A stretch of DNA of 64,000 nt from Mesorhizobium sp. WSM2240 (GTDB lineage: Bacteria; Pseudomonadota; Alphaproteobacteria; Rhizobiales; Rhizobiaceae), in contig NZ_CP159253.1 of NCBI RefSeq assembly GCF_040438645.1, positions 4,454,501 through 4,518,500 on the forward strand, given 5' to 3'. The notes beneath the pieces are model-generated. The model worked only from the letters and a program-made list of their open reading frames with translations. It made no database searches and was not told where the DNA came from. A program made the position numbers and the translations under genes. Positions 1 through 64,000 of the stretch are shown piece after piece. Positions within the stretch are counted from its first letter, which is position 1. Each line of letters begins with the position of its first letter.

Positions 1-53
1 ATCTCGCCGAGCGTAGAGGCGCGCGGCTTCTTCTCAGGCAGGCTCTGGTCCAT
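1..53 (-). CDS. Start of an unidentified gene (truncated by window edge)
   Basis: Only the first 17 full codons are in the window, reading MDQSLPEKKPRASTLGE. The ATG (51-53 on the minus strand) shares one base with the TGA stop of the upstream FAD oxidoreductase, a TGATG junction typical of translationally coupled genes. The remainder lies outside the window, so no function can be assigned. Being coupled to the oxidoreductase and cyclase genes, it probably belongs to the same operon. Confidence 0.45.
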   Translation of the reverse strand, partial: MDQSLPEKKPRASTLGE

Positions 54-1624
54 CACAGCCTCCCCGCCAGCAGATAGCCGGAGCCGCCGCCCAAGCCCGC
101 GCCCGGATGGGTCGATGCGCCGATGTGGTGCAGGCCTTTGATGCCGGTGTCGTGGTTGCGGCTGCCCTTGAACGGCCGCCACAGAAACGACTGGTCGATC
201 GCCGACGACCCGCCATAAGGGTCGCCGCCGACGAGATTGATGTTCATCGCTTCCAGATCGGCCGGCGAATACGCCTTCCGCGCGATCACGCTGTCCCTGA
301 AGCCGTCGATGTGGGCGGAGAGGATCGCCTCTGCCCGATCGGCATAGGCTTCGCTCAGCGCCTCGGTCCATACGCCGTCGGCGGGCGTTTCGAGCTTTCC
401 CGCCGCATCGCCCTTGATGCGCCGCGGCGCTTCCGGAAGCTGCAGCCACAGGATAGCCTTGCCCTCGGGACAGCGCGACGGGTCGAGCACGTGCGGCTGG
501 CCGACGCAGATCGTCGGCGTCTCCGGCAGCATGCCCCTCGCCGCCTCGTTGCAGGCCTTGGAGACGCCGTCGAGACCCGGCGCCAGATGCAGCAGCGCAA
601 CCTTATCCAACCCCTCGCCGCGCCAGGCCGGAATTCTGTCCAGCGCATAGTGGATCTGGAAATTGCCCTTGCCGTAGCGATAGCGCTTCAAATCTTCGGC
701 AACGCCCGCCGGTTCCCTGCCCTTCAGCAGCCTGCCGTAGAGCTGGGTCGGGGTGACCGAGCAGATCACGCTTTTCGCAGCAGCGATTTTCTCGCCCGAG
801 GCGAGCTGCACGCCGATGGCGCGGCCATTCTTCTCGATAATGCTCTCCACATCGGCGTTGACGCGGATCTCGCCGCCACGCTCGGCTATCAGCCTTTCGA
901 AGGCGGTGAGTATGTTGCGCGCACCGCCCTTGACGATCGGCGCGCCGGCCGCCTCCAGCGCAAAGGCTATGACCTTGCTGATCTGACCGGAGAACGCGTC
1001 ATCCGGCCCCAGTCCGGCATGCAGTGCCCACGGAGCCCACAGCGCGCGCGAAAGCTCGGAACCGTAAGCGGTTTCGAGCCAGCCGCGCGCCGGAACCAGA
1101 GCATCGCCGAAAAACGCCGCAAATTGGCGCGGGCCGCGCAGCCACGCCTCGCGCGCAAGCATTTTCCCCGTCGGAAACGACCACATCGAACCGCCGAGCA
1201 GGCCGAACAGCAATCCGGCATTGGCCTCCACCGCACCGACGTCGCGGCCATATTGCTCGCCATCGCCTGCCGCTGCCGCCTCAAGCGCGGCGATGTTGGC
1301 GGCGCGGTCGGTGCGGTGGATAAGATGGGAGCCGTCGGGCCGCAGCACGCCGGTCGGCATGCTCGTATTGCAGAACTCCAGCCCGTGCCGCGCCAGGTCC
1401 TTGCCGAGCGCCGCAAACGCCGGCGAAGTGGTGAACAGCACGAAGGTCGTCGCCATCACGTCGTGGACGAAGCCCGGCGCGGTGATCTCGTCCGTGCGGA
1501 TGCAGCCGCCGATCCGGTCGTTGCGCTCCAGCACCAGCACCTTCGCGCCCTTGCCCGACAGCATCGCAGCGCAGACCAGCGCATTGATGCCGCTGCCGAC
1601 GATGATGTGGTCGGGCGCGCCCAT
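53..1624 (-). CDS. NAD(P)/FAD-dependent oxidoreductase, phytoene-desaturase-like
   Basis: This 523-residue protein begins with a Rossmann FAD-binding motif (VGSGINA, residues 9-15), followed by an acidic residue and RIGG near residue 40. It ends with the Gly-rich FAD-contacting segment GAGLGGGSGYLLAG. This architecture is that of the phytoene desaturase/PYROXD2-like flavoprotein superfamily; the substrate cannot be read from sequence. The ATG at 1624 was chosen because the Rossmann motif starts within ten residues of it; the open frame continues upstream only through the cyclase gene. It lies 11 bp after the cyclase stop and is coupled to the truncated gene at 1-53. It has a full-length paralogue of identical length at 2551-4122. 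Confidence 0.88.
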   Translation of the reverse strand: MGAPDHIIVGSGINALVCAAMLSGKGAKVLVLERNDRIGGCIRTDEITAPGFVHDVMATTFVLFTTSPAFAALGKDLARHGLEFCNTSMPTGVLRPDGSHLIHRTDRAANIAALEAAAAGDGEQYGRDVGAVEANAGLLFGLLGGSMWSFPTGKMLAREAWLRGPRQFAAFFGDALVPARGWLETAYGSELSRALWAPWALHAGLGPDDAFSGQISKVIAFALEAAGAPIVKGGARNILTAFERLIAERGGEIRVNADVESIIEKNGRAIGVQLASGEKIAAAKSVICSVTPTQLYGRLLKGREPAGVAEDLKRYRYGKGNFQIHYALDRIPAWRGEGLDKVALLHLAPGLDGVSKACNEAARGMLPETPTICVGQPHVLDPSRCPEGKAILWLQLPEAPRRIKGDAAGKLETPADGVWTEALSEAYADRAEAILSAHIDGFRDSVIARKAYSPADLEAMNINLVGGDPYGGSSAIDQSFLWRPFKGSRNHDTGIKGLHHIGASTHPGAGLGGGSGYLLAGRL

Positions 1625-1635
1625 CGCGGCGCTGC

Positions 1636-2427
1636 CTAGCCTCGCGGCACGAGCGCCAGCACCCGGGTCGGGCTGCCGGTGCCGTTCTCGATCTTGAGCG
1701 GCGCTGCGATAAGGATCGCGCCCTTCGGCGGCAGTTTGTCGAGATTGCAGAGGCTCGCCAGCCCGTAGCGGTTGGCCTTGTGCATCAGGCTGTGCGCCGG
1801 GAATGGCGGCTGCATGCCGCCGGCCTGGCCGGCGTCGGTGCCGATCGTCTCGCTGCCCCAGCCGATGGCGCCGGTCGAGATGATGTACTCGATCGCTTCT
1901 GCCGTCGGTCCGGGCGTGTGCGGGCCCGTGTCGTTGGCGTTCAGGAACTCGGCTTCCGAACCGTTCCGCTTGTACCAGTCGGTGCGCATCACCACCCACT
2001 CGCCCGGCTTGATCGCGCCATGCGTGGCTTCCCACGCCTTGATGTGGTCGACGGTCAGCAGGAAATCGTCGTCGTCGGCCGCCTCCTTCGAGCAGTCGAT
2101 GACGTTGACCGGCGCGACGAAGTTCTTCGGCGCGATCGTGTCGGTCGAGCCGTCCGTATAATCCTTGCCGGTGATCCAGTGCTTCGGCGCGTCGAAATGG
2201 GTGCCGGAATGCTCGCCGAGCTTCAGCCAGTTCCACGCCCACCACGGCCCCTTGTCGTCATAGGCGGAGATCTTGTGGATCTCGATCTTCGGCGTATCGA
2301 CCGCCAGTTCCGGCGGCAGCTTGATCAGTGGCGTATCCGGCCCCAGCACGGCCGACAGGTCGACCACCTCGACCTTGCCCGACAAAAGATGCTCGGCCAG
2401 ATCGCCCAGAATATTCTGCGTTCCCAT
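1636..2427 (-). CDS. Cyclase-family hydrolase (kynurenine-formamidase-like)
   Basis: This 263-residue protein belongs to the cyclase family (PF04199), metal-dependent amidohydrolases that include kynurenine formamidase and isatin hydrolase. The metal-binding signature is visible as EHSGTHFDAPKHW (near residues 69-81), with further His and Glu ligands expected downstream. The ATG at 2427 follows a strong ribosome-binding site (GGGAGAAGGA). An upstream in-frame start would add 29 residues with no family resemblance. The gene heads a minus-strand operon with the FAD oxidoreductase and faces the paralogous oxidoreductase across a 123-bp, locally AT-rich promoter region. An amide- or lactam-opening role beside flavoenzymes suggests catabolism of a cyclic compound; this is inference. 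Confidence 0.85.
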   Translation of the reverse strand: MGTQNILGDLAEHLLSGKVEVVDLSAVLGPDTPLIKLPPELAVDTPKIEIHKISAYDDKGPWWAWNWLKLGEHSGTHFDAPKHWITGKDYTDGSTDTIAPKNFVAPVNVIDCSKEAADDDDFLLTVDHIKAWEATHGAIKPGEWVVMRTDWYKRNGSEAEFLNANDTGPHTPGPTAEAIEYIISTGAIGWGSETIGTDAGQAGGMQPPFPAHSLMHKANRYGLASLCNLDKLPPKGAILIAAPLKIENGTGSPTRVLALVPRG

Positions 2428-2550
2428 CGTTCCTTCTCCCTCTTCCTCTGGATGCACGGCAAGGCTCGTCTTGGCCCTTAATCTTTCACTAGACGAAAAC
2501 ATATGCATCTGCAATTATCTTTAAGCATAAAGCAAACGGGGCGGGGACGG

Positions 2551-4122
2551 GTGAGCGAATTCGACGCCATCATTGTCGGGGCGGGCCATAACAGCCTCGC
2601 CTGCGCCGCGCATCTTGCACGCAAAGGTTGGAAAACTGCGGTCTTCGAGCGCAATCCCGTCGCTGGCGGCGCAGTCCAGACCCGCGAATTGACGCTGTCC
2701 GGCTTCCGCCACGATCTCGGCGCGATGAATCTCAGCCTGTTCGCCGGCTCCGCTTTCCACAAGACGTATGCAAATGAATTGAAATCGCACGGGCTGGAAT
2801 TCGCCCCTGTCACTGATTGCTTCGCCAGCGCCTTCCCGGACGGCAGATGGCTCGGCGTCTCCACCGACATCGAAGCGCCCGCTTCGCGCATCGCAGCGTT
2901 CAGCCAAGCCGACGCGGATACATGGCGTCGCCTGGTCGCCGCCTTTCCCGCCGAGGCCGAACACATTTTCGGCGTGCTCGGCTCGCCCATGTCGGCGCGC
3001 GCGCTGCTCTCCGCCGGCTGGAAGACGTGGCGCGGTAAAGGCGTGGGAGGAGCGCTCGACATTGCGCGGCTGATGCTCTCCTCGCCGCGCGCCTGGCTCG
3101 ACGAGACTTTCGAATCCGGACATGTGAAAGCCGCCCTGGCCGCGTGGGGCATGCATCTCGACTTCGCGCCAGACATCGCCGGCGGCGCGGTGTTTCCCTA
3201 CCTCGAGGCCATGGCCAACCAGTCCTTCGGCATGGTTTTGGGCAAGGGCGGGGCCGACACCATGATCCGGGCGCTGCAAGGCATGGTGAAAGAGGCCGGC
3301 GGCGAAATCTTCACCAATGCCGAAGTCGCCGAAATCCTGACCGGCAATGGCCGCGCCACCGGCGTCCGCCTGGCCAACGGCGACACCCACAAAGCTCGCG
3401 TAGCGGTTATAGCCAATGTCGCACCGGGCGCGCTCGGGCGGCTGCTTGCGAAGGGGTCCGGCGATGCCGGCTTCGACACGGCAATGAAGAAATTCCGCCA
3501 CGCGCCGGGCACGATGATGATCCACCTCGCACTCGACGGACTGCCCGACTGGACCGCCGGCGAGGAGTTGAAGCGCTTCGCCTATGTCCATCTCGCGCCC
3601 TCGATGGACATGATGGCGCTGACCTACGCGCAGGCGACCGCCGGCCTGCTGCCGGCGGCGCCTATGCTGGTCGTAGGCCAGCCGACGGCGATCGACCCGT
3701 CGCGCGCGCCGGAGGGCAGGCATGTGCTGTGGGTGCAGGTCCGGGTGCTGCCCGCCGAAATCCGGGGCGACGCTGCCGGCGAGATCGCGCCCGCCGATTG
3801 GGACGCGGTCAAGGAGCGCTATGCCGACCGCGCGCTCGGCATCATCGAGAGCTACGCGCCGAGACTTGGCAGGAAAATTCTCGGCCGCGCGGTGTTTTCG
3901 CCGGCCGATCTCGAGCGCGAGAATCCCAATCTGGTCGGCGGCGACCAGATCTGCGGCAGTCACCATCTGTCGCAGAATTTCTTCTACCGCCCGGCGCGCG
4001 GCTATGCGCGCTGGAACACGCCGGTGGATGCGCTGCACCTCGTCGGCGCGGCAACATGGCCGGGCGCCGGCGTCGGCGCGGGATCGGGCTTCATGCTGGC
4101 CTGCCAGCTGGCCGGGAGGTGA
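2551..4122 (+). CDS. NAD(P)/FAD-dependent oxidoreductase, paralogue of 53-1624
   Basis: This 523-residue flavoprotein has the Rossmann motif VGAGHNS at residues 9-15, exactly where the other oxidoreductase has VGSGINA. It ends in the matching Gly-rich block GAGVGAGSGFMLA. The internal segment NPNLVGGDQICGS matches the paralogue's INLVGGDPYGGS. I chose the GTG at 2551 because it follows a purine-rich GGGGACGG and gives both paralogues identical length and spacing; an ATG at 2503 would add 16 unrelated residues. The gene is divergent from the cyclase operon and is followed 85 bp later by the binding protein of a peptide-type importer, so all may serve one pathway. Substrate unknown. Confidence 0.86.
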   Translation: MSEFDAIIVGAGHNSLACAAHLARKGWKTAVFERNPVAGGAVQTRELTLSGFRHDLGAMNLSLFAGSAFHKTYANELKSHGLEFAPVTDCFASAFPDGRWLGVSTDIEAPASRIAAFSQADADTWRRLVAAFPAEAEHIFGVLGSPMSARALLSAGWKTWRGKGVGGALDIARLMLSSPRAWLDETFESGHVKAALAAWGMHLDFAPDIAGGAVFPYLEAMANQSFGMVLGKGGADTMIRALQGMVKEAGGEIFTNAEVAEILTGNGRATGVRLANGDTHKARVAVIANVAPGALGRLLAKGSGDAGFDTAMKKFRHAPGTMMIHLALDGLPDWTAGEELKRFAYVHLAPSMDMMALTYAQATAGLLPAAPMLVVGQPTAIDPSRAPEGRHVLWVQVRVLPAEIRGDAAGEIAPADWDAVKERYADRALGIIESYAPRLGRKILGRAVFSPADLERENPNLVGGDQICGSHHLSQNFFYRPARGYARWNTPVDALHLVGAATWPGAGVGAGSGFMLACQLAGR

Positions 4123-4207
4123 CGGGGAGCAGGAGTGCATTGCCGCGCTGGCTCAAAGCCGCTGCGGTTGAAAGTGGAAATAAGCCAAGAAAATCAGGGG
4201 AACGACG

Positions 4208-5737
4208 ATGACGATCAACAGACGGCAAATACTCGGATACGGCGCGACAGCGCTGGGCGTGGCGGCAATCGGGCTTCCGACCTTGGCCTCGGCGCAGGCG
4301 GGCGAACTGACCATCGCTTATAACGTCAACCTGCCTTCATGGGACCCGACCACCGGTCCTTCGGCGGTCAATCCGACCATCCAGGGCATCTACCAGTCGG
4401 TGTTCGACCAGTTCATCCCGCAGAAACCCGACCTCTCCTTCACGCCCGGCCTGCTCACCGAATGGGGCTGGAGCGACGACAAGAAGCAGGTGACGATGAC
4501 GGTGCGCGAAGGCGTGAAGTGGCATGACGGCTCGCCCTTTACCGCTGAGGACGTGGTCTGGTCGCTGGAGCGGGCCGGCAAGGAAGAGACCGGCAATCCG
4601 ATCCAGTTCGTCTGGAAGAACCTCTCCAACTTCAAGATCGACGGCAACAAGATCACCGCCGACGCGGCCGGTTTCGATCCTGTCCTGTTCAAATGGATGT
4701 CTTTCCTCACCGGCTACATCCTGCCCAAGGCCTATTACGAGAAGGTCGGCGCGGAAGGCTTCGAGGCCGCTCCCATCGGCACCGGCCCCTACATGGTGGA
4801 AAAATTCGAGCGCAACGCCTTCGTGCGGCTCAAGTCCAATCCGGACTATTGGGGCGACAAGCCGGCGTTCGAGAACGTCACCATCAAGTTCGTGACCGAC
4901 GCCGCCAGCCGCGTCGCCGAAATCGAATCCGGCTCGTCTCAGGTGACGCTCGAAATTCCCTATGAGGAATATGACCGCCTGATCGCCAAGGACGGCCTTG
5001 CCGGCGCCGTCACCAACGTTTCCGACATCGGCATGATCTTCCTGAACGACATCGACGTGATGAAGGACAGGAATGTCCGCCAGGCAGCGGTCATGTCCAT
5101 CGACAAGAAACTGCTCGTGGACCGCCTGTTGCGCGGTTACGGCCTGCCCCTCGATACGCTCGAAACGCCGGAATACGCAGCGTTCGATCCGTCGATCAAG
5201 GTCGAATACAACCCCGAAAAAGCGGCCGAACTCCTGAAGGCGTCGGGCTACTCGCCTGAAAACCCGGTGAAGTTCACGATCCAGACCACCAGGGGCTTCA
5301 AGCCCAAGGATTACGAGATGATCCAGGCCATCGTCGGCATGTGGCGCAAGGTCGGCATCGAGGCCACGATCGAGGTCTACGAGATCGCCAAGCACTACGA
5401 GCTGCGCGCCGCCGACAAGCTGGCGCCGGCCGCCTTCTACAATTGGGGCAACGCCATCGGCGACCCGACCACCTCGACCGGCTTCGCCATGTACGGCCCG
5501 AGCCCGCATTCGGTATGGGATGGCCAGGACGTGATCGACGCGATCAATCCGCTCTGGGGCGAGGCCGACGAGGAAAAACGCATCGCCGGCTGGAAGGCTG
5601 TCAGCAAGCTCATCGCCGACGAGGCCTACGTCATCCCGCTGATCCAGTATGCGCAGCCGATCGTACACGCCAAGGACGTCAAGGTCGTGCCGCACATTTC
5701 CGGCGCTCTGCTGCCGGCGCTGATGACGCCGGCGTGA
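4208..5737 (+). CDS. ABC transporter substrate-binding protein, family 5
   Basis: This 509-residue periplasmic binding protein is of the dipeptide/oligopeptide/nickel type (SBP_bac_5). A twin-arginine style signal is visible (NRRQILGYG at residues 4-12), followed by a hydrophobic stretch and ASAQA near residues 28-32, so export by Tat is likely. The mature part shows typical family blocks such as REGVKWHDGSPFTAEDV and a PEKAAELLKASGY repeat. The ATG at 4208 is preceded by AGGGGAACGACG. It heads an importer completed by two permeases and two ATPases downstream (6088-9643). The 350-bp gap before the permease contains inverted repeats, which may set the usual excess of binding protein over permease. 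Confidence 0.92.
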   Translation: MTINRRQILGYGATALGVAAIGLPTLASAQAGELTIAYNVNLPSWDPTTGPSAVNPTIQGIYQSVFDQFIPQKPDLSFTPGLLTEWGWSDDKKQVTMTVREGVKWHDGSPFTAEDVVWSLERAGKEETGNPIQFVWKNLSNFKIDGNKITADAAGFDPVLFKWMSFLTGYILPKAYYEKVGAEGFEAAPIGTGPYMVEKFERNAFVRLKSNPDYWGDKPAFENVTIKFVTDAASRVAEIESGSSQVTLEIPYEEYDRLIAKDGLAGAVTNVSDIGMIFLNDIDVMKDRNVRQAAVMSIDKKLLVDRLLRGYGLPLDTLETPEYAAFDPSIKVEYNPEKAAELLKASGYSPENPVKFTIQTTRGFKPKDYEMIQAIVGMWRKVGIEATIEVYEIAKHYELRAADKLAPAAFYNWGNAIGDPTTSTGFAMYGPSPHSVWDGQDVIDAINPLWGEADEEKRIAGWKAVSKLIADEAYVIPLIQYAQPIVHAKDVKVVPHISGALLPALMTPA

Positions 5738-5780
5738 GGGTGAAATCCAGTGCGCTGCCCGAAGCGGCGCACTGGATTGG

Positions 5781-5856
5781 TGCGTCCTTCGAGGCTCGCC
5801 AGTCGAAGTGTGCTCCAAGATTTCAATGTCCTGCGGGCTCGCACCTCAGGATGAGG
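5781..5856 (+). repeat. Intergenic repeat, left arm of inverted pair
   Basis: This 76-bp element starts TGCGTCCTTCGAGGCTCGCC and ends GGGCTCGCACCTCAGGATG + AGG. It is matched in inverted orientation by 5990-6066. The two ends of each arm are nearly identical between copies while the middle differs. This resembles the small palindromic REP/mosaic elements scattered between genes in rhizobial genomes. It lies 43 bp after the binding-protein stop. Confidence 0.8.
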
Positions 5857-5989
5857 AATGATGTGCCTGCAACGCTCGCCTTCAGCGTTTTCACTACCGC
5901 GCAAAAGGGATGTCCTCGCTGATGGAAATGTCGGCCAACGCAATGGGGCCCATGCAACTTTGGCGATCTGGGGTTGCAGGCTCTCCGGT

Positions 5990-6066
5990 CCTCATCCTGA
6001 GGTGCGAGCCCGCACAGCGGTCGAAATCATGGAGAAAACCCTCATGGGCGAGCCTCGAAGGACGCA
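5990..6066 (-). repeat. Intergenic repeat, right arm of inverted pair
   Basis: This is the inverted partner of 5781-5856. Its reverse complement starts with the same 20 bases and ends with the same CTCGCACCTCAGGATGAGG. It ends 21 bp before the permease start codon, so a stem formed with the left arm would sit immediately upstream of that gene's ribosome-binding region. Confidence 0.8.
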
Positions 6067-6087
6067 CCCGGCAACCATGAACCAAGC

Positions 6088-7095
6088 ATGATCCTCCAAC
6101 GCTTCCTCGCCCGCCTTCTCACCATGCTGATCACCTTGTTCGGCGTGGCAGTGGTCGTCTTCGTGGTCATCCGCGTCGCGCCCGGCGACCCGATCGCCAT
6201 GATGCTGCCGCCGGGCGCCGGCGATGATGACATTCTGCGCCTGCGCACGCTTTACGGCCTCGACAAGACGCTGGTGGAGCAGTTCTTCATCTGGCTCGGC
6301 GGCGTGGCGCAGGGCGATTTCGGAACATCCATCTCGCTGCGCCAGGACGTTCTTTCGCTGGTGCTGAACCGGCTCCCGGCCACGCTGGAACTGGCGATAT
6401 TCGCTCTGCTGATCGCGCTCGCGATCGGTGTTCCGCTGGCGGTGCTCGGCGCGCGCGAACGCGGCACGGCGGTCGAGGCCGGCATCGACGTCGCCAACGG
6501 CGCCGCTCTTTCCATTCCCGATTTCCTTTGGGGCCTCGTGCTGATCCTGCTCTTCGGCGTGCTGGTGCCGGTCTTCGAGATATCGGGGCGCGTCTCGCCG
6601 CGACTCGAACTGCCCTTCGCGACGCAATTCTATCTGTTCGAAAGCATTTTCCGGCTGCGCTTCGACCTGATGAAAGACCTGCTCAGCCACATGTTCATGC
6701 CGGCGCTGGCGCTGGCCTTGCCCTTGGCGGCGATCATCTCACAGCTTCTCAAGCAGTCGCTGAAGGAGATCCTCGACCTCGATTATGCGGTGCTGGCCCG
6801 GGTGAAGGGCTTTTCCGAAACACAGGTGATCCTGCGCGATGCGCTGAAGAACGCCGCTCTGCCCACGCTGACCCTGGTCGGCGTGCAGTTCACCTTCCTG
6901 ATCGGAGGCACCGTCATCGTCGAGCGGCTGTTTTCCTATGAGGGGCTGGGCAATATGGCCATTGACGCGGTCATTAACCGCGACCTGCCGCTGATCCAGG
7001 GCATCGTGCTCATCTTCGCGCTGCTCTTCGTACTGATCAATCTCGCCGTCGACATGACCTATGCGCTGCTCAATCCGAGGCTGCGCCATGGATGA
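6088..7095 (+). CDS. ABC transporter permease, DppB type
   Basis: This 335-residue inner-membrane protein is the first permease of a peptide/nickel-type importer. The N-terminal membrane segment (about residues 9-30), the following FVVIRVAPGDP block and the EAA coupling loop (VKGFSETQVILRDALKNAA, about residues 237-255) are all typical of DppB/NikB. Five to six membrane segments are evident. The start is ATG 6088, 21 bp after an inverted repeat. It overlaps the next permease by 8 bp, indicating translational coupling. Confidence 0.92.
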   Translation: MILQRFLARLLTMLITLFGVAVVVFVVIRVAPGDPIAMMLPPGAGDDDILRLRTLYGLDKTLVEQFFIWLGGVAQGDFGTSISLRQDVLSLVLNRLPATLELAIFALLIALAIGVPLAVLGARERGTAVEAGIDVANGAALSIPDFLWGLVLILLFGVLVPVFEISGRVSPRLELPFATQFYLFESIFRLRFDLMKDLLSHMFMPALALALPLAAIISQLLKQSLKEILDLDYAVLARVKGFSETQVILRDALKNAALPTLTLVGVQFTFLIGGTVIVERLFSYEGLGNMAIDAVINRDLPLIQGIVLIFALLFVLINLAVDMTYALLNPRLRHG

Positions 7096-7936
7096 TGTAC
7101 GGTTCCGTTCGCGCGCACCCAATGCCCGGCTGTGGCTCGCCGGCGGCTGGCTTTCGCTGCTCGCCGCCGCCGCCATTCTGGCGCCGCTGATCGCCCCGCA
7201 GGACCCGCTGGCGCAGGATCTGCTGTTCGAGCGGCTGCCGCCTTTCTGGATACAAGGATCGGAGCCGGGCTTCTGGCTGGGCACAGACAGTCTCGGTCGC
7301 GACCTGCTTTCCCGCCTGATCTTCGGCGCGCGCATCGCGCTTGTCGTCGCCTTTGCGGCAGCGTTCGCAGCCTGCCTCGCCGGCTCGGCGCTCGGGCTGG
7401 TAGCCGGCTATTTCGGCGGCTGGGCCGACCGCGTCATCTCCCGCGTCGTCGATGTCTGGATGGCCTTCCCGCCCGTCCTGTTCGCCATCCTGCTCGTGGC
7501 CGTGCTGGGAACCGGCCTGCATTCGGTGATCATAGCCATCGCCGTCATCGACTGGACGCGCTTCTGCCGCGTGGTCCGCGCCGAGGCCATGGTGCAGTCG
7601 CGCATGGACTATGTCGAGAATGCCCGCATCGCCGGCTTCGGTCGCTTAGGCATCATGCTGCGCGAGGTGCTGCCCAATGTGCTGCCCTCGATCGTCGCGC
7701 TGCTGTCGCTCGAAATGGGCATCGCCGTCATCGTCGAGGCGATTCTATCCTTCGTGAACCTGTCGATTTCCACCGACGCCCCGACCTGGGGCGGCATCAT
7801 CGCCGAGGGCCGGCTTTCGATCCACCAGGCCTGGTGGGTGCTGGTTTTCCCGCTGGTTACCCTGTTCCTGACCGTCCTCTCCTTCAGCCAGTTCGGCGAC
7901 GGACTGAAGGACCGCTACGACCCGGTGCTGAAATGA
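7088..7936 (+). CDS. ABC transporter permease, DppC type
   Basis: This 282-residue second permease has the N-terminal membrane helix, the conserved GTDSLGRDLLSRLIFGAR block that follows the first periplasmic loop in DppC proteins, and an EAA motif (ARIAGFGRLGIMLREVLPN). The ATG at 7088 was preferred to an upstream ATG at 7061 because the latter adds nine residues wholly inside the preceding gene. Its TGA overlaps the ATG of the first ATPase (ATGA). Confidence 0.92.
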   Translation: MDDVRFRSRAPNARLWLAGGWLSLLAAAAILAPLIAPQDPLAQDLLFERLPPFWIQGSEPGFWLGTDSLGRDLLSRLIFGARIALVVAFAAAFAACLAGSALGLVAGYFGGWADRVISRVVDVWMAFPPVLFAILLVAVLGTGLHSVIIAIAVIDWTRFCRVVRAEAMVQSRMDYVENARIAGFGRLGIMLREVLPNVLPSIVALLSLEMGIAVIVEAILSFVNLSISTDAPTWGGIIAEGRLSIHQAWWVLVFPLVTLFLTVLSFSQFGDGLKDRYDPVLK

Positions 7937-8817
7937 GCGTCGTAGCCTGCCTCGAAATCTCAAACCTCAGCGCCACCCTGGCAAATGGTGTGCGTGTGCT
8001 GCGCTCCGTGAGCCTTAAGATCGCGCCCGGCGAGGTCCACGCGCTTGTCGGTGAGAGCGGCGCGGGAAAGAGCATGATCGGCAAAGCCGTGCTCGGCGTC
8101 CTTCCGACAAGCGTTCGCATCGTCGAAGGCGATATGCTGATCGAGGGAACGCCGCTCGGTTCATTGTCGGCCAAGGCGCGCCGCGCTCTAATCGGCGCGC
8201 GCACGGCGCTGATCCCGCAGGATCCGCTGACCGCGCTCAACCCGTCGCGGCGCATCGGCCCGCAGGTCACCGATCGGCTGATCCGCATCCTCGGCTGGAG
8301 CGCATCGAAGGCCGAGGCCCGCATCCGCAGCCTGCTCGACGAGGTGCAGATCCGCGACCCCGGCCGGGTCATCGGCTGCTATCCGCATGAACTCTCCGGC
8401 GGCATGCGCCAGCGCGTTCTGATCGCCGCAGCATTCGCAGCCGAACCGAGGCTGATCGTCGCCGACGAGCCGACCACGGCGCTGGACGTGACCGTGCAGA
8501 AGCAGATCCTGCGCCTGATCGCCGATCTGCAGCGCGAGCATGGCACCGCCATTCTGTTCGTGACTCACGATCTCGGCGTGGTGGCCAAGATCAGCCAGAA
8601 GGTTTCGGTGCTCTACGCCGGCATGGTGGTCGAGGAGGCTGAGACGGCCGCGCTGTTCCAGTCGCCGCGCCACGCCTATACTAGAGCGCTTATGGCCGCG
8701 ACGCCGCGCTACACCGACCCCTACGCCTCGCTGTTGCCTGTCGACGCCGCCGTGCTGGCTGGATTGGCGGGAGAGATAGCCGAAGCCGACCGGAGTTGGA
8801 GGCCTGTCCGTGGCTGA
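7933..8817 (+). CDS. ABC transporter ATP-binding protein, DppD type
   Basis: This 294-residue ATPase shows Walker A GESGAGKS (residues 40-47), the signature LSGGMRQR, Walker B LIVADEPTTALD, and the H-loop TH in VTHDLG. The C-terminal segment with HAYTRALMAATPR is the oligopeptide-transporter C-terminal region of DppD/OppD ATPases, although an obvious four-Cys Fe-S pattern is not present. It starts at an ATGA overlap with the permease and overlaps the next ATPase by 8 bp. Confidence 0.92.
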   Translation: MSVVACLEISNLSATLANGVRVLRSVSLKIAPGEVHALVGESGAGKSMIGKAVLGVLPTSVRIVEGDMLIEGTPLGSLSAKARRALIGARTALIPQDPLTALNPSRRIGPQVTDRLIRILGWSASKAEARIRSLLDEVQIRDPGRVIGCYPHELSGGMRQRVLIAAAFAAEPRLIVADEPTTALDVTVQKQILRLIADLQREHGTAILFVTHDLGVVAKISQKVSVLYAGMVVEEAETAALFQSPRHAYTRALMAATPRYTDPYASLLPVDAAVLAGLAGEIAEADRSWRPVRG

Positions 8818-9643
8818 CGCGCTGATCACCGTGCGTGGGCTGAAGGTCGCCCTGCCCGACATGACGAGGAAGCCGCTCTTCGGCCGTGCCCCGATGGTCG
8901 AGATTCTGAAGGGCCTCGACTTTGACATCGCGAAGAACTCGATCATCGGCATCGTCGGCGAATCCGGCTCCGGCAAGTCGACGCTCGGCCGCGCCCTGGT
9001 GCGGCTGATCGAGCCGACCGTAGGCAGCGTGACCTTCGACGACCGCGACATCACCCATCTCTCCGATGCAGAGCTGAAGCCGCTGCGTCGCGACCTGCAG
9101 ATGATCTTCCAGGATCCGATGTCGTCGCTCAATCCGCGCCGGACCATCGGGGCTATCATTGCCGCGCCCTTGAAGCAGAATGGCCTCGGCGACAATCTGC
9201 CGGAACGCGTCGCCGAGGCGCTGCGACGCGTCGGCCTTCCTGAAAACTTCGCGGTGCGCTACCGGCACGAACTGTCAGGCGGTCAGCGTCAGCGCGTCGG
9301 CATTGCCCGCGCTCTCGCGCTGTCGCCCAAATTCGTGCTCGCCGACGAGATCGTCTCCGGTCTCGACGTCTCTACCCAGGCGCAGGTGCTGACCCTGCTC
9401 GAACGCCTCGCCGGCGAGATGGGCCTGACGATCGCCTTCATCAGCCATGACCTCTCCGTCATCCGCCGCCTGTGCCGTCAGGTGATCGTCATGCGGCAGG
9501 GCGAAATCGTCGAGGCGGGTGCGACGGACGCCCTGTTCGACCATCCGAAGGAGGCCTACACGCGCGAATTGATCGCGGCGATCCCGCTGCCTGAAATCGA
9601 CCCGGACTGGCTTCGGGCCAAGCCGCTCGCAGAGGCGACCTAG
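8810..9643 (+). CDS. ABC transporter ATP-binding protein, DppF type
   Basis: This 277-residue second ATPase has Walker A GESGSGKS (residues 50-57), the signature LSGGQRQR, Walker B FVLADEIVSGLD and the switch His in ISHDLS. The Walker B Glu is followed by Ile-Val rather than the common Pro-Thr. The start is GTG 8810, inside the end of the upstream ATPase gene. This completes a binding protein, two-permease, two-ATPase importer (4208-9643). Confidence 0.92.
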   Translation: MADALITVRGLKVALPDMTRKPLFGRAPMVEILKGLDFDIAKNSIIGIVGESGSGKSTLGRALVRLIEPTVGSVTFDDRDITHLSDAELKPLRRDLQMIFQDPMSSLNPRRTIGAIIAAPLKQNGLGDNLPERVAEALRRVGLPENFAVRYRHELSGGQRQRVGIARALALSPKFVLADEIVSGLDVSTQAQVLTLLERLAGEMGLTIAFISHDLSVIRRLCRQVIVMRQGEIVEAGATDALFDHPKEAYTRELIAAIPLPEIDPDWLRAKPLAEAT

Positions 9644-9740
9644 CTGGACCGCTAGCGGACCGCCGACGCGCCGCTAACGATGCGCGAACGCGTGATGCGG
9701 AAGCGTCGCGGCTCGATTTTGGTCCACACCCTGTTAAGCC

Positions 9741-10415
9741 TCACCGGCTCCTGGCCTGCGCGCGGCTTTCGAGATGCGATACCAGGCGGACCAAAGGCCA
9801 TAACAAAACCAGATAGATAAGCGCGGCGCTGATCAGCGGCGAAGGGTTGGCCATCAGCGCCTGGGCGTCGGTCGCCTGCTTCAAGAGGTCGGGCATGGCG
9901 ACCACCGAAGCCAACGACGTATCCTTGGCGATGGCCACGCAATTGCTGGTCTGGGCTGGCGTCGCGATCCGCACCGCCTGCGGAATGACGATCTTCCACA
10001 GCGCCACCGGAAACGGCAGGCCGAGCGCGCTCGCCGCCTCGAACTGCCCTTTGGGAATAGCCTCGACGCCGGCGCGGAACACCTCGGCCGTGTAGGCCGC
10101 AAGCACGATCGACAGCGCCAGGCTGGCGGAGACGAAGGAGCTCAGCCGGACGCCGACGAAGGGCAGTGCATAATAGATCACGATCAGCACCACCAGGATC
10201 GGCAGCGCGCGAAAAATGTCAATGAAACCAATGGCGAGCCAGCGCAGCGGCTTTGCGCCGTAGAGCCTGGCGATGCAGATGGCGACGCCTGCCAGCCCTC
10301 CGAAAACGACGGCGGTAATGGTCAGGAGGATCGTGTTACCCAGCCCGCGGATGAGCATGGGAAAGGTCGCGGCCATCACTTCGGTGTTGAAGAAGGTCGC
10401 CAGCAGTTCCGTCAT
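9741..10415 (-). CDS. Amino-acid ABC transporter permease (HisM/GlnP family)
   Basis: This 224-residue inner-membrane protein begins with the usual polar amino-acid permease layout. The N-terminal region has GLGNTILLTITAVVFGGLAG, and the EAA-like loop (EAIPKGQFEAASALGLPF) is conserved. The ATG at 10415 is chosen over an upstream start that adds 14 residues with no family character. It follows the binding-protein gene by 198 bp on the same strand. No ATPase gene for this system is present in the window, so the energy subunit must lie elsewhere or be shared. Confidence 0.9.
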   Translation of the reverse strand: MTELLATFFNTEVMAATFPMLIRGLGNTILLTITAVVFGGLAGVAICIARLYGAKPLRWLAIGFIDIFRALPILVVLIVIYYALPFVGVRLSSFVSASLALSIVLAAYTAEVFRAGVEAIPKGQFEAASALGLPFPVALWKIVIPQAVRIATPAQTSNCVAIAKDTSLASVVAMPDLLKQATDAQALMANPSPLISAALIYLVLLWPLVRLVSHLESRAQARSR

Positions 10416-10613
10416 GAGCCTGGATCCGTTGAGGTCGCGCGCCGCCTCGGGCCGCAAAGAATGCCGTGTCGAGCCTGACGGATGGCAGCGCGCTCTACAA
10501 GACGTGGTCGCGCAAGCCTGCTCCCATCCAATGAAATGGATTGAGAGCTAAATCCTTGTTTTGCAAAACAATCGGGAGGAGCTCGAAAGCCCCTCCCGCG
10601 GCCCCCGCCCCGC

Positions 10614-11408
10614 TTACTGCGCCTTTGGAATGTCGAGTACCGTGACCGTCGCCGTGCCCTCCGCAGCGTCGACGCCTAGCCACTTGCTGTGCAGCTTGGC
10701 CATGGTCCCGTCATTCTTGATGTCGGTGATGGCGGCGTTGACCTTTTCCAGCAACGGATGGTCCTTGGTCATCATGATGGCGAACTGGTCGCCGGTCTTG
10801 ATGCGCTCGTCCACCTCCATCTTGGGCATTTTCAGAAAGGCGAACTGGAAGCCTGCAATGTCGCCGACCGCGCCGGTCACGCGGCCGAGCTGCGTGTCGA
10901 GGATAAGATCCTGCTGGGTGTTGTAGCCCTTGTATTCACCGAACCCGTATTTGTCGGTGTTTTCCTTGATCCAGGCCTCGCCGGTCGAATTGGAGATGGC
11001 GCCGACCGGCTTGCCCTTCATATCGGCGAGGCTGGTTATGCCGGCTTCCTTCGCCGACACCAGCGCCAGATCGCTGTCATAGTAGCCCTGCGTGAACGAC
11101 TGGTTCTGCAGCCTCTCATTGGTGATCGAGATGGTCGAGATGGCGAGGTCGATCCGCTTCGAGCTCGTCGCGGCAAACAGCGCCTGGAAGCCGAGATCCT
11201 GGATGGCGACGTCGTAGCCGATGCGCTTGGCGATCTCGTTGACGAGATCGACCTCGAAACCCTCGAAGCTGCCGTCGGTATTCTTGAACTCCCATGGCGG
11301 GTTGGCCGGATAGGCGCCGACATTCAGCGTCTCGGCGACTGCGCCGTGGACCAGGCCGGCGGCAAGAACGGCCGCCGCGGCGATGGACTTGATGAACCCC
11401 TTTGTCAT
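10614..11408 (-). CDS. Amino-acid ABC transporter substrate-binding protein, family 3
   Basis: This 264-residue protein has a Sec signal peptide (KGFIKSIAAAAVLAAGLVHG, cleavage after AVA near residue 25). The family-3 signature FEGFEVDLVNEIAKRIGYD is near residue 47, followed by blocks typical of polar amino-acid binding proteins such as DLAISTISIT. A GGGAGAA ribosome site precedes ATG 11408. It lies 61 bp downstream of an aminotransferase gene and upstream of the permease, suggesting that the imported compound is an amino acid or amine that is then transaminated. Confidence 0.92.
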   Translation of the reverse strand: MTKGFIKSIAAAAVLAAGLVHGAVAETLNVGAYPANPPWEFKNTDGSFEGFEVDLVNEIAKRIGYDVAIQDLGFQALFAATSSKRIDLAISTISITNERLQNQSFTQGYYDSDLALVSAKEAGITSLADMKGKPVGAISNSTGEAWIKENTDKYGFGEYKGYNTQQDLILDTQLGRVTGAVGDIAGFQFAFLKMPKMEVDERIKTGDQFAIMMTKDHPLLEKVNAAITDIKNDGTMAKLHSKWLGVDAAEGTATVTVLDIPKAQ

Positions 11409-11469
11409 TCTTGTTCTCCCGGTTTTTTCGCGAAGGCCCATTTCCTTCGTGAATCTCAACAGTGCACTT

Positions 11470-12672
11470 TCATGCGGCCAACAACGCCACGATGCGCTTG
11501 CAGGCTTCCTCGATCTCGGCAGGGTCGCGACAGACGCACATGCGCATATGCGCCTTCGACGCTTCGCCGAACAGCCAGCCGGGCGCGAGCCCGACGCGCG
11601 CCTCCTCCAGGAAGCGCTGGCAGATCTCGGTCGAGTTCCGTTCGCCTTCGAGGCTGAAGAAAACATACATCCCGCCCGCCGGCTTCGTCGGCAGGACGAT
11701 GCGGTTCGCCGCCCCAAGGATGCGGTAGGCGATGTCGACGCCCTCGCGGCAGCGGTCGCGCGTCGAGGCGGCGAACGCCTCGCCCTCCTCCAGCGCCACT
11801 TTCGCTCCCGCCTGCACGAAGGCCGCGGTGCCGCTGTTCATATACTGGGTTACCGCCGAAAGCGGCTTCGCGACGGATGCCGGATGGGTGAGCCAGCCGA
11901 TGCGCCAGCCGGTCATCGCCCATGCCTTGGAGAAGCCGTTGACGCTCATCACCCGGTCTTCGTCATCGGCGACCTGAAGGACGGAAGGCGCAGCCTCGCC
12001 GTGGAAATAGAGACGGTTGTAGAGCTCGTCGCTGATGATCCAGATGCCGGTCTCGCGGCTGAATTCGAGCAGCGCCTGCAATTCTTCTCGCGAGGCCGTC
12101 CAGCCCAGCGGGTTGGATGGCGTCGAGAACATGATGGCGCGGGTGCGCGCGTCGCAGGCCCGGTAGATGTCCTCCAGGTCGAGACTCCAGCTTCCGTGGA
12201 TTTGCCTCAGGAAGACCGGGCGCGGCTCGGCCCCGATGACGTGGATGGCGTTGCGGATATTGGGCCATTGCGGCTCGATATAGACGACGTTCGAGCCCAT
12301 CTCGGCGACGAGTTGCAGCGCCATGAACACGGACTGCATGCCGCCCGGCGTGATCGTCGAGCGCACTACCGGTATGTCGCGGCCGTGCAGCCGCGACTGG
12401 TATTCCGACAGCACTTTGGTCAGAGCCGGCAGGCCCCGCATGTCGGGGACATAGAAGGTGTCGCCATGGTCGAGCGAAGCCTTGGCGGCGGCGCGGATGA
12501 ACTCCGGCGTCTCGACGTCGCCCTCGCCGTACCACAGCGTGATGACATCCGGGATCGACTGGGCGCGCACCGCCATCTGGGCGATGTTTTCGACCTGCAG
12601 ATCCATGATCTGCGGGCGAATTCCGGAATAAGCGAGCCTTTGGCCAGTCGTTCCTTTTCGTGCCAGCATCAT
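11470..12672 (-). CDS. PLP-dependent aminotransferase, class I/II
   Basis: This 400-residue fold-type I aminotransferase carries the PLP-lysine block VNGFSKAWAMTGWRIGW and the upstream cofactor block SNPLGW. The family uses pyridoxal phosphate to move amino groups between amino acids and 2-oxo acids; the substrate here is not evident. Two tandem ATGs (12670-12672 and 12667-12669) follow GCGGAG, and either could be used; further upstream in-frame starts would run into the palindromic operator region. It leads a minus-strand operon with an amino-acid importer and is divergent from a GntR regulator that probably controls both arms. Confidence 0.88.
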   Translation of the reverse strand: MMLARKGTTGQRLAYSGIRPQIMDLQVENIAQMAVRAQSIPDVITLWYGEGDVETPEFIRAAAKASLDHGDTFYVPDMRGLPALTKVLSEYQSRLHGRDIPVVRSTITPGGMQSVFMALQLVAEMGSNVVYIEPQWPNIRNAIHVIGAEPRPVFLRQIHGSWSLDLEDIYRACDARTRAIMFSTPSNPLGWTASREELQALLEFSRETGIWIISDELYNRLYFHGEAAPSVLQVADDEDRVMSVNGFSKAWAMTGWRIGWLTHPASVAKPLSAVTQYMNSGTAAFVQAGAKVALEEGEAFAASTRDRCREGVDIAYRILGAANRIVLPTKPAGGMYVFFSLEGERNSTEICQRFLEEARVGLAPGWLFGEASKAHMRMCVCRDPAEIEEACKRIVALLAA

Positions 12673-12708
12673 AGCTCCGCTGCGGTCGCCCAACTCTCGA
12701 ACGCTACG

Positions 12709-12723
12709 TGGATACTGTATCCA
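12709..12723. promoter_or_regulatory. Palindrome, candidate GntR operator
   Basis: TGGATACTGTATCCA is a 15-bp palindrome with perfect 7-bp arms about a central T. It lies in the 107-bp gap between the divergent aminotransferase and GntR genes, 37 bp upstream of the aminotransferase start. GntR/FCD regulators commonly bind short palindromes rich in GTATAC-like cores in such gaps, so this is a good operator candidate. Binding has not been shown. Confidence 0.6.
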
Positions 12724-12738
12724 TTTCAAGCTTGAAAT
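12723..12738. promoter_or_regulatory. Second palindrome, adjoining the first
   Basis: ATTTCAAGCTTGAAAT is a perfect 16-bp palindrome sharing one base with the preceding palindrome. The two together span 12709-12738 in the regulatory gap. It may be a second site for the same regulator or a site for another factor. Confidence 0.5.
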
Positions 12739-12779
12739 TAATTTTCGCCTTGGCCATAGTCGCCCGACCAGGAGGCGCC

Positions 12780-13475
12780 GTGTCGAGTGCAGTGAGGAAG
12801 ATCGCCCAGCCCGAAAGCATGCGCACGCAGATCTACGAGAGCTTGCGTCTTCGCTTGCAGGGTTCGGAATTCACCACGGACGACCGGCTGGTCGATACCG
12901 AGATCGCGAAGGAGTACGGCACCTCGCGCATGCCGGCGCGCGAAGCGCTGCTCGCGCTGATGTCGCAAGGCTTCCTCAAGCAGACGAGTCGCGGCTTCGT
13001 CATCCCGGTGCTGACGCCGCAGGATATTCGCGACATTTTCGAGATCCGCCGGCTGGTCGAGCCCGATGCCGCCGCGCAGGCGGCCCGGAGCATGGCCGAC
13101 GCCAATATTGCGCGACTCGCCGCCGCCAGGCAGATGGCGATGGACGCTGGCCGGAGCGGCGACGCCAAGGCGCTGATGCTGGCGAATATGGAATTTCGCA
13201 GCGTCTGGATCGAAGCGGTGCCCAATACGCGGCTGCGCTCGCTGATCGAGAGTTTCTCCGACCATGCCCAGGCGGTTCGCATCGCAACGCTCAAGGAAGT
13301 GGACAGCCGGGCGGTGGTTCTGGACGGTATCGATCAGTTGATGAAGGGATTTGCCGGCCGCGACGGCGACACGGTGAAGGCTCGCCTGGCTGCATTCATC
13401 GAGGCGGCCGAGGCGATCTATTTTCGCGGCCTTGGAAGTGAGAACGCGCCAGCGGTCGCGCAGGGCCGGCCATGA
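12780..13475 (+). CDS. GntR-family transcriptional regulator (FCD domain)
   Basis: This 231-residue regulator has an N-terminal winged helix (about residues 10-75, including SRMPAREALLALMSQGFLKQ, where the recognition helix lies). A C-terminal all-helical FCD ligand-binding domain follows (about residues 85-215, starting EIRRLVEPDAA). The GTG at 12780 follows a near-perfect AGGAGG at good spacing, so I prefer it to an ATG at 12708 inside the palindromes. Its stop overlaps the start of the flavin monooxygenase (ATGA). It probably represses both divergent arms until a pathway metabolite binds; this is inferred from position. Confidence 0.9.
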   Translation: MSSAVRKIAQPESMRTQIYESLRLRLQGSEFTTDDRLVDTEIAKEYGTSRMPAREALLALMSQGFLKQTSRGFVIPVLTPQDIRDIFEIRRLVEPDAAAQAARSMADANIARLAAARQMAMDAGRSGDAKALMLANMEFRSVWIEAVPNTRLRSLIESFSDHAQAVRIATLKEVDSRAVVLDGIDQLMKGFAGRDGDTVKARLAAFIEAAEAIYFRGLGSENAPAVAQGRP

Positions 13476-14557
13476 CCCTGACCGCCGCCAACGAAAACCG
13501 CATCAAGCTCGGCGTGTTCTCGACAAATGCCGATGGCGGGCTGGCGATCACCAAGGTTCCGGAACGCTGGACGGCGACATGGGCGGGCAATGTCGAGGCG
13601 GCCCGCGTCGCCGACGAGGCAGGTCTCGACTTTTTCCTGCCGATTGCCCGTTGGGCGGGCTTCGGCGGCGAGACGCGCTCGCGCGAATGGTCGTTCGAGA
13701 CATTTACCTGGGCCGCCGGCCTAGCGGCGTTGACAAGACGGATCACCATCTTCTCGACGGTTCATGTTCCGCTCGTCCATCCCGTCTATGCGGCCAAGGC
13801 ACTGGCGACCGTCGACCATATCGGCAATGGCCGTGCCGGGCTGAATATCGTCTGCGGCTGGAATCCCGCCGAATTCGCGATGTTCGGGGCGACGCCCGAC
13901 GAGAAGGGCTACGACCGGGCGGCTGAGTGGATCGAAATCGTCAGCCGCGCCTACGCCTCAGACGAGCCGTTCAATTTCGACGGCGCCTATTACCGGCTGA
14001 AGGGCGTGGTGAGCAAACCGTCGAGCGTACAAAAGCCGCGTCCGGTTACCATGAATGCGGCTTTTGGCGCACCGGGCCGCGACTTTGCCGCGGCGCATTG
14101 CGATTTCCTGTTCTCGACCTTTTCCGACATCGAGGACGGCCGCAGACATCTTGACGACATCCGCACGCGGGCAGCGGCAGCCGGCCGCAATGTGGGCGCT
14201 TATACGGTGGCGCATGTCGTCTGCCGCCCGACCCAAGCGGAAGCCGAGGATTACTACGATCGCTATGCGCTGCGCGAAGCCGACGAGGCCGCTGTCGACA
14301 ACCACATGGCCGGCAAGAAGCAGTTTTCAGCCTCTCACGACCTACACGCCTATAACCAGTACCGGCAGCGCTTTGCCGGCGGCGCTGGAACCTATCCGCT
14401 GATCGGAACGCCCGAGCGCATCGCCGAGATGATCGGCCGCATCTCGGCCGAAGGCTGGGAGGGCATGGCGCTCAGTTTCGTCAACTACACCGACGAGCTT
14501 CCCTATTTCTGCACCGGCGTTCTTCCGCTCCTGCGCGAGGCCGGCCTGCGGGCGTAA
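13472..14557 (+). CDS. LLM-class flavin-dependent monooxygenase (RutA/SfnG-like)
   Basis: This 361-residue luciferase-like monooxygenase starts with the beta strand RIKLGVFS and contains the block GRAGLNIVCGWNPAEFAMFG (about residues 112-131). That block is characteristic of the RutA/SsuD/SfnG branch that uses FMNH2 and O2 to open rings or cleave C-S or C-N bonds. No flavin reductase gene adjoins it. The ATG overlaps the GntR stop by 4 bp, so the two are translationally coupled. Its neighbour is an HpaI-type aldolase, which fits a catabolic sequence of oxygenation followed by carbon-carbon cleavage. Substrate unknown. Confidence 0.88.
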   Translation: MTLTAANENRIKLGVFSTNADGGLAITKVPERWTATWAGNVEAARVADEAGLDFFLPIARWAGFGGETRSREWSFETFTWAAGLAALTRRITIFSTVHVPLVHPVYAAKALATVDHIGNGRAGLNIVCGWNPAEFAMFGATPDEKGYDRAAEWIEIVSRAYASDEPFNFDGAYYRLKGVVSKPSSVQKPRPVTMNAAFGAPGRDFAAAHCDFLFSTFSDIEDGRRHLDDIRTRAAAAGRNVGAYTVAHVVCRPTQAEAEDYYDRYALREADEAAVDNHMAGKKQFSASHDLHAYNQYRQRFAGGAGTYPLIGTPERIAEMIGRISAEGWEGMALSFVNYTDELPYFCTGVLPLLREAGLRA

Positions 14558-14605
14558 GCCTCAAGGGCCACTCGCAATATCGCTCACATTCGATCGGACG
14601 CGTTC

Positions 14606-15379
14606 ATGTTCAACACCGAGGCTCCCCTGCTGAAACGGCGACTCAGCGAAGGCGGCAAGATGGGCCTGTTCTGGTTCGCTCTCGGCAGCCCCGCTCTGGT
14701 CGAGCTGGCGATCTCGCGAGGTGGCGACGCCGTGGTGCTGGACATGCAGCACGGGCTATTCGACCGCCGCGACCTCGAGGTCGCTATCGGCTGCGTGCCG
14801 CCATCCATCCCCTGTCTTGTGCGGATCGAGGACGACAGCCCTGCCGCGGTCTCGCGCGCGCTCGACGCCGGGGCGGAGGGCGTGCTCGTGCCGATGGTCG
14901 AAACCGCCGCTCAGGCCGCAAAGGTGGCGGCAGCCTGCCATTTCCCGCCCAAGGGAAGCCGCTCCGGCGGCGGGGTGCGCCCGCTGGTTGATTTCGGCGC
15001 GTACCGCCGCGCGGCAGACGAGGCGATCACGGTCGGCGTCATGATCGAGACCGCGAGAGGCGTCGCAAATGCCGAGGAAATTGCCGCTGCGGCCAATGTC
15101 GACTTCGTATTTATCGGCAGTGGCGACCTTGCTTTGTCGCTGGGCAGCGACGGCGCGCCTCTGGAAGAAGCGTTGAGCACGGTTCTTAAAGCCTGCGTCG
15201 CAGCCGGCAAACCGTGCGGCGTCTTCACCATGAGCGCGGAGGACGCTTCGAGGCGCGCCGGTCAAGGCTTTTCCGTTACCGTAGCAGCCAACGATCTGTC
15301 GGTGGTCATGACCTCGTTCGAGGCTTCCTATCTCGCGCTCAAGACGGACATTCGGGACCGCAACGCCCGCAAGGCTTAG
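14606..15379 (+). CDS. HpcH/HpaI-family aldolase
   Basis: This 257-residue protein belongs to the class II pyruvate/oxaloacetate-dependent aldolases (HpcH/HpaI). Visible landmarks are VVLDMQHGLFD with the catalytic His near residue 51, FPPKGSRSGGG (the family's PP-x-G-x-R loop), and the metal-ligand segments MIETARG and FIGSGDLALSLG. It would cleave a 4-hydroxy-2-oxo acid to pyruvate plus an aldehyde. It lies 48 bp after the flavin monooxygenase and is probably its operon partner. Confidence 0.88.
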   Translation: MFNTEAPLLKRRLSEGGKMGLFWFALGSPALVELAISRGGDAVVLDMQHGLFDRRDLEVAIGCVPPSIPCLVRIEDDSPAAVSRALDAGAEGVLVPMVETAAQAAKVAAACHFPPKGSRSGGGVRPLVDFGAYRRAADEAITVGVMIETARGVANAEEIAAAANVDFVFIGSGDLALSLGSDGAPLEEALSTVLKACVAAGKPCGVFTMSAEDASRRAGQGFSVTVAANDLSVVMTSFEASYLALKTDIRDRNARKA

Positions 15380-15436
15380 CGCGACAGGCGGCTCTTTCCT
15401 TTACGTTTTCCGCAATGCCGCCCTATATCCCAAGGA

Positions 15437-15467
15437 GGGCCCGCACCTGAAGCTGGTGCGCCGGCCC
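15437..15467 (+). other. GC-rich hairpin in the leader of the HWE kinase
   Basis: CGCACC (15442-15447) pairs with GGTGCG (15455-15460), and outside a 2-nt bulge GGGCC pairs with GGCCC. This forms an 11-bp interrupted stem with a 7-nt loop. No T-run follows, so it is not a classical terminator. It ends 23 bp before the kinase ATG and could affect its translation. Confidence 0.5.
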
Positions 15468-15490
15468 GAGACCGCTGGGGGAATTTTGGA

Positions 15491-16870
15491 ATGGCAAGAA
15501 TGAGGGATCGCCAGCGCCGCGAAAGCGAGTTGCGGCTTCGCCTGGCGATCCGGGCGGCTCATATCGGCATCTGGGATTGGGACCTGGAGACGGGCGAAAT
15601 AACCTACTCTCCACGCGCCCGCGAGATCTACGGCTTCGCTCCCGACCAGACGATCACGCACGATTTGGTAGTGTCCGCCACGCATCCCGGCGATCTGGCG
15701 CGCAATGCCGAGCAGACGCGCCGCGCGCTGGATCCGGCGATCCAGGAAAAGACCGCGTCTTACGAATACCGCATAAGGCTACCCGACACCGGCGAGGTCC
15801 GTTGGGTGGAAGCCTATGGCGAAGCAATGTTCGCCGAGGTGGAAGGCAAGCGGGCGGCCGTCCGCTATCTCGGGACCATCCAGGACATAACGGATCGCAA
15901 GAGAAACGAGGCGGCCCTGGCCAGAAGCGAGACGCGGCAGCGTCTGGCGATCGATGCTGCCCGGATGGCCGTCTGGGACTATGATTTCGCCACGGACACG
16001 TTTCGCGGCTCACCCGAATTGAACCGCATCTACGGCTTCGAGCCGTCGGCAAACCCGACAGCGGAACAGCTTCGCGCCTGCTACGGGCCGGGCGAGCAGG
16101 AGCGGGTGCGCGAGGCTGCCGAGAAGGCCATAAGAGAGGGCGAGAGGCAAATCGAAGTCGAGTTCCAGTGCCGGCAGCCGGGCGGAGACACACGCTGGAT
16201 CCTACTGCGGGCGGAAGTGACTCTCGCCGAGGACGGCTCCTACGAACGCGCCATCGGCGTTCTGATGGATATCGATGCAAGGAAGCGCAGCGACGAGCGC
16301 CAGGCCCTGTTGTTGCGGGAACTGAACCACCGGGTGAAGAATTCGCTGAGCGTGGTGCAGTCGCTCGCCGCCCAATCTTTCCGGGGCGACAACGCCAGGC
16401 CGGAGGCGGTGCGCGAGTTTCGCGATCGCATCCAGGCGCTGGCGAAGGCCAATGACGTTCTCCTGCAGCAGGACTGGGTGGCCTTCAGCCTGCCGGCGCT
16501 CATCGGGCAGATCATCGAACCTTATCTTGATCACCATCGCCAACGGTTCATTATCGAAGGCGACAATCTCGATCTGCCGCCCTCGCTCAACGTCCCGGTC
16601 GCGCTTGCATTGCATGAACTGTGCACCAACGCGGCAAAATTCGGCGCACTGTCGGCCGATAACGGCCATGTCGAAATTCGCTGGCGACAGGTCGGCGGAC
16701 ATATCGAACTCGACTGGTCCGAACATGGCGGACCGCCGGTCGATGCCCCGCAGAACGACGGCTTCGGCACGCGCCTGATCTCGAAAGTACTGGCCTCGCA
16801 GATCGGTGAGGTAGAACTGAGCTTCCCCGAGAGCGGCGTCCGGTGCCGCATGCGCTTGCGGGCCAACTGA
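15491..16870 (+). CDS. HWE-family sensor histidine kinase with two PAS domains
   Basis: This 459-residue soluble sensor kinase has two PAS domains (about residues 15-137 and 147-268, each ending in a DITDRKR- or DIDARKR-type linker). An HWE-type kinase core follows, with the phospho-acceptor His at residue 280 (LLLRELNHRVKNSL). The N box LHELCTNAAKFGALS and the late WSEHGGPPV...GFG block define the HWE/HisKA_2 class common in Rhizobiales. No membrane segment is visible, so it senses a cytoplasmic signal. No response regulator adjoins it. The ATG at 15491 is preceded by GGGGGAATTTTGGA; an ATG nine bases later is possible. Confidence 0.92.
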   Translation: MARMRDRQRRESELRLRLAIRAAHIGIWDWDLETGEITYSPRAREIYGFAPDQTITHDLVVSATHPGDLARNAEQTRRALDPAIQEKTASYEYRIRLPDTGEVRWVEAYGEAMFAEVEGKRAAVRYLGTIQDITDRKRNEAALARSETRQRLAIDAARMAVWDYDFATDTFRGSPELNRIYGFEPSANPTAEQLRACYGPGEQERVREAAEKAIREGERQIEVEFQCRQPGGDTRWILLRAEVTLAEDGSYERAIGVLMDIDARKRSDERQALLLRELNHRVKNSLSVVQSLAAQSFRGDNARPEAVREFRDRIQALAKANDVLLQQDWVAFSLPALIGQIIEPYLDHHRQRFIIEGDNLDLPPSLNVPVALALHELCTNAAKFGALSADNGHVEIRWRQVGGHIELDWSEHGGPPVDAPQNDGFGTRLISKVLASQIGEVELSFPESGVRCRMRLRAN

Positions 16871-16888
16871 TAGCACCCAACCCGAAGC

Positions 16889-17446
16889 TCAGGGCTCCAG
16901 TTCGACATCCCAGTAGAGATAATCCATCCAGCTTTCGTGCAGGTAGTTGGGCGGGAAGCGCTTGCCGTTGTTGTGCAGGTCGTGGACGGTCGGGTGATAT
17001 GGCTTCTGCAGCGGCCACATCTTGGCTTGCGCCGGCATCAGCCCGCCCTTGCGCAGATTGCAGGGCGAACAGGCCGCGACAACATTCTCCCAAGTGGTTG
17101 CCCCGCCGCTGTGGCGTGGAATGACATGGTCGAAAGTCAGATCCTCGGAGGTGCCGCAATACTGGCACTGGAAACGGTCGCGCAGGAACACGTTGAACCG
17201 GGTGAACGCCGGATGGCGAGACGGCTTGACGTAGTTCTTGAGGCTGACGACGCTGGGCAGCTTCATCGAGAACGACACGGAGGAGACCGAGCGGTCGTAT
17301 TCGGCGACGATGTTGACCCGGTCGAGAAAGACGGCCTTGATCGCATCCTGCCAGCCCCAGAGCGACAGGGGGTAATAGCTGAGCGGCCGGTAATCCGCAT
17401 TCAGCACCAGCGCTGGAAGCCCATCCGGAGATACGGCGACCGTCAC
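16889..17446 (-). CDS. HNH endonuclease
   Basis: This 185-residue protein has a C-terminal HNH nuclease fold with a structural zinc site (C94, C97, C126, C129). The catalytic core is visible as DH (106-107), H112 and N121/N130 within CQYCGTSEDLTFDHVIP and CSPCN. The N-terminal half (VLNADYRPLSYYPLSLWGW) is the conserved region of the short chromosomal HNH proteins common in alphaproteobacteria. Its role is not established; DNA binding or cleavage is likely. The start is GTG 17446, preceded by AAGGAGGTG. Confidence 0.9.
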   Translation of the reverse strand: MTVAVSPDGLPALVLNADYRPLSYYPLSLWGWQDAIKAVFLDRVNIVAEYDRSVSSVSFSMKLPSVVSLKNYVKPSRHPAFTRFNVFLRDRFQCQYCGTSEDLTFDHVIPRHSGGATTWENVVAACSPCNLRKGGLMPAQAKMWPLQKPYHPTVHDLHNNGKRFPPNYLHESWMDYLYWDVELEP

Positions 17447-17510
17447 CTGAATTCACCTCCTTGGTTTCGAACCGTTCGGCAGCGATACTGTAAGCCGGAG
17501 ATGACAAGGA

Positions 17511-17527
17511 TGTGAAGCGGCTTCACA
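17511..17527. promoter_or_regulatory. 17-bp palindrome upstream of the HNH gene
   Basis: TGTGAAGCGGCTTCACA has perfect 8-bp arms around one central base. It lies 65 bp upstream of the HNH start and 22 bp downstream of the glycosylase stop. There is no following T-run on either strand, so an operator is more likely than a terminator. The binding protein is unknown. Confidence 0.45.
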
Positions 17528-17548
17528 GTCACATAGGACTGCAAAAAG

Positions 17549-18217
17549 TCAGAAAATAGCGGCTTTTTCATGAGTTTGCACGGGTGGGGCACCGTCACGG
17601 CCCCGCATTTCGCGATAATAGGCCCAGAAAAGCCGTGCCGCGACGCCTCGCCAGGGCGCCCATGATTCGGCCAGCGCAATCAGCGCCTTCTCGCCCGGAC
17701 GCGGCTGGAGGCCGAGTGCATGGCCGACCGCACTTTGCAGCGCGACGTCGCGCGCCGGGAAGATGTCCGGATGCCCGGCCGAAAACAGCAAGTACACTTC
17801 CGCCGTCCACGGGCCGATGCCCGGCACCGCCACCATCCGCTTGATCGCATCATCGGCGTCCAGGCCGCAGAGGTGGTGAAGGTCCAAGCCGTCGCGTACC
17901 GCCTGCGAGACGGCGAGCAGCGTACGCTGCTTGGGCCGGGAGAGGCCCGTCTCGCGGAACATGCCTTCGCCGGCCGCCAGGATCGCTTTCGGCGTCAGCG
18001 GATCGACCAGCTTCGTCAGCCGCCCGAAGATCGCATCGGCGCTGGCGCGCGAGACCTGCTGCGAAACGATGATCGAAACGAGGCTCACGAAGCCCGGTTC
18101 GGAAAGACGCAGCGGCACCTCGCCGGCGGCCGCGCGGACCGGATCGAGGCGCGGGTCGGCCGCGCAAAGCGCGTCCAGCCCGTCCGAAACATCGCTGAGC
18201 GTTGAAATACGGCGCAT
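17549..18217 (-). CDS. DNA-3-methyladenine glycosylase, AlkA-like
   Basis: This 222-residue base-excision repair glycosylase is of the helix-hairpin-helix superfamily. The HhH motif is VAVPGIGPWTAEVYLL (about residues 129-144), followed by the likely catalytic Asp157 in DIFPARDVALQ. It lacks the N-terminal domain of E. coli AlkA, which is usual for the short form. The ATG at 18217 has AAGGACGC before it; an upstream ATG adds 18 residues without family support. It is divergent from gluQ. Confidence 0.9.
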   Translation of the reverse strand: MRRISTLSDVSDGLDALCAADPRLDPVRAAAGEVPLRLSEPGFVSLVSIIVSQQVSRASADAIFGRLTKLVDPLTPKAILAAGEGMFRETGLSRPKQRTLLAVSQAVRDGLDLHHLCGLDADDAIKRMVAVPGIGPWTAEVYLLFSAGHPDIFPARDVALQSAVGHALGLQPRPGEKALIALAESWAPWRGVAARLFWAYYREMRGRDGAPPVQTHEKAAIF

Positions 18218-18291
18218 TGCGTCCTTGTCCCTGTCGGCGCGGCCATTTAGCAATCGGGTGGAATTGCGCACAACCCGGTTTACGCAGACTG

Positions 18292-19167
18292 ATGAACGCT
18301 CCTGTCTTTCGCTTTGCGCCCAGCCCGAATGGCGAGTTGCATCTCGGCCATGCCTATTCGGCGCTGCTCAACGCCAAGCTGGCTGAGGAGACGGGAGGCG
18401 GGCTGCTGCTGCGCATTGAAGACATCGACCTTGCGCGCTGCACGCCTGAATTCGAAGCGGCCATCTATCGCGATCTGACGTGGCTCGGCATCGAGTGGGA
18501 GCGGCCGGTGCGCCGCCAGTCGGAGCATTTCGGCGACTATCAGAGCGCGCTCAACCGGCTGATCGCCGAAGAACTCGTCTATCCCGCCTTCATGAGCCGC
18601 GGCGAAATCCGCGCCTTTATCGCTGATACCGAAACGCGTGGCCGGCTGTGGCCGCGCGATCCGGACGGCGTGCCGCTCTATCCGGCTTTCGACAAGGCGC
18701 TTTCCAGACGCGAGCGCAAACGCAGGATGGCAGACGGCGCTCCGTTCGCGTGGCGGCTGGACATGGATGCGGCGAAATCGCGTCTCGCCGGGCGGCTGTC
18801 ATGGACCGAGTTTTCCACCGAGGAACTTGCCGCCGCCGATCCGGTCGAGGCATGCCCGGAGCAGTGGGGAGACGTCGTGCTCGCCCGCAAGGAAATCCCG
18901 ACCAGCTACCATCTGTCGGTGGTGATCGACGACGCGCTGCAAGGCGCGACCCATATCGTTCGCGGCCACGACCTCTATGCCGCCACTGGCGTCCACCGGC
19001 TGCTCCAGGAACTGCTTGGTTTGCCCGCGCCACGCTATTTCCACCACCGGCTCATCCTCGGACCCGATGGCCGCAAGCTCTCGAAAAGCCTGGGCGACAG
19101 CGGGATCGCGGCTCTGCGCGAGCGCGGCTCAAGCGTCGCTGACGTCCGGAAGATGATTGGAATTTGA
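18292..19167 (+). CDS. gluQ: Glutamyl-Q tRNA(Asp) synthetase
   Basis: This 291-residue protein is a shortened glutamyl-tRNA synthetase with only the catalytic domain. The class I signatures are FAPSPNGELHLGHAYSA (HIGH-like, residues 7-23) and GRKLSKSLGD (KMSKS-like, near residue 270). GluQRS loads glutamate onto queuosine of tRNA-Asp rather than the tRNA end. The zinc-binding cysteines of the E. coli enzyme are missing: the region reads YPAFMSRGEIRAFI. The ATG at 18292 begins right before the catalytic core; an upstream ATG lies in the divergent regulatory gap. A queuosine-precursor transporter is also present at 63270. Confidence 0.92.
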   Translation: MNAPVFRFAPSPNGELHLGHAYSALLNAKLAEETGGGLLLRIEDIDLARCTPEFEAAIYRDLTWLGIEWERPVRRQSEHFGDYQSALNRLIAEELVYPAFMSRGEIRAFIADTETRGRLWPRDPDGVPLYPAFDKALSRRERKRRMADGAPFAWRLDMDAAKSRLAGRLSWTEFSTEELAAADPVEACPEQWGDVVLARKEIPTSYHLSVVIDDALQGATHIVRGHDLYAATGVHRLLQELLGLPAPRYFHHRLILGPDGRKLSKSLGDSGIAALRERGSSVADVRKMIGI

Positions 19168-19192
19168 CGCGGAACGACTGCTCCGGCCCTCG

Positions 19193-19480
19193 TCAAGAGC
19201 GGGCCAGAACGCCTTTGAGAATCGCGAGCACGGCAATGACGACGAACGCGCCGCCGAGTCCCGTCGCCACTGCGCGGGTTAGGTCGCGCAGATTGATGCC
19301 CCAGGAGTCGGCAGCCACGATTGCGATGAAGAAGCCTGCGGTGAACAGCACCATGTTGCCGATGGGGCCGAAGCCATCCTCGCGCAAGATGGCGTGTAGA
19401 GCCGATCCGAAGAACAGCGCCATGACGATTACGCTCGCCACGGCCATCATCAGCCATGAAGCCTCGAGATTCCAAAGCAT
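19193..19480 (-). CDS. Small membrane protein, unknown function
   Basis: This 95-residue protein has three predicted membrane segments (about residues 8-28, 40-60 and 72-92), joined by short polar loops containing HAILREDGFG and NLRDLTR. AAAGGA precedes ATG 19480. I do not recognise the family with certainty. It converges with gluQ (25 bp apart) and is divergent from the EamA transporter. Confidence 0.75.
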   Translation of the reverse strand: MLWNLEASWLMMAVASVIVMALFFGSALHAILREDGFGPIGNMVLFTAGFFIAIVAADSWGINLRDLTRAVATGLGGAFVVIAVLAILKGVLARS

Positions 19481-19630
19481 GCCCGGTCCTTTCAAAGTCC
19501 CCGACAGCGACGTCCCTCGAACCCCCCGGTTCAATATATTAGAAGCTATGCATCAATCGTTTCGCTTTGCTTGCCGGAATATTTCGCATTAGAGCTTTCG
19601 CCGCTCGCTCCCTCTTTCGGCCGGTTCTTC

Positions 19631-20527
19631 ATGACAATTCCCAAACGGCTTGTGCCGGCCACTTTCGTCGTGCTCTGGGCCACCGGCTTCATCGGCGCCC
19701 GCTACGCCATGCCGTGGGCGGAGCCGTTCACCTTCCTGGCGGCGCGCTTCGCGCTGGCCTTCGTCATTTTGGGCGCGATGCTGCTGCTGCTCGGCTCGCG
19801 CAAAGCAGGGCCGCGCGAGGCGCTGCATGCGATTGCCGCTGGCGCGCTCATGCACGGCGTCTATCTCGGCGGCGTATTCTGGGCGATCCGCCAGGGCCTG
19901 CCCGCCGGCCTGTCGGCGCTGATCGTCGGCCTGCAGCCGCTGATCACCGCGCTGCTTGCCGGCAGGCTGCTCGGCGAAGAGATCCTGCCGCGCCACTGGG
20001 CCGGACTGGCGGCGGGTTTCGCCGGCGTGGTGATCGTGCTTTCGCCGAAGCTCGGTGCGATGAGCGGCGGCGTGACCTGGCCGATGCTCGCCGCCTCCTT
20101 CGTCGCCGTCGCCGGCATGAGCGCCGGCACCATATGGCAAAAACGGTTCGGCGCCGGCGGCGACATGATCACCGGCACATTCTGGCAGTATGCCGGCGCG
20201 GCCGCCATCATGGTTCTGTGCTCGCTTGCATTCGAGACGCAGACCTTCACCTTTACCGGCGAATTGGTCTTCGCCATGGCCTGGCTGGTGCTGGTGCTGT
20301 CGATCGGCGCGATCTTCCTTTTGATGGCGATGATCCGCGAAGGCGAGATGTCGAAGGTTTCTTCGCTGTTCTACCTCGTGCCGGCGGTCACCGCGGTGAT
20401 CGCATGGGTTCTCTTCGATGAGGATTTGTCGCTCGTGCAGATTTTCGGCATGGCGCTGGCGACATTCGGCGTCGGCCTCGCAACTGCGCGGAAGCCGGCA
20501 AACAAATCTGGACCGCCGGCGGAATAA
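19631..20527 (+). CDS. DMT-family transporter (EamA)
   Basis: This 298-residue inner-membrane protein has about ten membrane segments in two EamA repeats. The first repeat opens with FVVLWATGFIGARYAMPWAEPFTF, a typical EamA start; the second ends near EDLSLVQIFGMALATFGV. Family members export amino acids or other metabolites; the substrate cannot be inferred. It is convergent with the yihY-type gene, with only 2 bp between the stops. Confidence 0.9.
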   Translation: MTIPKRLVPATFVVLWATGFIGARYAMPWAEPFTFLAARFALAFVILGAMLLLLGSRKAGPREALHAIAAGALMHGVYLGGVFWAIRQGLPAGLSALIVGLQPLITALLAGRLLGEEILPRHWAGLAAGFAGVVIVLSPKLGAMSGGVTWPMLAASFVAVAGMSAGTIWQKRFGAGGDMITGTFWQYAGAAAIMVLCSLAFETQTFTFTGELVFAMAWLVLVLSIGAIFLLMAMIREGEMSKVSSLFYLVPAVTAVIAWVLFDEDLSLVQIFGMALATFGVGLATARKPANKSGPPAE

Positions 20528-20529
20528 GC

Positions 20530-21381
20530 CTAACCGCCGACGCGGGCGCGAGCTTCCAGATAGCGGCTGATCGAGGCGTTGAGTTCGCCGCCCAGGATGA
20601 AAACGAGCGACACGATATAGAGGAAGACCACGGCGACCATGATTGAGGCGAGGCCCGCATAGGTGGTCACGTAGGACGAAAACCGGTCGAGATACGCTGC
20701 GAATATGGTCGAGCCGGCCAGCCAGCCTATGAGAGTGAAGATGATGCCGGGCACTATCGCCGTAAAGCTGCGCTTGCCGGCCGGCAGCCAAAAATGCACG
20801 GCGAACAGCCCGAGCACGATGACGGCGGAGGCGATGACGTAACGCCACAGCGTGATGGTGCCCATATAGGGCTCGATCCAGTCGAAATTGGCGACCGCCA
20901 GACGGGCAAGCAGCGGCGCGAACACCAGGAGCACGCTGATTGCGAGGAACCCAGCGGTAGCGATGAGCACGAAGACCAGACTCTGAATGCGCCGGAAGAT
21001 GAAGGAACGTGTCTCGGTGACCCGGTAGGCCCGGTTGAGCGATGTGCGCAGCGCCTCGATGCCGTTGGACGCGAAGAAGGCGGCGAGAAGCACACCGTAG
21101 GTAAGGAGATCGCTGCGCTGCACCGTCAGCACGTTGATGACCTCGCGGGAGATCGGCGCCGCTATCTGGTCTGGCCATGTGTCGAAGACGAGGTGAACCG
21201 CCGTGTCTGCGAACGCGTTCGCACCCAAAAAGCTGGCGAGCGTCGTGGCGAAGATCAGGAACGGAAACAACGCCATCAGCGCGGTGATCGCAAGATGGCT
21301 GGCCATCGACCATCCGTCATCGTCGTTGAAATGGCCGAGCGCATCGGAAAGCACGCGCCGAACGGCTACGATCTTCCGCAT
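20530..21381 (-). CDS. YihY/BrkB-family inner-membrane protein
   Basis: This 283-residue protein has six membrane segments and the family's conserved opening DDDGWSMASHLAITALMALFPF. The central ASNGIEALRTSLNRAYRV and final LGGELNASI (about residues 263-271) are also YihY/BrkB hallmarks. Its function is not established in the family despite the old ribonuclease BN label. It is divergent from an SDR gene, with 98 bp between. Confidence 0.9.
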   Translation of the reverse strand: MRKIVAVRRVLSDALGHFNDDDGWSMASHLAITALMALFPFLIFATTLASFLGANAFADTAVHLVFDTWPDQIAAPISREVINVLTVQRSDLLTYGVLLAAFFASNGIEALRTSLNRAYRVTETRSFIFRRIQSLVFVLIATAGFLAISVLLVFAPLLARLAVANFDWIEPYMGTITLWRYVIASAVIVLGLFAVHFWLPAGKRSFTAIVPGIIFTLIGWLAGSTIFAAYLDRFSSYVTTYAGLASIMVAVVFLYIVSLVFILGGELNASISRYLEARARVGG

Positions 21382-21479
21382 TGCGCCTCCATGCCGTAGC
21401 TCCGTCGATTGTTTCCCGGCCGCGAATATGGGAAGGGATTGCGGCGATTGGCAACCCGTGGCGGAACTACGTACACCGG

Positions 21480-22313
21480 ATGAAAAAGTTGCGCACGATC
21501 ATCGTCACTGGCGCGTCCTCCGGCATTGGAGCCCATTGCGCCCGCGCGTTGAGGGACGACGGCTGGCGGGTGTTCGCCACGGCGCGCAAGCCGGAGGATA
21601 TCGCAGCGCTCGAAGCGGACGGCATCGAAACCTTTTATCTCGATTATCGCGAACCCCACTCGATCGCAGCCTTGGTCGCTGCCGTGCTCGAACGGACGGA
21701 GGGCCGGCTCGACGCGCTCTACAACAATGGCGCGCACGCCCAGCCTGGAGCTGTCGAAGATTTGCCGGTCGATGCGCTGCGCGAGCAGTTCGAGGCCAAT
21801 TTTTTCGGGTGGCACGATCTCACCCGACGCATCGTGCCGGTCATGCGGGCGCAGGGCCATGGCCGCATCGTCCACTGCTCGTCGATCCTCGGCCTGACGC
21901 CGGTGAAGTGGCGCGGCGCCTATGCGGCGTCGAAGCACGCGCTGGAAGGGCTGATGCTTTGCCTGCGCGCCGAACTGCAGGGCTCGGGCATCCATGTCTC
22001 CCTGATCGAGCCGGGGCCGGTGGAATCGAAGATCGCAACCAACGGACTCGTCTGGTTCGAAAAGAACATCGACCACGAGAATTCGGTGCATCGTGAAGCC
22101 TACCAGAAGCAGCTTGCCCGGCTGAGGGCCGGCGGCTCGAAGTCGCGGCTGAAGCTCAAGCCGGATGCCGTTTATGCGGTATTGCGCCACGCCCTCCTGT
22201 CGCGGCGGCCCCGCCCGCACTATGTTGTCACCCTGCCTGCCAGGATCGGCGTGATTCTGAAGCGCATCCTGCCGGCTTCCCTGCTCTATCGCGTTCTCGC
22301 ATCCCAGGCCTGA
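21480..22313 (+). CDS. SDR-family oxidoreductase
   Basis: This 277-residue short-chain dehydrogenase has the cofactor motif TGASSGIG (residues 10-17), the structural YNNGAH (usual NNAG), catalytic Ser in HCSSILG and the active-site YAASK. The C-terminal extension of about 60 residues, including RPRPHYVVTLPARIG, is typical of the group that includes YbbO-like proteins. The ATG at 21480 immediately precedes the Rossmann strand; an upstream in-frame ATG adds 33 unlikely residues. Confidence 0.9.
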   Translation: MKKLRTIIVTGASSGIGAHCARALRDDGWRVFATARKPEDIAALEADGIETFYLDYREPHSIAALVAAVLERTEGRLDALYNNGAHAQPGAVEDLPVDALREQFEANFFGWHDLTRRIVPVMRAQGHGRIVHCSSILGLTPVKWRGAYAASKHALEGLMLCLRAELQGSGIHVSLIEPGPVESKIATNGLVWFEKNIDHENSVHREAYQKQLARLRAGGSKSRLKLKPDAVYAVLRHALLSRRPRPHYVVTLPARIGVILKRILPASLLYRVLASQA

Positions 22314-22339
22314 CGCAGCTCAATCGACCGGAGACCCGG

Positions 22340-22534
22340 ATGGAAACCGTTTTCAACATCCTCGCCATGATCGTCATGGTCGCGGTCGTGGTCGTGCTGC
22401 TGCGCGGCCTGGTCAACATGATGCGCGGAGGTTCGGGCATGACGTCCAACAAGCTGATGCAAATGCGGGTGTTCCTGCAATTCATCGCGCTGGTTCTGAT
22501 CCTGATAGCCGCCTATTTCGCCCGGCGGATGTAG
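22340..22534 (+). CDS. Twin transmembrane (HIG1-domain-like) protein
   Basis: This 64-residue protein has two membrane helices (about residues 7-23 and 43-60) joined by a basic loop MMRGGSGMTSNKLMQMRV. The SNKLMQMRVFLQF block matches the HIG_1_N pattern found in small proteins linked to respiratory complexes. It sits directly before the cobalamin adenosyltransferase, 31 bp away, a pairing seen widely in rhizobia. Confidence 0.85.
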   Translation: METVFNILAMIVMVAVVVVLLRGLVNMMRGGSGMTSNKLMQMRVFLQFIALVLILIAAYFARRM

Positions 22535-22565
22535 GTCAGGCAGTGCTCGGATCGGAGGCGCGAAG

Positions 22566-23147
22566 ATGGTAAAGCTCAACAAGATCTACACCCGCACCGG
22601 CGACGACGGCACGACCGGCCTTGGAACCGGCGCGCGCAGGCTTAAATCGGACATCCGCATCGACGCCTACGGTACGGTCGACGAAGCCAATGCCTGCATC
22701 GGTATGGCGCGCGTCCACACCGCCAGCTCTCATCCGGAAATCGATGCCATGCTCGGCCGCATCCAGCACGATCTCTTCGATCTCGGCGCCGATCTGTGCG
22801 TGCCCGACGAAGGCAAGCCGCTCGGCTACGAGCCGCTGCGGATAGTGGCCTCCCAGGTCACGCGCCTGGAGGCCGAGATCGACCTGTTGAACAAGGATTT
22901 GCAGCCGCTGCGCTCCTTCGTGCTTTCCGGCGGCTCGCCTGCGGCTGCGGCCCTGCATCTCGCCCGCACCGTCGCGAGGCGCGCCGAGCGCATCATGGTC
23001 GCACTCGCTCAGGACCCGCAGGAACACGTCAATCCGGAGGGTGTCAAATACATCAACCGCGTCTCGGATTTTCTGTTCGTGGCGGCTCGCGTAGTCAATG
23101 ACAATGGAAATGCCGATGTGTTATGGATTCCGGGCAAGAACCGCTAG
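22566..23147 (+). CDS. Cob(I)yrinic acid a,c-diamide adenosyltransferase, PduO type
   Basis: This 193-residue enzyme attaches the 5'-deoxyadenosyl group from ATP to cob(I)alamin. The N-terminal ATP-binding block KIYTRTGDDGTTGL (residues 6-19) and the later RTVARRAER and YINRVSDFLFVAAR segments are diagnostic of PduO-type enzymes. GGAGGCGAAG precedes the ATG. It lies 31 bp after the twin-membrane protein and 71 bp before the rhomboid protease. Confidence 0.94.
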   Translation: MVKLNKIYTRTGDDGTTGLGTGARRLKSDIRIDAYGTVDEANACIGMARVHTASSHPEIDAMLGRIQHDLFDLGADLCVPDEGKPLGYEPLRIVASQVTRLEAEIDLLNKDLQPLRSFVLSGGSPAAAALHLARTVARRAERIMVALAQDPQEHVNPEGVKYINRVSDFLFVAARVVNDNGNADVLWIPGKNR

Positions 23148-23218
23148 CATATCCTTCGGCAATTCTGCCTCTGGCGGCAATCGACGCGGCTAAACCGCTG
23201 GGGGAGCGGCAATAAGGC

Positions 23219-24172
23219 ATGTTCATTCCGCTCCACGACGCCAACAGTCTGAAATACATCAAGCTTCAATATGTGACGTTCGGCCTGATCGGGTTGAACG
23301 TGCTGGTGTTTCTGATCACCGGCCTCGGTTCGGAAGAATTCACCGGCGCCGCGGTTTACGGCCTCGGCTACATTCCCTCGGTTGCTTTCGATACGGTCGA
23401 GCTTTCGCCGGAACTGATACTCGTTCCGGAAGACATGACTTACGTCACCTACGCCTTCCTGCATGGCGATTTCTTTCATCTCGCCGGCAACATGCTGTTC
23501 CTCTGGGTGTTCGGTGACAATGTCGAGGACGCGCTCGGCCACTTCCGCTTTCTGGTGTTCTACCTGCTCTGCGCGATCGGCGGCGCGGCCGTGCACGGTT
23601 GGATCGCGCCGGATTCCCAGATACCCCTCATCGGAGCCTCCGGCGCAATTGCCGGCATCGTCGCCGCATACCTCATCCTGCACCCGCGAGTGAAGATATG
23701 GGTTCTGGCCTTCGGGCGAATTCCGCTGCGCATTCCGGCCTACATCACGCTCGGCCTGTGGATCGCCTTCCAGTTCCTGATGCTGGCTGCCGGCGGCGAG
23801 GACCAGATTTCCTGGGCCTGCCATGCCGGCGGCATCATCACTGGCGCGGTGCTGGTGCTGATCCTGCGCCGCAGCGACGTGCCGCTCCTCGACAAGGAAG
23901 TCGTCACGCCGCAAGCCGTGAAGGTCGAGCAGCCGAGCGCCGTTCATCCGGTCGAGGCCCAGCCGGCGCCGCGCTGGGGAGGCAGTGATTCAAACGATTT
24001 GAGCGCGCGGCGGATATTGACGCGCCGATTGACGCTGACTAGGGTCCGCGCGCTTGCGGGAGCCGGCAAGCGCATGACCAGTTCCGTATTTCCGCCCTTT
24101 ATGTCGTCAATCGACAAACGGACCGAGCCTCGCTCTGCTAGTGAGCGCTCCAAATTTTCATCAGAGAGGTGA
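23219..24172 (+). CDS. Rhomboid-family intramembrane serine protease (tail doubtful)
   Basis: The 317-residue reading has six membrane segments and the rhomboid catalytic dyad: Ser141 in IGASGAIAG and His202 in WACHAGG, with the HLAGN motif at residues 87-91. It cleaves within membrane helices. The last 63 or so residues, after PRWG (253), look non-coding: Arg/Ser-rich, unlike the family, and overlapping a promoter and hairpin for etfB. Adding one G to the GGGG run at 23976-23979 would give RWGRQ followed by a stop, so a one-base deletion (real or a sequencing error) is likely. Confidence 0.85.
24017..24045 (+). promoter_or_regulatory. Candidate promoter for etfBA
   Basis: TTGACG (24017-24022), a 17-bp spacer and TAGGGT (24040-24045) match the housekeeping promoter pattern of alphaproteobacteria. 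It lies about 135 bp upstream of etfB, inside the doubtful tail of the rhomboid frame. A hairpin GCGCTTGC/GCAAGCGC (24050-24073) begins just after it and would be near the start of the transcript. Confidence 0.4.
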
Positions 24173-24179
24173 GAAGCAC

Positions 24180-24929
24180 ATGAAAGTTCTCGTCCCGGTC
24201 AAGCGGGTTGTCGACTACAACGTGAAAATCCGGGTCAAGTCGGACGGTTCGGGCGTCGAACTGGCCAATGTGAAGATGTCGATGAACCCGTTCGACGAAA
24301 TCGCCGTCGAAGAGGCGATCCGGCTGAAAGAAGCCGGCAAGGCCGACGAGATCGTCGTCGTTTCGATCGGACCGCAGCAGGCGCAGGAGACGCTGCGTAC
24401 CGCGCTCGCCATGGGCGCCGACCGCGCCATCCTCGTGAAGACCGACGAGCAGACGGAGCCGCTCGGCGTCGCCAAGGTGCTGAAGGGCGTGGTCGAGGCC
24501 GAACAGCCCGGCCTCGTCATCCTCGGCAAGCAGGCGATCGACGACGATGCCAACCAGACCGGCCAGATGCTTTCGGCGCTGCTTGGCTGGAGCCAGGGCA
24601 CCTTCGCTTCCAAGATCGAGATCGTCGGCGACAAGGCCAAGGTGACGCGCGAAGTCGACGGCGGCCTGCAGACAGTCGAGCTGAAGATGCCGGCCATCGT
24701 GACCACCGATCTGCGCCTCAATCAGCCGCGCTACGCCTCGCTGCCTAACATCATGAAGGCCAAGAAGAAGCCGCTCGACGAGAAGTCTCCGGCCGATTTC
24801 GGCGCCGATGTAGCACCGCGCCTCACTGTCCTGAAGACAGAGGAGCCGGGCGGCCGCAAGGCCGGCGTCAAGGTCAAGAGCGTCGCCGAACTGGTGGACA
24901 AGCTTAAAAACGAAGCCGGCGTGCTCTAA
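24180..24929 (+). CDS. etfB: Electron transfer flavoprotein beta subunit
   Basis: This 249-residue small ETF subunit binds AMP and helps pass electrons from acyl-CoA and other dehydrogenases to ETF-ubiquinone oxidoreductase. The start [19 protein letters not shown] is typical, as are [29 protein letters not shown] and the recognition-loop region [30 protein letters not shown] precedes the ATG; an upstream ATG adds 13 residues not found in the family. It pairs with etfA across a 121-bp palindromic insert. Confidence 0.96.
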
Positions 24930-24930
24930 G

Positions 24931-25051
24931 GAATTCCGATGAGGCCGGCCTGCAAACGGCTGGCTTCTCCGCTTCCGGTGCTCACGTACTGAAGTACGCT
25001 CCGCTCCGGTTCTCGAATCCAACCGTTTTCGGCACGGCCTGATCGGAATTC
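24931..25051. repeat. 121-bp imperfect palindrome between etfB and etfA
   Basis: The ends GAATTCCGAT and ATCGGAATTC are perfect inverted repeats, the centre is CGTACT-GA-AGTACG, and the intervening arms pair imperfectly. The element therefore folds into one long cruciform or hairpin centred at 24991. It begins 2 bp after the etfB stop and ends 40 bp before the etfA start. The arm sequence resembles dispersed rhizobial intergenic palindromes. Confidence 0.75.
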
Positions 25052-25090
25052 AGGCGCCGGTATCGAAAACGCAAAGTCAGGAAATTATCC

Positions 25091-26020
25091 ATGGCAATTC
25101 TTCTGATCGCCGAACACGACAATGCGAGCCTTTCGGACCAGACCGCCAAGGCGCTGACAGCAGCCCTCAAGATTGGCTCCGACGTCGACATTCTGGTGGC
25201 AGGCAAGGGCGCCAAGGCGGCTGCCGACGCCGCCGCGAAGCTCCAGGGCGCCAAAAAGGTGCTGCTGGCCGAGGCCGACGAACTCGAACAGCGCCTTGCC
25301 GAGCCGCTGGCAGCCCTCGTCGTTTCGCTGGCAGGCAATTACGACACGATCGTCGCGCCGGCGACCTCGGCGGGCAAGAACGTCGCTCCGCGCATCGCGG
25401 CGCTGCTCGATGTCTCGCAGATCTCCGAGATCATCGAGGTGATCGCTCCCGACACGTTCAAGCGCCCGATCTATGCCGGCAACGCCATCCAGACGGTCAA
25501 GTCGGGCGAGGCCAAGAAAGTGATAACGGTCCGCACGGCTTCCTTCCAGGCGGCCGGCGAAGGCGGATCGGCCCCGGTCGAAGCAGTCGCCGCGGCGGCC
25601 AATCCCGGCCTGTCGACCTTCGTCGAAAACCGGCTGTCGGAGACCGACCGTCCCGAACTGACCTCGGCCAAGATAATCATTTCTGGCGGCCGCGCGCTCG
25701 GCTCTTCGGAAAAGTTCCAGGAGGTCATCCTGCCCGTGGCCGACAAGCTCGGCGCGGCCGTCGGGGCTTCCCGCGCCGCGGTCGACGCCGGCTACGCGCC
25801 GAACGACTGGCAGGTCGGCCAGACCGGCAAGGTCGTCGCGCCCGATCTCTACATCGCCTGCGGCATCTCCGGCGCGATCCAGCATCTCGCCGGCATGAAG
25901 GATTCCAAGGTCATCGTCGCCATCAACAAGGACGAGGAAGCTCCGATCTTCCAGGTCGCCGATTACGGCATCGTCGGCGATCTCTTCGTGATCCTGCCAG
26001 AACTCGAAAAGGCGCTATAA
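25091..26020 (+). CDS. etfA: Electron transfer flavoprotein alpha subunit
   Basis: This 309-residue subunit carries FAD. The C-terminal FAD-binding domain is clear: [61 protein letters not shown] and [15 protein letters not shown]. It forms the ETF heterodimer with the etfB product. The start is ATG 25091, downstream of a palindromic repeat. A strong terminator follows at 26046. Confidence 0.96.
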
Positions 26021-26045
26021 AGCGTCTTTCAGGAACCTGTTGCCC

Positions 26046-26079
26046 AGCCCCGTTTCGAGCGATCGGAACGGGGCTTTTT
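26046..26079 (+). terminator. Rho-independent terminator after etfA
   Basis: AGCCCCGTT (26046-26054) and AACGGGGCT (26067-26075) form a 9-bp GC-rich stem with a 12-nt loop. The T-run runs from 26075 to 26079. It lies 26 bp after the etfA stop. Confidence 0.85.
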
Positions 26080-26108
26080 CTTGCCTCAGCCGATGAACCG
26101 GATCCGCC

Positions 26109-26582
26109 ATGAATTCCTCCGACAACCCGTTCATCGATGACCCGGACCGCCGCGCCATCTGGGAGATGCTGGTGCGCCGCGACATAGAGGCGTTTGTCGT
26201 GGCCGATTGGGCCATGGTCGCCGACGATTTCGACGAGCAGCGCTTTCTCGGCATCCACGCGCACGATTCCCTCGATCCCGACGGCTGGAGCGCGGGCTTT
26301 CCGACGCTTGGCGCCTATCGGATCGAGTGGCTGAAGCAGGCGGCGGAAGCCGCCGCGACCCGCTATGCCGAGCCGCTGGCCGAGGCGATCTTCCGGGCGA
26401 CCACACTGCGCGAAATCGATATCACCGGAGACGTGGCGCTGGCCCGCAAAAAATTCGACGGGCTGATCCGCAGGGCGGATGGCGGCTCCGACCGGCTGAA
26501 CTGGCAGACGCTCTATTTCTGCCGGCGCGTAACCGGCCGCTGGAAGATCACCGGTTTCGTCGGCTATCTCAAATATCGCTGA
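26109..26582 (+). CDS. Conserved hypothetical protein, NTF2/SnoaL-like
   Basis: This 157-residue protein opens with an acidic helix (RRAIWEMLVRRDIEAFVVADWAMVADDFD) and ends with a strand-rich GRWKITGFVGYLKYR. That is the helix-then-curved-sheet pattern of NTF2-like proteins such as SnoaL-type cyclases and limonene epoxide hydrolases. No catalytic residues can be assigned. It stands alone after the etfA terminator. Confidence 0.7.
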   Translation: MNSSDNPFIDDPDRRAIWEMLVRRDIEAFVVADWAMVADDFDEQRFLGIHAHDSLDPDGWSAGFPTLGAYRIEWLKQAAEAAATRYAEPLAEAIFRATTLREIDITGDVALARKKFDGLIRRADGGSDRLNWQTLYFCRRVTGRWKITGFVGYLKYR

Positions 26583-26619
26583 CCCTCGCCAGCCTGCGAC
26601 TGCCTCACAAGGCAGTGCT

Positions 26620-26647
26620 TTGACATTAGGCAAGCGATGCGCAAAAT
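26620..26647 (+). promoter_or_regulatory. Candidate promoter for the 3-hydroxyacyl-CoA dehydrogenase gene
   Basis: A perfect TTGACA (26620-26625), a 16-bp spacer and CAAAAT (26642-26647) form a sigma-70-like promoter about 140 bp upstream of the dehydrogenase start. A palindrome overlaps the -10 box. Confidence 0.4.
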
Positions 26648-26655
26648 CTTTGCGC
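26639..26655. promoter_or_regulatory. Palindrome overlapping the -10 region
   Basis: GCGCAAAATCTTTGCGC has perfect 7-bp arms (GCGCAAA/TTTGCGC) around ATC. It covers the proposed -10 box and start point of the dehydrogenase promoter, an ideal position for a repressor. The binding protein is unknown. Confidence 0.45.
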
Positions 26656-26786
26656 GGGCTAGCCGCGTGATCTTGCCCGAATGTCTGCAAACTTTTCGGG
26701 ATCGCGCTCTAGACGACCCCGCTCTGTCCTTCTAGGTTGCACTGCACAAAAAACGGGCGTCTCAAGCTTTTTACGGGATCGGTGTG

Positions 26787-27668
26787 ATGACCAGCAAAAT
26801 CGACACGATCGGCATTATCGGCGCGGGCCAGATGGGCAGCGGCATAGCGCATGTCGCCGCGCTCGCGGGCTACAAGGTTTCGCTGTTCGACATTTCCGGC
26901 GAGAATATCGAAAAGGGCATCGCTACGATCAGCGGCAACATGGCGCGGCAAGTCCATGGCGGAAAGCTCGACGACAAATTGCGCCAGCAGGCGATGACGC
27001 GGATTTCGGCAGCCCATTCCATAGCGGATCTGGCGGGCGCCGACCTCGTCGTCGAGGCCGCGACCGAGGACGAGACCGTCAAGCGCAAGATCTACGCGCA
27101 GCTCTGTCCGCAGCTCAATCCGGAGGCGATCCTCGCCACAAACACCTCTTCCATATCGATCACGCGGCTGGCTTCGGCGACCGACCGGCCCGAGCGCTTC
27201 ATCGGCATTCACTTCATGAACCCGGTTCCGGTGATGAAGCTGGTCGAGCTGGTGCGCGGCATCGCCACCGAGAACTCGACCTTCGAGACAGCCAAGGACT
27301 TCGTCCATCGCCTCGACAAGACGGTCACCGTTTCGGAAGATTTTCCGGCCTTCATCGTCAACCGCATCCTGCTGCCGATGATCAACGAGGCCATCTACAC
27401 GCTGTATGAGGGCGTCGGCTCGGTCGAGGCGATCGACACTGCCATGAAGCTCGGCGCGAACCATCCGATGGGTCCGCTGCAGCTCGCCGACTTCATCGGC
27501 CTCGATACCTGCCTGTCGATCATGCAGGTGCTGCATGACGGGCTGTCGGATTCGAAATACCGGCCCTGCCCGCTTTTGGTGAAATATGTCGAGGCCGGCT
27601 GGCTGGGCCGCAAGACCGGCCGCGGCTTCTACGACTATCGCGGCGAACATCCCGTCCCGACCCGCTGA
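26787..27668 (+). CDS. 3-hydroxybutyryl-CoA dehydrogenase
   Basis: This 293-residue NAD(P)-dependent dehydrogenase interconverts 3-hydroxyacyl-CoA and 3-oxoacyl-CoA. The Rossmann motif is [20 protein letters not shown]. The catalytic His is in [17 protein letters not shown], and [23 protein letters not shown] and [16 protein letters not shown] are standard for the short single-domain enzymes of butanoate and fatty acid metabolism. An adjoining GTG three bases upstream is possible, but the ATG at 26787 gives the usual length. Proximity to etfBA fits a role in acyl-CoA oxidation. Confidence 0.93.
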
Positions 27669-27677
27669 CGCTTCGTG

Positions 27678-28463
27678 TCAGTGCAGTGAGGGTCGCCGCT
27701 CGGCCTCGGCCGCGCCGGACATTTGCACGCGGTTGCGGCCGGCCTCCTTGGCCTGATAGAGCCGCTGGTCGGCGATTCGGAAAAGGTCGCTGAAATCGAT
27801 CTGGGCCTCGTAGACGGCGCCGCCGACGCTGACCGAGAGAGGACAGCGCGCGCCATTGGGCAGGAACGCTGCATCGGCGATCGCCCGCCTGATGCGCTCG
27901 GCCACATCGGCCGCGTTGACCTCATTGGCGCCCGGTAAAAACACGCCGAACTCCTCGCCGCCGAGCCGTCCAACGAGATCGCCGCTGCGCACCGAGGTCC
28001 GGATCGCGCGCGAGATGATGCGCAACGCCTCATCGCCTTGACCATGGCCGAAGCGGTCGTTGATCGACTTGAAGTGATCGGCGTCGATGACCAGCAACGC
28101 GCCGGCGCCCTCGGGCTTCCTGCCGCCGGCCCGCAGCAGCCGCTCGTCGACCTGCGACGAGAACGCGCCGCGGTTGAGGCACGAGGTCAGGCTGTCGGTC
28201 GAGGCCAGCACGTTGAGCTTGTAATTGACGATCTTCAGTTCGCGCAGCTTGAGCGTCAGGTAGAAGAACAGCGGCCCGGCGAGGATGACCGGGATGATCG
28301 CCGCGCTGATCATGCCCTGGCGCAACGCATCGTGCGCGAAGCCGCGAAACGCCACATAGTTGAAGGCCAGCGACACGGCCATGCAGCCGAGCGTGCCGAG
28401 CACTGTCCAGCGCGCAAGCTTGATCCAGCTGCGGACTGATATCTTCCTCAGATCGGTTGCCAA
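27678..28463 (-). CDS. Membrane-anchored diguanylate cyclase
   Basis: This 261-residue protein has two N-terminal membrane helices (about residues 20-38 and 50-70), then a GGDEF domain (about 85-250) with an intact GGEEF active site (168-172). An inhibitory RxxD site (R159-D162) lies five residues before it. It should therefore make cyclic di-GMP and be inhibited by its product. There is no sensory domain beyond the short membrane anchor. It is convergent with the dehydrogenase gene, 9 bp apart. Confidence 0.92.
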   Translation of the reverse strand: MATDLRKISVRSWIKLARWTVLGTLGCMAVSLAFNYVAFRGFAHDALRQGMISAAIIPVILAGPLFFYLTLKLRELKIVNYKLNVLASTDSLTSCLNRGAFSSQVDERLLRAGGRKPEGAGALLVIDADHFKSINDRFGHGQGDEALRIISRAIRTSVRSGDLVGRLGGEEFGVFLPGANEVNAADVAERIRRAIADAAFLPNGARCPLSVSVGGAVYEAQIDFSDLFRIADQRLYQAKEAGRNRVQMSGAAEAERRPSLH

Positions 28464-28577
28464 TGGCGGGGGCTCCAGACTTCCGTGAGGTAAGTATTAG
28501 CAGCCTATAATGAACATCGAGTTAGCGCCGACGCAGGCTTCATCATCGCCGCGCTGCGTTTCCGCCCTGGCCATTGA

Positions 28578-28601
28578 CCCTTCGACAAGCTCAGGGTGAG
28601 G
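28578..28601. repeat. Short REP-like element
   Basis: CCCTTCGACAAGCTCAGGG followed by TGAGG is a partly palindromic motif that recurs between genes in many alphaproteobacterial genomes. It lies 25 bp downstream of the ugpC stop, in the gap before the diguanylate cyclase gene. Confidence 0.55.
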
Positions 28602-28625
28602 TAGTCGGGAAGACTGGCGCGCTTC

Positions 28626-29732
28626 CTACCCAACCCGCTTGCCGGCCTGATTGAACCAGTGCAGCTTTTCAGCCCGGGCGACCACGCGCAGATGGTCGCC
28701 TGGTTTGGCGGTGGCGCGGCCTTGGACGCGCACGACGATGCGGGTTCCGGCAGCGGCGCAGTATAGAAAGCTTTCGGCGCCGACCGGCTCGACCGCTTCG
28801 ACCGCAGCGGGGATGGCCAATGCTCCGTCCGGGGCTTCCGCGCCGTGAGTGACATCCACGTCTTCCGGGCGGAAGCCGAGCGTGACGGCCGCTTCCGGCG
28901 CGAAGGGGACAGGCGAACCGTCGGCAAGGGTCGGGCCAGCGGCGGGGCCGACGACGGCTGTCTGGCCGGTCGACCGCACGTTGCCGCCTCCGGGCGTGAC
29001 CATCAAAAGGTTCATCGGCGGCGCGCCGATGAAGCTCGCCACGAATGTCGAGGCCGGCTTTTCATAGATGTCGAGCGGCTCGCCGATCTGTTCGACGAGG
29101 CCGGCATTCATCACCACGAGTTGGTCGGCGAGCGTCATCGCCTCAAGCTGATCGTGCGTGACATAGACTGAGGTGACGCCGAGCGCGCGCTGGAGATTCT
29201 TGATCTCGACCCGCATCTGGCCGCGCAGCTTGGCGTCGAGGTTGGAGAGCGGTTCATCGAAGAGAAACACCTTCGGATTGCGCACGATGGCGCGGCCCAT
29301 CGCGACGCGCTGGCGCTGGCCGCCGGACAGTTCGCGCGGGCGGCGGTCTAGCAGCGCCGAAAGCTCCAGCGTCTTTGCCGTCTCGCGCACGCGCCGGTCG
29401 ATTTCATTCCTCGGCGTGCCGCGATTCCTGAGGCCGTAGGCCATGTTGTCGTAGACCTTCATATGCGGGTAGAGCGCATAATTCTGGAACACCATGGCGA
29501 TGTCGCGCTCGGTCGGGCCGATCGCATTGACCGCCTTGCCGTCGATCGAGACGGTGCCGGCGGAGATGGATTCCAGCCCGGCGATCATGCGCAAAAGCGT
29601 GGACTTGCCGCAGCCCGAGGGGCCGACGAGCACGCAGAGCGCCTTGTCGGGAATGGCGATGGAAACACCCTTCACCGCCTCGACGCCGCCGGAGTAGATC
29701 TTCTTGACGTCCTTCAGGTCTACTGTCGCCAT
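28626..29732 (-). CDS. ugpC: sn-Glycerol-3-phosphate ABC transporter ATP-binding protein
   Basis: This 368-residue ATPase is of the MalK/UgpC class. It has Walker A GPSGCGKS, the signature LSGGQRQR, Walker [17 protein letters not shown] and the H-loop in [13 protein letters not shown], followed by a C-terminal OB-like regulatory domain ([11 protein letters not shown]). It is the last gene of the minus-strand ugpBAEC operon, 44 bp after ugpE. Confidence 0.93.
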
Positions 29733-29776
29733 CTAGCGGGCATCCTCATTTTCTTGAACCTGGCCAGACCGCATCA

Positions 29777-30625
29777 TCACTTCTCCGTATCCACCAGGCC
29801 GCGAACAAACCAGCGCTGCATCAGCACCACGACCAGGATGGGCGGCACGATGGCCAGCATGCAGGTGACCATGACCAGGTGCCATTCGGTGTCGGCGTCG
29901 GCGAAGGAAATCATCTTCCGCAGCGCGATCACGATGGTGTTCATGTCGTTGCGGTTGGTGACGAGCAGCGGCCAGAGATATTGCGTCCAGCCATAGATGA
30001 AGAGAATGACGAACAGCGCCGCAATGTTTGTCTTGGACAGCGGCAGCAAGATATCCTTGAAGAAGCGAAACGGGCCCGCCCCGTCGACGCGCGCTGCCTC
30101 GACCAGTTCCCCGGGGATGGTGAGGAAGAACTGGCGGAACAGGAGCGTGGCGGTGGCCGAGGCTATGATCGGAATGATGAGGCCGGCGTAGGTATCGATC
30201 AGGCCGAAATCGACCATCACCTTGTAGGTCGGCAGGATACGCACCTCGACGGGCAGCATCAGCGTGATGAAGATCAGCCAGAAGAAGGTCATCCTGAGCG
30301 GAAAGCGGAAGAACACGATCGCGTAGGCCGACAGGATGGAGATACAGATCTTGCCGATGGCGATGCCGAGCGCCATGACCGTGGTGTTGAACAGAAGCGT
30401 GCCAACCGAGACGCCGCCTATCCGCCCCACGCCGCCAAACAGCGCCTCTGAATAGTTTTCGACCAGCCGATCGCCGGGGAGAAGCGGCAGCGGCGGGCGC
30501 AGGATCGTCTGCAGCGAATGGGTCGAGGCGACGAAGGTATAGTAGATCGGAAAGGCGACGATGAGGATGCCGAGGATCAGCACGGCATGCGCGATGAAGG
30601 TGCGGAGGGGATAGGATTCTGTCAT
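29777..30625 (-). CDS. ugpE: sn-Glycerol-3-phosphate ABC transporter permease
   Basis: This 282-residue inner-membrane permease of the MalG type has six membrane segments. The EAA loop EAARVDGAGPFRFFKDILLPLSK contacts the ATPase. The opening LRTFIAHAVLILGILIVAFPIYYTF and the block STHSLQTILRPPLPLLPG are typical of UgpE. It lies between ugpA and ugpC in the standard order. Confidence 0.94.
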   Translation of the reverse strand: MTESYPLRTFIAHAVLILGILIVAFPIYYTFVASTHSLQTILRPPLPLLPGDRLVENYSEALFGGVGRIGGVSVGTLLFNTTVMALGIAIGKICISILSAYAIVFFRFPLRMTFFWLIFITLMLPVEVRILPTYKVMVDFGLIDTYAGLIIPIIASATATLLFRQFFLTIPGELVEAARVDGAGPFRFFKDILLPLSKTNIAALFVILFIYGWTQYLWPLLVTNRNDMNTIVIALRKMISFADADTEWHLVMVTCMLAIVPPILVVVLMQRWFVRGLVDTEK

Positions 30626-30664
30626 GAGGACTCCCTCTTGAGGGGGAGGAAAACGCGGAACTCC

Positions 30665-31549
30665 CTACCCATAATGCACCTTCTTTTCCACGTAGCGGAA
30701 CTGGATGGCGGTGAGCGCGATCACGATGGCCATCAGGATCACCGATTGCGCGGCCGAATCGCCGAGGATCAAATTGACGAAACCGTCATTGTAGACCTTG
30801 TAGACCAGCGTCTCGGTTGCCTTGCCCGGACCGCCGCCGGTGACGGCGTGGATGATGCCGAACGTGTCGAAGAACGCGTAGGTGGTGTTGATCACGAGGA
30901 GAAAAAAAGTGGTCGGAGCGAGCAGCGGGAAAATGATCGTCCAGAAGCGCTTTGTCGGCCCGGCGCCGTCGATCGCTCCGGCCTCGATCAGCGTTTTCGG
31001 GATCGCCTGCAACCCGGCGACGAAGAACAGGAAATTGTAGCTGATCTGCTTCCACGAGGCGGCCGCGACCACCAGCACCATGGCGTCGGTGCTGTTGAGC
31101 AGCGGATCCCATGCAATGCCCACCCAGCGCAGGCCGTAGGCCAGCGTGCCGATCGACGGGTTGAACAGGAACAGCCACAACATGCCGGCGATGGCCGGCG
31201 CCACTGCATAGGGCCAGATCATCAGCGTGCGGTAGAGGCCGCGGCCTCGTATGACCTTGTCGGCCATAACCGCGAGCAGAAGCGCAATGGTCATCGCGAC
31301 CGCCGCCGTTGCGACCGAAAACACGGCGGTGACCCTGACCGAATTCAGGTAATTCGGGTCCGCCAGCACGCGGGCGAAATTGTCGAACCAGACGAACTGT
31401 GACTTCAGCCCGAACGGGTCTTCCCTGAGCATCGACTGGTAGAGCGCCTGGCTTGCCGGCCAGTAGAAGAAGACGAGCGTGATGGCGAGCTGCGGCGCGA
31501 GCAGCAGATACGGCAGGACCTTGTTGGGAAAGACTACGCGTGGGGACAA
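30665..31549 (-). CDS. ugpA: sn-Glycerol-3-phosphate ABC transporter permease
   Basis: This 294-residue inner-membrane permease of the MalF type starts with [22 protein letters not shown]. It has the UgpA-like block [13 protein letters not shown] and the EAA loop [22 protein letters not shown]. It is separated from ugpB by a 227-bp gap that holds a RIME-type palindrome, and from ugpE by 39 bp. Confidence 0.94.
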
Positions 31550-31628
31550 TGGGAACCTTTATCGAGAGGCGGGAATTCACCGGCTTCGGGATTTGGATTT
31601 CGAAGAACCGCGTTTGGATCGAGGACCC

Positions 31629-31754
31629 GCCCCTCATCCGCCTGCCGGCACCTTCTCCCCGCAAACGGGGAGAAGGACGCTGGCCACAACGTCGCCGCCT
31701 CCCCTTCTCCCCGTCACTATACGGGGAGAAGGTGCCGGCAGGCGGATGAGGGGC
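31629..31754. repeat. RIME-type mosaic palindrome between ugpB and ugpA
   Basis: The two 33-bp outer arms (31629-31661 and 31722-31754) are perfect inverted repeats beginning GCCCCTCATCCGCCTGCCGG. Inside, each CCTTCTCCCCG half also faces a nearby CGGGGAGAAGG (31666-31676 and 31722-31732). The element can therefore fold either as one long stem or as two short hairpins. This composition matches the Rhizobium-specific intergenic mosaic elements. It sits inside the ugp operon. Confidence 0.88.
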
Positions 31755-31776
31755 AGCGCCGTCGTTCCCCGAACAG

Positions 31777-33084
31777 TCAGTTCCCGATCGCCTGCTGAAT
31801 CGCCGCGTTTCCGCGCGAGACCGCATTGTCGAGCGCCTGCTGCGCGGTCTGCTCGCCGGCCAGCATCTTCTCGTATTCCTCGTTCTGGATGTCGCGCACC
31901 TGCGGCAAGTTGACGAGGCGCACGCCGCGCGAGTTTTCTGTCGGCTCCTTGCCCATCATTTGAGTGATCGGCACGAGGCGGCCAGGATTCTCGTCGTAGA
32001 AGCCCGACTCCTTGGTTTCCTCGAAGGCGGCGAGCGTCACCGGCAGATAGCCGGAGACCTGATGCAGGCGCGCCTGAATGTCGGTCTGCGACAGGAAGTC
32101 GAAGAAGGCCGCGACACCCTTGTATTCCTCGTCGCTCTTGCCGGCGAAAACCCAGAGGCTGGCGCCGCCTGGAATCGTGTTCTGCGGCGCGCCGGCAACT
32201 TCCGGGTCGTAGGGAAGCTGGCCGATGCCGTAATTCATGCCCGACTTGACGATGTCGCCGAGACCGCCCGAGGATTCGGTGAAGATGCCGCATTCGCCCG
32301 CGAGGAATATCTGCTTGGCTTCCGAAGTGCGGCCGCCATAACGGAATACGCCTTCTTTGGCGAGATCGGCAAGCGCCTGGAAATGCTTGACGAAGACCGG
32401 CGAATTTATCTTCAACTCGACATCGACGCCGGCCAGGCCGTTCTCGTTGGTGCCGTATTGCTGGTTGTTCCAGGCGGCGAAATTCTCGGTATGGATCCAG
32501 GTCAGCCAGGTCGAGGTGAAGCCGCAGGGCGCAGCGCCGCTGGTCTTGATCTTGCGTGCAGCCTCCCAGACTTCCGGCCAGGTCTTCGGCGGGTTGTTCA
32601 CGTCGAGGCCGGCCTTCTCGAAGATGTCCTTGTTGTAATAGAGGATCGGCGAGGAGGAATTGTACGGGAAAGACAGCATGGTGCCGTCGGGCTTGGAATA
32701 ATAGGCGACGATGCCCGGCAGGTACTGGCTCTTGTCGAACTGCTTGCCGCCCATGGAGAGTATCTCCGCGACCGGCTTGACCGCGCCCTCGGCGGCCATC
32801 ATGACGCCAGTGCCGACGTCGAAGACCTGCATGATGTGCGGCGGCTGCTTGGCGCGGAAAGCTGCGATGCCGGCGTTCAGCGTTTCGGGATAGGTGCCCT
32901 TGAAAACCGGAACGACCTTATACTCGCTCTGGCTCTCGTTGAATTCCTTGGACAGCGTGTCGACGACCTCGTTGTTGGCGCCGGTCATTGCGTGCCACCA
33001 GGAGATCTCCGTGACAGCGAATGCGGACGATGTCGAAAGCAGGGTGATGGCGGCTACGCCGGCCGCAAGGCCTTGAAATTTCAT
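31777..33084 (-). CDS. ugpB: sn-Glycerol-3-phosphate ABC transporter substrate-binding protein
   Basis: This 435-residue periplasmic protein has a Sec signal (KFQGLAAGVAAITLLSTSSA, cleavage after AFA near residue 23) and the UgpB hallmark ISWWHAMTGANNEVVDTLSKEFN. Later blocks (SSPILYYNKDIFEKAGLD, CGFTSTWLTWIHTENFAAWNNQ) place it with glycerol-3-phosphate rather than maltose binders. It heads the minus-strand ugpBAEC operon. In other bacteria ugp is induced by phosphate starvation through PhoB; I found only one convincing half-site, not a full box. Confidence 0.94.
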   Translation of the reverse strand: MKFQGLAAGVAAITLLSTSSAFAVTEISWWHAMTGANNEVVDTLSKEFNESQSEYKVVPVFKGTYPETLNAGIAAFRAKQPPHIMQVFDVGTGVMMAAEGAVKPVAEILSMGGKQFDKSQYLPGIVAYYSKPDGTMLSFPYNSSSPILYYNKDIFEKAGLDVNNPPKTWPEVWEAARKIKTSGAAPCGFTSTWLTWIHTENFAAWNNQQYGTNENGLAGVDVELKINSPVFVKHFQALADLAKEGVFRYGGRTSEAKQIFLAGECGIFTESSGGLGDIVKSGMNYGIGQLPYDPEVAGAPQNTIPGGASLWVFAGKSDEEYKGVAAFFDFLSQTDIQARLHQVSGYLPVTLAAFEETKESGFYDENPGRLVPITQMMGKEPTENSRGVRLVNLPQVRDIQNEEYEKMLAGEQTAQQALDNAVSRGNAAIQQAIGN

Positions 33085-33325
33085 GTTTCTCTCCCGTTTA
33101 TGGTTGGCGAGATGGCTGATCTCGCGAAGGGAGTATCGGTCGATTGTGACAGTGGGACAATGGTTTTGTTGCTGCTTCGTGAATTTTCATGTGCATTTCG
33201 GATGAAGTTCGTTTCGAGGCCGTCAGGTTGACGGGTTGAAGGCCGACAGTTCGCGGCAACAACGCCGCAGCCGGAACTTTGCCCGCGGCAGCGCTTTATC
33301 CAGGCGATGGCGGGAGCGCTGAAAC

Positions 33326-34429
33326 GTGTGTGACTGGATGAAGCGCGGCGAAAAGGCGCCGGAACCGCGCAAGGGCATGCCAAGCCCGCGCCTGAACGAG
33401 GCGGAGTTCAAGCGGCGCTACCGGGAGCGGTTTTACGATCCCGCTTTCGACGAGGCCGCGGCCGCAATCGAGAAAATCTCCGAGATTGCCTGGCAGGCTT
33501 ACGAGGAGTCTCGCAAGAGTCCGCGCACCCGCAAGGCTGGGGAGGGTTATGCCGATCCGGACTACGACCTGTCGGTCGAGTGGATCGCGGCGAAGGAGGC
33601 GGTCGAGGCGGCCCAGCGTCGGCACGACGAGGATGGGGCGGCTCGCCGCATCCTGATCGTCAACGGCTCGTCACGCAGCGAGCATACCTGTCCCGGAGAA
33701 ATGTCGAAGAGCTACCGCCTTGCCGACATTGCGCGACAGGTGTTCGAGGCGACGCCCGGCTTCGAGGTTGAGTTGCTGGACCTCGCCCGGCTGGCGTCGG
33801 AATACGGCCGCGACATCCACCCTTGCAAGGCCTGTTTCTCGACTTCGGCCGCGCTGTGCCACTGGCCGTGCTCCTGCTATCCGAACCACTCGCTGGGCCA
33901 GGTGCAGGACTGGATGAACGACATCTATCCGATGTGGGTGGCCGCGCACGCCGTCGTGATCGTCACGCCGGTAAACTGGTACCAGGTGTCCTCGCCGATG
34001 AAACTGATGATGGACCGGCTCGTATGTGCCGATGGCGGCAATCCCGACCCGACCGCCACTCACGGCAAGGACGCTAAAATGGCGAAGGAGTTGGAACTGA
34101 AGGGCTGGCCCTATCCGCGGCACCTGGCCGGCCGGCTGTTCTCGGTGGTCGTGCACGGCGATGTGGAAGGCGCGGAAAACACCAGGCGCGCAGTGTCCGA
34201 CTGGCTGAGATTCATGCACCTGATACCCGCCGGCCCGAAAGCCGAGCTCGACCGCTATATCGGCTATTGGAAGCCCTATGCGACCAGCCACGACGAACTC
34301 GACCGGGACGAAGCCGTGCAGGAAGAGGTCAGGAACGCCGCGCGCACGCTGTTGAGCGCGGTGCTGGCCCAGCGCGACGGCAAGCTGGTCGCGGCCGGGC
34401 AGATGCTTTCCGAGCCGAGGCAGAAATGA
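33326..34429 (+). CDS. Flavodoxin-like NAD(P)H-dependent reductase with Cys cluster
   Basis: From GTG 33326 this is 367 residues: an N-terminal helical, charged extension (about 1-100), then a flavodoxin fold starting at ILIVNGSSRSEHTCPG, with phosphate-loop-like GSSRS for FMN. The TPVNWYQVSSPMKLMMDRLV block matches NAD(P)H-dependent FMN reductases. An unusual run of five cysteines (C167, C170, C178, C182, C184) lies in the loop after the second strand and may bind a metal or Fe-S cluster. An ATG at 33338 is an alternative start. It is divergent from ugpB. Confidence 0.82.
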   Translation: MCDWMKRGEKAPEPRKGMPSPRLNEAEFKRRYRERFYDPAFDEAAAAIEKISEIAWQAYEESRKSPRTRKAGEGYADPDYDLSVEWIAAKEAVEAAQRRHDEDGAARRILIVNGSSRSEHTCPGEMSKSYRLADIARQVFEATPGFEVELLDLARLASEYGRDIHPCKACFSTSAALCHWPCSCYPNHSLGQVQDWMNDIYPMWVAAHAVVIVTPVNWYQVSSPMKLMMDRLVCADGGNPDPTATHGKDAKMAKELELKGWPYPRHLAGRLFSVVVHGDVEGAENTRRAVSDWLRFMHLIPAGPKAELDRYIGYWKPYATSHDELDRDEAVQEEVRNAARTLLSAVLAQRDGKLVAAGQMLSEPRQK

Positions 34430-34471
34430 TGGCCGTCGGGGCCGCGGTTCGCGCCGTAGAGGACCGGTGCG

Positions 34472-35161
34472 TCAGCCGCTGAGCGCCACGCCGATCAGCT
34501 TCTTGGCATCGTCGCTCGACCACTCGGCCGGACCGTTCATGTGGGCGAGCAGGCAGCCTTCGCCGTCGACTAGCAGCGTGACCGGCAGGCCGAGCGCCAG
34601 GCCGCGCGTCTTCAATTCCTCGAACATCGCCATCGTGTTGTCGCGGTAATAGCCGAGCGCCTCGACGCCGGTGTCGGCCAGGAATTTCTTCGGCTTGGCG
34701 TCGTCGCCAGCGTCGACATTGACCGCCACCACCTCGAATTTTTCGCTGCCGAGTTCCTTCTGCAGGGCGTCCAGCGCCGGCATTTCCGCGCGGCACGGCG
34801 CGCACCACGTCGCCCACAGATTGACCAGCAAGGTCTTGCCGGCGCGGTCGGCCAGCGTCATGGAGGCGCCGTCCGGCGCGTTGAAGGCGAGCGTCTTGAG
34901 CGATTGCGGCGGGTCGGCCGGCAGCATCGCCGCGACTTCGCCGGTGGCGGCCGCAGCGACCGTCCTGGCGCGGTCGGCTTTTGCGGCGCAGAGCTTGGCG
35001 TTGGTGTCGGCGTTGACAACCGCGCCAGCCGCCGATGGCGGGGCATTGTTGCCAGACAGGGTCGCGCTGACATATACCGCCACGGCGCCTGCCAACGCCC
35101 CCGCAAGCGCGGCCACGGCCAGCAGCCGCGGGACAGGTATCAGTTTCTTTCGATCAGCCAT
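34472..35161 (-). CDS. TlpA-type thiol:disulfide oxidoreductase
   Basis: This 229-residue protein has one N-terminal membrane anchor (about residues 12-34) and a periplasmic thioredoxin domain with the active site WATWCAPC (C120, C123). An extra cysteine at 58 in the linker and one in the GEGCLLAHM segment are present, as in some rhizobial TlpA proteins. TlpA reduces periplasmic cysteines, for instance in cytochrome oxidase maturation. It is divergent from argH by only 33 bp, so their promoters must overlap coding sequence. Confidence 0.9.
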
Positions 35162-35194
35162 TTTCAGTTCAATCTCCGGAGCCCGGGTAGCACG

Positions 35195-36595
35195 ATGAGC
35201 GACAAGAAGGCCAGCAACGCCATGTGGGGCGGACGTTTTGCCTCTGGCCCGGCCGCTATCATGGAAGCGATAAACGCCTCTATCGGCTTCGACAAAAAAC
35301 TCTACGCCCAAGACATTCGAGGGTCGATCGCCCATTCCCAGATGCTGGCCGAGACGGGCATTATCGAGCGCCAGGATCAAGAGAAAATCGCTCACGGGCT
35401 GAACACGATTTTGGCAGAGATCGAGGCCGGCGATTTCGAGTTCTCGACCCGGCTCGAAGATATCCACATGAACATCGAGGCGCGGCTTGCCGAACTGATC
35501 GGGCCGGCGGCGGGCCGGCTGCACACGGCGCGCTCGCGCAACGACCAGGTGGCGCTGGATTTCCGGCTCTGGGTAAAGGACGAGTTGCATCGCGTCGCCG
35601 AGGCGCTGAAGGGGCTGATCGCCGCCTTCCTGACGCGCGCCGAGCACCATGCCGCAACCGTGATGCCGGGCTTCACCCATATGCAGACGGCGCAGCCGGT
35701 GACCTTCGGTCACCACTGCATGGCCTATGTCGAGATGTTCTCGCGCGACCTTTCGCGGGTTCGCGACGCCATCGAGCGGATGGACGAGAGCCCACTCGGC
35801 GCGGCGGCGCTGGCCGGCACCGGCTTCCCGATCGACCGGCAGATGACGGCGAAGGCGCTCGGCTTTCGCGAGCCGACCCGCAATTCGCTGGACAGCGTTT
35901 CCGACCGCGACTTCGCGCTGGAGTTCCTGTCGATCGCGGCGATCTGCGCGACGCATCTGTCGCGGCTGGCGGAGGAGATAGTCATCTGGTCGACGCCGCA
36001 ATTCGGCTTCGTGAGGCTTTCGGATTCCTTCTCGACCGGGTCGTCGATCATGCCCCAGAAGAAGAATCCGGACGCGGCCGAACTGGTGCGCGCCAAGACC
36101 GGCCGGGTCAACGGCCACCTGATCGGCCTGCTGACGGTCATGAAGGGCCTGCCGCTGACCTATTCGAAGGACATGCAGGAAGACAAGGAAGCTGTGTTCG
36201 ACGCGGCCGAGACGCTCGACCTGATGCTGGCGGCGATGACCGGCATGGTCGGCGACATGGAGATCAACGAGGCGGCGATGAAGAAGGCCGCCGGCACCGG
36301 CTATTCGACGGCTACCGATCTCGCCGACTGGCTGGTGCGCGCGCTCGGCCTGCCCTTCCGCGAGGCGCATCACGTGACCGGTCGGGCGGTGGCGCTCGCA
36401 GAGTCGAAGAAACTCGGACTGGAGAAGCTCAGCCTCAAGGATTTGCAGTCGGTCCACCCCGGCATAACCGATGACGTGTTTTCGGTGCTGTCGGTGCAGA
36501 ATTCGGTGAAGAGCCGCACCTCTTTCGGCGGCACCGCGCCCACCGAGGTGAGGAAGCAGATACGCTACTGGAAGAAGCGGCTGGGCAAGGCGTGA
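35195..36595 (+). CDS. argH: Argininosuccinate lyase
   Basis: This 466-residue enzyme catalyses the last step of arginine synthesis, splitting argininosuccinate into arginine and fumarate. It opens [20 protein letters not shown] and has [17 protein letters not shown]. The superfamily signature [12 protein letters not shown] carries the catalytic Ser loop. The ATG at 35195 is chosen since the family start MSDKK-MWGGRF follows directly; the open frame extends upstream on the strand opposite tlpA. Confidence 0.96.
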
Positions 36596-36602
36596 GGGCT
36601 CG

Positions 36603-36863
36603 ATGCGTTCGGACGATGTGTGCAGCAAATATGCTGACCAAAAGACAGATCTAAGCCTTACACTTCTTCCTGATGAGGAAGGTGGGAAACCATACATCCT
36701 TATTTCCGGGCCATCCAGAGCGCTGCATATGCTGGCGGAATTACTGACTCGGTAGCGAACGAGAAAGAGAACGACGGCTTTTTTCCTGAGCCCCACCGGT
36801 CCTGGGAGTGCTCGCTTTTCAGAAGCTTCAGAGTTCGGAGTTTACATTTATCGCCGCGATTAG
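36603..36863 (+). pseudogene. Broken small gene (in-frame TAG or compensating frameshifts)
   Basis: From ATG 36603, 50 codons are read (including LSLTLLPDEEGGKPYILISG and LHMLAELLTR) to TAG 36753-36755. The same frame then continues as AFFLSPTGPGSARFSEASE and FGVYIYRRD to TAG 36861. Both halves look like one small protein of about 86 residues. In the short stretch between, another frame (VANEKENDG) is more protein-like, so two compensating frameshifts, the second in the T-run near 36783, are an alternative to a nonsense mutation. Function unknown. Codon use is more AT-rich than argH. Confidence 0.5.
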
Positions 36864-36940
36864 CTTCGATTTGCCGGGGTGCAATAGCAAAAAAACTTCG
36901 CTACAAGCGGCAGGCTGATTTTCTAGGGACGGATGGCGCG
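36864..36940. other. AT-richer spacer before lptM
   Basis: Together with the broken gene, the 345 bp between argH and lptM has lower GC than its surroundings. This last part (GATTAGCTTCGATTTG onward) holds no frame or clear hairpin that I can support. It probably contains the lptM-lysA promoter. Confidence 0.4.
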
Positions 36941-37147
36941 ATGACCGGAAGCAGGATTTTGACGGGTTTGGTGCTTCTGGCGGCACTCGGCGCGGTTTCC
37001 GCCTGCGGGCGCAAGGCGCCGCTGGACTCGCCGTATCAGGCCGCCATCGACGCCCGCAAGGAGGCCGAGAGAGCCAACGAACCGCTGCCGCCCGAGCCGC
37101 AGCCGCCGGTCAAGGACAAGCCGTTCATCCTCGACCCTCTGCTCTAG
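36941..37147 (+). CDS. lptM: Small lipoprotein, LptM (YifL)-like
   Basis: This 68-residue lipoprotein has a signal peptide (RILTGLVLLAALGAVSAC) with the lipobox VSAC, giving Cys22 as the lipid site, and the family's GRKAPLDSPYQA immediately after. The tail is rich in Pro and Glu. LptM in E. coli helps mature the LptD outer-membrane translocon. Its position between argH and lysA is conserved in many alpha- and gammaproteobacteria. Confidence 0.85.
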   Translation: MTGSRILTGLVLLAALGAVSACGRKAPLDSPYQAAIDARKEAERANEPLPPEPQPPVKDKPFILDPLL

Positions 37148-37199
37148 ATCCGGCGTAGCGGGTCCAACTCATCGCTTTTCCTGTCCGGGACAAAAGACA

Positions 37200-38465
37200 G
37201 TGAACCATTTCGACTATCGCAACGGCGTGCTGCATGCCGAGGACGTCGCTCTGCCCGACATCGCGCAGGCGGTGGGAACGCCGTTCTACTGCTATTCGAC
37301 GGCGACGCTGACGCGGCATTTCAATGTCTTCCGCAAGGCTTTCGAAGAGCTGGATTCGCTCGTCTGCTACGCCCTGAAGGCCAATTCCAACCAGGCGGTG
37401 CTGACGACGCTGGCCAGGCTCGGGGCCGGTGCCGACGTGGTTTCGGAAGGCGAATTGCGCCGCGCGCTGGCGGCCGGAATCCCGTCGGAAAAGATCGTGT
37501 TTTCCGGTGTCGGCAAGACCGCGCGCGAGATGGATTTCGCGCTTGTCGCCGGCATCCTCTGCTTCAACGTCGAATCCGAACCTGAGCTGGAACTGCTTTC
37601 CGAGCGCGCGGTGGCCGCGGGAAAGTTCGCGCCGATCTCGCTGCGCATCAATCCGGACGTCGACGCAAGGACGCACAAGAAAATTTCGACCGGCAAGGCG
37701 GAAAACAAGTTCGGCATCCCTTGGCAGCGCGCGCGCCAAGTCTATGCCCGCGCAGCCAAGCTGCCGGGCATCAAGGTGACCGGCATCGACACGCATATCG
37801 GCAGCCAGATCACCGATCTGCAGCCATTCGACGACGCCTTCGCGCTGCTGGTCGAACTGGTCGGTACGCTGAAGGCGGACGGCCATGCCATCGAGCACAT
37901 CGACCTCGGCGGCGGGCTCGGCATTCCCTACCGCACCGACAATTCGCCGCCGCCGCTGCCCGACGCCTATGCCCAGATCGTGAGGAAGCATGTCGGCAAA
38001 CTCGGCCTGAAGGTGATGTTCGAGCCTGGCCGGCTGCTCGTCGGCAATGCCGGCATACTGGTTTCGCAGGTGATCTTCGTGAAGGAAGGCGACGCGAAGA
38101 ACTTTGTCATCGTCGACGCCGCCATGAACGACCTGATCCGTCCGACGCTTTACGACGCATTCCACGACATCAGGCCGGTGGTGCAGCAGCCGGCGAGCGC
38201 GCTACGCATGACCGCCGACATTGTCGGGCCGGTCTGCGAGACCGGCGACTATCTCGGCCATGATCGCGACCTGCCGCGGCTGAAGGCCGGCGACCTGATC
38301 TCCGTCGGCACGGCCGGCGCCTACGGCGCGGTGCAGGCCGGAACCTACAATACCCGGCTTCTGGTGCCGGAAGTGCTGGTCAAGGGCGACGAGTTCCACG
38401 TCGTTCGCCCGCGCCCGAGCTATGACGAGCTGATCGGGCTGGACAGCGTTCCGGATTGGTTCTGA
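37200..38465 (+). CDS. lysA: Diaminopimelate decarboxylase
   Basis: This 421-residue PLP enzyme of fold type III converts meso-diaminopimelate to lysine. The PLP lysine is K60 in VCYALKANSNQ. The phosphate-binding HIDLGGGLGIPY, the EPGRLLVGNAG block and the active-site Cys in GPVCETGDYLG are present. The start is GTG 37200, 52 bp after lptM. Confidence 0.96.
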   Translation: MNHFDYRNGVLHAEDVALPDIAQAVGTPFYCYSTATLTRHFNVFRKAFEELDSLVCYALKANSNQAVLTTLARLGAGADVVSEGELRRALAAGIPSEKIVFSGVGKTAREMDFALVAGILCFNVESEPELELLSERAVAAGKFAPISLRINPDVDARTHKKISTGKAENKFGIPWQRARQVYARAAKLPGIKVTGIDTHIGSQITDLQPFDDAFALLVELVGTLKADGHAIEHIDLGGGLGIPYRTDNSPPPLPDAYAQIVRKHVGKLGLKVMFEPGRLLVGNAGILVSQVIFVKEGDAKNFVIVDAAMNDLIRPTLYDAFHDIRPVVQQPASALRMTADIVGPVCETGDYLGHDRDLPRLKAGDLISVGTAGAYGAVQAGTYNTRLLVPEVLVKGDEFHVVRPRPSYDELIGLDSVPDWF

Positions 38466-38576
38466 CGGAATCCCATCCAATCACGTTTTCGCCAGTCGCC
38501 TCGCCTTTGCCGTGTTTGCTGCTATCTTTCGAGTCGTAGGCCGCGCGCTCCCGCGCGGCTAATGCTGGAAGGGCCG

Positions 38577-41159
38577 ATGGCAGAAGCGCCCGCAGACAGG
38601 AACGAGCACGGTTTTGCCGGACGGCTGGCCCGGACCCGACTGGCCGTTTGGATCGCTATGGTGGTGGAGCGCGGCTGGCCGCTGATCCTGCCGCTTGCGG
38701 TGACGGTCAGCCTGTTCGTCAGCCTTTCCTGGCTCGGCGTTTTCCGGATCATGCCGGACATGGCCCGCTTCGCGGTGATGGCGCTGCTGGCGCTCGCCGC
38801 AGTCGCCTCGCTTTATCTGCTGCGCTTCTTCAAAAAGCCGACGCCCGCCGAGATCGACCGCCGCATCGAAGCCGCCAACGAATTGCTGCACACCCCCGTT
38901 CTGGTGCAGACGGACCGGCCGACCGGCAAGGAAACGACCTTCTCGCAGGCGCTGTGGCGCGAGCATCAAAGGCGCATGGCCGAGCGCCTCGGCAAGGTCG
39001 GTGGAGACTTGCCGCGCACGCGTGTGCCGGAGCGCGACCCGTGGGGCATCCGCGCCGCTGCGGCCCTGCTGCTCTTCGTCGCTTTCGCCTTCTCGTTCGG
39101 GCCCTTCGGCGGCAGCCTCGGCGACGGTTTCAGGGCGCATGCTGCGCGCGAGACAATCCCGCCGCGCATCGACGCCTGGGTGACGCCGCCCTCCTATACC
39201 GGCAAGGCGCCCCTATTCCTGACGGCCGACGCCGGCCGCGCCCAAGGCCCGGTGACGGTGCCGGAAGGCAGTGACCTGACCTTGCGGGTGACCGGCGGCC
39301 CGGGCGACGAGGCCCTGATCTTCACCGACGCAGTCGGCAATGTGCGCGAGATCGCGCCCGCGGGCGCGCCGGCAGCAGACGCTCCGAAACCGGCAGCCGC
39401 CGGCGTCAATGCCGGAGCGCCGCGGCAGTTCGCAGCGAAGCTCGCCAGCGACGGCGTGTTGGCGCTCCGCTCCGGCGAGGACGAGCTCGAAAGCTGGGCC
39501 TTCGCCGTGATACCGGACCGGGCCCCGGTGATCCGCTTCTCCGATGAGCCGAAGCGCGCGGTGAACGGCACGTTCGAGCTCCATTACGAAATCGAGGACG
39601 ATTACGGCGCGGCTTCCGCCAAGGCCGAGTTCGCGCTGACCGAAAAGCCCGCCGAAGGCGCGCGCCCACTCTACAAAGCGCCGGAAATGCCGCTGGCCAT
39701 CCCGCGCCGCGGCAATGTCGCCGGCAAGGCGAACCGCGACTTGACCGAGCATGTCTGGGCCGGATCTGGCGTGGAACTGACCCTGAAGGCGGCCGACCAT
39801 GCCGGCCAGGAGGCGACGAGCGAGACCAAGACGATCACGCTGCCGGAGCGGCCCTTCTCCAACCCGCTCGCCCGGGCGGTCGTCGAATGGCGCAAGATCC
39901 TGTCGCTGGACGCCAACCGCAAGCCCTACGTGATCGAGCTGATCGACGCAGTCACGCTGCGGCCCGAAGACACGTTGGAAAACCTGTCGCACTATCTCGG
40001 CATCATGACCGGCCGCACCAAGCTCAAAATGGCGTCGACCGACGACCAGTTGCGCGATGTAGCGGACTATCTCTGGCAGATGGCGCTGCAGATCGAGGAC
40101 GGCGACCTCTCGGCGGCGGAGAAGCGGCTGCGCCAGGCGCAGGAAGCTTTGAAGCAGGCGCTGGAGGACGGCGCCAGCGACGAGGAAATCGACAAGCTGA
40201 TGAAGGAACTGCGCGAGGCGATGAACGAGTTCCTGCGGGAATTCGCCGAGCGCGCCGCGCGCGACCCGAACCTCGCCATGCCGGAAATGAGGCCGGGTCA
40301 GGAACTGCGCCAGAGCGATCTCGAACGGATGATGGACCAGATCGAAAATCTGGCGAAGTCCGGTAACCGCGAACAGGCCAAGGATCTCCTGGCGCAGCTT
40401 CAGGACATGATGAACAACCTGCAGGCCGGCCGCCATCAGCAGCAGGGCCAAAACGGCCAGCAGAGCGAGATGCGCCAGCAGATGGACAAGCTCGGCGAGA
40501 TCATGCGCCGCCAGCAGGAGATGATGAACGAGACCTTCCGCATGGACCAGATGCAGCGCGGCCAGCAGCAGCGCGGGCAAAATGGCGAACAGGGCGAAGG
40601 CGAAATGGGCCAGCAGGGCGAACAGGGGCAGCAGCCCGGCCAGCAGCCCGGCATGACGCCCGAGGAATTCGCCGAAGCGCTGAAGCAGCTTCAGGAAGGC
40701 CAGGGCCAGCTGCAGGGCGACCTTGAAAGCCTGATGAAGGGGCTCGAAGGCATGGGCATCCAGCCCGGCGAAGGCTTTGGCGAGGCCGGCGAAGCGATGG
40801 GCGAGGCCGAAGGCGCGCTCGGCGAGGGCGAAGGCGAACGCGCTGTCGGCGAGCAGGGCCGCGCGCTGGAAGCGCTGCGCCGCGGCGCGCAGGACATGAT
40901 GCAGCAGATGCAGCAGGCCATGCAGGGCGACCAGGGCCAAGGCCAGGAAGGCGGCCGGCAGCAGAACGCCGACCGCGACCCGCTCGGGCGGCCGCGCGCC
41001 ACCACCGGACCGGATTTCGGCAATTCGGTCGAGGTGCCCGACGAAATCGACGTGCAGCGCGCCCGCCAGATACTCGAAGCCATCCGCAAGCGGCTCGGCA
41101 ATGCGCTGTCGCCGGCGCTGGAGAAGCAATATCTCGAGCGGCTGCTGGAACTGAACTAG
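38577..41159 (+). CDS. TIGR02302/DUF4175-family membrane protein
   Basis: This 860-residue protein has two N-terminal membrane helices (about residues 22-75), another near residue 160, a predicted periplasmic beta-rich region and then a long helical part. Residues roughly 600-800 are very rich in Gln, Gly, Glu and Met (QGQ- and GEQ-type repeats), likely a flexible or coiled-coil tail. The family follows lysA in many rhizobia; its function is not established. I prefer ATG 38577, which has GGAAGGG before it, over ATG 38562. Confidence 0.88.
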   Translation: MAEAPADRNEHGFAGRLARTRLAVWIAMVVERGWPLILPLAVTVSLFVSLSWLGVFRIMPDMARFAVMALLALAAVASLYLLRFFKKPTPAEIDRRIEAANELLHTPVLVQTDRPTGKETTFSQALWREHQRRMAERLGKVGGDLPRTRVPERDPWGIRAAAALLLFVAFAFSFGPFGGSLGDGFRAHAARETIPPRIDAWVTPPSYTGKAPLFLTADAGRAQGPVTVPEGSDLTLRVTGGPGDEALIFTDAVGNVREIAPAGAPAADAPKPAAAGVNAGAPRQFAAKLASDGVLALRSGEDELESWAFAVIPDRAPVIRFSDEPKRAVNGTFELHYEIEDDYGAASAKAEFALTEKPAEGARPLYKAPEMPLAIPRRGNVAGKANRDLTEHVWAGSGVELTLKAADHAGQEATSETKTITLPERPFSNPLARAVVEWRKILSLDANRKPYVIELIDAVTLRPEDTLENLSHYLGIMTGRTKLKMASTDDQLRDVADYLWQMALQIEDGDLSAAEKRLRQAQEALKQALEDGASDEEIDKLMKELREAMNEFLREFAERAARDPNLAMPEMRPGQELRQSDLERMMDQIENLAKSGNREQAKDLLAQLQDMMNNLQAGRHQQQGQNGQQSEMRQQMDKLGEIMRRQQEMMNETFRMDQMQRGQQQRGQNGEQGEGEMGQQGEQGQQPGQQPGMTPEEFAEALKQLQEGQGQLQGDLESLMKGLEGMGIQPGEGFGEAGEAMGEAEGALGEGEGERAVGEQGRALEALRRGAQDMMQQMQQAMQGDQGQGQEGGRQQNADRDPLGRPRATTGPDFGNSVEVPDEIDVQRARQILEAIRKRLGNALSPALEKQYLERLLELN

Positions 41160-41189
41160 ACCGCCGCGCCGACTTCACGGATCATCCCC

Positions 41190-41591
41190 ATGCCCACACT
41201 CGGTGCGGTCACGCCCATCCTGCGCATCTTCGACATCGAAAAGGCGCGCGAATTCTATGTCGGCTTCCTGGGCTTCGAGGTGCAGTGGGAGCACCGCTTC
41301 GGCGAGAACGTTCCGCTCTACATGGAAGTCGCGCGCGATGGCTGCGCGCTGCATCTGAGCGAGCATTATGGCGACGCCTCGCCGGGTTCGGCCGTCCGCA
41401 TCCGCGTCGAGGACATAGAAGGCCTGCATCGCGAATTGCGGGCAAGGGACTATCGTTTCGCCAAGCCCGGCCTCGAGGAGACGCCGTGGAAAACGCGCGA
41501 AGTGTCGGTCACCGATCCGTTCGGCAACCGGCTGCATTTCTTCGAGGAGACGGCGGATTACCTCCGGAGGCCAAAACCGGCGGCCGACTGA
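41190..41591 (+). CDS. VOC-superfamily (glyoxalase/bleomycin-resistance-like) protein
   Basis: This 133-residue protein has two beta-alpha-beta-beta-beta halves typical of the VOC fold. ILRIFDIEKAREFYVGFLGFEVQWEHRF marks the first half and VSVTDPFGNRLHFFEE the second. The DPFGN-xLHF ending is shared with bleomycin-resistance proteins and small dioxygenases. Whether it sequesters a compound or catalyses a reaction cannot be told. It lies 30 bp after the DUF4175 gene. Confidence 0.85.
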   Translation: MPTLGAVTPILRIFDIEKAREFYVGFLGFEVQWEHRFGENVPLYMEVARDGCALHLSEHYGDASPGSAVRIRVEDIEGLHRELRARDYRFAKPGLEETPWKTREVSVTDPFGNRLHFFEETADYLRRPKPAAD

Positions 41592-41646
41592 TCATCGGGC
41601 TGACCGAACCGCCGCGCAGAATGAGGCTTGGTTTTGCCTCGTGAGA

Positions 41647-41889
41647 TTAGGTTGATTCCGCGCCGTCGCCCGGACCATTGCCTGGCTTGGGAACCACCCC
41701 GAAATCCTGAGATTTTGCGCCGCTTTCTGCGGTCATGAAGCCGTCGGCCGCAAGGCCGCGGCGCAGCAGTTCACGCACCGCCGCCGCCCTGCTCGGCATG
41801 CGTTTCTCGAACCGCCAGTTTTCCAGAGCCTCGAGCTCCTCGCCGTTCAACATGATTTGCAAGCGCTCCGCTCTTTCGAGCTGTGACAT
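41647..41889 (-). CDS. Ribbon-helix-helix-like small DNA-binding protein
   Basis: This 80-residue protein has a strand-helix-helix pattern: LQIMLNGEELEALENWRFEKRMPSRAAAVRELLRRGL (about residues 10-46). The short strand and SRAAAVRELLRRGL helix recall the Arc/MetJ ribbon-helix-helix fold. The C-terminal 30 residues are Gly/Pro-rich and probably disordered. GAGGG precedes ATG 41889; an upstream ATG adds 31 residues unlike the family. Target unknown. Confidence 0.78.
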   Translation of the reverse strand: MSQLERAERLQIMLNGEELEALENWRFEKRMPSRAAAVRELLRRGLAADGFMTAESGAKSQDFGVVPKPGNGPGDGAEST

Positions 41890-42141
41890 GTCGCAACCCT
41901 CGCTTTTTGAGATAACGCATAGAGTTAGTAATGTAGGTAACATGCCAACTTTCAGCAAGTTGTGCAGAATGTGCGAAAACACTGCATCGTGCCTGATGCC
42001 GCAAGCACGGTCTTGAGGAGTAAGGCGCCGATGCCTGTATCTACTAACTAATTGATTTAATTATCAAAATTTCAGACTTGCCATTGATTTCGGCGAACAA
42101 TGGGAGCATCCTCTTTCTTTGACCGACTGCGTGGTGACGTT

Positions 42142-42393
42142 ATGAAAATTGCATTCTCAAACCGCCTCAGCGAGGACATCGTCCGCACTTTGGAATTCGC
42201 GATTCGGGATTTTGGCATCGCGAACATCCCCGTTCTGGCTGAACAGATCCGAAAGCGGAACGAGGCGGAGAATGTCGCCCTGGAAGACATTATGGCTCGG
42301 CTGACGGAGCACGCACTGCTTCGCGGCGCGGCGATGGAATTTGACAGCGCGAGTTTGGAACCGCAGAACGGCCATATCCACGCCCTTCCGTGA
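42142..42393 (+). CDS. Small hypothetical protein
   Basis: This 83-residue, largely helical protein (SNRLSEDIVRTLEFAIRDFG, then PVLAEQIRKRNEAENVALED) has no recognised domain. An ATG at 42100 would extend it by 14 residues (MGASSFFDRLRGDV) but lacks a ribosome site; GGTGA precedes the ATG used here. It lies in a locally AT-richer patch together with the ribbon-helix-helix gene, which is transcribed away from it. Confidence 0.65.
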   Translation: MKIAFSNRLSEDIVRTLEFAIRDFGIANIPVLAEQIRKRNEAENVALEDIMARLTEHALLRGAAMEFDSASLEPQNGHIHALP

Positions 42394-42450
42394 GGCTTGG
42401 TCGGCAGCCCTTGTCGCCGCCGTTTCTATAAAGTCACGCGGTGTTGATCG

Positions 42451-43065
42451 TCATGAGCTGGCGCCCATCGCGGCAGCGTCCTTCTCCATGAAGCGCTGGA
42501 AGGCCGGCCGGGCCGTGACGCGGCCGAGGTAATCGTCGAAGACCTGTTTCCTGGGCAGCACGCCGAGGATGTGGGTGGCGAAGTGGATTCCGCTGCCGAG
42601 TTGCGTGTCGGCGGCGGTGAATTTCTCGCCGGCTATGTAGGGCCGCGCGGAGAGCGTCTTTTCCAGATTGCGGACCATGTCGTCGAAGGCGCCGAACGAG
42701 AAATTGTTGCTGACATACTCCCAGCCTTGCGCCCTCGCGGCCACGCACGGATCGAACACGGAATCGGAATAGACGAGCCAGCTCAGGAAGGCCGCGCGGT
42801 TGTCATCGCCGACTGCCGGCGCCAGTCCGGCCTCGGGGAACTTCTCTGTGAGATAGAGGCAGATCGCGGCGCGCTCGGTGTCGATTGTGCCGTCATGGAC
42901 GATGGCCGGCACCTTCTTGTTGGGCTGGATCTCCCGATAGCTCTCCGGCACGCCGCCCGGCGCGCGTATATCGACCGGCACGATCTCGAAGGGCTGGCCG
43001 AGCTCTTCCAGAAGCCAGTGGACACTGGCGGACCGCGACCACGGCGCATGGTAGAATTTGATCAT
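42451..43065 (-). CDS. Glutathione S-transferase family protein
   Basis: This 204-residue protein has an N-terminal thioredoxin-like domain (IKFYHAPWSRSASVHWLLEELGQPFE, with SRS in the active-site position), the cis-Pro KVPAIVHDG and the ERAAICLYLTEKF block that holds glutathione. An all-helical C-terminal domain follows (PYIAGEKFTAADTQLGSGI). The ATG at 43065 follows GAGGAGA. It lies 95 bp downstream of the LysR gene on the same strand, so LysR may regulate it. Confidence 0.9.
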   Translation of the reverse strand: MIKFYHAPWSRSASVHWLLEELGQPFEIVPVDIRAPGGVPESYREIQPNKKVPAIVHDGTIDTERAAICLYLTEKFPEAGLAPAVGDDNRAAFLSWLVYSDSVFDPCVAARAQGWEYVSNNFSFGAFDDMVRNLEKTLSARPYIAGEKFTAADTQLGSGIHFATHILGVLPRKQVFDDYLGRVTARPAFQRFMEKDAAAMGASS

Positions 43066-43160
43066 TGTCGTCTCCTCGCAAGCAATTCGATGCTCCAGCA
43101 TAACAGGCATCTACTGACAACTTTCTGTCAGCAGCTATGTCGGGAGGAAGCCGAGCAGGC

Positions 43161-44045
43161 TTATTCCGCGGCGATCGCTCGTGAGGAAAACGCCTCCCGG
43201 ATAGCCTCGGCCATGCCGTCTATGGCCTCGCTGCGCGCGCCGGCGGCGCGGTGCAGCACGACATTGGAAGAGTCGATGTCGCCGAAGCCGTCGACGGCGG
43301 TCAGTTCGCGGCAATCGGCGGGAATGTTGCTGCGCGACACCGGGGCCACGGCGAGGCCGGAGGCGACGGCGAGCTTCAGGCCGCCGGTCGTGTCGCTGGT
43401 ATAGGCGATGCGATAGGCGAGGCCGCGCTGCTCCAGCGACTTGATCGCGAAGTCCTTGCACCAGCCGGCCCGGCTGTAGAGCGCGACCGGCAGCGGTGTC
43501 TCCTCATGCGCGCAGTGCAGCGTCGAGGTGGCCCAGACCGTCGGATCGCGCATCAGAACCTCGCCATCCGAGTTATCCTGCCATTCGAAAACCACGGCCA
43601 GATCGAGCTCGCCGCTCTCGATCGCCGCCTTCTGGCTGGCCGAATGCGCGTATCTGACCGTGATCTCGACCTTCGGGTGCCGCCTTGAAAAGGCGTTGAG
43701 CGCCCGCGACAGGATCGCATAGCTGTATTCTTCCGGAATGCCGATCCGCACCGGTCCGTCGAGCGGCGCGGTGTGGAGCGAAGCCGCCGTCTCGTCGAGG
43801 AGCGCCACGATGCGGCGGGCGTTTGCGATCAGTTCGCTGCCTTTGCGGGTGAGAAGCACGCCTCGCGGTCCGCGCTCGAACAGCGCCGCCCCGACGGTCT
43901 CCTCCAGCCGCTTGATCTGCATCGAAACCGCCGACTGGGTGCGCCTGACCTGATCCGCGGCGCGCGTGAAATTGCCGGTTTCGGCGACGGCCACGAAGGT
44001 CCGCAAAAGATCGCTGTCGAGGTGAACGCCCATGCCCGCCGTCAT
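43161..44045 (-). CDS. LysR-family transcriptional regulator
   Basis: This 294-residue regulator has an N-terminal winged helix (LDSDLLRTFVAVAETGNFTRAADQVRRTQSAVSMQIKRLEE) and a periplasmic-binding-protein-like effector domain (about residues 95-290, starting PVRIGIPEEYSY). An internal ATG four codons in is an alternative start. It is divergent from the lipid kinase gene; its target may be that gene, itself or the downstream GST. Confidence 0.92.
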   Translation of the reverse strand: MTAGMGVHLDSDLLRTFVAVAETGNFTRAADQVRRTQSAVSMQIKRLEETVGAALFERGPRGVLLTRKGSELIANARRIVALLDETAASLHTAPLDGPVRIGIPEEYSYAILSRALNAFSRRHPKVEITVRYAHSASQKAAIESGELDLAVVFEWQDNSDGEVLMRDPTVWATSTLHCAHEETPLPVALYSRAGWCKDFAIKSLEQRGLAYRIAYTSDTTGGLKLAVASGLAVAPVSRSNIPADCRELTAVDGFGDIDSSNVVLHRAAGARSEAIDGMAEAIREAFSSRAIAAE

Positions 44046-44266
44046 AAGGAATTCTGATGCCGGGCATCATTCATATTCGTTGGCAACATGTCAATCGGTG
44101 GGCGATGATAGCCATTCCTCACTCAGGCCCGCTGCCGCATCCGGCCGCGGGTTCTTTTTTGGCGGGTAACTGGGTCACGCCGGAGCCGATCGGGCGGCGC
44201 GCACTTTTTTCAGCCGCATCTCGCCCCTATCTACCGTCGTCCACAACCAATCATGGCGACACCTCC

Positions 44267-45172
44267 TTGAAAAAACCCAAAGCTCCGAAGCGGGCCCTGC
44301 TCATCGTCAATCCGCGCGCCCGGCGCGGAACCGGCTCGATCGCCTCGGCGGTGAAGGTGCTGGAAGAACGCGGCATCGCGGTTACTGAAGTCAAGGTCGG
44401 CGAGAATGAAACGATCTCCGACCTGATCAGGGCTCATAAGGCGGAATGCGATTTCGTCATCGTCGGCGGCGGCGACGGGACGCTCAATGCAGCGGCGCCG
44501 GGGCTGGTCGACACCGGGCTGCCGCTCGGCGTGCTGCCGCTCGGCACGGCGAACGATTTCGCCCGCACGGTCGGCATTCCGGCCGATCCGGTCAGGGCCG
44601 CGGAACTGATCGCCACCGAAAAGCCACAGCCGATCGATCTCGGCGAGGTCAACGGGCATTTCTTCTTCAACGTCGCCAGCATCGGCTTCAGCGCGGAACT
44701 GGCGAGCGACCTGACCGAGCACGCCAAGAAGCGCTGGGGCAAGCTCGGCTACGCGATCGTGGCGGCGCGCATACTGGCGCGGTCGCGGCTGTTCACCGCC
44801 CATCTCGACCATGACGGAACGACCGAGCGGCTCCGCACCATGCAGATCTCCGTCGGCAATGGCAGGCACTATGGCGGCGGCATGACCGTGGAGGAAACCG
44901 CCACCGCCGACGACGGCAAGCTCGATTTCTACAGCCTCGAGGTCGATCACTGGTGGCGGCTGCTGGCGCTGCTGCCGAGCCTGAGAAAGGGCACCCACGG
45001 TCGCTGGAACGATGTGCGCTCTTTCCAGACCACCGAGGTGACGATCCGCACCAGTCGCCGCAGGGCGGTCAACACCGACGGCGAACTCAGCACCTACACC
45101 CCGGCGCATTTCCGCATCAGGCCGAAGGCGATCTCGGTGTTCGCGCCGCCGAACGGAACGGTGGCCGCCTGA
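44267..45172 (+). CDS. Diacylglycerol-kinase-family lipid kinase (YegS-like)
   Basis: This protein of about 301 residues has the nucleotide-binding core LLIVNPRARRGTG and IVGGGDGTLNAAAPGL of the DAGK/YegS family, plus LPLGTANDFARTVGIP. The family phosphorylates lipid hydroxyls or long-chain bases using ATP. The start is uncertain: TTG 44267 gives the usual length, while in-frame ATGs at 44057 and 44105 would add 54-70 residues with no family character and no hairpin-free leader. The C-terminal beta domain is complete. Confidence 0.85.
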   Translation: MKKPKAPKRALLIVNPRARRGTGSIASAVKVLEERGIAVTEVKVGENETISDLIRAHKAECDFVIVGGGDGTLNAAAPGLVDTGLPLGVLPLGTANDFARTVGIPADPVRAAELIATEKPQPIDLGEVNGHFFFNVASIGFSAELASDLTEHAKKRWGKLGYAIVAARILARSRLFTAHLDHDGTTERLRTMQISVGNGRHYGGGMTVEETATADDGKLDFYSLEVDHWWRLLALLPSLRKGTHGRWNDVRSFQTTEVTIRTSRRRAVNTDGELSTYTPAHFRIRPKAISVFAPPNGTVAA

Positions 45173-45193
45173 GCAGACTGCTGCCGACGCGCT

Positions 45194-46186
45194 CTATCGG
45201 GCCGGCAGCGGCGGAATCTGGCCGAGTGGGATAAAGCCGAGCGTAGCCCTGCCCTTGGCTATCCTCAACGGCAGCGACGGCGCATTGCCGAGCATTGCCA
45301 GACCGGAAAAAGCCTGCTCGATCTGATCGCGCTTTTCGGGAACCGCCTCGGCGAGAACCGCCGACAGCCCCTTCGGGTCGCGGATGGTGATGTTCAGATT
45401 GGCGTCGATCAGGCCGGCATCGTCAACCGAAAAAGGCCCGCTCAGCGTGACGCCGGCATTCTCCCCGGTCGACAGCGCAAGTTCCCGGATCGTGCCCGAC
45501 TGCCCTCGCAGATCCTTCACTTTTTCCCCGAGCAGCCGGACGCCGTCATTGATGGTGATGTCGGACTGGCCCGACAGCGGCGGCACTTTGCGCCCATCGA
45601 GCAGGCTCGAATCGAGCGCCAGCCCGCTAACGCTGCCGGCAAGATCGAGATTCTGCTCGTTAGGCCGCATATGCGCCTGGAAATTTTCGGCGGCAAGCAG
45701 CGGCGCGCCGTCGGCCGTCGCGGCTTTCAGCCGGACGCCTTCGAGCGACAGCCTTTGCGGCAGCGGCGTCGAAAGCCGGGCGCTGGCGCGCAGATTTTCC
45801 CAGTCGAGCGCGAAAGCCCCGGCCCTGGCGCTGTCGATCCTCGCCGGACCGTCGAGTTCAGCCACGAGCCGCATGGGATCGTAGATCTGGCCGGCGGAGC
45901 GGAAATTTCCCGCTGCAAGGCTGACGCCCTGCGCGGCATCCGAAAACGCGACCCTGTCGCAGAACAGGCCGATGCGGAACGGGTAGCCGCGCGCGGTCGG
46001 GTTGGCGCAATCGGCTTTCACGCCGTCGCGGTTGAGCGCCGTGATCGCCGTTTTCGCCTCCGCCTCCAGCCTGCCCGCGAGCCAAAACCAGCCGAGGCTG
46101 TAGCCGCCGAAAAGCACGACGACGAATACGCCGAGCCAGAAGAAGCGACGGCTGTAATTGGGCTTGGTGCGTTCGGTCGTGGCCAT
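45194..46186 (-). CDS. DUF2125-domain protein
   Basis: This 330-residue protein has one N-terminal membrane anchor (RFFWLGVFVVVLFGGYSLGW), then a mostly beta-strand periplasmic domain starting GRLEAEAKTAI and including NPTARGYPFRIGLFCD, the hallmark of DUF2125. Such proteins resemble lipid-channel or AsmA-like folds; the function is unknown. The ATG at 46186 is chosen over one 21 codons upstream that lies beyond the family start. It is convergent with the lipid kinase gene. Confidence 0.88.
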   Translation of the reverse strand: MATTERTKPNYSRRFFWLGVFVVVLFGGYSLGWFWLAGRLEAEAKTAITALNRDGVKADCANPTARGYPFRIGLFCDRVAFSDAAQGVSLAAGNFRSAGQIYDPMRLVAELDGPARIDSARAGAFALDWENLRASARLSTPLPQRLSLEGVRLKAATADGAPLLAAENFQAHMRPNEQNLDLAGSVSGLALDSSLLDGRKVPPLSGQSDITINDGVRLLGEKVKDLRGQSGTIRELALSTGENAGVTLSGPFSVDDAGLIDANLNITIRDPKGLSAVLAEAVPEKRDQIEQAFSGLAMLGNAPSLPLRIAKGRATLGFIPLGQIPPLPAR

Positions 46187-46300
46187 GCCTGGCTCTATCC
46201 TTTGTCTCGGCGTGTTCGGGGAAATCCCGTTCCCACGCGTCGTAATCATGCGCTACGTATGGCTCGAAACGGATGCTTCGGTCGGAGTTGGCTTGGCGAT

Positions 46301-46828
46301 ATGGGCGATTTTTGGGTTTTTGGCTATGGGTCGCTGATCTGGCGTCCCGGTTTTGCCCATGTGGACACGCAGCGCGCCCGGCTTTTCGGCTTCCGCCGCT
46401 CGCTCTGCGTGCGCTCTTTCGTGCATCGAGGCACGCCCGACCGCCCCGGCCTGGTGCTGGGGCTCGACCGCGGCGGCTCCTGCGTCGGCCTCGCTTTCCG
46501 GGTGCCGGACGAATTGCGCGGCGAAGTGCTGGCCCATCTGCGCGAGCGCGAACTGGTGACCAGCGTATATCTCGAACGCACGCTGCCGGTGCGGCTGGCG
46601 AATGGCGGGATTACGCAGGCGGTGACCTACATCGTCGACCGCGGCCACGTGCAGTATGCCGGCAATCTCGACGAGGAGCACGCGGCCTCGATCGTGTCCG
46701 GCTCGGTCGGCCAGTCGGGGCCAAACGAGGAATACGTTTTCAACACGCTCCGCCACCTCGAAGCGCTCGGAATCCGCGATCACTGGCTGGAGGCGGTAGG
46801 GAAAAGGCTGGCTGTCGATCCAGACTGA
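46301..46828 (+). CDS. Gamma-glutamylcyclotransferase, ChaC-like
   Basis: This 175-residue protein opens with FWVFGYGSLIWRPGF, the ChaC substrate-binding loop, and retains a late acidic NEEYVFNTLRHLEALG containing the probable catalytic Glu. ChaC enzymes split glutathione into 5-oxoproline and Cys-Gly. An ATG at 46259 would add 14 residues. It is divergent from the DUF2125 gene. Confidence 0.88.
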   Translation: MGDFWVFGYGSLIWRPGFAHVDTQRARLFGFRRSLCVRSFVHRGTPDRPGLVLGLDRGGSCVGLAFRVPDELRGEVLAHLRERELVTSVYLERTLPVRLANGGITQAVTYIVDRGHVQYAGNLDEEHAASIVSGSVGQSGPNEEYVFNTLRHLEALGIRDHWLEAVGKRLAVDPD

Positions 46829-46890
46829 ACCTGATCCCAGCATAAAGATTTAGAAGAATACCTTCTTGAATCTGCGAACCGAGGGCTGCG

Positions 46891-46919
46891 TTGTTAAATC
46901 GTATTCCCGGTGTTACTAT
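46891..46919 (+). promoter_or_regulatory. Candidate promoter of the EEP-family gene
   Basis: TTGTTA (46891-46896), a 17-bp spacer and TACTAT (46914-46919) form a sigma-70-like pair 55 bp upstream of the start. The whole 146-bp leader is AT-rich compared with the genes around it. Confidence 0.35.
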
Positions 46920-46974
46920 ACACGCTTGTCACAAACTTCGAATATATTTATGAAGTCGCAAGTGGGGGAAGAAC

Positions 46975-48036
46975 ATGAACCTGAAGCGGCTAACCGTCGG
47001 AACCTTCAATCTTTATAATCTCAACGAACCGAGCATGCCCGTCTACACGGACAGGAATGGCTGGTCGCAGGCCGAATACGACCTGAAGATCGATTGGACA
47101 ATGAACGTTATTCGCATGCTTCAGCCCGACATATTCGGGTTTCAGGAATTGTGGCACGCGGCTTCGATCAACCGGGCGGTGGAGGCTTCCGGCCTCGCCG
47201 GCGAATACGACGTGGTTGCGCCGCCGGACGCGATCGGGGAGCGCATCGTCTGCGCCGCAATCGTGCGCAAGGGATTGATGAGCAGCGAACCCGATTGGAT
47301 CGTCAATTTCCCGGACAAGTTCATCCTGCAAAGCTCCGGAGACGATCCGCAGACTCCGGAGATCCGCGTCGACATCGACAGCTTTTCGCGGCCCGTGCTC
47401 CATTTTACGATCAAGCCGCGTGAAGCGCTCGATGACGTGCATGTCTATGTCTGTCATTTCAAGTCGAAGGCGCCGACGAAAGTATTCCGCGAGAGTTGGT
47501 TCAGGGCCGACGAAGCCACCTACAAGAAGCACGCGACTGGGGTGGGTTCGGCGATCTCGACCATTCGACGGACCGCGGAGGCGGCGGCGCTGCGGTTCAT
47601 GCTATCCGAACAGATGAAAGGCACCGGCACGCCGGTGATCGTGCTCGGAGACATCAATGACGGCCAGCACAGCAACACGGCTAACATACTGACGGAACAG
47701 CCGAGATATCTGGTCGGCGATTCGGTGGGCGGCGGCGACACCAGCCTGTACGCCGCCCAGACACTCCAGGAGTACCGCAACACCCGCGACGTGTATTACA
47801 CCCACATACACCAGGACATCATGGAGTCGCTCGACCACATTCTGGTCAGCGAGGAATTTTACGACAACAGCAGAAAACGCGTCTGGATGTTCGACGGGAT
47901 GACCGTCAACAACGATCATCTGAACTTCGACAATCATAAGGAAATCGGCACCAACGACCACGGGATCATCTGCGCCACGTTCAAATACAAGCCGATCAAG
48001 GCGGAGGCGAGAGCGATCGTCGAAGGCGATGTTTAG
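46975..48036 (+). CDS. Endonuclease/exonuclease/phosphatase-family protein
   Basis: This 353-residue protein has the EEP fold motifs in order: TFNLYNL with Asn (residues 10-16), FGFQELWH with the metal Glu, VYVCHFKSKAP, VIVLGDINDG with the catalytic Asp-Asn pair, SLDHILVS and TNDHGIICATF with the final His. There is no signal peptide. The family includes DNA repair nucleases and phosphodiesterases of lipids and nucleotides; this protein's substrate is unknown. GTGGGGGAAG precedes the ATG. It stands alone behind its own AT-rich promoter, and its codons are less GC-biased than its neighbours. Confidence 0.85.
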   Translation: MNLKRLTVGTFNLYNLNEPSMPVYTDRNGWSQAEYDLKIDWTMNVIRMLQPDIFGFQELWHAASINRAVEASGLAGEYDVVAPPDAIGERIVCAAIVRKGLMSSEPDWIVNFPDKFILQSSGDDPQTPEIRVDIDSFSRPVLHFTIKPREALDDVHVYVCHFKSKAPTKVFRESWFRADEATYKKHATGVGSAISTIRRTAEAAALRFMLSEQMKGTGTPVIVLGDINDGQHSNTANILTEQPRYLVGDSVGGGDTSLYAAQTLQEYRNTRDVYYTHIHQDIMESLDHILVSEEFYDNSRKRVWMFDGMTVNNDHLNFDNHKEIGTNDHGIICATFKYKPIKAEARAIVEGDV

Positions 48037-48051
48037 GCTGGAGCCGACGCA

Positions 48052-48861
48052 CTAGCCGGCGGTTGACCGCTCGCCGACTCCCACCCCCAACTCCCTCAAC
48101 CTCTGTACCGCCGTCGGCGGCATGGGCGGCGGGTTCTCCGAACGGGCAGCCTCGATCAGGAACTGGTCGCAGGCGGCTTCGGTCTCCGAAACCAGCCGCC
48201 GCATGAATTCCTCCTTCTCGAGGCCGGGCGGGATGGGAGGCAGAAACCGCGCCTTTATCGTGCCGGGATAGCGCAGGAATTTGCGGCGCGGCCAGTAGAG
48301 GCCGGCGACATGCGCCACCGGCACCACCGGAATGTCGAGCTGCGCGTAGAGTTCGACGATGCCCCATTTGTAGGCCGGCTCGTCGCCCGGCGCGCGGCGC
48401 GTGCCTTCCGGGTAGATGATGAGCTGGCGGCTGTTGCGCGCGAGCTCCGCCTTGGTCGCTGCGATCACAGCCTTCAGCGCCTTGGAGCGGCTGCCCCGGT
48501 CGACCGGAATCATCCGCATCTTCATGATGTACCAGCCGAAGAAGGGGATCCAGGTCAGTTCCCGCTTCAGGATGTAGAGCGCATCGGGAATGTGCGGCAG
48601 GAAGGCGATCGTGTCCCAGAAGGACTGGTGCTTCGGCGCCAGGATGTACGAGCCATCCGGCAGGTTTTCGAGGCCGGTGATCTCGCTTTTCGTGCCGGCG
48701 ATCTTTTCCTGCAGCCACAGGCTCGTGCTGGCCCAGAATTTCGGCACGAACCAGGCGCGGTGGCGCGGCGCGAGGAAGTAGTAGGGCGTCCAGAAGATCA
48801 TCTGGAGAATCAGGCTGAGATAGAAGGCGATGTTGAAAGCCAGCGAGCGGATTTGCAGCAT
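48052..48861 (-). CDS. 1-acyl-sn-glycerol-3-phosphate acyltransferase (PlsC-like)
   Basis: This 269-residue membrane-bound acyltransferase has an N-terminal membrane helix (FNIAFYLSLILQMIFWTPYYF) and the HX4D motif as KHQSFWDT (near residue 96). IPVDRGSRSKALKAV and the glycerol-phosphate-binding YPEGTRRAPGD follow. It adds the second acyl chain in phospholipid synthesis. It is last in the minus-strand ftsE-ftsX-ydcF-plsC order seen widely in Rhizobiales. Confidence 0.9.
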   Translation of the reverse strand: MLQIRSLAFNIAFYLSLILQMIFWTPYYFLAPRHRAWFVPKFWASTSLWLQEKIAGTKSEITGLENLPDGSYILAPKHQSFWDTIAFLPHIPDALYILKRELTWIPFFGWYIMKMRMIPVDRGSRSKALKAVIAATKAELARNSRQLIIYPEGTRRAPGDEPAYKWGIVELYAQLDIPVVPVAHVAGLYWPRRKFLRYPGTIKARFLPPIPPGLEKEEFMRRLVSETEAACDQFLIEAARSENPPPMPPTAVQRLRELGVGVGERSTAG

Positions 48862-48926
48862 GAAAGGGCCTGATCGAGGGACGCCTCCGCTGGTTACACC
48901 AAGTGCCCGGAAAAGGAAAATGCGGC

Positions 48927-49655
48927 TCAGCGAGGAGCGAAACCGGCCGACGAGGCGGTGGCGATGTCTTCGCTGCTCGTGCGCACCGGCACGACGCCGC
49001 GCGCCAGCGCCACGAGGTATTTATTGTATTCGGTGAACAGCACCCGGAGCGCACCCGGCTTGGTCACCCAGCCGCCATTGTCCAGCCTGGTGTTGACCAC
49101 AGGATAGGGCTGGAGCTCGGCGTCGCCGATGTACCGTCCCATTTCCAAAAGGCTGCGCGGCATGTGGTAGTTGTTGGTCACGAGGATGACGCTGCCGTAA
49201 TGGTGGCTGCGCACCCATTTGGCGCTCTCTTCGGCGTTGCCGATCGTGTCCAGCGCGGCATGGTCGATGTCGACGCAGCAGGAGAACAGCGTCCTGTCCG
49301 CGCCGGTCGCGGCTCGGAGTTCGTCGCGGTCGGCAACCGGGTTGACACCGCTGATCAACAGCCGCTCGCCCTTGCCGGATTTCAGCAGTTCGAGGCCGGC
49401 GTCGATCCGAGCTTGTCCGCCGGTCAGAACGATGATCGCATCGGCCCTGGGCAGGTCCTCGGGCGTGGCCATCCCGCTTACGTGGCTGGCGAAGAGGCCG
49501 AAGCCTGCGGCGAACAGAACGGCCGCCGCCACGAGCGAAAATGCAGCAATGCGAAGAAGAGACACGAGGCGGCGCGGCTTCATCTGGCCATGATGTCCCG
49601 TGCCGCCGTTTCCGGCGGCGGCAGTCGAATCGGTCGAGTTCGGCCCGTTCACCAT
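48927..49655 (-). CDS. YdcF-family (DUF218) protein
   Basis: This 242-residue protein has one N-terminal membrane segment (LLRIAAFSLVAAAVLFAAGFGLFA) followed by a DUF218 domain. The domain opens ADAIIVLTGGQARIDAGLELL and continues with LLISGVNP, VTNNYHMPRSL and a late EYNKYLVA. The fold is related to SAM-binding and envelope-maintenance proteins such as SanA and ElyC; activity is unknown. GGAG precedes ATG 49655, which is preferred to one 18 codons upstream. Confidence 0.88.
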   Translation of the reverse strand: MVNGPNSTDSTAAAGNGGTGHHGQMKPRRLVSLLRIAAFSLVAAAVLFAAGFGLFASHVSGMATPEDLPRADAIIVLTGGQARIDAGLELLKSGKGERLLISGVNPVADRDELRAATGADRTLFSCCVDIDHAALDTIGNAEESAKWVRSHHYGSVILVTNNYHMPRSLLEMGRYIGDAELQPYPVVNTRLDNGGWVTKPGALRVLFTEYNKYLVALARGVVPVRTSSEDIATASSAGFAPR

Positions 49656-49724
49656 ACGATGGTTAACTCCGAATCGCCGTCTTGAACAGCGCCAACGCGC
49701 GTCGTGCACCGGTTCTGCACCTAG

Positions 49725-50714
49725 TCAGCCTCCATCCGGACGGCCGACGTCTATGTCACTTAAATAGGTCACGACCGTGAAATGCGAAGTCGCCGCCGTC
49801 AGCGCGCCGACGACCGCCACCACCAGCGCCACGCCGGCATAGCCGGTCACGCCTATGGCGAAATTGCCGAACAGCGCCGTCGCCTGGTCGGCCTCGGGCG
49901 TGGCGAGGTTCATCGACGACCACCAGGAAAACACGATGAACACCACGATGGCCGCCAGGCCTCCAACGGCCGCGCCCTTCATGCCGGTGAGCAGGAAGTG
50001 GCGCCGGAATTCGCTGGCGATGAAGCGTGCCTCGGCGCCGACGAAATGCAGCACCTCGATGATGTGACCATTGCCGGCCATGGCGCCGCGCGTGGCGAAC
50101 ACCACCGACAGCACCGTCGCCGAGAGCATCAGCACCAGCACCGCCACGCCGAGCGTGACGGTGGTTCGCGCCATGGCGACCAGCCGGTCGACCCATGTGC
50201 GGTGGTCGTCGAGCGCAGCGCTCGGGACTTCCGCGGCGAGCAGGGCCCGCATGGACGCGAAATCCGGCGGGTTGTCCTGGTCTATGGTGACGATGACCAG
50301 CCGCGGCACCGGCAGTTCGTCGATATTCAGCCCGGCGCCGAGCCAGGGTTCGAGCAGCCGCGCAGTCGCCGCGCGGTCGATGATCCTGGCGTTGCGCACG
50401 CCGGCGAACTCGCTGGCGATGCGCTGGGCGGTAGCCAGTGCGGCCTCCATGTCGAGCCCTTCCGAGGGCTTGATCTGGATCGTCGCCTCGCGCGCGATCT
50501 GGTTTTCCCAGACCGATGCCGTGTCGCGCACCAGCGTGACCGCGCCAAGCGTCAGGCAGGACAGGAAGGTCATGATGGCGATGACGGAGATCAGCGCACG
50601 GCCGGCGATGTTCTGTGACGGCACGATCGGCGCTAACTTGCGCTGCGCGCGCTCCTTGGCCGGACGTGCCTCGTCCAAGCCATGCCCGTCATGCTGCTCG
50701 GCCAGTTCAGTCAT
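49725..50714 (-). CDS. ftsX: Cell division protein FtsX
   Basis: This 329-residue inner-membrane protein has four membrane segments (near residues 40-62, 185-207, 235-260 and 283-308) and a periplasmic loop after the first one (TIQIKPSEGLDMEAAL...). With FtsE it forms the ABC-like complex that controls cell-wall hydrolases at division. Its start overlaps the ftsE stop by 8 bp. Confidence 0.9.
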   Translation of the reverse strand: MTELAEQHDGHGLDEARPAKERAQRKLAPIVPSQNIAGRALISVIAIMTFLSCLTLGAVTLVRDTASVWENQIAREATIQIKPSEGLDMEAALATAQRIASEFAGVRNARIIDRAATARLLEPWLGAGLNIDELPVPRLVIVTIDQDNPPDFASMRALLAAEVPSAALDDHRTWVDRLVAMARTTVTLGVAVLVLMLSATVLSVVFATRGAMAGNGHIIEVLHFVGAEARFIASEFRRHFLLTGMKGAAVGGLAAIVVFIVFSWWSSMNLATPEADQATALFGNFAIGVTGYAGVALVVAVVGALTAATSHFTVVTYLSDIDVGRPDGG

Positions 50715-51366
50715 AGATGTCGAGCCTCCCGCCGGACAGGATCATGCGGCGTGCGTCGACCTGTTCCATCAGGCCGAGATCGTGGGTGGCGATCACCACA
50801 GCGGTGCCGAGCCGGTTGAGTTCGATGAACAGCCTGAGCAGTCGTCTGGCCAGCGGCGGATCGACATTGCCGGTCGGCTCGTCGGCCAGCAGGATTTCAG
50901 GCTGCTCGATAAGCGCCCGGGCGATCGCGGCGCGCTGCTTCTCGCCGCCTGACAAGACCGGAGGCAGCACATGCATGCGCTCGCCGAGCCCGACCCATTT
51001 CAGGAGCTCGATGACGTCGGTGCGGTAGCTCGCCTCCTCGCGCCCGCGCACGCGCAGTGGCAGCGCCACATTCTCGTAGGTGGTCATGTGGTCGAGCAGG
51101 CGGAAATCCTGGAACACCACGCCGATGCGCCGGCGCAGCATCGGCAGTTCGTGCCTGGTAATGCGCGAGCGGTCCTTGCCGAAGACATTGATCAGGCCTC
51201 GCGTGGGCTTGAGCGACAGGAACAGCAGCCTGAGCAGCGTCGTCTTGCCGGCGCCCGAAGGTCCGCTCAGGAACTGGAACGAGCGCTGCGGAATGTGGAA
51301 GGAGATGTCGCGGAGAATCTCCGGTCCCATTCCGTAACGCAGGCCGACATTCTCGAAGCGAATCAA
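50707..51366 (-). CDS. ftsE: Cell division ATP-binding protein FtsE
   Basis: This 219-residue ABC ATPase has Walker A GPSGAGKT (near residue 38), the signature LSGGEKQR, Walker B EILLADEPTGNVD and the switch His in ATHDLGL. It opens IRFENVGLRYGMGPEILRDISF, a typical FtsE start. It heads the minus-strand ftsE-ftsX-ydcF-plsC group and is divergent from the DUF3426-like gene. Confidence 0.94.
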   Translation of the reverse strand: MIRFENVGLRYGMGPEILRDISFHIPQRSFQFLSGPSGAGKTTLLRLLFLSLKPTRGLINVFGKDRSRITRHELPMLRRRIGVVFQDFRLLDHMTTYENVALPLRVRGREEASYRTDVIELLKWVGLGERMHVLPPVLSGGEKQRAAIARALIEQPEILLADEPTGNVDPPLARRLLRLFIELNRLGTAVVIATHDLGLMEQVDARRMILSGGRLDIYD

Positions 51367-51552
51367 CTCATGAACCCTGGATTTTTGGAGCGCCGAATAC
51401 GGGCTGCCTGTCTCGATCGACCATCGGTCCGCATGGTTAACCGGCGGTTAAATTTTCTGCGGTTTTGGCCCCATATCCGCCCGGTGGCAGCGAAGCGTTA
51501 ACCAATTCCGTTTACCTCCGCAGCGGGGGACGATCGAAGGCTGGCCGGCATC

Positions 51553-52176
51553 ATGGCAGACCAACGCACCGCACGCCCGGTTTCCGGCGAAATCATGGCC
51601 GGCAGGGGCGCGCATTCCCTGCCGTCGAGTTCCGTTGCGGCATTCGACGACATTGTCGACGCCGACTACGAGACCGTCTCGCCGCCCGAGCGCGACCCCG
51701 ACCGCTCCAGATTCCCCGCCGCTCCCCGACATGCGGCAGGCGGCATGGCAATGCTGCGTAGCGCCGGCGACGATCTCACCGCCAGGGGCCCGGTGCGCGG
51801 CGGACCGATATTCTGGACGTTCGGCATGGCCGCCGTCGCCGCTGCGTTCTGGGTTTCAGGCGGGCACGCTCTCATCCGCGGCGCCTCGCCGCAGCCTGCC
51901 GCCGCGCTGACCATTTCGGGCGTTTCGTCGCGCATCCAGACCGCCGGCGAAAAGAGCTTTCTGCATGTCGACGGCCATGCCGCCAATGACGGCAAAGGGG
52001 CTGCGGCGCTGCCGCCTCTCGAAATACGCGTCGCCTCCAATGACGGCCGGGTGACCCGCTACAAACTGGGGACATACGCCCGACAAATGGAACCCGGCGA
52101 ACGTTTCGCCTTTTCGAGCAGGCTCGACGTGCCTAAAAGCGGAGTGAAGACCGTTTTGGTCACATTCGGCGAGTAG
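51553..52176 (+). CDS. DUF3426-like membrane protein without zinc finger
   Basis: This 207-residue protein has a polar, probably disordered N-terminus (1-80), one membrane segment (GGPIFWTFGMAAVAAAFWVSGG, about 83-104) and a beta-rich C-terminal domain. That domain (ALTISGVSSRIQTAGEKSFLHVDG ... VLVTF) resembles DUF3426. Relatives next to ftsE in other rhizobia usually begin with an MJ0042-type CxxC zinc ribbon; none is present here. Function unknown. It lies 9 bp before hpt. Confidence 0.75.
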   Translation: MADQRTARPVSGEIMAGRGAHSLPSSSVAAFDDIVDADYETVSPPERDPDRSRFPAAPRHAAGGMAMLRSAGDDLTARGPVRGGPIFWTFGMAAVAAAFWVSGGHALIRGASPQPAAALTISGVSSRIQTAGEKSFLHVDGHAANDGKGAAALPPLEIRVASNDGRVTRYKLGTYARQMEPGERFAFSSRLDVPKSGVKTVLVTFGE

Positions 52177-52185
52177 GAATTGATC

Positions 52186-52728
52186 ATGCCAATCGTTCGC
52201 GGCAAACAAATCGAGGTGCTGTTCTCCGCCTCGACCATCGCCAGGCGCAATCTCGAACTCGCCAAGGAGATCGCCGCCCACGACTACACCGATCTGCTGG
52301 TCATTTCGGTGCTGAAAGGCTCGTTCATCTTCGCCGCCGACCTGATCCGCGCCATGCACGATGTCGGCCTGTCGCCGGAGGTCGAGTTCATCTTCATCTC
52401 CAGCTATGGGACGGGCACGACCAGCGGCGAGGTCCGGGTGCTCCGCGACATCGACAACGAGGTCAAGGGCCGCGACGTGCTCCTGATCGACGACATCCTC
52501 GAATCCGGCAAGACGCTGTCTTTCACGCGCGACTTGATGCTGTCGCGCGGCGCCAAGAGCTGCGCCATCGCCGTTCTGCTCGACAAGCGCATGCGCCGGC
52601 AGACTACGCTCAACGCCGACTATGTCGGCTTCGACTGCCCGGATTATTTCGTTGTCGGCTACGGCATGGACGTCGCCCACGCTTTCCGCGAACTGCCATT
52701 CGTCGGCGTGGTGAAGGGCGACGCCTGA
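52186..52728 (+). CDS. hpt: Hypoxanthine phosphoribosyltransferase
   Basis: This 180-residue purine salvage enzyme makes IMP or GMP from hypoxanthine or guanine and PRPP. The PRPP-binding motif is VLLIDDILESGKTL (about residues 100-113). The active-site flexible loop ISSYGTGTTSGEVRV and the base-binding DYVGFDCPDYFVVGYGMD are present. TAGGA precedes ATG 52186; a TTG two codons upstream is possible. Confidence 0.94.
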   Translation: MPIVRGKQIEVLFSASTIARRNLELAKEIAAHDYTDLLVISVLKGSFIFAADLIRAMHDVGLSPEVEFIFISSYGTGTTSGEVRVLRDIDNEVKGRDVLLIDDILESGKTLSFTRDLMLSRGAKSCAIAVLLDKRMRRQTTLNADYVGFDCPDYFVVGYGMDVAHAFRELPFVGVVKGDA

Positions 52729-52733
52729 GCGGC

Positions 52734-53372
52734 ATGACGATCAAGCTCTACGGCTACAGCTACAGCGTCTATCTGCGCATAGTGCGCATGACGATGCTGG
52801 AAAAAGGCGTTGTCTGGAGCCATGTCGAGGTCGATCCCTTCGCCGAAGAAATCCTGCCGGACTATATCGCGCTGAACCCGTTCGGGCGCGTGCCGACCCT
52901 CGACCATGACGGCTTCGTGCTCTACGAGACCACGGCGATCACCCGCTACATCGACGAGATGTTTGCCGGGCCGAGCCTTCAAGCCGAAGCGCCGCGCCAA
53001 CGGGCGCGGATGAACCAGATCATCGCCATCGCCGATTCCTACGGCTACTGGCCGATGGTGCGGCAGGTGTTTTCGCAGCGTGTCTTCAATGCCCAGCGCA
53101 GGACGCCGGACGAGGCGGTGATCGCCGAAGGGCTGGCGCGCTCGCGCAAGGTTCTGGCCGCGCTGGAATCTCTGGCCGGGGGCGGCGATTTCCTGATCGG
53201 CGACAGGCTGACGCTGGCCGACCTGCATCTCGGCGCGATGGTCGCCTATTTCACAGCAGCCGATGAGGGCGCGGCCGCGCTCGGCGACTATCCGAAGCTC
53301 GGCGCCTGGTGGGCAGCCTTCGAGAACCGAAAATCACTCGCGGAAACCGACCCGGGACTGCCGGGCGACTGA
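52734..53372 (+). CDS. Glutathione S-transferase family protein
   Basis: This 212-residue protein has a thioredoxin-like N-terminal domain (IKLYGYSYSVYLRIVRMTMLEKGV), the cis-Pro GRVPTLDHDG, the ETTAITRYID glutathione-binding block and a helical C-terminal domain (GGDFLIGDRLTLADLHLG). It starts 5 bp after the hpt stop, so the two may be cotranscribed. The substrate is unknown. Confidence 0.9.
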   Translation: MTIKLYGYSYSVYLRIVRMTMLEKGVVWSHVEVDPFAEEILPDYIALNPFGRVPTLDHDGFVLYETTAITRYIDEMFAGPSLQAEAPRQRARMNQIIAIADSYGYWPMVRQVFSQRVFNAQRRTPDEAVIAEGLARSRKVLAALESLAGGGDFLIGDRLTLADLHLGAMVAYFTAADEGAAALGDYPKLGAWWAAFENRKSLAETDPGLPGD

Positions 53373-53414
53373 GGCCCATCAAAGGTATTCGTCAGGCGCA
53401 ATTGCGCGCAGGTC

Positions 53415-54368
53415 TCATGACTTCGGCTGAGCTGCGAGCACATCCGGATGTTCGATCGCCTGACGACCGAAATCCGGAACGTCGATATCCTGGCCGGCCT
53501 CGATGATCGAGCGGCGCACGGCGCGGGTGCGGGTGAACATGTCGAACAGCTTGTCGCCGTCGCCCCAGCGTATGGCGCGCTGCAGCGAGGCGAGATCCTC
53601 GGAAAACCGCGCCAGCATTTCGAGGATCGCGTCCTTGTTGTGCAGGCAGACGTCGCGCCACATGGTCGGATCGGAGGCGGCAAGGCGGGTGAAGTCGCGG
53701 AAACCCGAGGCCGAGTATTTGATTACCTCGGTCTTGGTGACGGCTTCGAGATCGTCAGCTGTGCCGACGATGTTGTAGGCGATGATGTGCGGCAGATGCG
53801 AGACGATGGCCAGCACCATGTCGTGGTGCTCGGGGTCCATCGTGTCGATATTCGAGCCGCAGCGCCTCCAGAATTCGGACAGTTTTCCGAGCGCCGCGGC
53901 GTCGGTGCCGGGCAGCGGCGTGAAGATGCACCAGCGGTTCTCGAAAAGATCTGCGAAGCCGGCGTCGGGGCCGGATTTTTCCGTGCCGGCGAGCGGATGG
54001 CCCGGAATGAAATGGACGTTGGCCGGCATATGCGGTTCGATCTGTGCGATCACCGAACGCTTGGTCGAGCCGACATCGGTAACGATGGCGCCGGCCTTCA
54101 GCGCCGGCGCGATCTGCGCGGCGACTTCGCCCGACGAGCCGACCGGCACGGAGATGATGACGAGGTCGGCATCCCTGACTGCTTCCGCCGCGTCGGTCGT
54201 GTAGGAGTGGCCGAGGCCGAGCTCCTTCGCCCGCTTCAATGTAGCGGTGCTGCGCGTAGAGATGGCGATGTGGCCGGCCAGCTTCTCGCGGCGGATCACC
54301 CGGGCCAGCGACGAGCCGATCAGGCCGATGCCCACCAGGGCAATCTTTTCAAACATGGCTTCGGACAT
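53415..54368 (-). CDS. tyrC: Prephenate/arogenate dehydrogenase
   Basis: This 317-residue NAD(P)-dependent enzyme of tyrosine synthesis opens with the Rossmann motif IALVGIGLIGSSLARVI. It has VTDVGSTKRSV, the active-site HFIPGHPLAGTEKSG and VSHLPHIIAY with catalytic His residues. TyrC-type enzymes in rhizobia oxidise prephenate and/or arogenate. It follows hisC by 6 bp, the standard hisC-tyrC pair, in which the aminotransferase may also serve aromatic amino acids. Confidence 0.93.
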   Translation of the reverse strand: MSEAMFEKIALVGIGLIGSSLARVIRREKLAGHIAISTRSTATLKRAKELGLGHSYTTDAAEAVRDADLVIISVPVGSSGEVAAQIAPALKAGAIVTDVGSTKRSVIAQIEPHMPANVHFIPGHPLAGTEKSGPDAGFADLFENRWCIFTPLPGTDAAALGKLSEFWRRCGSNIDTMDPEHHDMVLAIVSHLPHIIAYNIVGTADDLEAVTKTEVIKYSASGFRDFTRLAASDPTMWRDVCLHNKDAILEMLARFSEDLASLQRAIRWGDGDKLFDMFTRTRAVRRSIIEAGQDIDVPDFGRQAIEHPDVLAAQPKS

Positions 54369-54374
54369 TTTCGG

Positions 54375-55487
54375 TCAGCTTTTCAGGAATTCAGCGAGTG
54401 CGGCGACCACGCCGCGATTGGCCTCTTCGGTGCCGATGGTCATGCGCAGCGCATTCGGGAAGCCGTAGGCTGCCACCCTGCGCAAGATATAGCCGCGCGC
54501 GGTCAGATAATCGTCGGCGGCCGCTGCCGAATGCTTCTCGTCCGCCGGGAAGTGGATCAGGACGAAATTGCCGACGCTGGGCGTGACGCGCAGGCCGAGC
54601 TTCGGCAGTTCCTGGCTCAGCCAGCCGAGCCATTTTTCATTGTGCGCGACAGTGCGCTCGACATGGGCGCGGTCGCGCATCGCGGCTGCGCCGGCTTCGA
54701 TCGCCACCGCATTGACGTTGAACGGCCCGCGCATGCGGTTCAGCGCATCGACGATATGGGCCGGCGCATAGGCCCAGCCGACGCGTACGCCGCCGAGGCC
54801 GTGGATCTTCGAGAAGGTGCGGGTCATCACCACGTTCTGCGACGACGAGACCAGTTCGATGCCGGATTCATAATCGTTGCGGCGGACATATTCGGCATAG
54901 GCCGCATCGAGCACCAGGAGCACATGCTTCGGCAGGCCGGCATGCAGCCGGCGGACTCCCTCGAAAGGAATGTAGGTGCCGGTCGGATTGTTGGGGTTGG
55001 CGAGGAAGACGATCTTGGTCCTCGGCGTCACCGCGGCCAGGATCGCATCGACATCGGCGGTCTCGTTCGTTTCCTTGGCGACGACAGGGACGGCGCCGGC
55101 GGCCTGTATGTAGATGCGATAGACCAGGAAGCCGTGCTCGGTGAACACGCCCTCGTCGCCGGGCTGGAGGTAACTCTGGGCGAGCAGGCCGATGATCTCG
55201 TCCGACCCGTTGGAGCAGACGATGTTCGCCGGGTTCAGCCCATGCGCCTCGGCGATCGCCTCGCGCAGCTTGGTGGCGGAGCCGTCCGGATAGAATTCGA
55301 GCTGGCCGGCTACCTCGCGCGCCGCCTCGATCGCTGCAGGCGAGGCGCCGAGCGGGTTTTCGTTCGACGACAGCTTGTGGACCTTGGCGACGCCCGCGGG
55401 CGCGGTGCTCTTGCCCGGCACATAGGCGGCGATGTCCATGACGCCTGGCTTGGGCTGCGGGCGGCTTTGATCGATCGGCTGCGTCAT
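54375..55487 (-). CDS. hisC: Histidinol-phosphate aminotransferase
   Basis: This 370-residue PLP aminotransferase has [16 protein letters not shown] at its start, [14 protein letters not shown], the cofactor-binding LDAAYAEYV and the PLP-lysine block [15 protein letters not shown]. It converts imidazole acetol phosphate to histidinol phosphate and, in the hisC-tyrC arrangement, may also transaminate aromatic oxo acids. The ATG at 55487 is chosen; the open frame extends 83 codons upstream, through the metA riboswitch on the other strand, without family character. Confidence 0.92.
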
Positions 55488-55608
55488 GGCTAAAAGTCCG
55501 GTTTTGGGGAGCCGCGAAGGCCGCACGGAGATACAAGCCGAGGCACGGATTGTCGAGAAAAAGCTTGGCCAGTTGACGCCGGCCGAGTGTGGATTTACAA
55601 GCGGGCCC

Positions 55609-55660
55609 TCGTGGTGATTTGGCCGGTCGGCTTGCAGCCACGTTAAACAACTTGCTAAAG
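55609..55660 (+). promoter_or_regulatory. SAM-II riboswitch
   Basis: TCGTGGTGATTTGG, then CTTGCAGCCACGTTAAACAA and CTTGCTAAAG match the conserved core of the SAM-II (metA) aptamer element by element. GTGGT pairs with GCCAC to form P1, and the GCTAAA tail forms the pseudoknot. It lies 65 bp upstream of metA. SAM binding would lower metA expression. A terminator hairpin follows at 55680. Confidence 0.95.
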
Positions 55661-55679
55661 GGCCGCGAAACAAGTCCGG

Positions 55680-55709
55680 AACCGGCCGCGATTTCGCAGC
55701 CGGTTTTTT
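55680..55709 (+). terminator. Riboswitch-linked terminator hairpin ahead of metA
   Basis: AACCGGC (55680-55686) and GCCGGTT (55699-55705) form a 7-bp stem with a 12-nt loop, ending in a six-base T-run (55704-55709). It lies between the SAM-II aptamer and the metA ribosome-binding site (GGAG), so it probably serves as the off-state terminator. Confidence 0.75.
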
Positions 55710-55725
55710 GTTTGGAGCTTGTACC

Positions 55726-56664
55726 ATGCCGATCAAAATTCACGATCAGCTTCCCGCTCACGAAGTACTCGTCCGCGAAGGCGTATCCGTCATGGACGAG
55801 CGGACGGCACGGCGTCAGGATATCCGCCCGCTGCAGATCGGGCTCCTGAACCTTATGCCCAACAAGATCCGCACGGAGACTCAGTTTGCACGGCTGATCG
55901 GCGCCTCGCCCCTGCAGGTTGAACTGACGCTGGTGCGAATCGGCAATCACAGGCCCAAGAACACGCCCGAGGATCACCTCATTACCTTCTACCAGACCTG
56001 GGAAGAGGTGGCGGAGCGCAAGTTTGACGGCTTCATCGTCACCGGCGCGCCCGTGGAGCTATTGCCCTTCGAGGAGGTCTCCTATTGGGAGGAACTGACG
56101 CGCATCTTCGATTGGACGACCTCTCACGTCCATTCCTCCTTCTTCATCTGCTGGGGCGCGATGGCCGCCGCGCGGCATTTCCACGGCGTTGCGAAACACA
56201 CGCTTGAGAAAAAAGCCTTCGGCGTCTTCCGTCACCGCAACCACGCTCCCGCCTCGCCTTATCTTGCCGGCTTCTCGGACGACTTCGCCATTCCCGTCTC
56301 GCGCTGGACGGAGGTGCGCGCCGCCGACATTCCCACCGGCTCTGGCCTCGAAATGCTCATGGAATCGGACGAAACCGGGCCCTGTCTGCTCGCCGAAACG
56401 ACCGGCAACCGGCTTTATATGTTCAACCACATCGAATACGATTCGACTTCGCTCAAGGAAGAATATGACCGCGATGTAGCCGCCGGGGTGTCGATCGAAG
56501 TGCCGCACGAATACTTCCCCGACGACGATCCGGCCCGCCCGCCGCTTAACCGCTGGCGTTCGCACGCCCATCTGCTCTTCGGCAACTGGATCAACCAGGT
56601 CTATCAGACCACGCCATACGAGATCGAGAAGATCGGCGAAGCCCCGCAACTCGTCATGCCGTGA
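55726..56664 (+). CDS. metA: Homoserine O-acyltransferase, MetA family (Glu111, probably acetyl)
   Basis: This 312-residue enzyme activates homoserine for methionine synthesis. The catalytic Cys142 is in [14 protein letters not shown], with His235 and Glu237 in FNHIEYD. Residue 111 is Glu in [13 protein letters not shown], whereas the succinyl-specific E. coli enzyme has Gly there. Work on Bacillus cereus MetA tied Glu at this position to acetyl-CoA use, so the product is probably O-acetylhomoserine despite the usual succinyltransferase label. It is controlled by the SAM-II riboswitch upstream. GGAG precedes the ATG. Confidence 0.94.
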
Positions 56665-56713
56665 ACCGTCTCCTGGCCGCCCTGGACTCTAACGACCAGA
56701 AGATCGGCTTCAA

Positions 56714-56764
56714 ATGCCGTGGTGGTTCTGGAACTTCTTCGGCCAGCAGGCGGTTTTTTGCTGA
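56714..56764 (+). other. Short aromatic-rich reading frame with hairpins, possible leader peptide
   Basis: An ATG-started 16-codon frame encodes MPWWFWNFFGQQAVFC, with six aromatic residues of 16. Just downstream, GGCGGCA (56765-56771) can pair with TGCCGCC (56792-56798), while GCCGC (56793-56797) can instead pair with GCGGC (56801-56805), and a T-rich tract starts at 56815. Mutually exclusive hairpins after an aromatic-rich peptide recall amino-acid attenuators. However, the ribosome site is weak and the next gene is not an amino-acid gene, so this is speculative. Confidence 0.25.
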
Positions 56765-56918
56765 GGCGGCAGGCACTCGCTCCCCTCGTATTGCCGCCAA
56801 GCGGCGCGCGTCAGTTTTTCTTTTGCATATCTCGGACCATGCAATCGAACGCTTTTACAGGCGCGGATTGCACGCGTAAGAGTTGTTCTCCAACAATACC
56901 AAAAAGCATGGGGAACTG

Positions 56919-57254
56919 ATGAGAAACGGGGCTTGGGCAATTCTTGTCGCGATGATTGCGATAGCCGGCTGTGCGACAGCCGGGCAACAGGATGCAAACG
57001 ACCAGAAACTACTGAAAGATCCGGCCGCACGCCAGCAGGCGTTGAACAAGTGCATCTCGATCGTGAAGTGGTGGGATCCGCAGGTTAAGCATGAGGTTGC
57101 CGAGTTCATGCGGATTTCGACCGACAAGGTGCCGCCTGTTTTCTGTCAACGCATGATGGCAGGCGTTATGAGCGGCCGTATCACCAGCAAGGATATGGTA
57201 GCGTTGCGCACAGGCAGCGCGACCAACTTCTTCAAGATCATCAAGGGAGGCTGA
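56919..57254 (+). CDS. Small putative lipoprotein, unknown function
   Basis: This 111-residue protein has a lipoprotein signal (GAWAILVAMIAIAGC, with lipobox IAGC and Cys near residue 17). A helical mature part includes ALNKCISIVKWWDPQVKHEVAEF, VPPVFCQRMMAGVMSGRI and a basic end. Two further cysteines might form a disulfide. GGGGAACTG precedes ATG 56919; an upstream start adds 12 polar residues before the signal peptide and is less likely. I do not recognise a family. Confidence 0.75.
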   Translation: MRNGAWAILVAMIAIAGCATAGQQDANDQKLLKDPAARQQALNKCISIVKWWDPQVKHEVAEFMRISTDKVPPVFCQRMMAGVMSGRITSKDMVALRTGSATNFFKIIKGG

Positions 57255-57294
57255 CGGCGGCACCCTTCCGGGAAGCTGCGACAGCCGCCGAATC

Positions 57295-58092
57295 CTACCT
57301 GTCCAGTTCCGGATAAAACCGGTCCGAAAGCCGCTGCCTTTCGCGTTCGCCGACGAGGCAATCGACCGGCGCGCCCGCCTGCGCCGGAAGGACCCGCGGA
57401 TCGGGCGAGGCTCCGCTGACTTCCAGGATGAGCTTTCGCCGGATGGCTGTCGCGAACTCCGAGATCGAGCGGATCGGCAGCACAAAGGAGCCGGGGCCGC
57501 CGGTAACGCACTCGGCGTAGTAGCGGTCGATCGCCGGGAAGATCGGCGACGGCCGGATCAGGATCGGCAGGCCGTTGACGACGATGTTGCGGCGGAGCGC
57601 CGCGTCGCGCGCCTGCATGACCGGGCCGCCGAAATTATTGGGACCGTCGCCGGAGACATCGATGACGCGGCGCGCGCCGTCGAAACCGTTCGTCTCGATC
57701 GAAGACGCGCCAAAGTCCAACGCCGCCGAGATCGACGTGCCCCGGAACACGTCGGCCGGCAGGCTTTCCACGCTGTCGGCAAAGGCTCGCGCGCTGTCGG
57801 CGCCGTCGATCACCTGCCAGGGCACGATTGACTGCCGGCGAACCGTCCCCGCCCATTCGAAATAGCTGAGCGCGATGCGGCTATTCGGGCCAGAAAGGAC
57901 GGCCCGGATGAAGCCGGGATGGCGGAGCGCCGCTGCATAGCCGGCGCGCTGGATGGCGAACTCTTCCGGGTCCATCGATTCGGACACGTCGACCGCCAGC
58001 ACCAGTTCGACATCGACCGCAACGGCGTCGGCGTGGGCCGGGACCGGCCAATGGCATGCAAGCCAGAGAAGCAGGGGCAGTGCCGCTTTCAT
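57295..58092 (-). CDS. DUF1194-domain (von Willebrand factor A-like) protein
   Basis: This 265-residue exported protein has a Sec signal (residues 1-22, ending AHA), then a vWA-like domain with a metal-ion-dependent adhesion motif VDVSESMDPEEF (DxSxS) and the second metal loop VIDVSGDGPNNFGG. DUF1194 proteins are conserved in alphaproteobacteria, without a known function. It converges with the small lipoprotein gene and follows the methyltransferase gene on the same strand by 52 bp. Confidence 0.9.
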   Translation of the reverse strand: MKAALPLLLWLACHWPVPAHADAVAVDVELVLAVDVSESMDPEEFAIQRAGYAAALRHPGFIRAVLSGPNSRIALSYFEWAGTVRRQSIVPWQVIDGADSARAFADSVESLPADVFRGTSISAALDFGASSIETNGFDGARRVIDVSGDGPNNFGGPVMQARDAALRRNIVVNGLPILIRPSPIFPAIDRYYAECVTGGPGSFVLPIRSISEFATAIRRKLILEVSGASPDPRVLPAQAGAPVDCLVGERERQRLSDRFYPELDR

Positions 58093-58144
58093 GTCGGGAA
58101 CGATAGATCGCCCCGGCCGCCATGCACAGCCCGGCCACGGCCCG

Positions 58145-58894
58145 TCAGACCTCGGGCGGCATCCTGGCGGTCTGTGCGCCCTGCGGTGTAAGCACCGGCA
58201 CGAAGACGCGGCGGGAGGCGCGCTTTGCGACGGGTAGGCCCTGATAGAGCCGCTTCTGCGCCTCGACAATGACGACGCCGGAAAAAATCGGCCAGCAGCG
58301 CCGGCCGGCGCGCTCGAGGATGCTGTGGAAGCGCAGCATCCAGCGCCGTTTCGAAGGCGGAAAGAGCAGCGCTTCCGACCACGCCGACGGGGTGAAATTC
58401 GCCTCGCGAAGCAGCGCGTTAAGCTGGGCGCGCGAAAACGGCCTGCCGGTGCCGAAGGGCGTGTGCTCGAAGCGCGCCCAGATGCCGCGGCGGTTCGGCG
58501 CCACGATGACAACGCGGCCCGCCGGCGCCAGCACGCGCCAGATCTCCTTCAAGGTCTCGCGCGGATTTTCGGCGTGTTCGAGCGAATGGACCAGCAGCAT
58601 GCGGTCGACGGAGGAATCAACCAGCGGCAGTTCCTCGTCGAATACCAGCGCCGTCGCGGAAGGCCCATTGGCGGGCCAGAAAACCGCCCCCTGCGTCGCC
58701 GGCATGAAGGCGAAGACCCGCTCGGCATCTGCGCCGAAACGGTCGAGCCAGGGCAGCGCGTAGCCGAGCCCCACCAGCCGCTCATCGGGAAGGCTGGCCC
58801 AAATCGAGGCAAGCGCCATAGCGATCGACCGCTCGGCGATGCGGCCGAGCGTGGTGGCGTAGAAGGAGCGCAGATCGACGATGTCCGAATTCAT
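58145..58894 (-). CDS. Class I SAM-dependent methyltransferase
   Basis: This 249-residue protein has a methyltransferase-11-like core: LPLVDSSVDRMLLVHSLEHAENPRETLKEIWRVLAPAGRVVIVAPN is the classical motif II-III region. The N-terminal SAM loop is degenerate (LGYALPWLDRF instead of DxGxGxG). The C-terminal region with RFHSILERAGRRCWPIFSGVVIVEA is typical of the rhizobial family that neighbours gloB. Substrate unknown. ATG 58894 is preferred to one 20 codons upstream. It is divergent from the gloB-type gene. Confidence 0.88.
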   Translation of the reverse strand: MNSDIVDLRSFYATTLGRIAERSIAMALASIWASLPDERLVGLGYALPWLDRFGADAERVFAFMPATQGAVFWPANGPSATALVFDEELPLVDSSVDRMLLVHSLEHAENPRETLKEIWRVLAPAGRVVIVAPNRRGIWARFEHTPFGTGRPFSRAQLNALLREANFTPSAWSEALLFPPSKRRWMLRFHSILERAGRRCWPIFSGVVIVEAQKRLYQGLPVAKRASRRVFVPVLTPQGAQTARMPPEV

Positions 58895-58998
58895 GTGCGC
58901 GACGGTATCCGCGATGTCCGCCGAGTTCAACAAAGGCCGCGACAGGGGTGACACGGGCCGGCGAGCGCCCTATCGTCCCCGCAAAAATGGAGGCAAGA

Positions 58999-59766
58999 AT
59001 GCCGTTGCAGATCGACCAGTTCATGTGCCGGAGCGACAATTTCGGCGTGCTCGTGCATGATGAGACGACCGGGGAGACGGCGCTGATCGACGCGCCGGAA
59101 GAGCGTCCGATCCTTGCCGCTGTCGAGCGCACCGGCTGGACGCCGACGGTGATCCTCACGACGCACCACCATGGCGACCATGTCGAGGCCAATCTGGCGT
59201 TGAAGCAGCGGTTCGGCCTGCGCATCATCGGCCCGGAGGCGGAGGCCACGAAAATTCCCGGCATCGACGACACGGTCGAGGATGGTTCGGTCATCCCGTT
59301 CGGCGGAGAGGAGATCCGCGTGATTTCCACGCCGGGCCATACAGTAGGCCACGTCTCCTATTATTTTCCCAAGTCGAAGGTGGCGTTCACCGCTGACACC
59401 CTGTTTGCGCTAGGCTGCGGCCGGCTGTTCGAGGCGAAGGCGCCGGTGATGCTGCAATCGCTGAAGAAACTCGCCGCGCTGCCGCCCGAAACGACTGTCT
59501 ATTGCGGCCACGAATATACGCAGGCCAATGCCCGCTTCGCGCTTTCCGTCGATCCGACCAATTCGGCGCTGAGGGAACGCGCCGCAGAGATCGACCGGTT
59601 GCGCCTCGAAGGCAAGCCGACACTGCCAACGACGATCGGCGAGGAGCTCGCGACCAATCCGTTCCTGCGCTGGCACGATCCGGCGATCCGCCGCAACCTC
59701 GGCATGGAAACAGCGTCGGACGAGGACGTCTTCGCCGAAATCCGCAAGCGCAAGGACATCTTCTAG
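58999..59766 (+). CDS. gloB: Hydroxyacylglutathione hydrolase (glyoxalase II)
   Basis: This 255-residue metallo-beta-lactamase-fold enzyme has the binuclear metal motif THHHGDHVEAN, further ligands in STPGHTVGHVSYY and FTADTLFALGCGRLFE, and the glyoxalase II marker YCGHEYTQANARFA. It hydrolyses S-lactoylglutathione to lactate and glutathione. GGAGGCAAGA precedes ATG 58999. The methyltransferase gene is divergent and the cupin gene follows 5 bp later. Confidence 0.94.
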   Translation: MPLQIDQFMCRSDNFGVLVHDETTGETALIDAPEERPILAAVERTGWTPTVILTTHHHGDHVEANLALKQRFGLRIIGPEAEATKIPGIDDTVEDGSVIPFGGEEIRVISTPGHTVGHVSYYFPKSKVAFTADTLFALGCGRLFEAKAPVMLQSLKKLAALPPETTVYCGHEYTQANARFALSVDPTNSALRERAAEIDRLRLEGKPTLPTTIGEELATNPFLRWHDPAIRRNLGMETASDEDVFAEIRKRKDIF

Positions 59767-59771
59767 TGACA

Positions 59772-60206
59772 ATGTCCGCGGCCGAGATCATCGCGGCGCT
59801 AGGCATGAAGCGGCATCCCGAAGGCGGCTGGTATGCCGAGACTTTTCGCGACGGTCCCGGCCGGGGCCACTCGACGGCGATCTACTTCCTGCTTGAGAAG
59901 GGCGATATCTCGGCCTGGCACCGGGTGAAGGACGCGGCCGAGGTCTGGCATTTCTATGCCGGCGCTGCGATCGAGCTGACGGTTCACGAGGAGAGCGGCG
60001 GCATTTCGAGCCATCGGCTCGGGCCGGATATTCTCGGCGGCGAGCGGCCGCAGCATGTCGTGCCGGCGGGATGGTGGCAGACGGCGAAAAGCCTCGGCGA
60101 GTGGACACTGGTCGGCTGCACAGTCGCGCCCGGCTTCGAATTCGCTCAGTTCGAACTGGCGGAGCCGGGCTGGGAGCCCGAGGGCGAGGCGAAGCCGAGC
60201 CGGTGA
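59772..60206 (+). CDS. Cupin-5 (DUF985) family protein
   Basis: This 144-residue protein is a single cupin barrel of the DUF985 type: HPEGGWYAETFRD, HSTAIYFLLEKGDISAWHRV and EVWHFYAGAAIEL, then HVVPAGWWQTA and LVGCTVAPGFEFAQFELA. The enzymatic role is unknown. A GTG six bases upstream (overlapping the gloB stop) is an alternative start. It is coupled to gloB. Confidence 0.88.
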   Translation: MSAAEIIAALGMKRHPEGGWYAETFRDGPGRGHSTAIYFLLEKGDISAWHRVKDAAEVWHFYAGAAIELTVHEESGGISSHRLGPDILGGERPQHVVPAGWWQTAKSLGEWTLVGCTVAPGFEFAQFELAEPGWEPEGEAKPSR

Positions 60207-60224
60207 AGCGGATAGTAATCTACA

Positions 60225-60890
60225 CTACAGCAGAAACTCCAGCGTGATCATAAGCTGCGCGGCGTAGTACAACGCCCAGACTGCATGGCGCATCCATTCG
60301 CGATGTTGGGAGATGGCGGCGACGAGAAACTTTTCGACGGCGAGCAGTCCGTCGGAAGCCATGAACAGCACCGCGCCCACGATGATCCAGACATTGTCCA
60401 GCGTCAGCGCTGAAACGCCCATGCCCAGGATCGCCACGGCATAGGCCGCGACCGGCAGGCGCAGATCCGGCCCGACCCGCTGCCACAGCATAATGAGCAT
60501 TGTTGCGGCGAACGCGGCCATGGCTGCGGCGAGAACCGCCCGCCATGGCTGCCAGAGCGGTTCAAGCCCGGCGCCCGCCAGCGAAAACAGCGCGATATAG
60601 ACGAGATGCGCGGCAAGAAAGCTGGCGAGGCCGCCGAGGAATGCCTTGTCGCCGTCGCGCGACAGGAAGGCGTCGCCGAGGGCGCTGAGCGCCAGCGCGG
60701 CCACAAGCAGGAGCGGCCCGCCGTGGATGAAGGCAAGCGCCGCCAGCAGCGCAACGGCAAGCGTCTTGGCGGCCGAGCGCAGCAACGTTTCGCGCGTATT
60801 CAGGATCAGCCCGTAAACGACCGCAGCGGCGAGCGAGAAGAGGAGCGTCGCGTTGGCCGTCGCCTCTATGCCGCCGGCAAACGGCATCAT
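60225..60890 (-). CDS. Lysoplasmalogenase-family (YhhN) membrane protein
   Basis: This 221-residue protein has seven to eight membrane segments and the YhhN/TMEM86 marks: ALALSALGDAFLSRDGDKAFLGGLASFLAAHLVYIALF and VGAVLFMASDGLLAVEKF. The conserved Asp residues in these segments form the proposed active site for vinyl ether hydrolysis. The start ATG overlaps the stop of the YddG-like exporter (TCA at 60887-60889), so the genes are coupled. A second ATG follows immediately. Confidence 0.85.
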   Translation of the reverse strand: MMPFAGGIEATANATLLFSLAAAVVYGLILNTRETLLRSAAKTLAVALLAALAFIHGGPLLLVAALALSALGDAFLSRDGDKAFLGGLASFLAAHLVYIALFSLAGAGLEPLWQPWRAVLAAAMAAFAATMLIMLWQRVGPDLRLPVAAYAVAILGMGVSALTLDNVWIIVGAVLFMASDGLLAVEKFLVAAISQHREWMRHAVWALYYAAQLMITLEFLL

Positions 60891-61780
60891 GCTTCGGCCC
60901 GGCGCGCCGTTGCCGAGCCCTTGCCGAACAGCAGCGACTTCGCCGCCAGCACCGCGCCAGAGGTGATCAGCAGGCAGGCGGCGATGATGCTGAGCGTCGG
61001 CTCGGCGAAGCCGGCCACGATCAGCACCAGCGTCGAGAGCAGGGGCGCGGCGTAGCTGGCAGCGCCAAGAACCTGGATGTTGCCGCGCTTGACGCCATAG
61101 TCCCAGGCGTAGAAGGCCGCCCCTACCGGCATCAGCCCGAGGCCGAGCACCGCCAGCCACTGCGAAACGCCCGACGGCAGCACGGTTTCCTCCAGCGCGA
61201 AATGGCAGACCAGAGACAGGGCCGACGTCACGGCGCAGAACCATGTGACGATGCTGGTCGGGACGGCGGCAAAGCGGCGCGACAGAAGCGAATAGCCGGA
61301 CCAGAGGAAGGCGCATGCCCCCGCCATGGCATAGCCGAACAGATATCGGCTCTCGAAGGCGAGCCCGCCGCCCTTGGTGACGATCATGAAGGTGCCGGCA
61401 AGGCCAAGCAGCGCGCCGGCGATATGGTTCCAGCGCAGCCGCTCGCCCGGCATCAGCGCCGAGCCGAGCACGATCAGCAGCGGCCACAGATAGGCGATCA
61501 GGCTGGCCTCGACCGCCGGCGCGTTGCGCAGCGCCGTGAAATAGAAGAAGTGGTAGCCGAACAGGCCGCCAATGCCGATGATCCACACCTGCGGCGGGAT
61601 TTTTTCACGCCGCGGCTGAGCCGGCATGAACAGGCGCGCGACGAGCCCGACCAGCGTGCCGATCGCGAATGTGATGGCAGAGAGCAGAAACGGCGGCACC
61701 GCGCCGGAGGCGTCGGTGAAGAGCGCCAGCGACGCCCACATGGCGACTGCCGAAAAGCCGATCAGTGTGGCGCGCCCCAT
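60887..61780 (-). CDS. Aromatic amino acid exporter, YddG-like DMT transporter
   Basis: This 297-residue inner-membrane protein has ten membrane helices in two EamA repeats. It has the YddG-like features GIGGLFGYHFFYFTALRNAP and GSALMPGERLRWNHIAGALLG, plus SRRFAAVPTSIVTWFCAVTS. YddG in enterobacteria exports aromatic amino acids; substrate range here is inferred. It lies 31 bp after the DUF3108 gene. Confidence 0.85.
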   Translation of the reverse strand: MGRATLIGFSAVAMWASLALFTDASGAVPPFLLSAITFAIGTLVGLVARLFMPAQPRREKIPPQVWIIGIGGLFGYHFFYFTALRNAPAVEASLIAYLWPLLIVLGSALMPGERLRWNHIAGALLGLAGTFMIVTKGGGLAFESRYLFGYAMAGACAFLWSGYSLLSRRFAAVPTSIVTWFCAVTSALSLVCHFALEETVLPSGVSQWLAVLGLGLMPVGAAFYAWDYGVKRGNIQVLGAASYAAPLLSTLVLIVAGFAEPTLSIIAACLLITSGAVLAAKSLLFGKGSATARRAEA

Positions 61781-61811
61781 GCTTCACATCCCTGGCGCGC
61801 GGCATTTCGCG

Positions 61812-62612
61812 CTATTTCGTGGCCTCGAACCTTCGCGCCTGGACGGTGATCGTGCCGATCTGGGTGCCGACCGTGGCGCGGACGGGGCCATATACCCCGG
61901 TCGTACCGAGCGGCGCAAACGTGATCGTCATGCGACTGCGGTTTTTCAGATAGTCCAGCGCCTTGCGACCCTTGCGGTAGCCTGCGACCGGATTGAAACG
62001 GACGTTGCAGGTGACCGTATTGCCTTCCCAGCCGTCGATCGCCATGGTGCCGGTCGATTGGTAGCTGAGCGTCAGGTCGAAGCGCAATTCGCCGTCATAG
62101 ATCTTGATCGTGCGCCCGCAGACTTCCGCCAGGCTGTCGGCGCGAACCAGCGTCGCCGAGAGCGGATCGGTGACCGTCCGCAAATGGGCGTTCGTGAGAG
62201 GCACCCAGTCCTTGCCGCGCTTTTTCAGCGGCGGCACGTTGTCGGTCCTGGTGACGGAGCCGCCCTTGAAGCGGATCGAGGTCATCTGCGACTTCTTGCC
62301 TTCAGTATAGTCGACGCGGAATGCCGTGGGCTGCGTCCTGTTGCCTGCGAAGCGGCCGGCAGCCGACACCGAGCCCTGCGTGTCATCGAAAAGCTGCGCC
62401 AGCCCAGCGGCCGAAGCCGTGCCTTTCACCGAGAAGGAGTTGCCTTCGAAGGTGCTGTTGAAGGTCGAATACGCGACGGGGATGCCGAGGAATGTCACGG
62501 AATACTCGCCGCTGAAGGATTGCAGCCCCTCTTTGCGCGGGGCGGGCACGGTCACCACCAGCGCGACCAGAAACGCCTGGAAAAGTCCCGCCATGGCGAT
62601 GTCCTTGTTCAC
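61812..62612 (-). CDS. DUF3108-domain protein
   Basis: This 266-residue protein has an N-terminal export signal (GLFQAFLVALVVTVPA) and a beta-rich DUF3108 domain: YSVTFLGIPVAYSTFNSTFEG, then YTEGKKSQMTSIRFKGG and VTCNVRFNPVAGYRKGRKALDYL. DUF3108 proteins are periplasmic with a lipocalin-like barrel and no known role. It is divergent from rpmB, a pairing conserved in rhizobia. Confidence 0.88.
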   Translation of the reverse strand: MNKDIAMAGLFQAFLVALVVTVPAPRKEGLQSFSGEYSVTFLGIPVAYSTFNSTFEGNSFSVKGTASAAGLAQLFDDTQGSVSAAGRFAGNRTQPTAFRVDYTEGKKSQMTSIRFKGGSVTRTDNVPPLKKRGKDWVPLTNAHLRTVTDPLSATLVRADSLAEVCGRTIKIYDGELRFDLTLSYQSTGTMAIDGWEGNTVTCNVRFNPVAGYRKGRKALDYLKNRSRMTITFAPLGTTGVYGPVRATVGTQIGTITVQARRFEATK

Positions 62613-62841
62613 GCGGACGGCATGGCCGCCCGCAAATATCCCTGTCGCCTTGGTTCAAGCGAGAAATTCCGGCATTAGTGTGGATGCCGGCGGCCGCCGC
62701 TCCCGCTCGGTTGCGGCTTGACGCCTGGCCGAAATGCCACTATGGAACGCCAACTTTTCCATGAGGCCGCTTGATGAGGCTGCGCGCCACCCGTCCTGGT
62801 GCGCTACGATCAATGGCCGTTCGAGACCTGAAGGTACTGAA

Positions 62842-63138
62842 ATGTCCCGCGCTTGTGAACTGACCGGCAAGGCCGTTATGTCCGGCAACAATGTGAGCCA
62901 CGCCAACAACAAGACGCGTCGCCGCTTCCTGCCCAATCTCCTCAACGTGACGCTGATCTCGGAGGCGCTGAACCAGAATGTGCGCCTGCGCATTTCGGCC
63001 AACGCACTGCGCACAGTCGAGCACCGCGGCGGCCTCGACGCTTTCCTGGCCAAGGCCGATGTCGCCGAGCTTTCACAGCGCGCGCGCCTGTTGAAGAAGC
63101 AGATCGCCAAGAAGGCCGCCGAACAGGCCGCCGCCTAA
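62842..63138 (+). CDS. rpmB: 50S ribosomal protein L28
   Basis: This 98-residue protein starts [27 protein letters not shown], the standard opening of alphaproteobacterial L28, continues [24 protein letters not shown] and ends in an Ala/Lys-rich tail. The start is ATG 62842. It stands alone and is divergent from the DUF3108 gene. Confidence 0.97.
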
Positions 63139-63147
63139 TTTCGCTTT

Positions 63148-63168
63148 CGGGCGGGGGACAACCGCCCG
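63148..63168 (+). other. GC-rich hairpin after rpmB
   Basis: CGGGCGG (63148-63154) and CCGCCCG (63162-63168) form a 7-bp stem with a 7-nt loop, 9 bp after the rpmB stop. No T-run follows, so it is either a weak terminator or an RNA-stabilising end. Confidence 0.5.
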
Positions 63169-63241
63169 GAGCTTGGTCCGTTCCGATAGCATCGAAATAG
63201 GCCAGGCTTCGCTTCACGGAGCGCCGTCTTTCAAGACCGCT

Positions 63242-63274
63242 CCCTGGTTCCATTACCCAGGCTAAAAAAATGAA
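63242..63274 (+). promoter_or_regulatory. PreQ1-I-like riboswitch overlapping the start codon
   Basis: CCTGG (63243-63247) pairs with CCAGG (63257-63261) as P1. The loop TTC-CATT-A-C follows the preQ1-I pattern, with L1 UUC and a C directly before P1' in the ligand position. The tail C-T-A7 is the A-rich L3. The loop CATT (63251-63254) can pair with AATG (63269-63272), which includes the transporter's ATG. Its place before a queuosine-precursor transporter supports it. Effector binding is inferred from sequence. Confidence 0.75.
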
Positions 63275-63947
63275 ATTCTCTTCCGCATATCTGCCTTTCG
63301 TGGCCGTCATGGCGCTTGTCGTCGTGGCATCGAACATCCTGGTACAGTTCCCCGTCGCGGGGCAGATCGGCGACCTGTCGCTCGCCGACCTTCTGACCTG
63401 GGGCGCCTTCGCCTATCCGTTCGCCTTCCTGGTCACCGATCTCGCCAACCGCCGCTACGGCCCCGAAATGGCGCGCCGCGTCGTGTTCGCCGGTTTCATG
63501 GTGGCGGTCGTCTGCTCGATTCTCATCCCGCCGCTGATGTTCCGCTACGGGCTGATCGGCTTCGATACCGCAGCCGACAGGCTGGCGCGCATCGCGATCG
63601 CGTCCGGTTCGGCCTTCCTGCTGGCCCAGCTTCTCGACATCACCGTCTTCAACCGGCTGCGCCGGCAAAGCTGGTGGCGCGCGCCGGTCATCGGCTCGCT
63701 GACCGGATCGGTGCTCGACACCGCAATGTTCTTCACAATCGCATTCGCCAGCGCCTTCGCCTTCGTCGGCCCCGACGATGCGTTCGCACTGGAGGCGGCG
63801 CCGCTGCTAGGCGTGCTGCCCGTCGAGGCGGCGCGCTGGATGTCATGGGCGCTGGGCGACCTTGCCGTGAAGCTTCTGATCGCCGTCTTCGCGCTGATCC
63901 CCTACCGGCTGATCGCGGCGCGCTGGAGTCAGCCCGCACTGGCTTAG
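63270..63947 (+). CDS. yhhQ: Queuosine precursor transporter, YhhQ family
   Basis: This 225-residue inner-membrane protein has about six membrane segments and the YhhQ/DUF165 blocks ADLLTWGAFAYPFAFLVTDLANRRYG and LFAQLLDITVFNRLR-like LLAQLLDITVFNRLR, ending with SVLDTAMFFTIAF and LLIAVFALIPYR. It imports preQ0/preQ1-type bases for tRNA queuosine. The only start is the ATG at 63270, whose bases form part of the preQ1-I-like element, and the AGG in P1' is the only ribosome-site-like sequence. Confidence 0.92.
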   Translation: MKFSSAYLPFVAVMALVVVASNILVQFPVAGQIGDLSLADLLTWGAFAYPFAFLVTDLANRRYGPEMARRVVFAGFMVAVVCSILIPPLMFRYGLIGFDTAADRLARIAIASGSAFLLAQLLDITVFNRLRRQSWWRAPVIGSLTGSVLDTAMFFTIAFASAFAFVGPDDAFALEAAPLLGVLPVEAARWMSWALGDLAVKLLIAVFALIPYRLIAARWSQPALA

Positions 63948-63958
63948 GACGGCAATTC

Positions 63959-64000
63959 GTGATTCCCTGGATCCAGCTCGATTCCGCGCAAATCCCCGAT
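63959..64000 (+). CDS. Start of a probable spermidine synthase gene (truncated by window edge)
   Basis: The last 14 codons read MIPWIQLDSAQIPD from GTG 63959, preceded by AGGA at 63946-63949. This opening closely resembles rhizobial spermidine-synthase-family proteins (MIPWxQLD...). Only 14 residues are visible, so the assignment rests on that opening alone. Confidence 0.5.
   Translation, partial: MIPWIQLDSAQIPD

Follow-up and report, generated by a model that had tools for sequence, protein, structure and literature searches.

The window (the whole 64,000-nucleotide stretch of Mesorhizobium sp. WSM2240 analysed here) carries rpmB followed by yhhQ, a gene order common to S. meliloti and Rhizobium. 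The product of yhhQ matched Pfam Vut_1 over its cut-off (E 3.1e-26) and TIGR00697 at 102.4 bits (cut-off 50.95); against NF008406 it scored 124.6 bits, under the cut-off of 252. Directly upstream of yhhQ and running into its start codon lies a short element, 63243-63272, which reads CCUGG-UUC-CAU-UA-C-CCAGG-CUAAAAAA-AUG. An earlier note had described this block as a preQ1-I aptamer, and the UUC L1, the C before P1' and the A-rich L3 that it listed were all found at their places in the window. The features are as follows:

62842..63138, + strand: rpmB (ribosomal protein L28), the upstream neighbor of yhhQ, outside the putative switch
63243..63247, + strand: 5' strand of P1, CCUGG, with the conserved core CUGG at 63244-63247
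63248..63250, + strand: L1, UUC (UUC, UGG or UGC in relatives)
63251..63253, + strand: predicted 5' strand of P2, CAU, an anti-start-codon complementary to AUG
63254..63255, + strand: L2, the two nucleotides UA
63256, + strand: C preceding P1'; judged against the E. coli loop, it occupies the place of the C that gives preQ1-I aptamers their ligand specificity
63257..63261, + strand: 3' strand of P1, CCAGG, with the core CCAG at 63257-63260
63259..63261, + strand: Shine-Dalgarno-like AGG within P1', 8 nt before the AUG
63262..63269, + strand: L3, A-rich, CUAAAAAA
63270..63272, + strand: AUG, the yhhQ start codon and predicted 3' strand of P2
63270..63947, + strand: yhhQ, queuosine-precursor (preQ0/preQ1) transporter of 225 aa, YhhQ/Vut_1 family (Pfam, TIGR00697)

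In the parts of PMC10622847 and PMC11625349 available to us, the C before P1' is assigned ligand specificity in preQ1-I aptamers. A second riboswitch of the window, a SAM_alpha (SAM-II) element at 55601-55678 on the + strand (76.5 bits), is ordinary in this group; it lies just 5' of a frame within 55708-56664 that reads as homoserine O-succinyltransferase (MetA)-like.

The P1 hairpin appears in both the minimum-energy and the centroid fold of the yhhQ leader and alone amounts to -5.4 kcal/mol. When folded without the pseudoknot, the start codon is unpaired with values of 0.91 (A), 0.88 (U) and 0.47 (G). The folding-energy signal of the leader was not significant (z -1.06), as computed by a program unable to handle pseudoknots. 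A UUC-type descriptor, modelled on gammaproteobacterial elements and recovering five of six of them, had one match in the 64-kb window and none in 200 mononucleotide shuffles of it. We also built a covariance model of the variant, R1, from the window and 14 of 16 family relatives. At E<=0.001, R1 matched 152 of 171 genomes of the window's family (Rhizobiaceae), covering 98 of 109 genera with one match per genome; since 14 family members and the window served as training, part of this tally is self-recognition. Because the descriptor match is unique in the window and absent from the shuffles, and because the variant model recurs in these family genomes, the window element is confirmed as real, beyond chance.

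The element follows the gene. YhhQ was detected (E<=1e-20) in 163 of the 171 family genomes, and R1 matched 152 of these and none of the eight without it; in the sampled family, the block is found only where yhhQ is detected. Eleven genomes have YhhQ with no R1 match. In one of them, G103, the element is present in diverged form and its L3 is longer (L176); on reading, the element was absent from five (G006, G058, G084, G125 and G163), a sixth (G092, locus L110) had no descriptor match, and G008, G094, G112 and G168 were left out of the reading. Among 20 named relatives found by protein, 16 have the block (L005-L020), and it is absent from Roseibium, Pacificibacter, Hansschlegelia and Chelatococcus. 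In a plasmid collection, 21 records had a YhhQ match; of the four opened, those of S. meliloti Ak57, Rhizobium sp. NLR16a and Shinella sp. PSBB067 contain the element, and that of Pseudorhodobacter turbinis does not.

In the wider order and class, genes of the YhhQ family are frequent, with matches over cut-off in 192 of 297 and 115 of 240 genomes, respectively. Across 397 genomes of the order, all 19 R1 matches with E<=1.3e-5 fell in the window's family and 10 more genomes had weak matches; across 289 genomes of the class, the only strong match was the window's own genome, with weak matches in 20. The weak non-family matches (10 + 20 genomes, E 0.003-0.1) were rejected, being mostly AGGAUAAAAAAAUG-like ribosome-binding sites without P1 or loop, and none of those shown opens a YhhQ-like frame. 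One of them, near position 1501 of locus L064 in another alphaproteobacterium (E 0.026), contains an exact CTGGTTCCATTAC and an insertion before CCAG; no YhhQ-like frame follows, and the match is probably due to chance. The UUC-type descriptor found none among 55 non-family alphaproteobacterial yhhQ loci; elements of a UGG type would go unnoticed by that descriptor, though not by R1, which was run on other draws of genomes. In 70 genomes from the class to which G990 belongs, an AUG-type pattern matched once (L245).

To describe conservation, we parsed one element per genome in 159 family genomes, comprising 149 of the 152 R1-positive genomes, nine more and the diverged copy in G103. This parse required only a complementary four-base-pair P1 ending in GG and then a U; CAU and AUG were not demanded, and no genome failed the P1 requirement. 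It superseded a first parse (132 loci, some genomes repeated) in which both motifs had been demanded. CAU/AUG was kept in all 159 genomes, as was the C before P1', and the loop ends in AC in 142. The P1 core is CUGG/CCAG in 158 genomes and CCGG/CCGG in one (L187). The earlier note had drawn longer helices. Its five-base-pair P1, CCUGG/CCAGG, is there in the window, but relatives keep only four pairs: the fifth is standard in 18 of 159 (C-G 3, G-C 3, U-G 12) and mismatched in 141 (A-G 77, G-G 64). Similarly, its P2 of CAUU/AAUG holds for three pairs but not for the fourth, U63254-A63269, since the position of U63254 is C in 109 genomes, U in 30 and A in 20. The covariation anticipated at 63269-63270 does not occur within the family, where the AUG never varies. 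The conserved predicted helices are thus P1, CUGG/CCAG (4 bp), and P2, CAU/AUG (3 bp).

The distance between CCAG and AUG is 9 nt in 150 of 159. L1 is UUC in 86 genomes, UGG in 62 and UGC in 11, so that the second loop U is replaced by G in 73. These 73 elements (for example L017, L018 and L020) possibly have a distinct binding pocket. The AGG in P1' is kept in 155 genomes; L187 has GGG, and in L176, L178 and L188 the sequence reads AGC and the fifth P1 pair is G-C. In 16 aligned leaders, the invariant columns span P1 to the AUG and none lies beyond. The AUG of the element opens a YhhQ-like frame in 156 of the 159 by blastp, and by reading in L187 too. In L176 and L188 it is out of frame with yhhQ, whose in-frame ATG lies 13 nt further on, and CAU/AUG is still kept. 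This is the pattern that a structural constraint on P2, beyond the start-codon role, would produce, in two cases for which a sequencing frameshift or a recent change is possible. In L187, from a 2.0-Mb genome, the yhhQ frame opened by the AUG of the element (200-228) is extended at its N-terminus by about 50 residues.

Known preQ1-I switches offer a close counterpart before the same gene. Subtypes of preQ1-I, including type III, were reportedly defined by McCown in 2014. For the type III element of E. coli yhhQ, the available part of PMC10622847 reports a co-crystal structure and switching in cells. The yhhQ leader of E. coli K-12 reads UUGGG-UUCCCUCAC-CCCAA-UGGUUAAUCAAA-AAGG, and its loop and linker are those of the element in that partial text, which gives P2 as U11-A28, C10-G29 and C9-G30, identifies A27-A28-G29-G30 as the Shine-Dalgarno sequence and has A27 and preQ1 form a triple with the second loop U. 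The G that replaces this U in 73 of 159 family genomes counts against a type III-like reading. Compared with the E. coli loop, the window loop, UUCCAUUAC, has two differing positions and the loop most frequent in the family, UUCCAUCAC, has one; the difference common to both is compensated in P2. UUC-type family loops read U-U-C-C-A-U-(C/U/A)-A-C, with A rather than C at position 10 and with A-U-G rather than A-G-G as the partner.

A search of 60 genomes of the phylum with a gammaproteobacterial pattern gave 13 matches in 11 genomes. Five (L234-L238) precede YhhQ-like frames and were used; the other eight (L232, L233, L239-L244) have no such frame just downstream and were dropped. Together with E. 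coli, these five leaders follow xxGGG-UUCCCU(C/A)AC-CCCxx-A-rich-AAGG. A MAFFT alignment of family and gammaproteobacterial elements had a ragged 3' end and shifted the gammaproteobacterial loops, and pairs were therefore counted by parsing. The second P2 pair is C-G in all six gammaproteobacterial elements and A-U in all 159 family genomes; the third P1 pair is G-C in all six, and U-A (158) or C-G (one, L187) in the family. The covariation of the predicted P2 thus lies between the two groups, as a single group difference, and within the family P2 is invariant, as a start codon would be.

The likeness to type III extends over the same gene, the P1-loop-P1' layout, the loop UUCC(C/A)U(C/U)AC, the A-rich L3, a three-base P2 straight after the A run, and U, C and A at the pocket positions. 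The window has the UU beside the 5' strand of P1 (UU in 86 and UG in 73 of the 159 family genomes) and the AC before its 3' strand. More generally, it has the preQ1-I architecture (P1, a short L1 beginning with U, pairing of a loop strand with the 3' tail, the C and an A-rich L3), for which the pairing is indicated by complementarity and one compensated difference, and it precedes a queuosine/preQ1 gene. There are also differences. The 3' strand of P2 is AUG (AAUG) instead of the Shine-Dalgarno AAGG, an AGG stands in P1', L3 is nearly fixed in length whereas the gammaproteobacterial linker varies, the conserved P1 has 4 bp and L1 may be UGG or UGC. Moreover, the variant sits in an alphaproteobacterial family, whereas PMC10622847, in the part available, places type III almost exclusively in gammaproteobacteria.

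Two other switches are more distant. With type II (T. tengcongensis), the element shares the class I pseudoknot, the A-rich L3 and the C before P1', but the P2 partner there is the Shine-Dalgarno region. Members with a UGG loop presumably share G8-C9-A10 with the T. tengcongensis loop. The SAM-II riboswitch of metA in Sinorhizobium meliloti is likewise an alphaproteobacterial pseudoknot with a nearby AUG and translational control, but it has another ligand and fold, its pseudoknot reportedly targets GAGG, the Shine-Dalgarno sequence, and its aptamer ends before AUG1 (PMC9373788, available part).

Covariance models gave a graded answer. The Rfam preQ1-I model RF00522, suggested as a check by the earlier note, aligned to 63238-63277 with 17.6 bits (E 1.9), below its gathering score of 39, and with cmscan none of 20 loci, 19 of them relatives, reached any threshold. 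This failure does not discriminate for type III, because the characterized E. coli K-12 yhhQ leader has no RF00522 match either at E up to 10; the gathering score was accordingly dropped as a yes/no test. Over 297 family genomes, RF00522 gave two sites with E<=0.001, both under the cut-off: L025 (1501-1543, 31.6 bits), which reads as a type II preQ1-I element preceding a QueD-like frame, not yhhQ, and L026 (1501-1543, 30.1 bits), which on reading resembles L025 but lies on the minus strand.

A second model, R2, was built from the six gammaproteobacterial type III elements alone. In the window it ranked 63243-63272 first (17.9 bits, rough E 0.0052; next E 2.7). Applied to 55 family element loci at E<=10, it found 15 of 15 UUC, five of seven UGC and one of 33 UGG members; UGG members fail recognition by the type III model. 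An off-site match occurred in L200 (E 0.033). In the reverse search, R1 recovered the core of the gammaproteobacterial loci only at E 1.8 or worse, which counts against homology.

Taken together, the anatomy, the conservation, the association with yhhQ and the change compensated relative to the gammaproteobacterial elements are features of the sequences themselves, and they are very probably explained by a type III-like preQ1-I riboswitch that represses yhhQ translation through a start-codon expression platform. The comparison with type III and the yhhQ association thereby support the core of the earlier proposal, an aptamer with the yhhQ AUG in P2 and the AGG in P1'. By analogy with the riboswitch class, at low preQ1 levels the 3' tail, A-rich and bearing the AUG, would be free and ribosomes would initiate. 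Binding of preQ1 between P1 and the loop would dock the tail along P1, the loop CAU would then pair with the AUG while the AGG is held in P1', and initiation would be blocked. Uptake of preQ0/preQ1 would stop, and abundant product would thus switch the transporter off. The genome of the window encodes QueF and QueC, and preQ1 is therefore probably made inside the cell. On a 145-kb contig of this genome (C3, near 127-131 kb), QueE-, QueD- and QueC-like frames adjoin a diverged YhhQ-family protein (named by reading, except QueC); the first parse returned no element at this locus (L004).

Among other explanations, an aptamer of the same fold may sense a different 7-deazaguanine or purine, such as preQ0 or guanine, especially in UGG and UGC members, thus departing from the preferred reading in ligand only. 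YhhQ is reported to carry preQ0 besides preQ1 (PMC10622847, available part), 73 of 159 genomes have an L1 unlike that of type III, and UGG/UGC members may differ in affinity or specificity. In the characterized E. coli relative, whose loop is nearly identical, preQ0 binding is however weaker than preQ1 binding by a factor of about 138 according to the same partial source, and we regard another ligand as unlikely. Alternatively, the element may be a preQ1-I riboswitch that acts solely through the Shine-Dalgarno AGG in P1', the CAU/AUG complementarity being incidental. This would account for the AGG in 155 of 159 genomes, 8 nt from an AUG whose position spacing alone could fix. Such a reading would have to accommodate L176, L178 and L188, which lose the AGG and keep CAU/AUG, the AUG of L176 and L188 that is not the in-frame start, and a loop CAU that has no translational role of its own and yet is invariant in 159 of 159, and it seems to us quite improbable. 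A further possibility is a site bound by a protein, either a DNA operator with CTGG-N9-CCAG as its inverted repeat or a stretch of mRNA recognized by a repressor, for instance ribosomal protein L28. This fits the perfect CTGG/CCAG symmetry, preserved by the sole P1 change to CCGG/CCGG, and the upstream rpmB. It does not explain why the spacer is nearly identical to the loop of the E. coli aptamer, nor the A run and CAU/AUG, and R1 has no match in the eight family genomes without detectable yhhQ; it is very unlikely.

Within the riboswitch reading, the element would plausibly, on balance, represent a new preQ1-I subtype, in which the A of the AUG forms the ceiling pair of the pocket, the metabolite stacks directly under the start codon, and the AGG-less L176, L178 and L188 switch by P2 alone, without a Shine-Dalgarno sequence in P1'. 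In the available parts of the literature, including PMC11625349, PMC3766115, PMC10907184, PMC8632094 and PMC9373788, we found neither a preQ1-I element with the start codon as P2 nor type III elements described in the window's family; the subtype-defining 2014 paper may mention either.

Neither the E. coli type III example nor the family variant is picked up by the Rfam model. If our reading is true, one compensated base-pair change converts Shine-Dalgarno occlusion to start-codon occlusion, and whether burial of the AUG alone stops initiation becomes testable; riboswitches in mRNAs without a Shine-Dalgarno sequence are named as a topic in the available part of a 2024 review (PMC11625349). An unannotated riboswitch of about 30 nt would then be present in most of the members sampled from this large family of soil and root-nodule bacteria, S. 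meliloti included.
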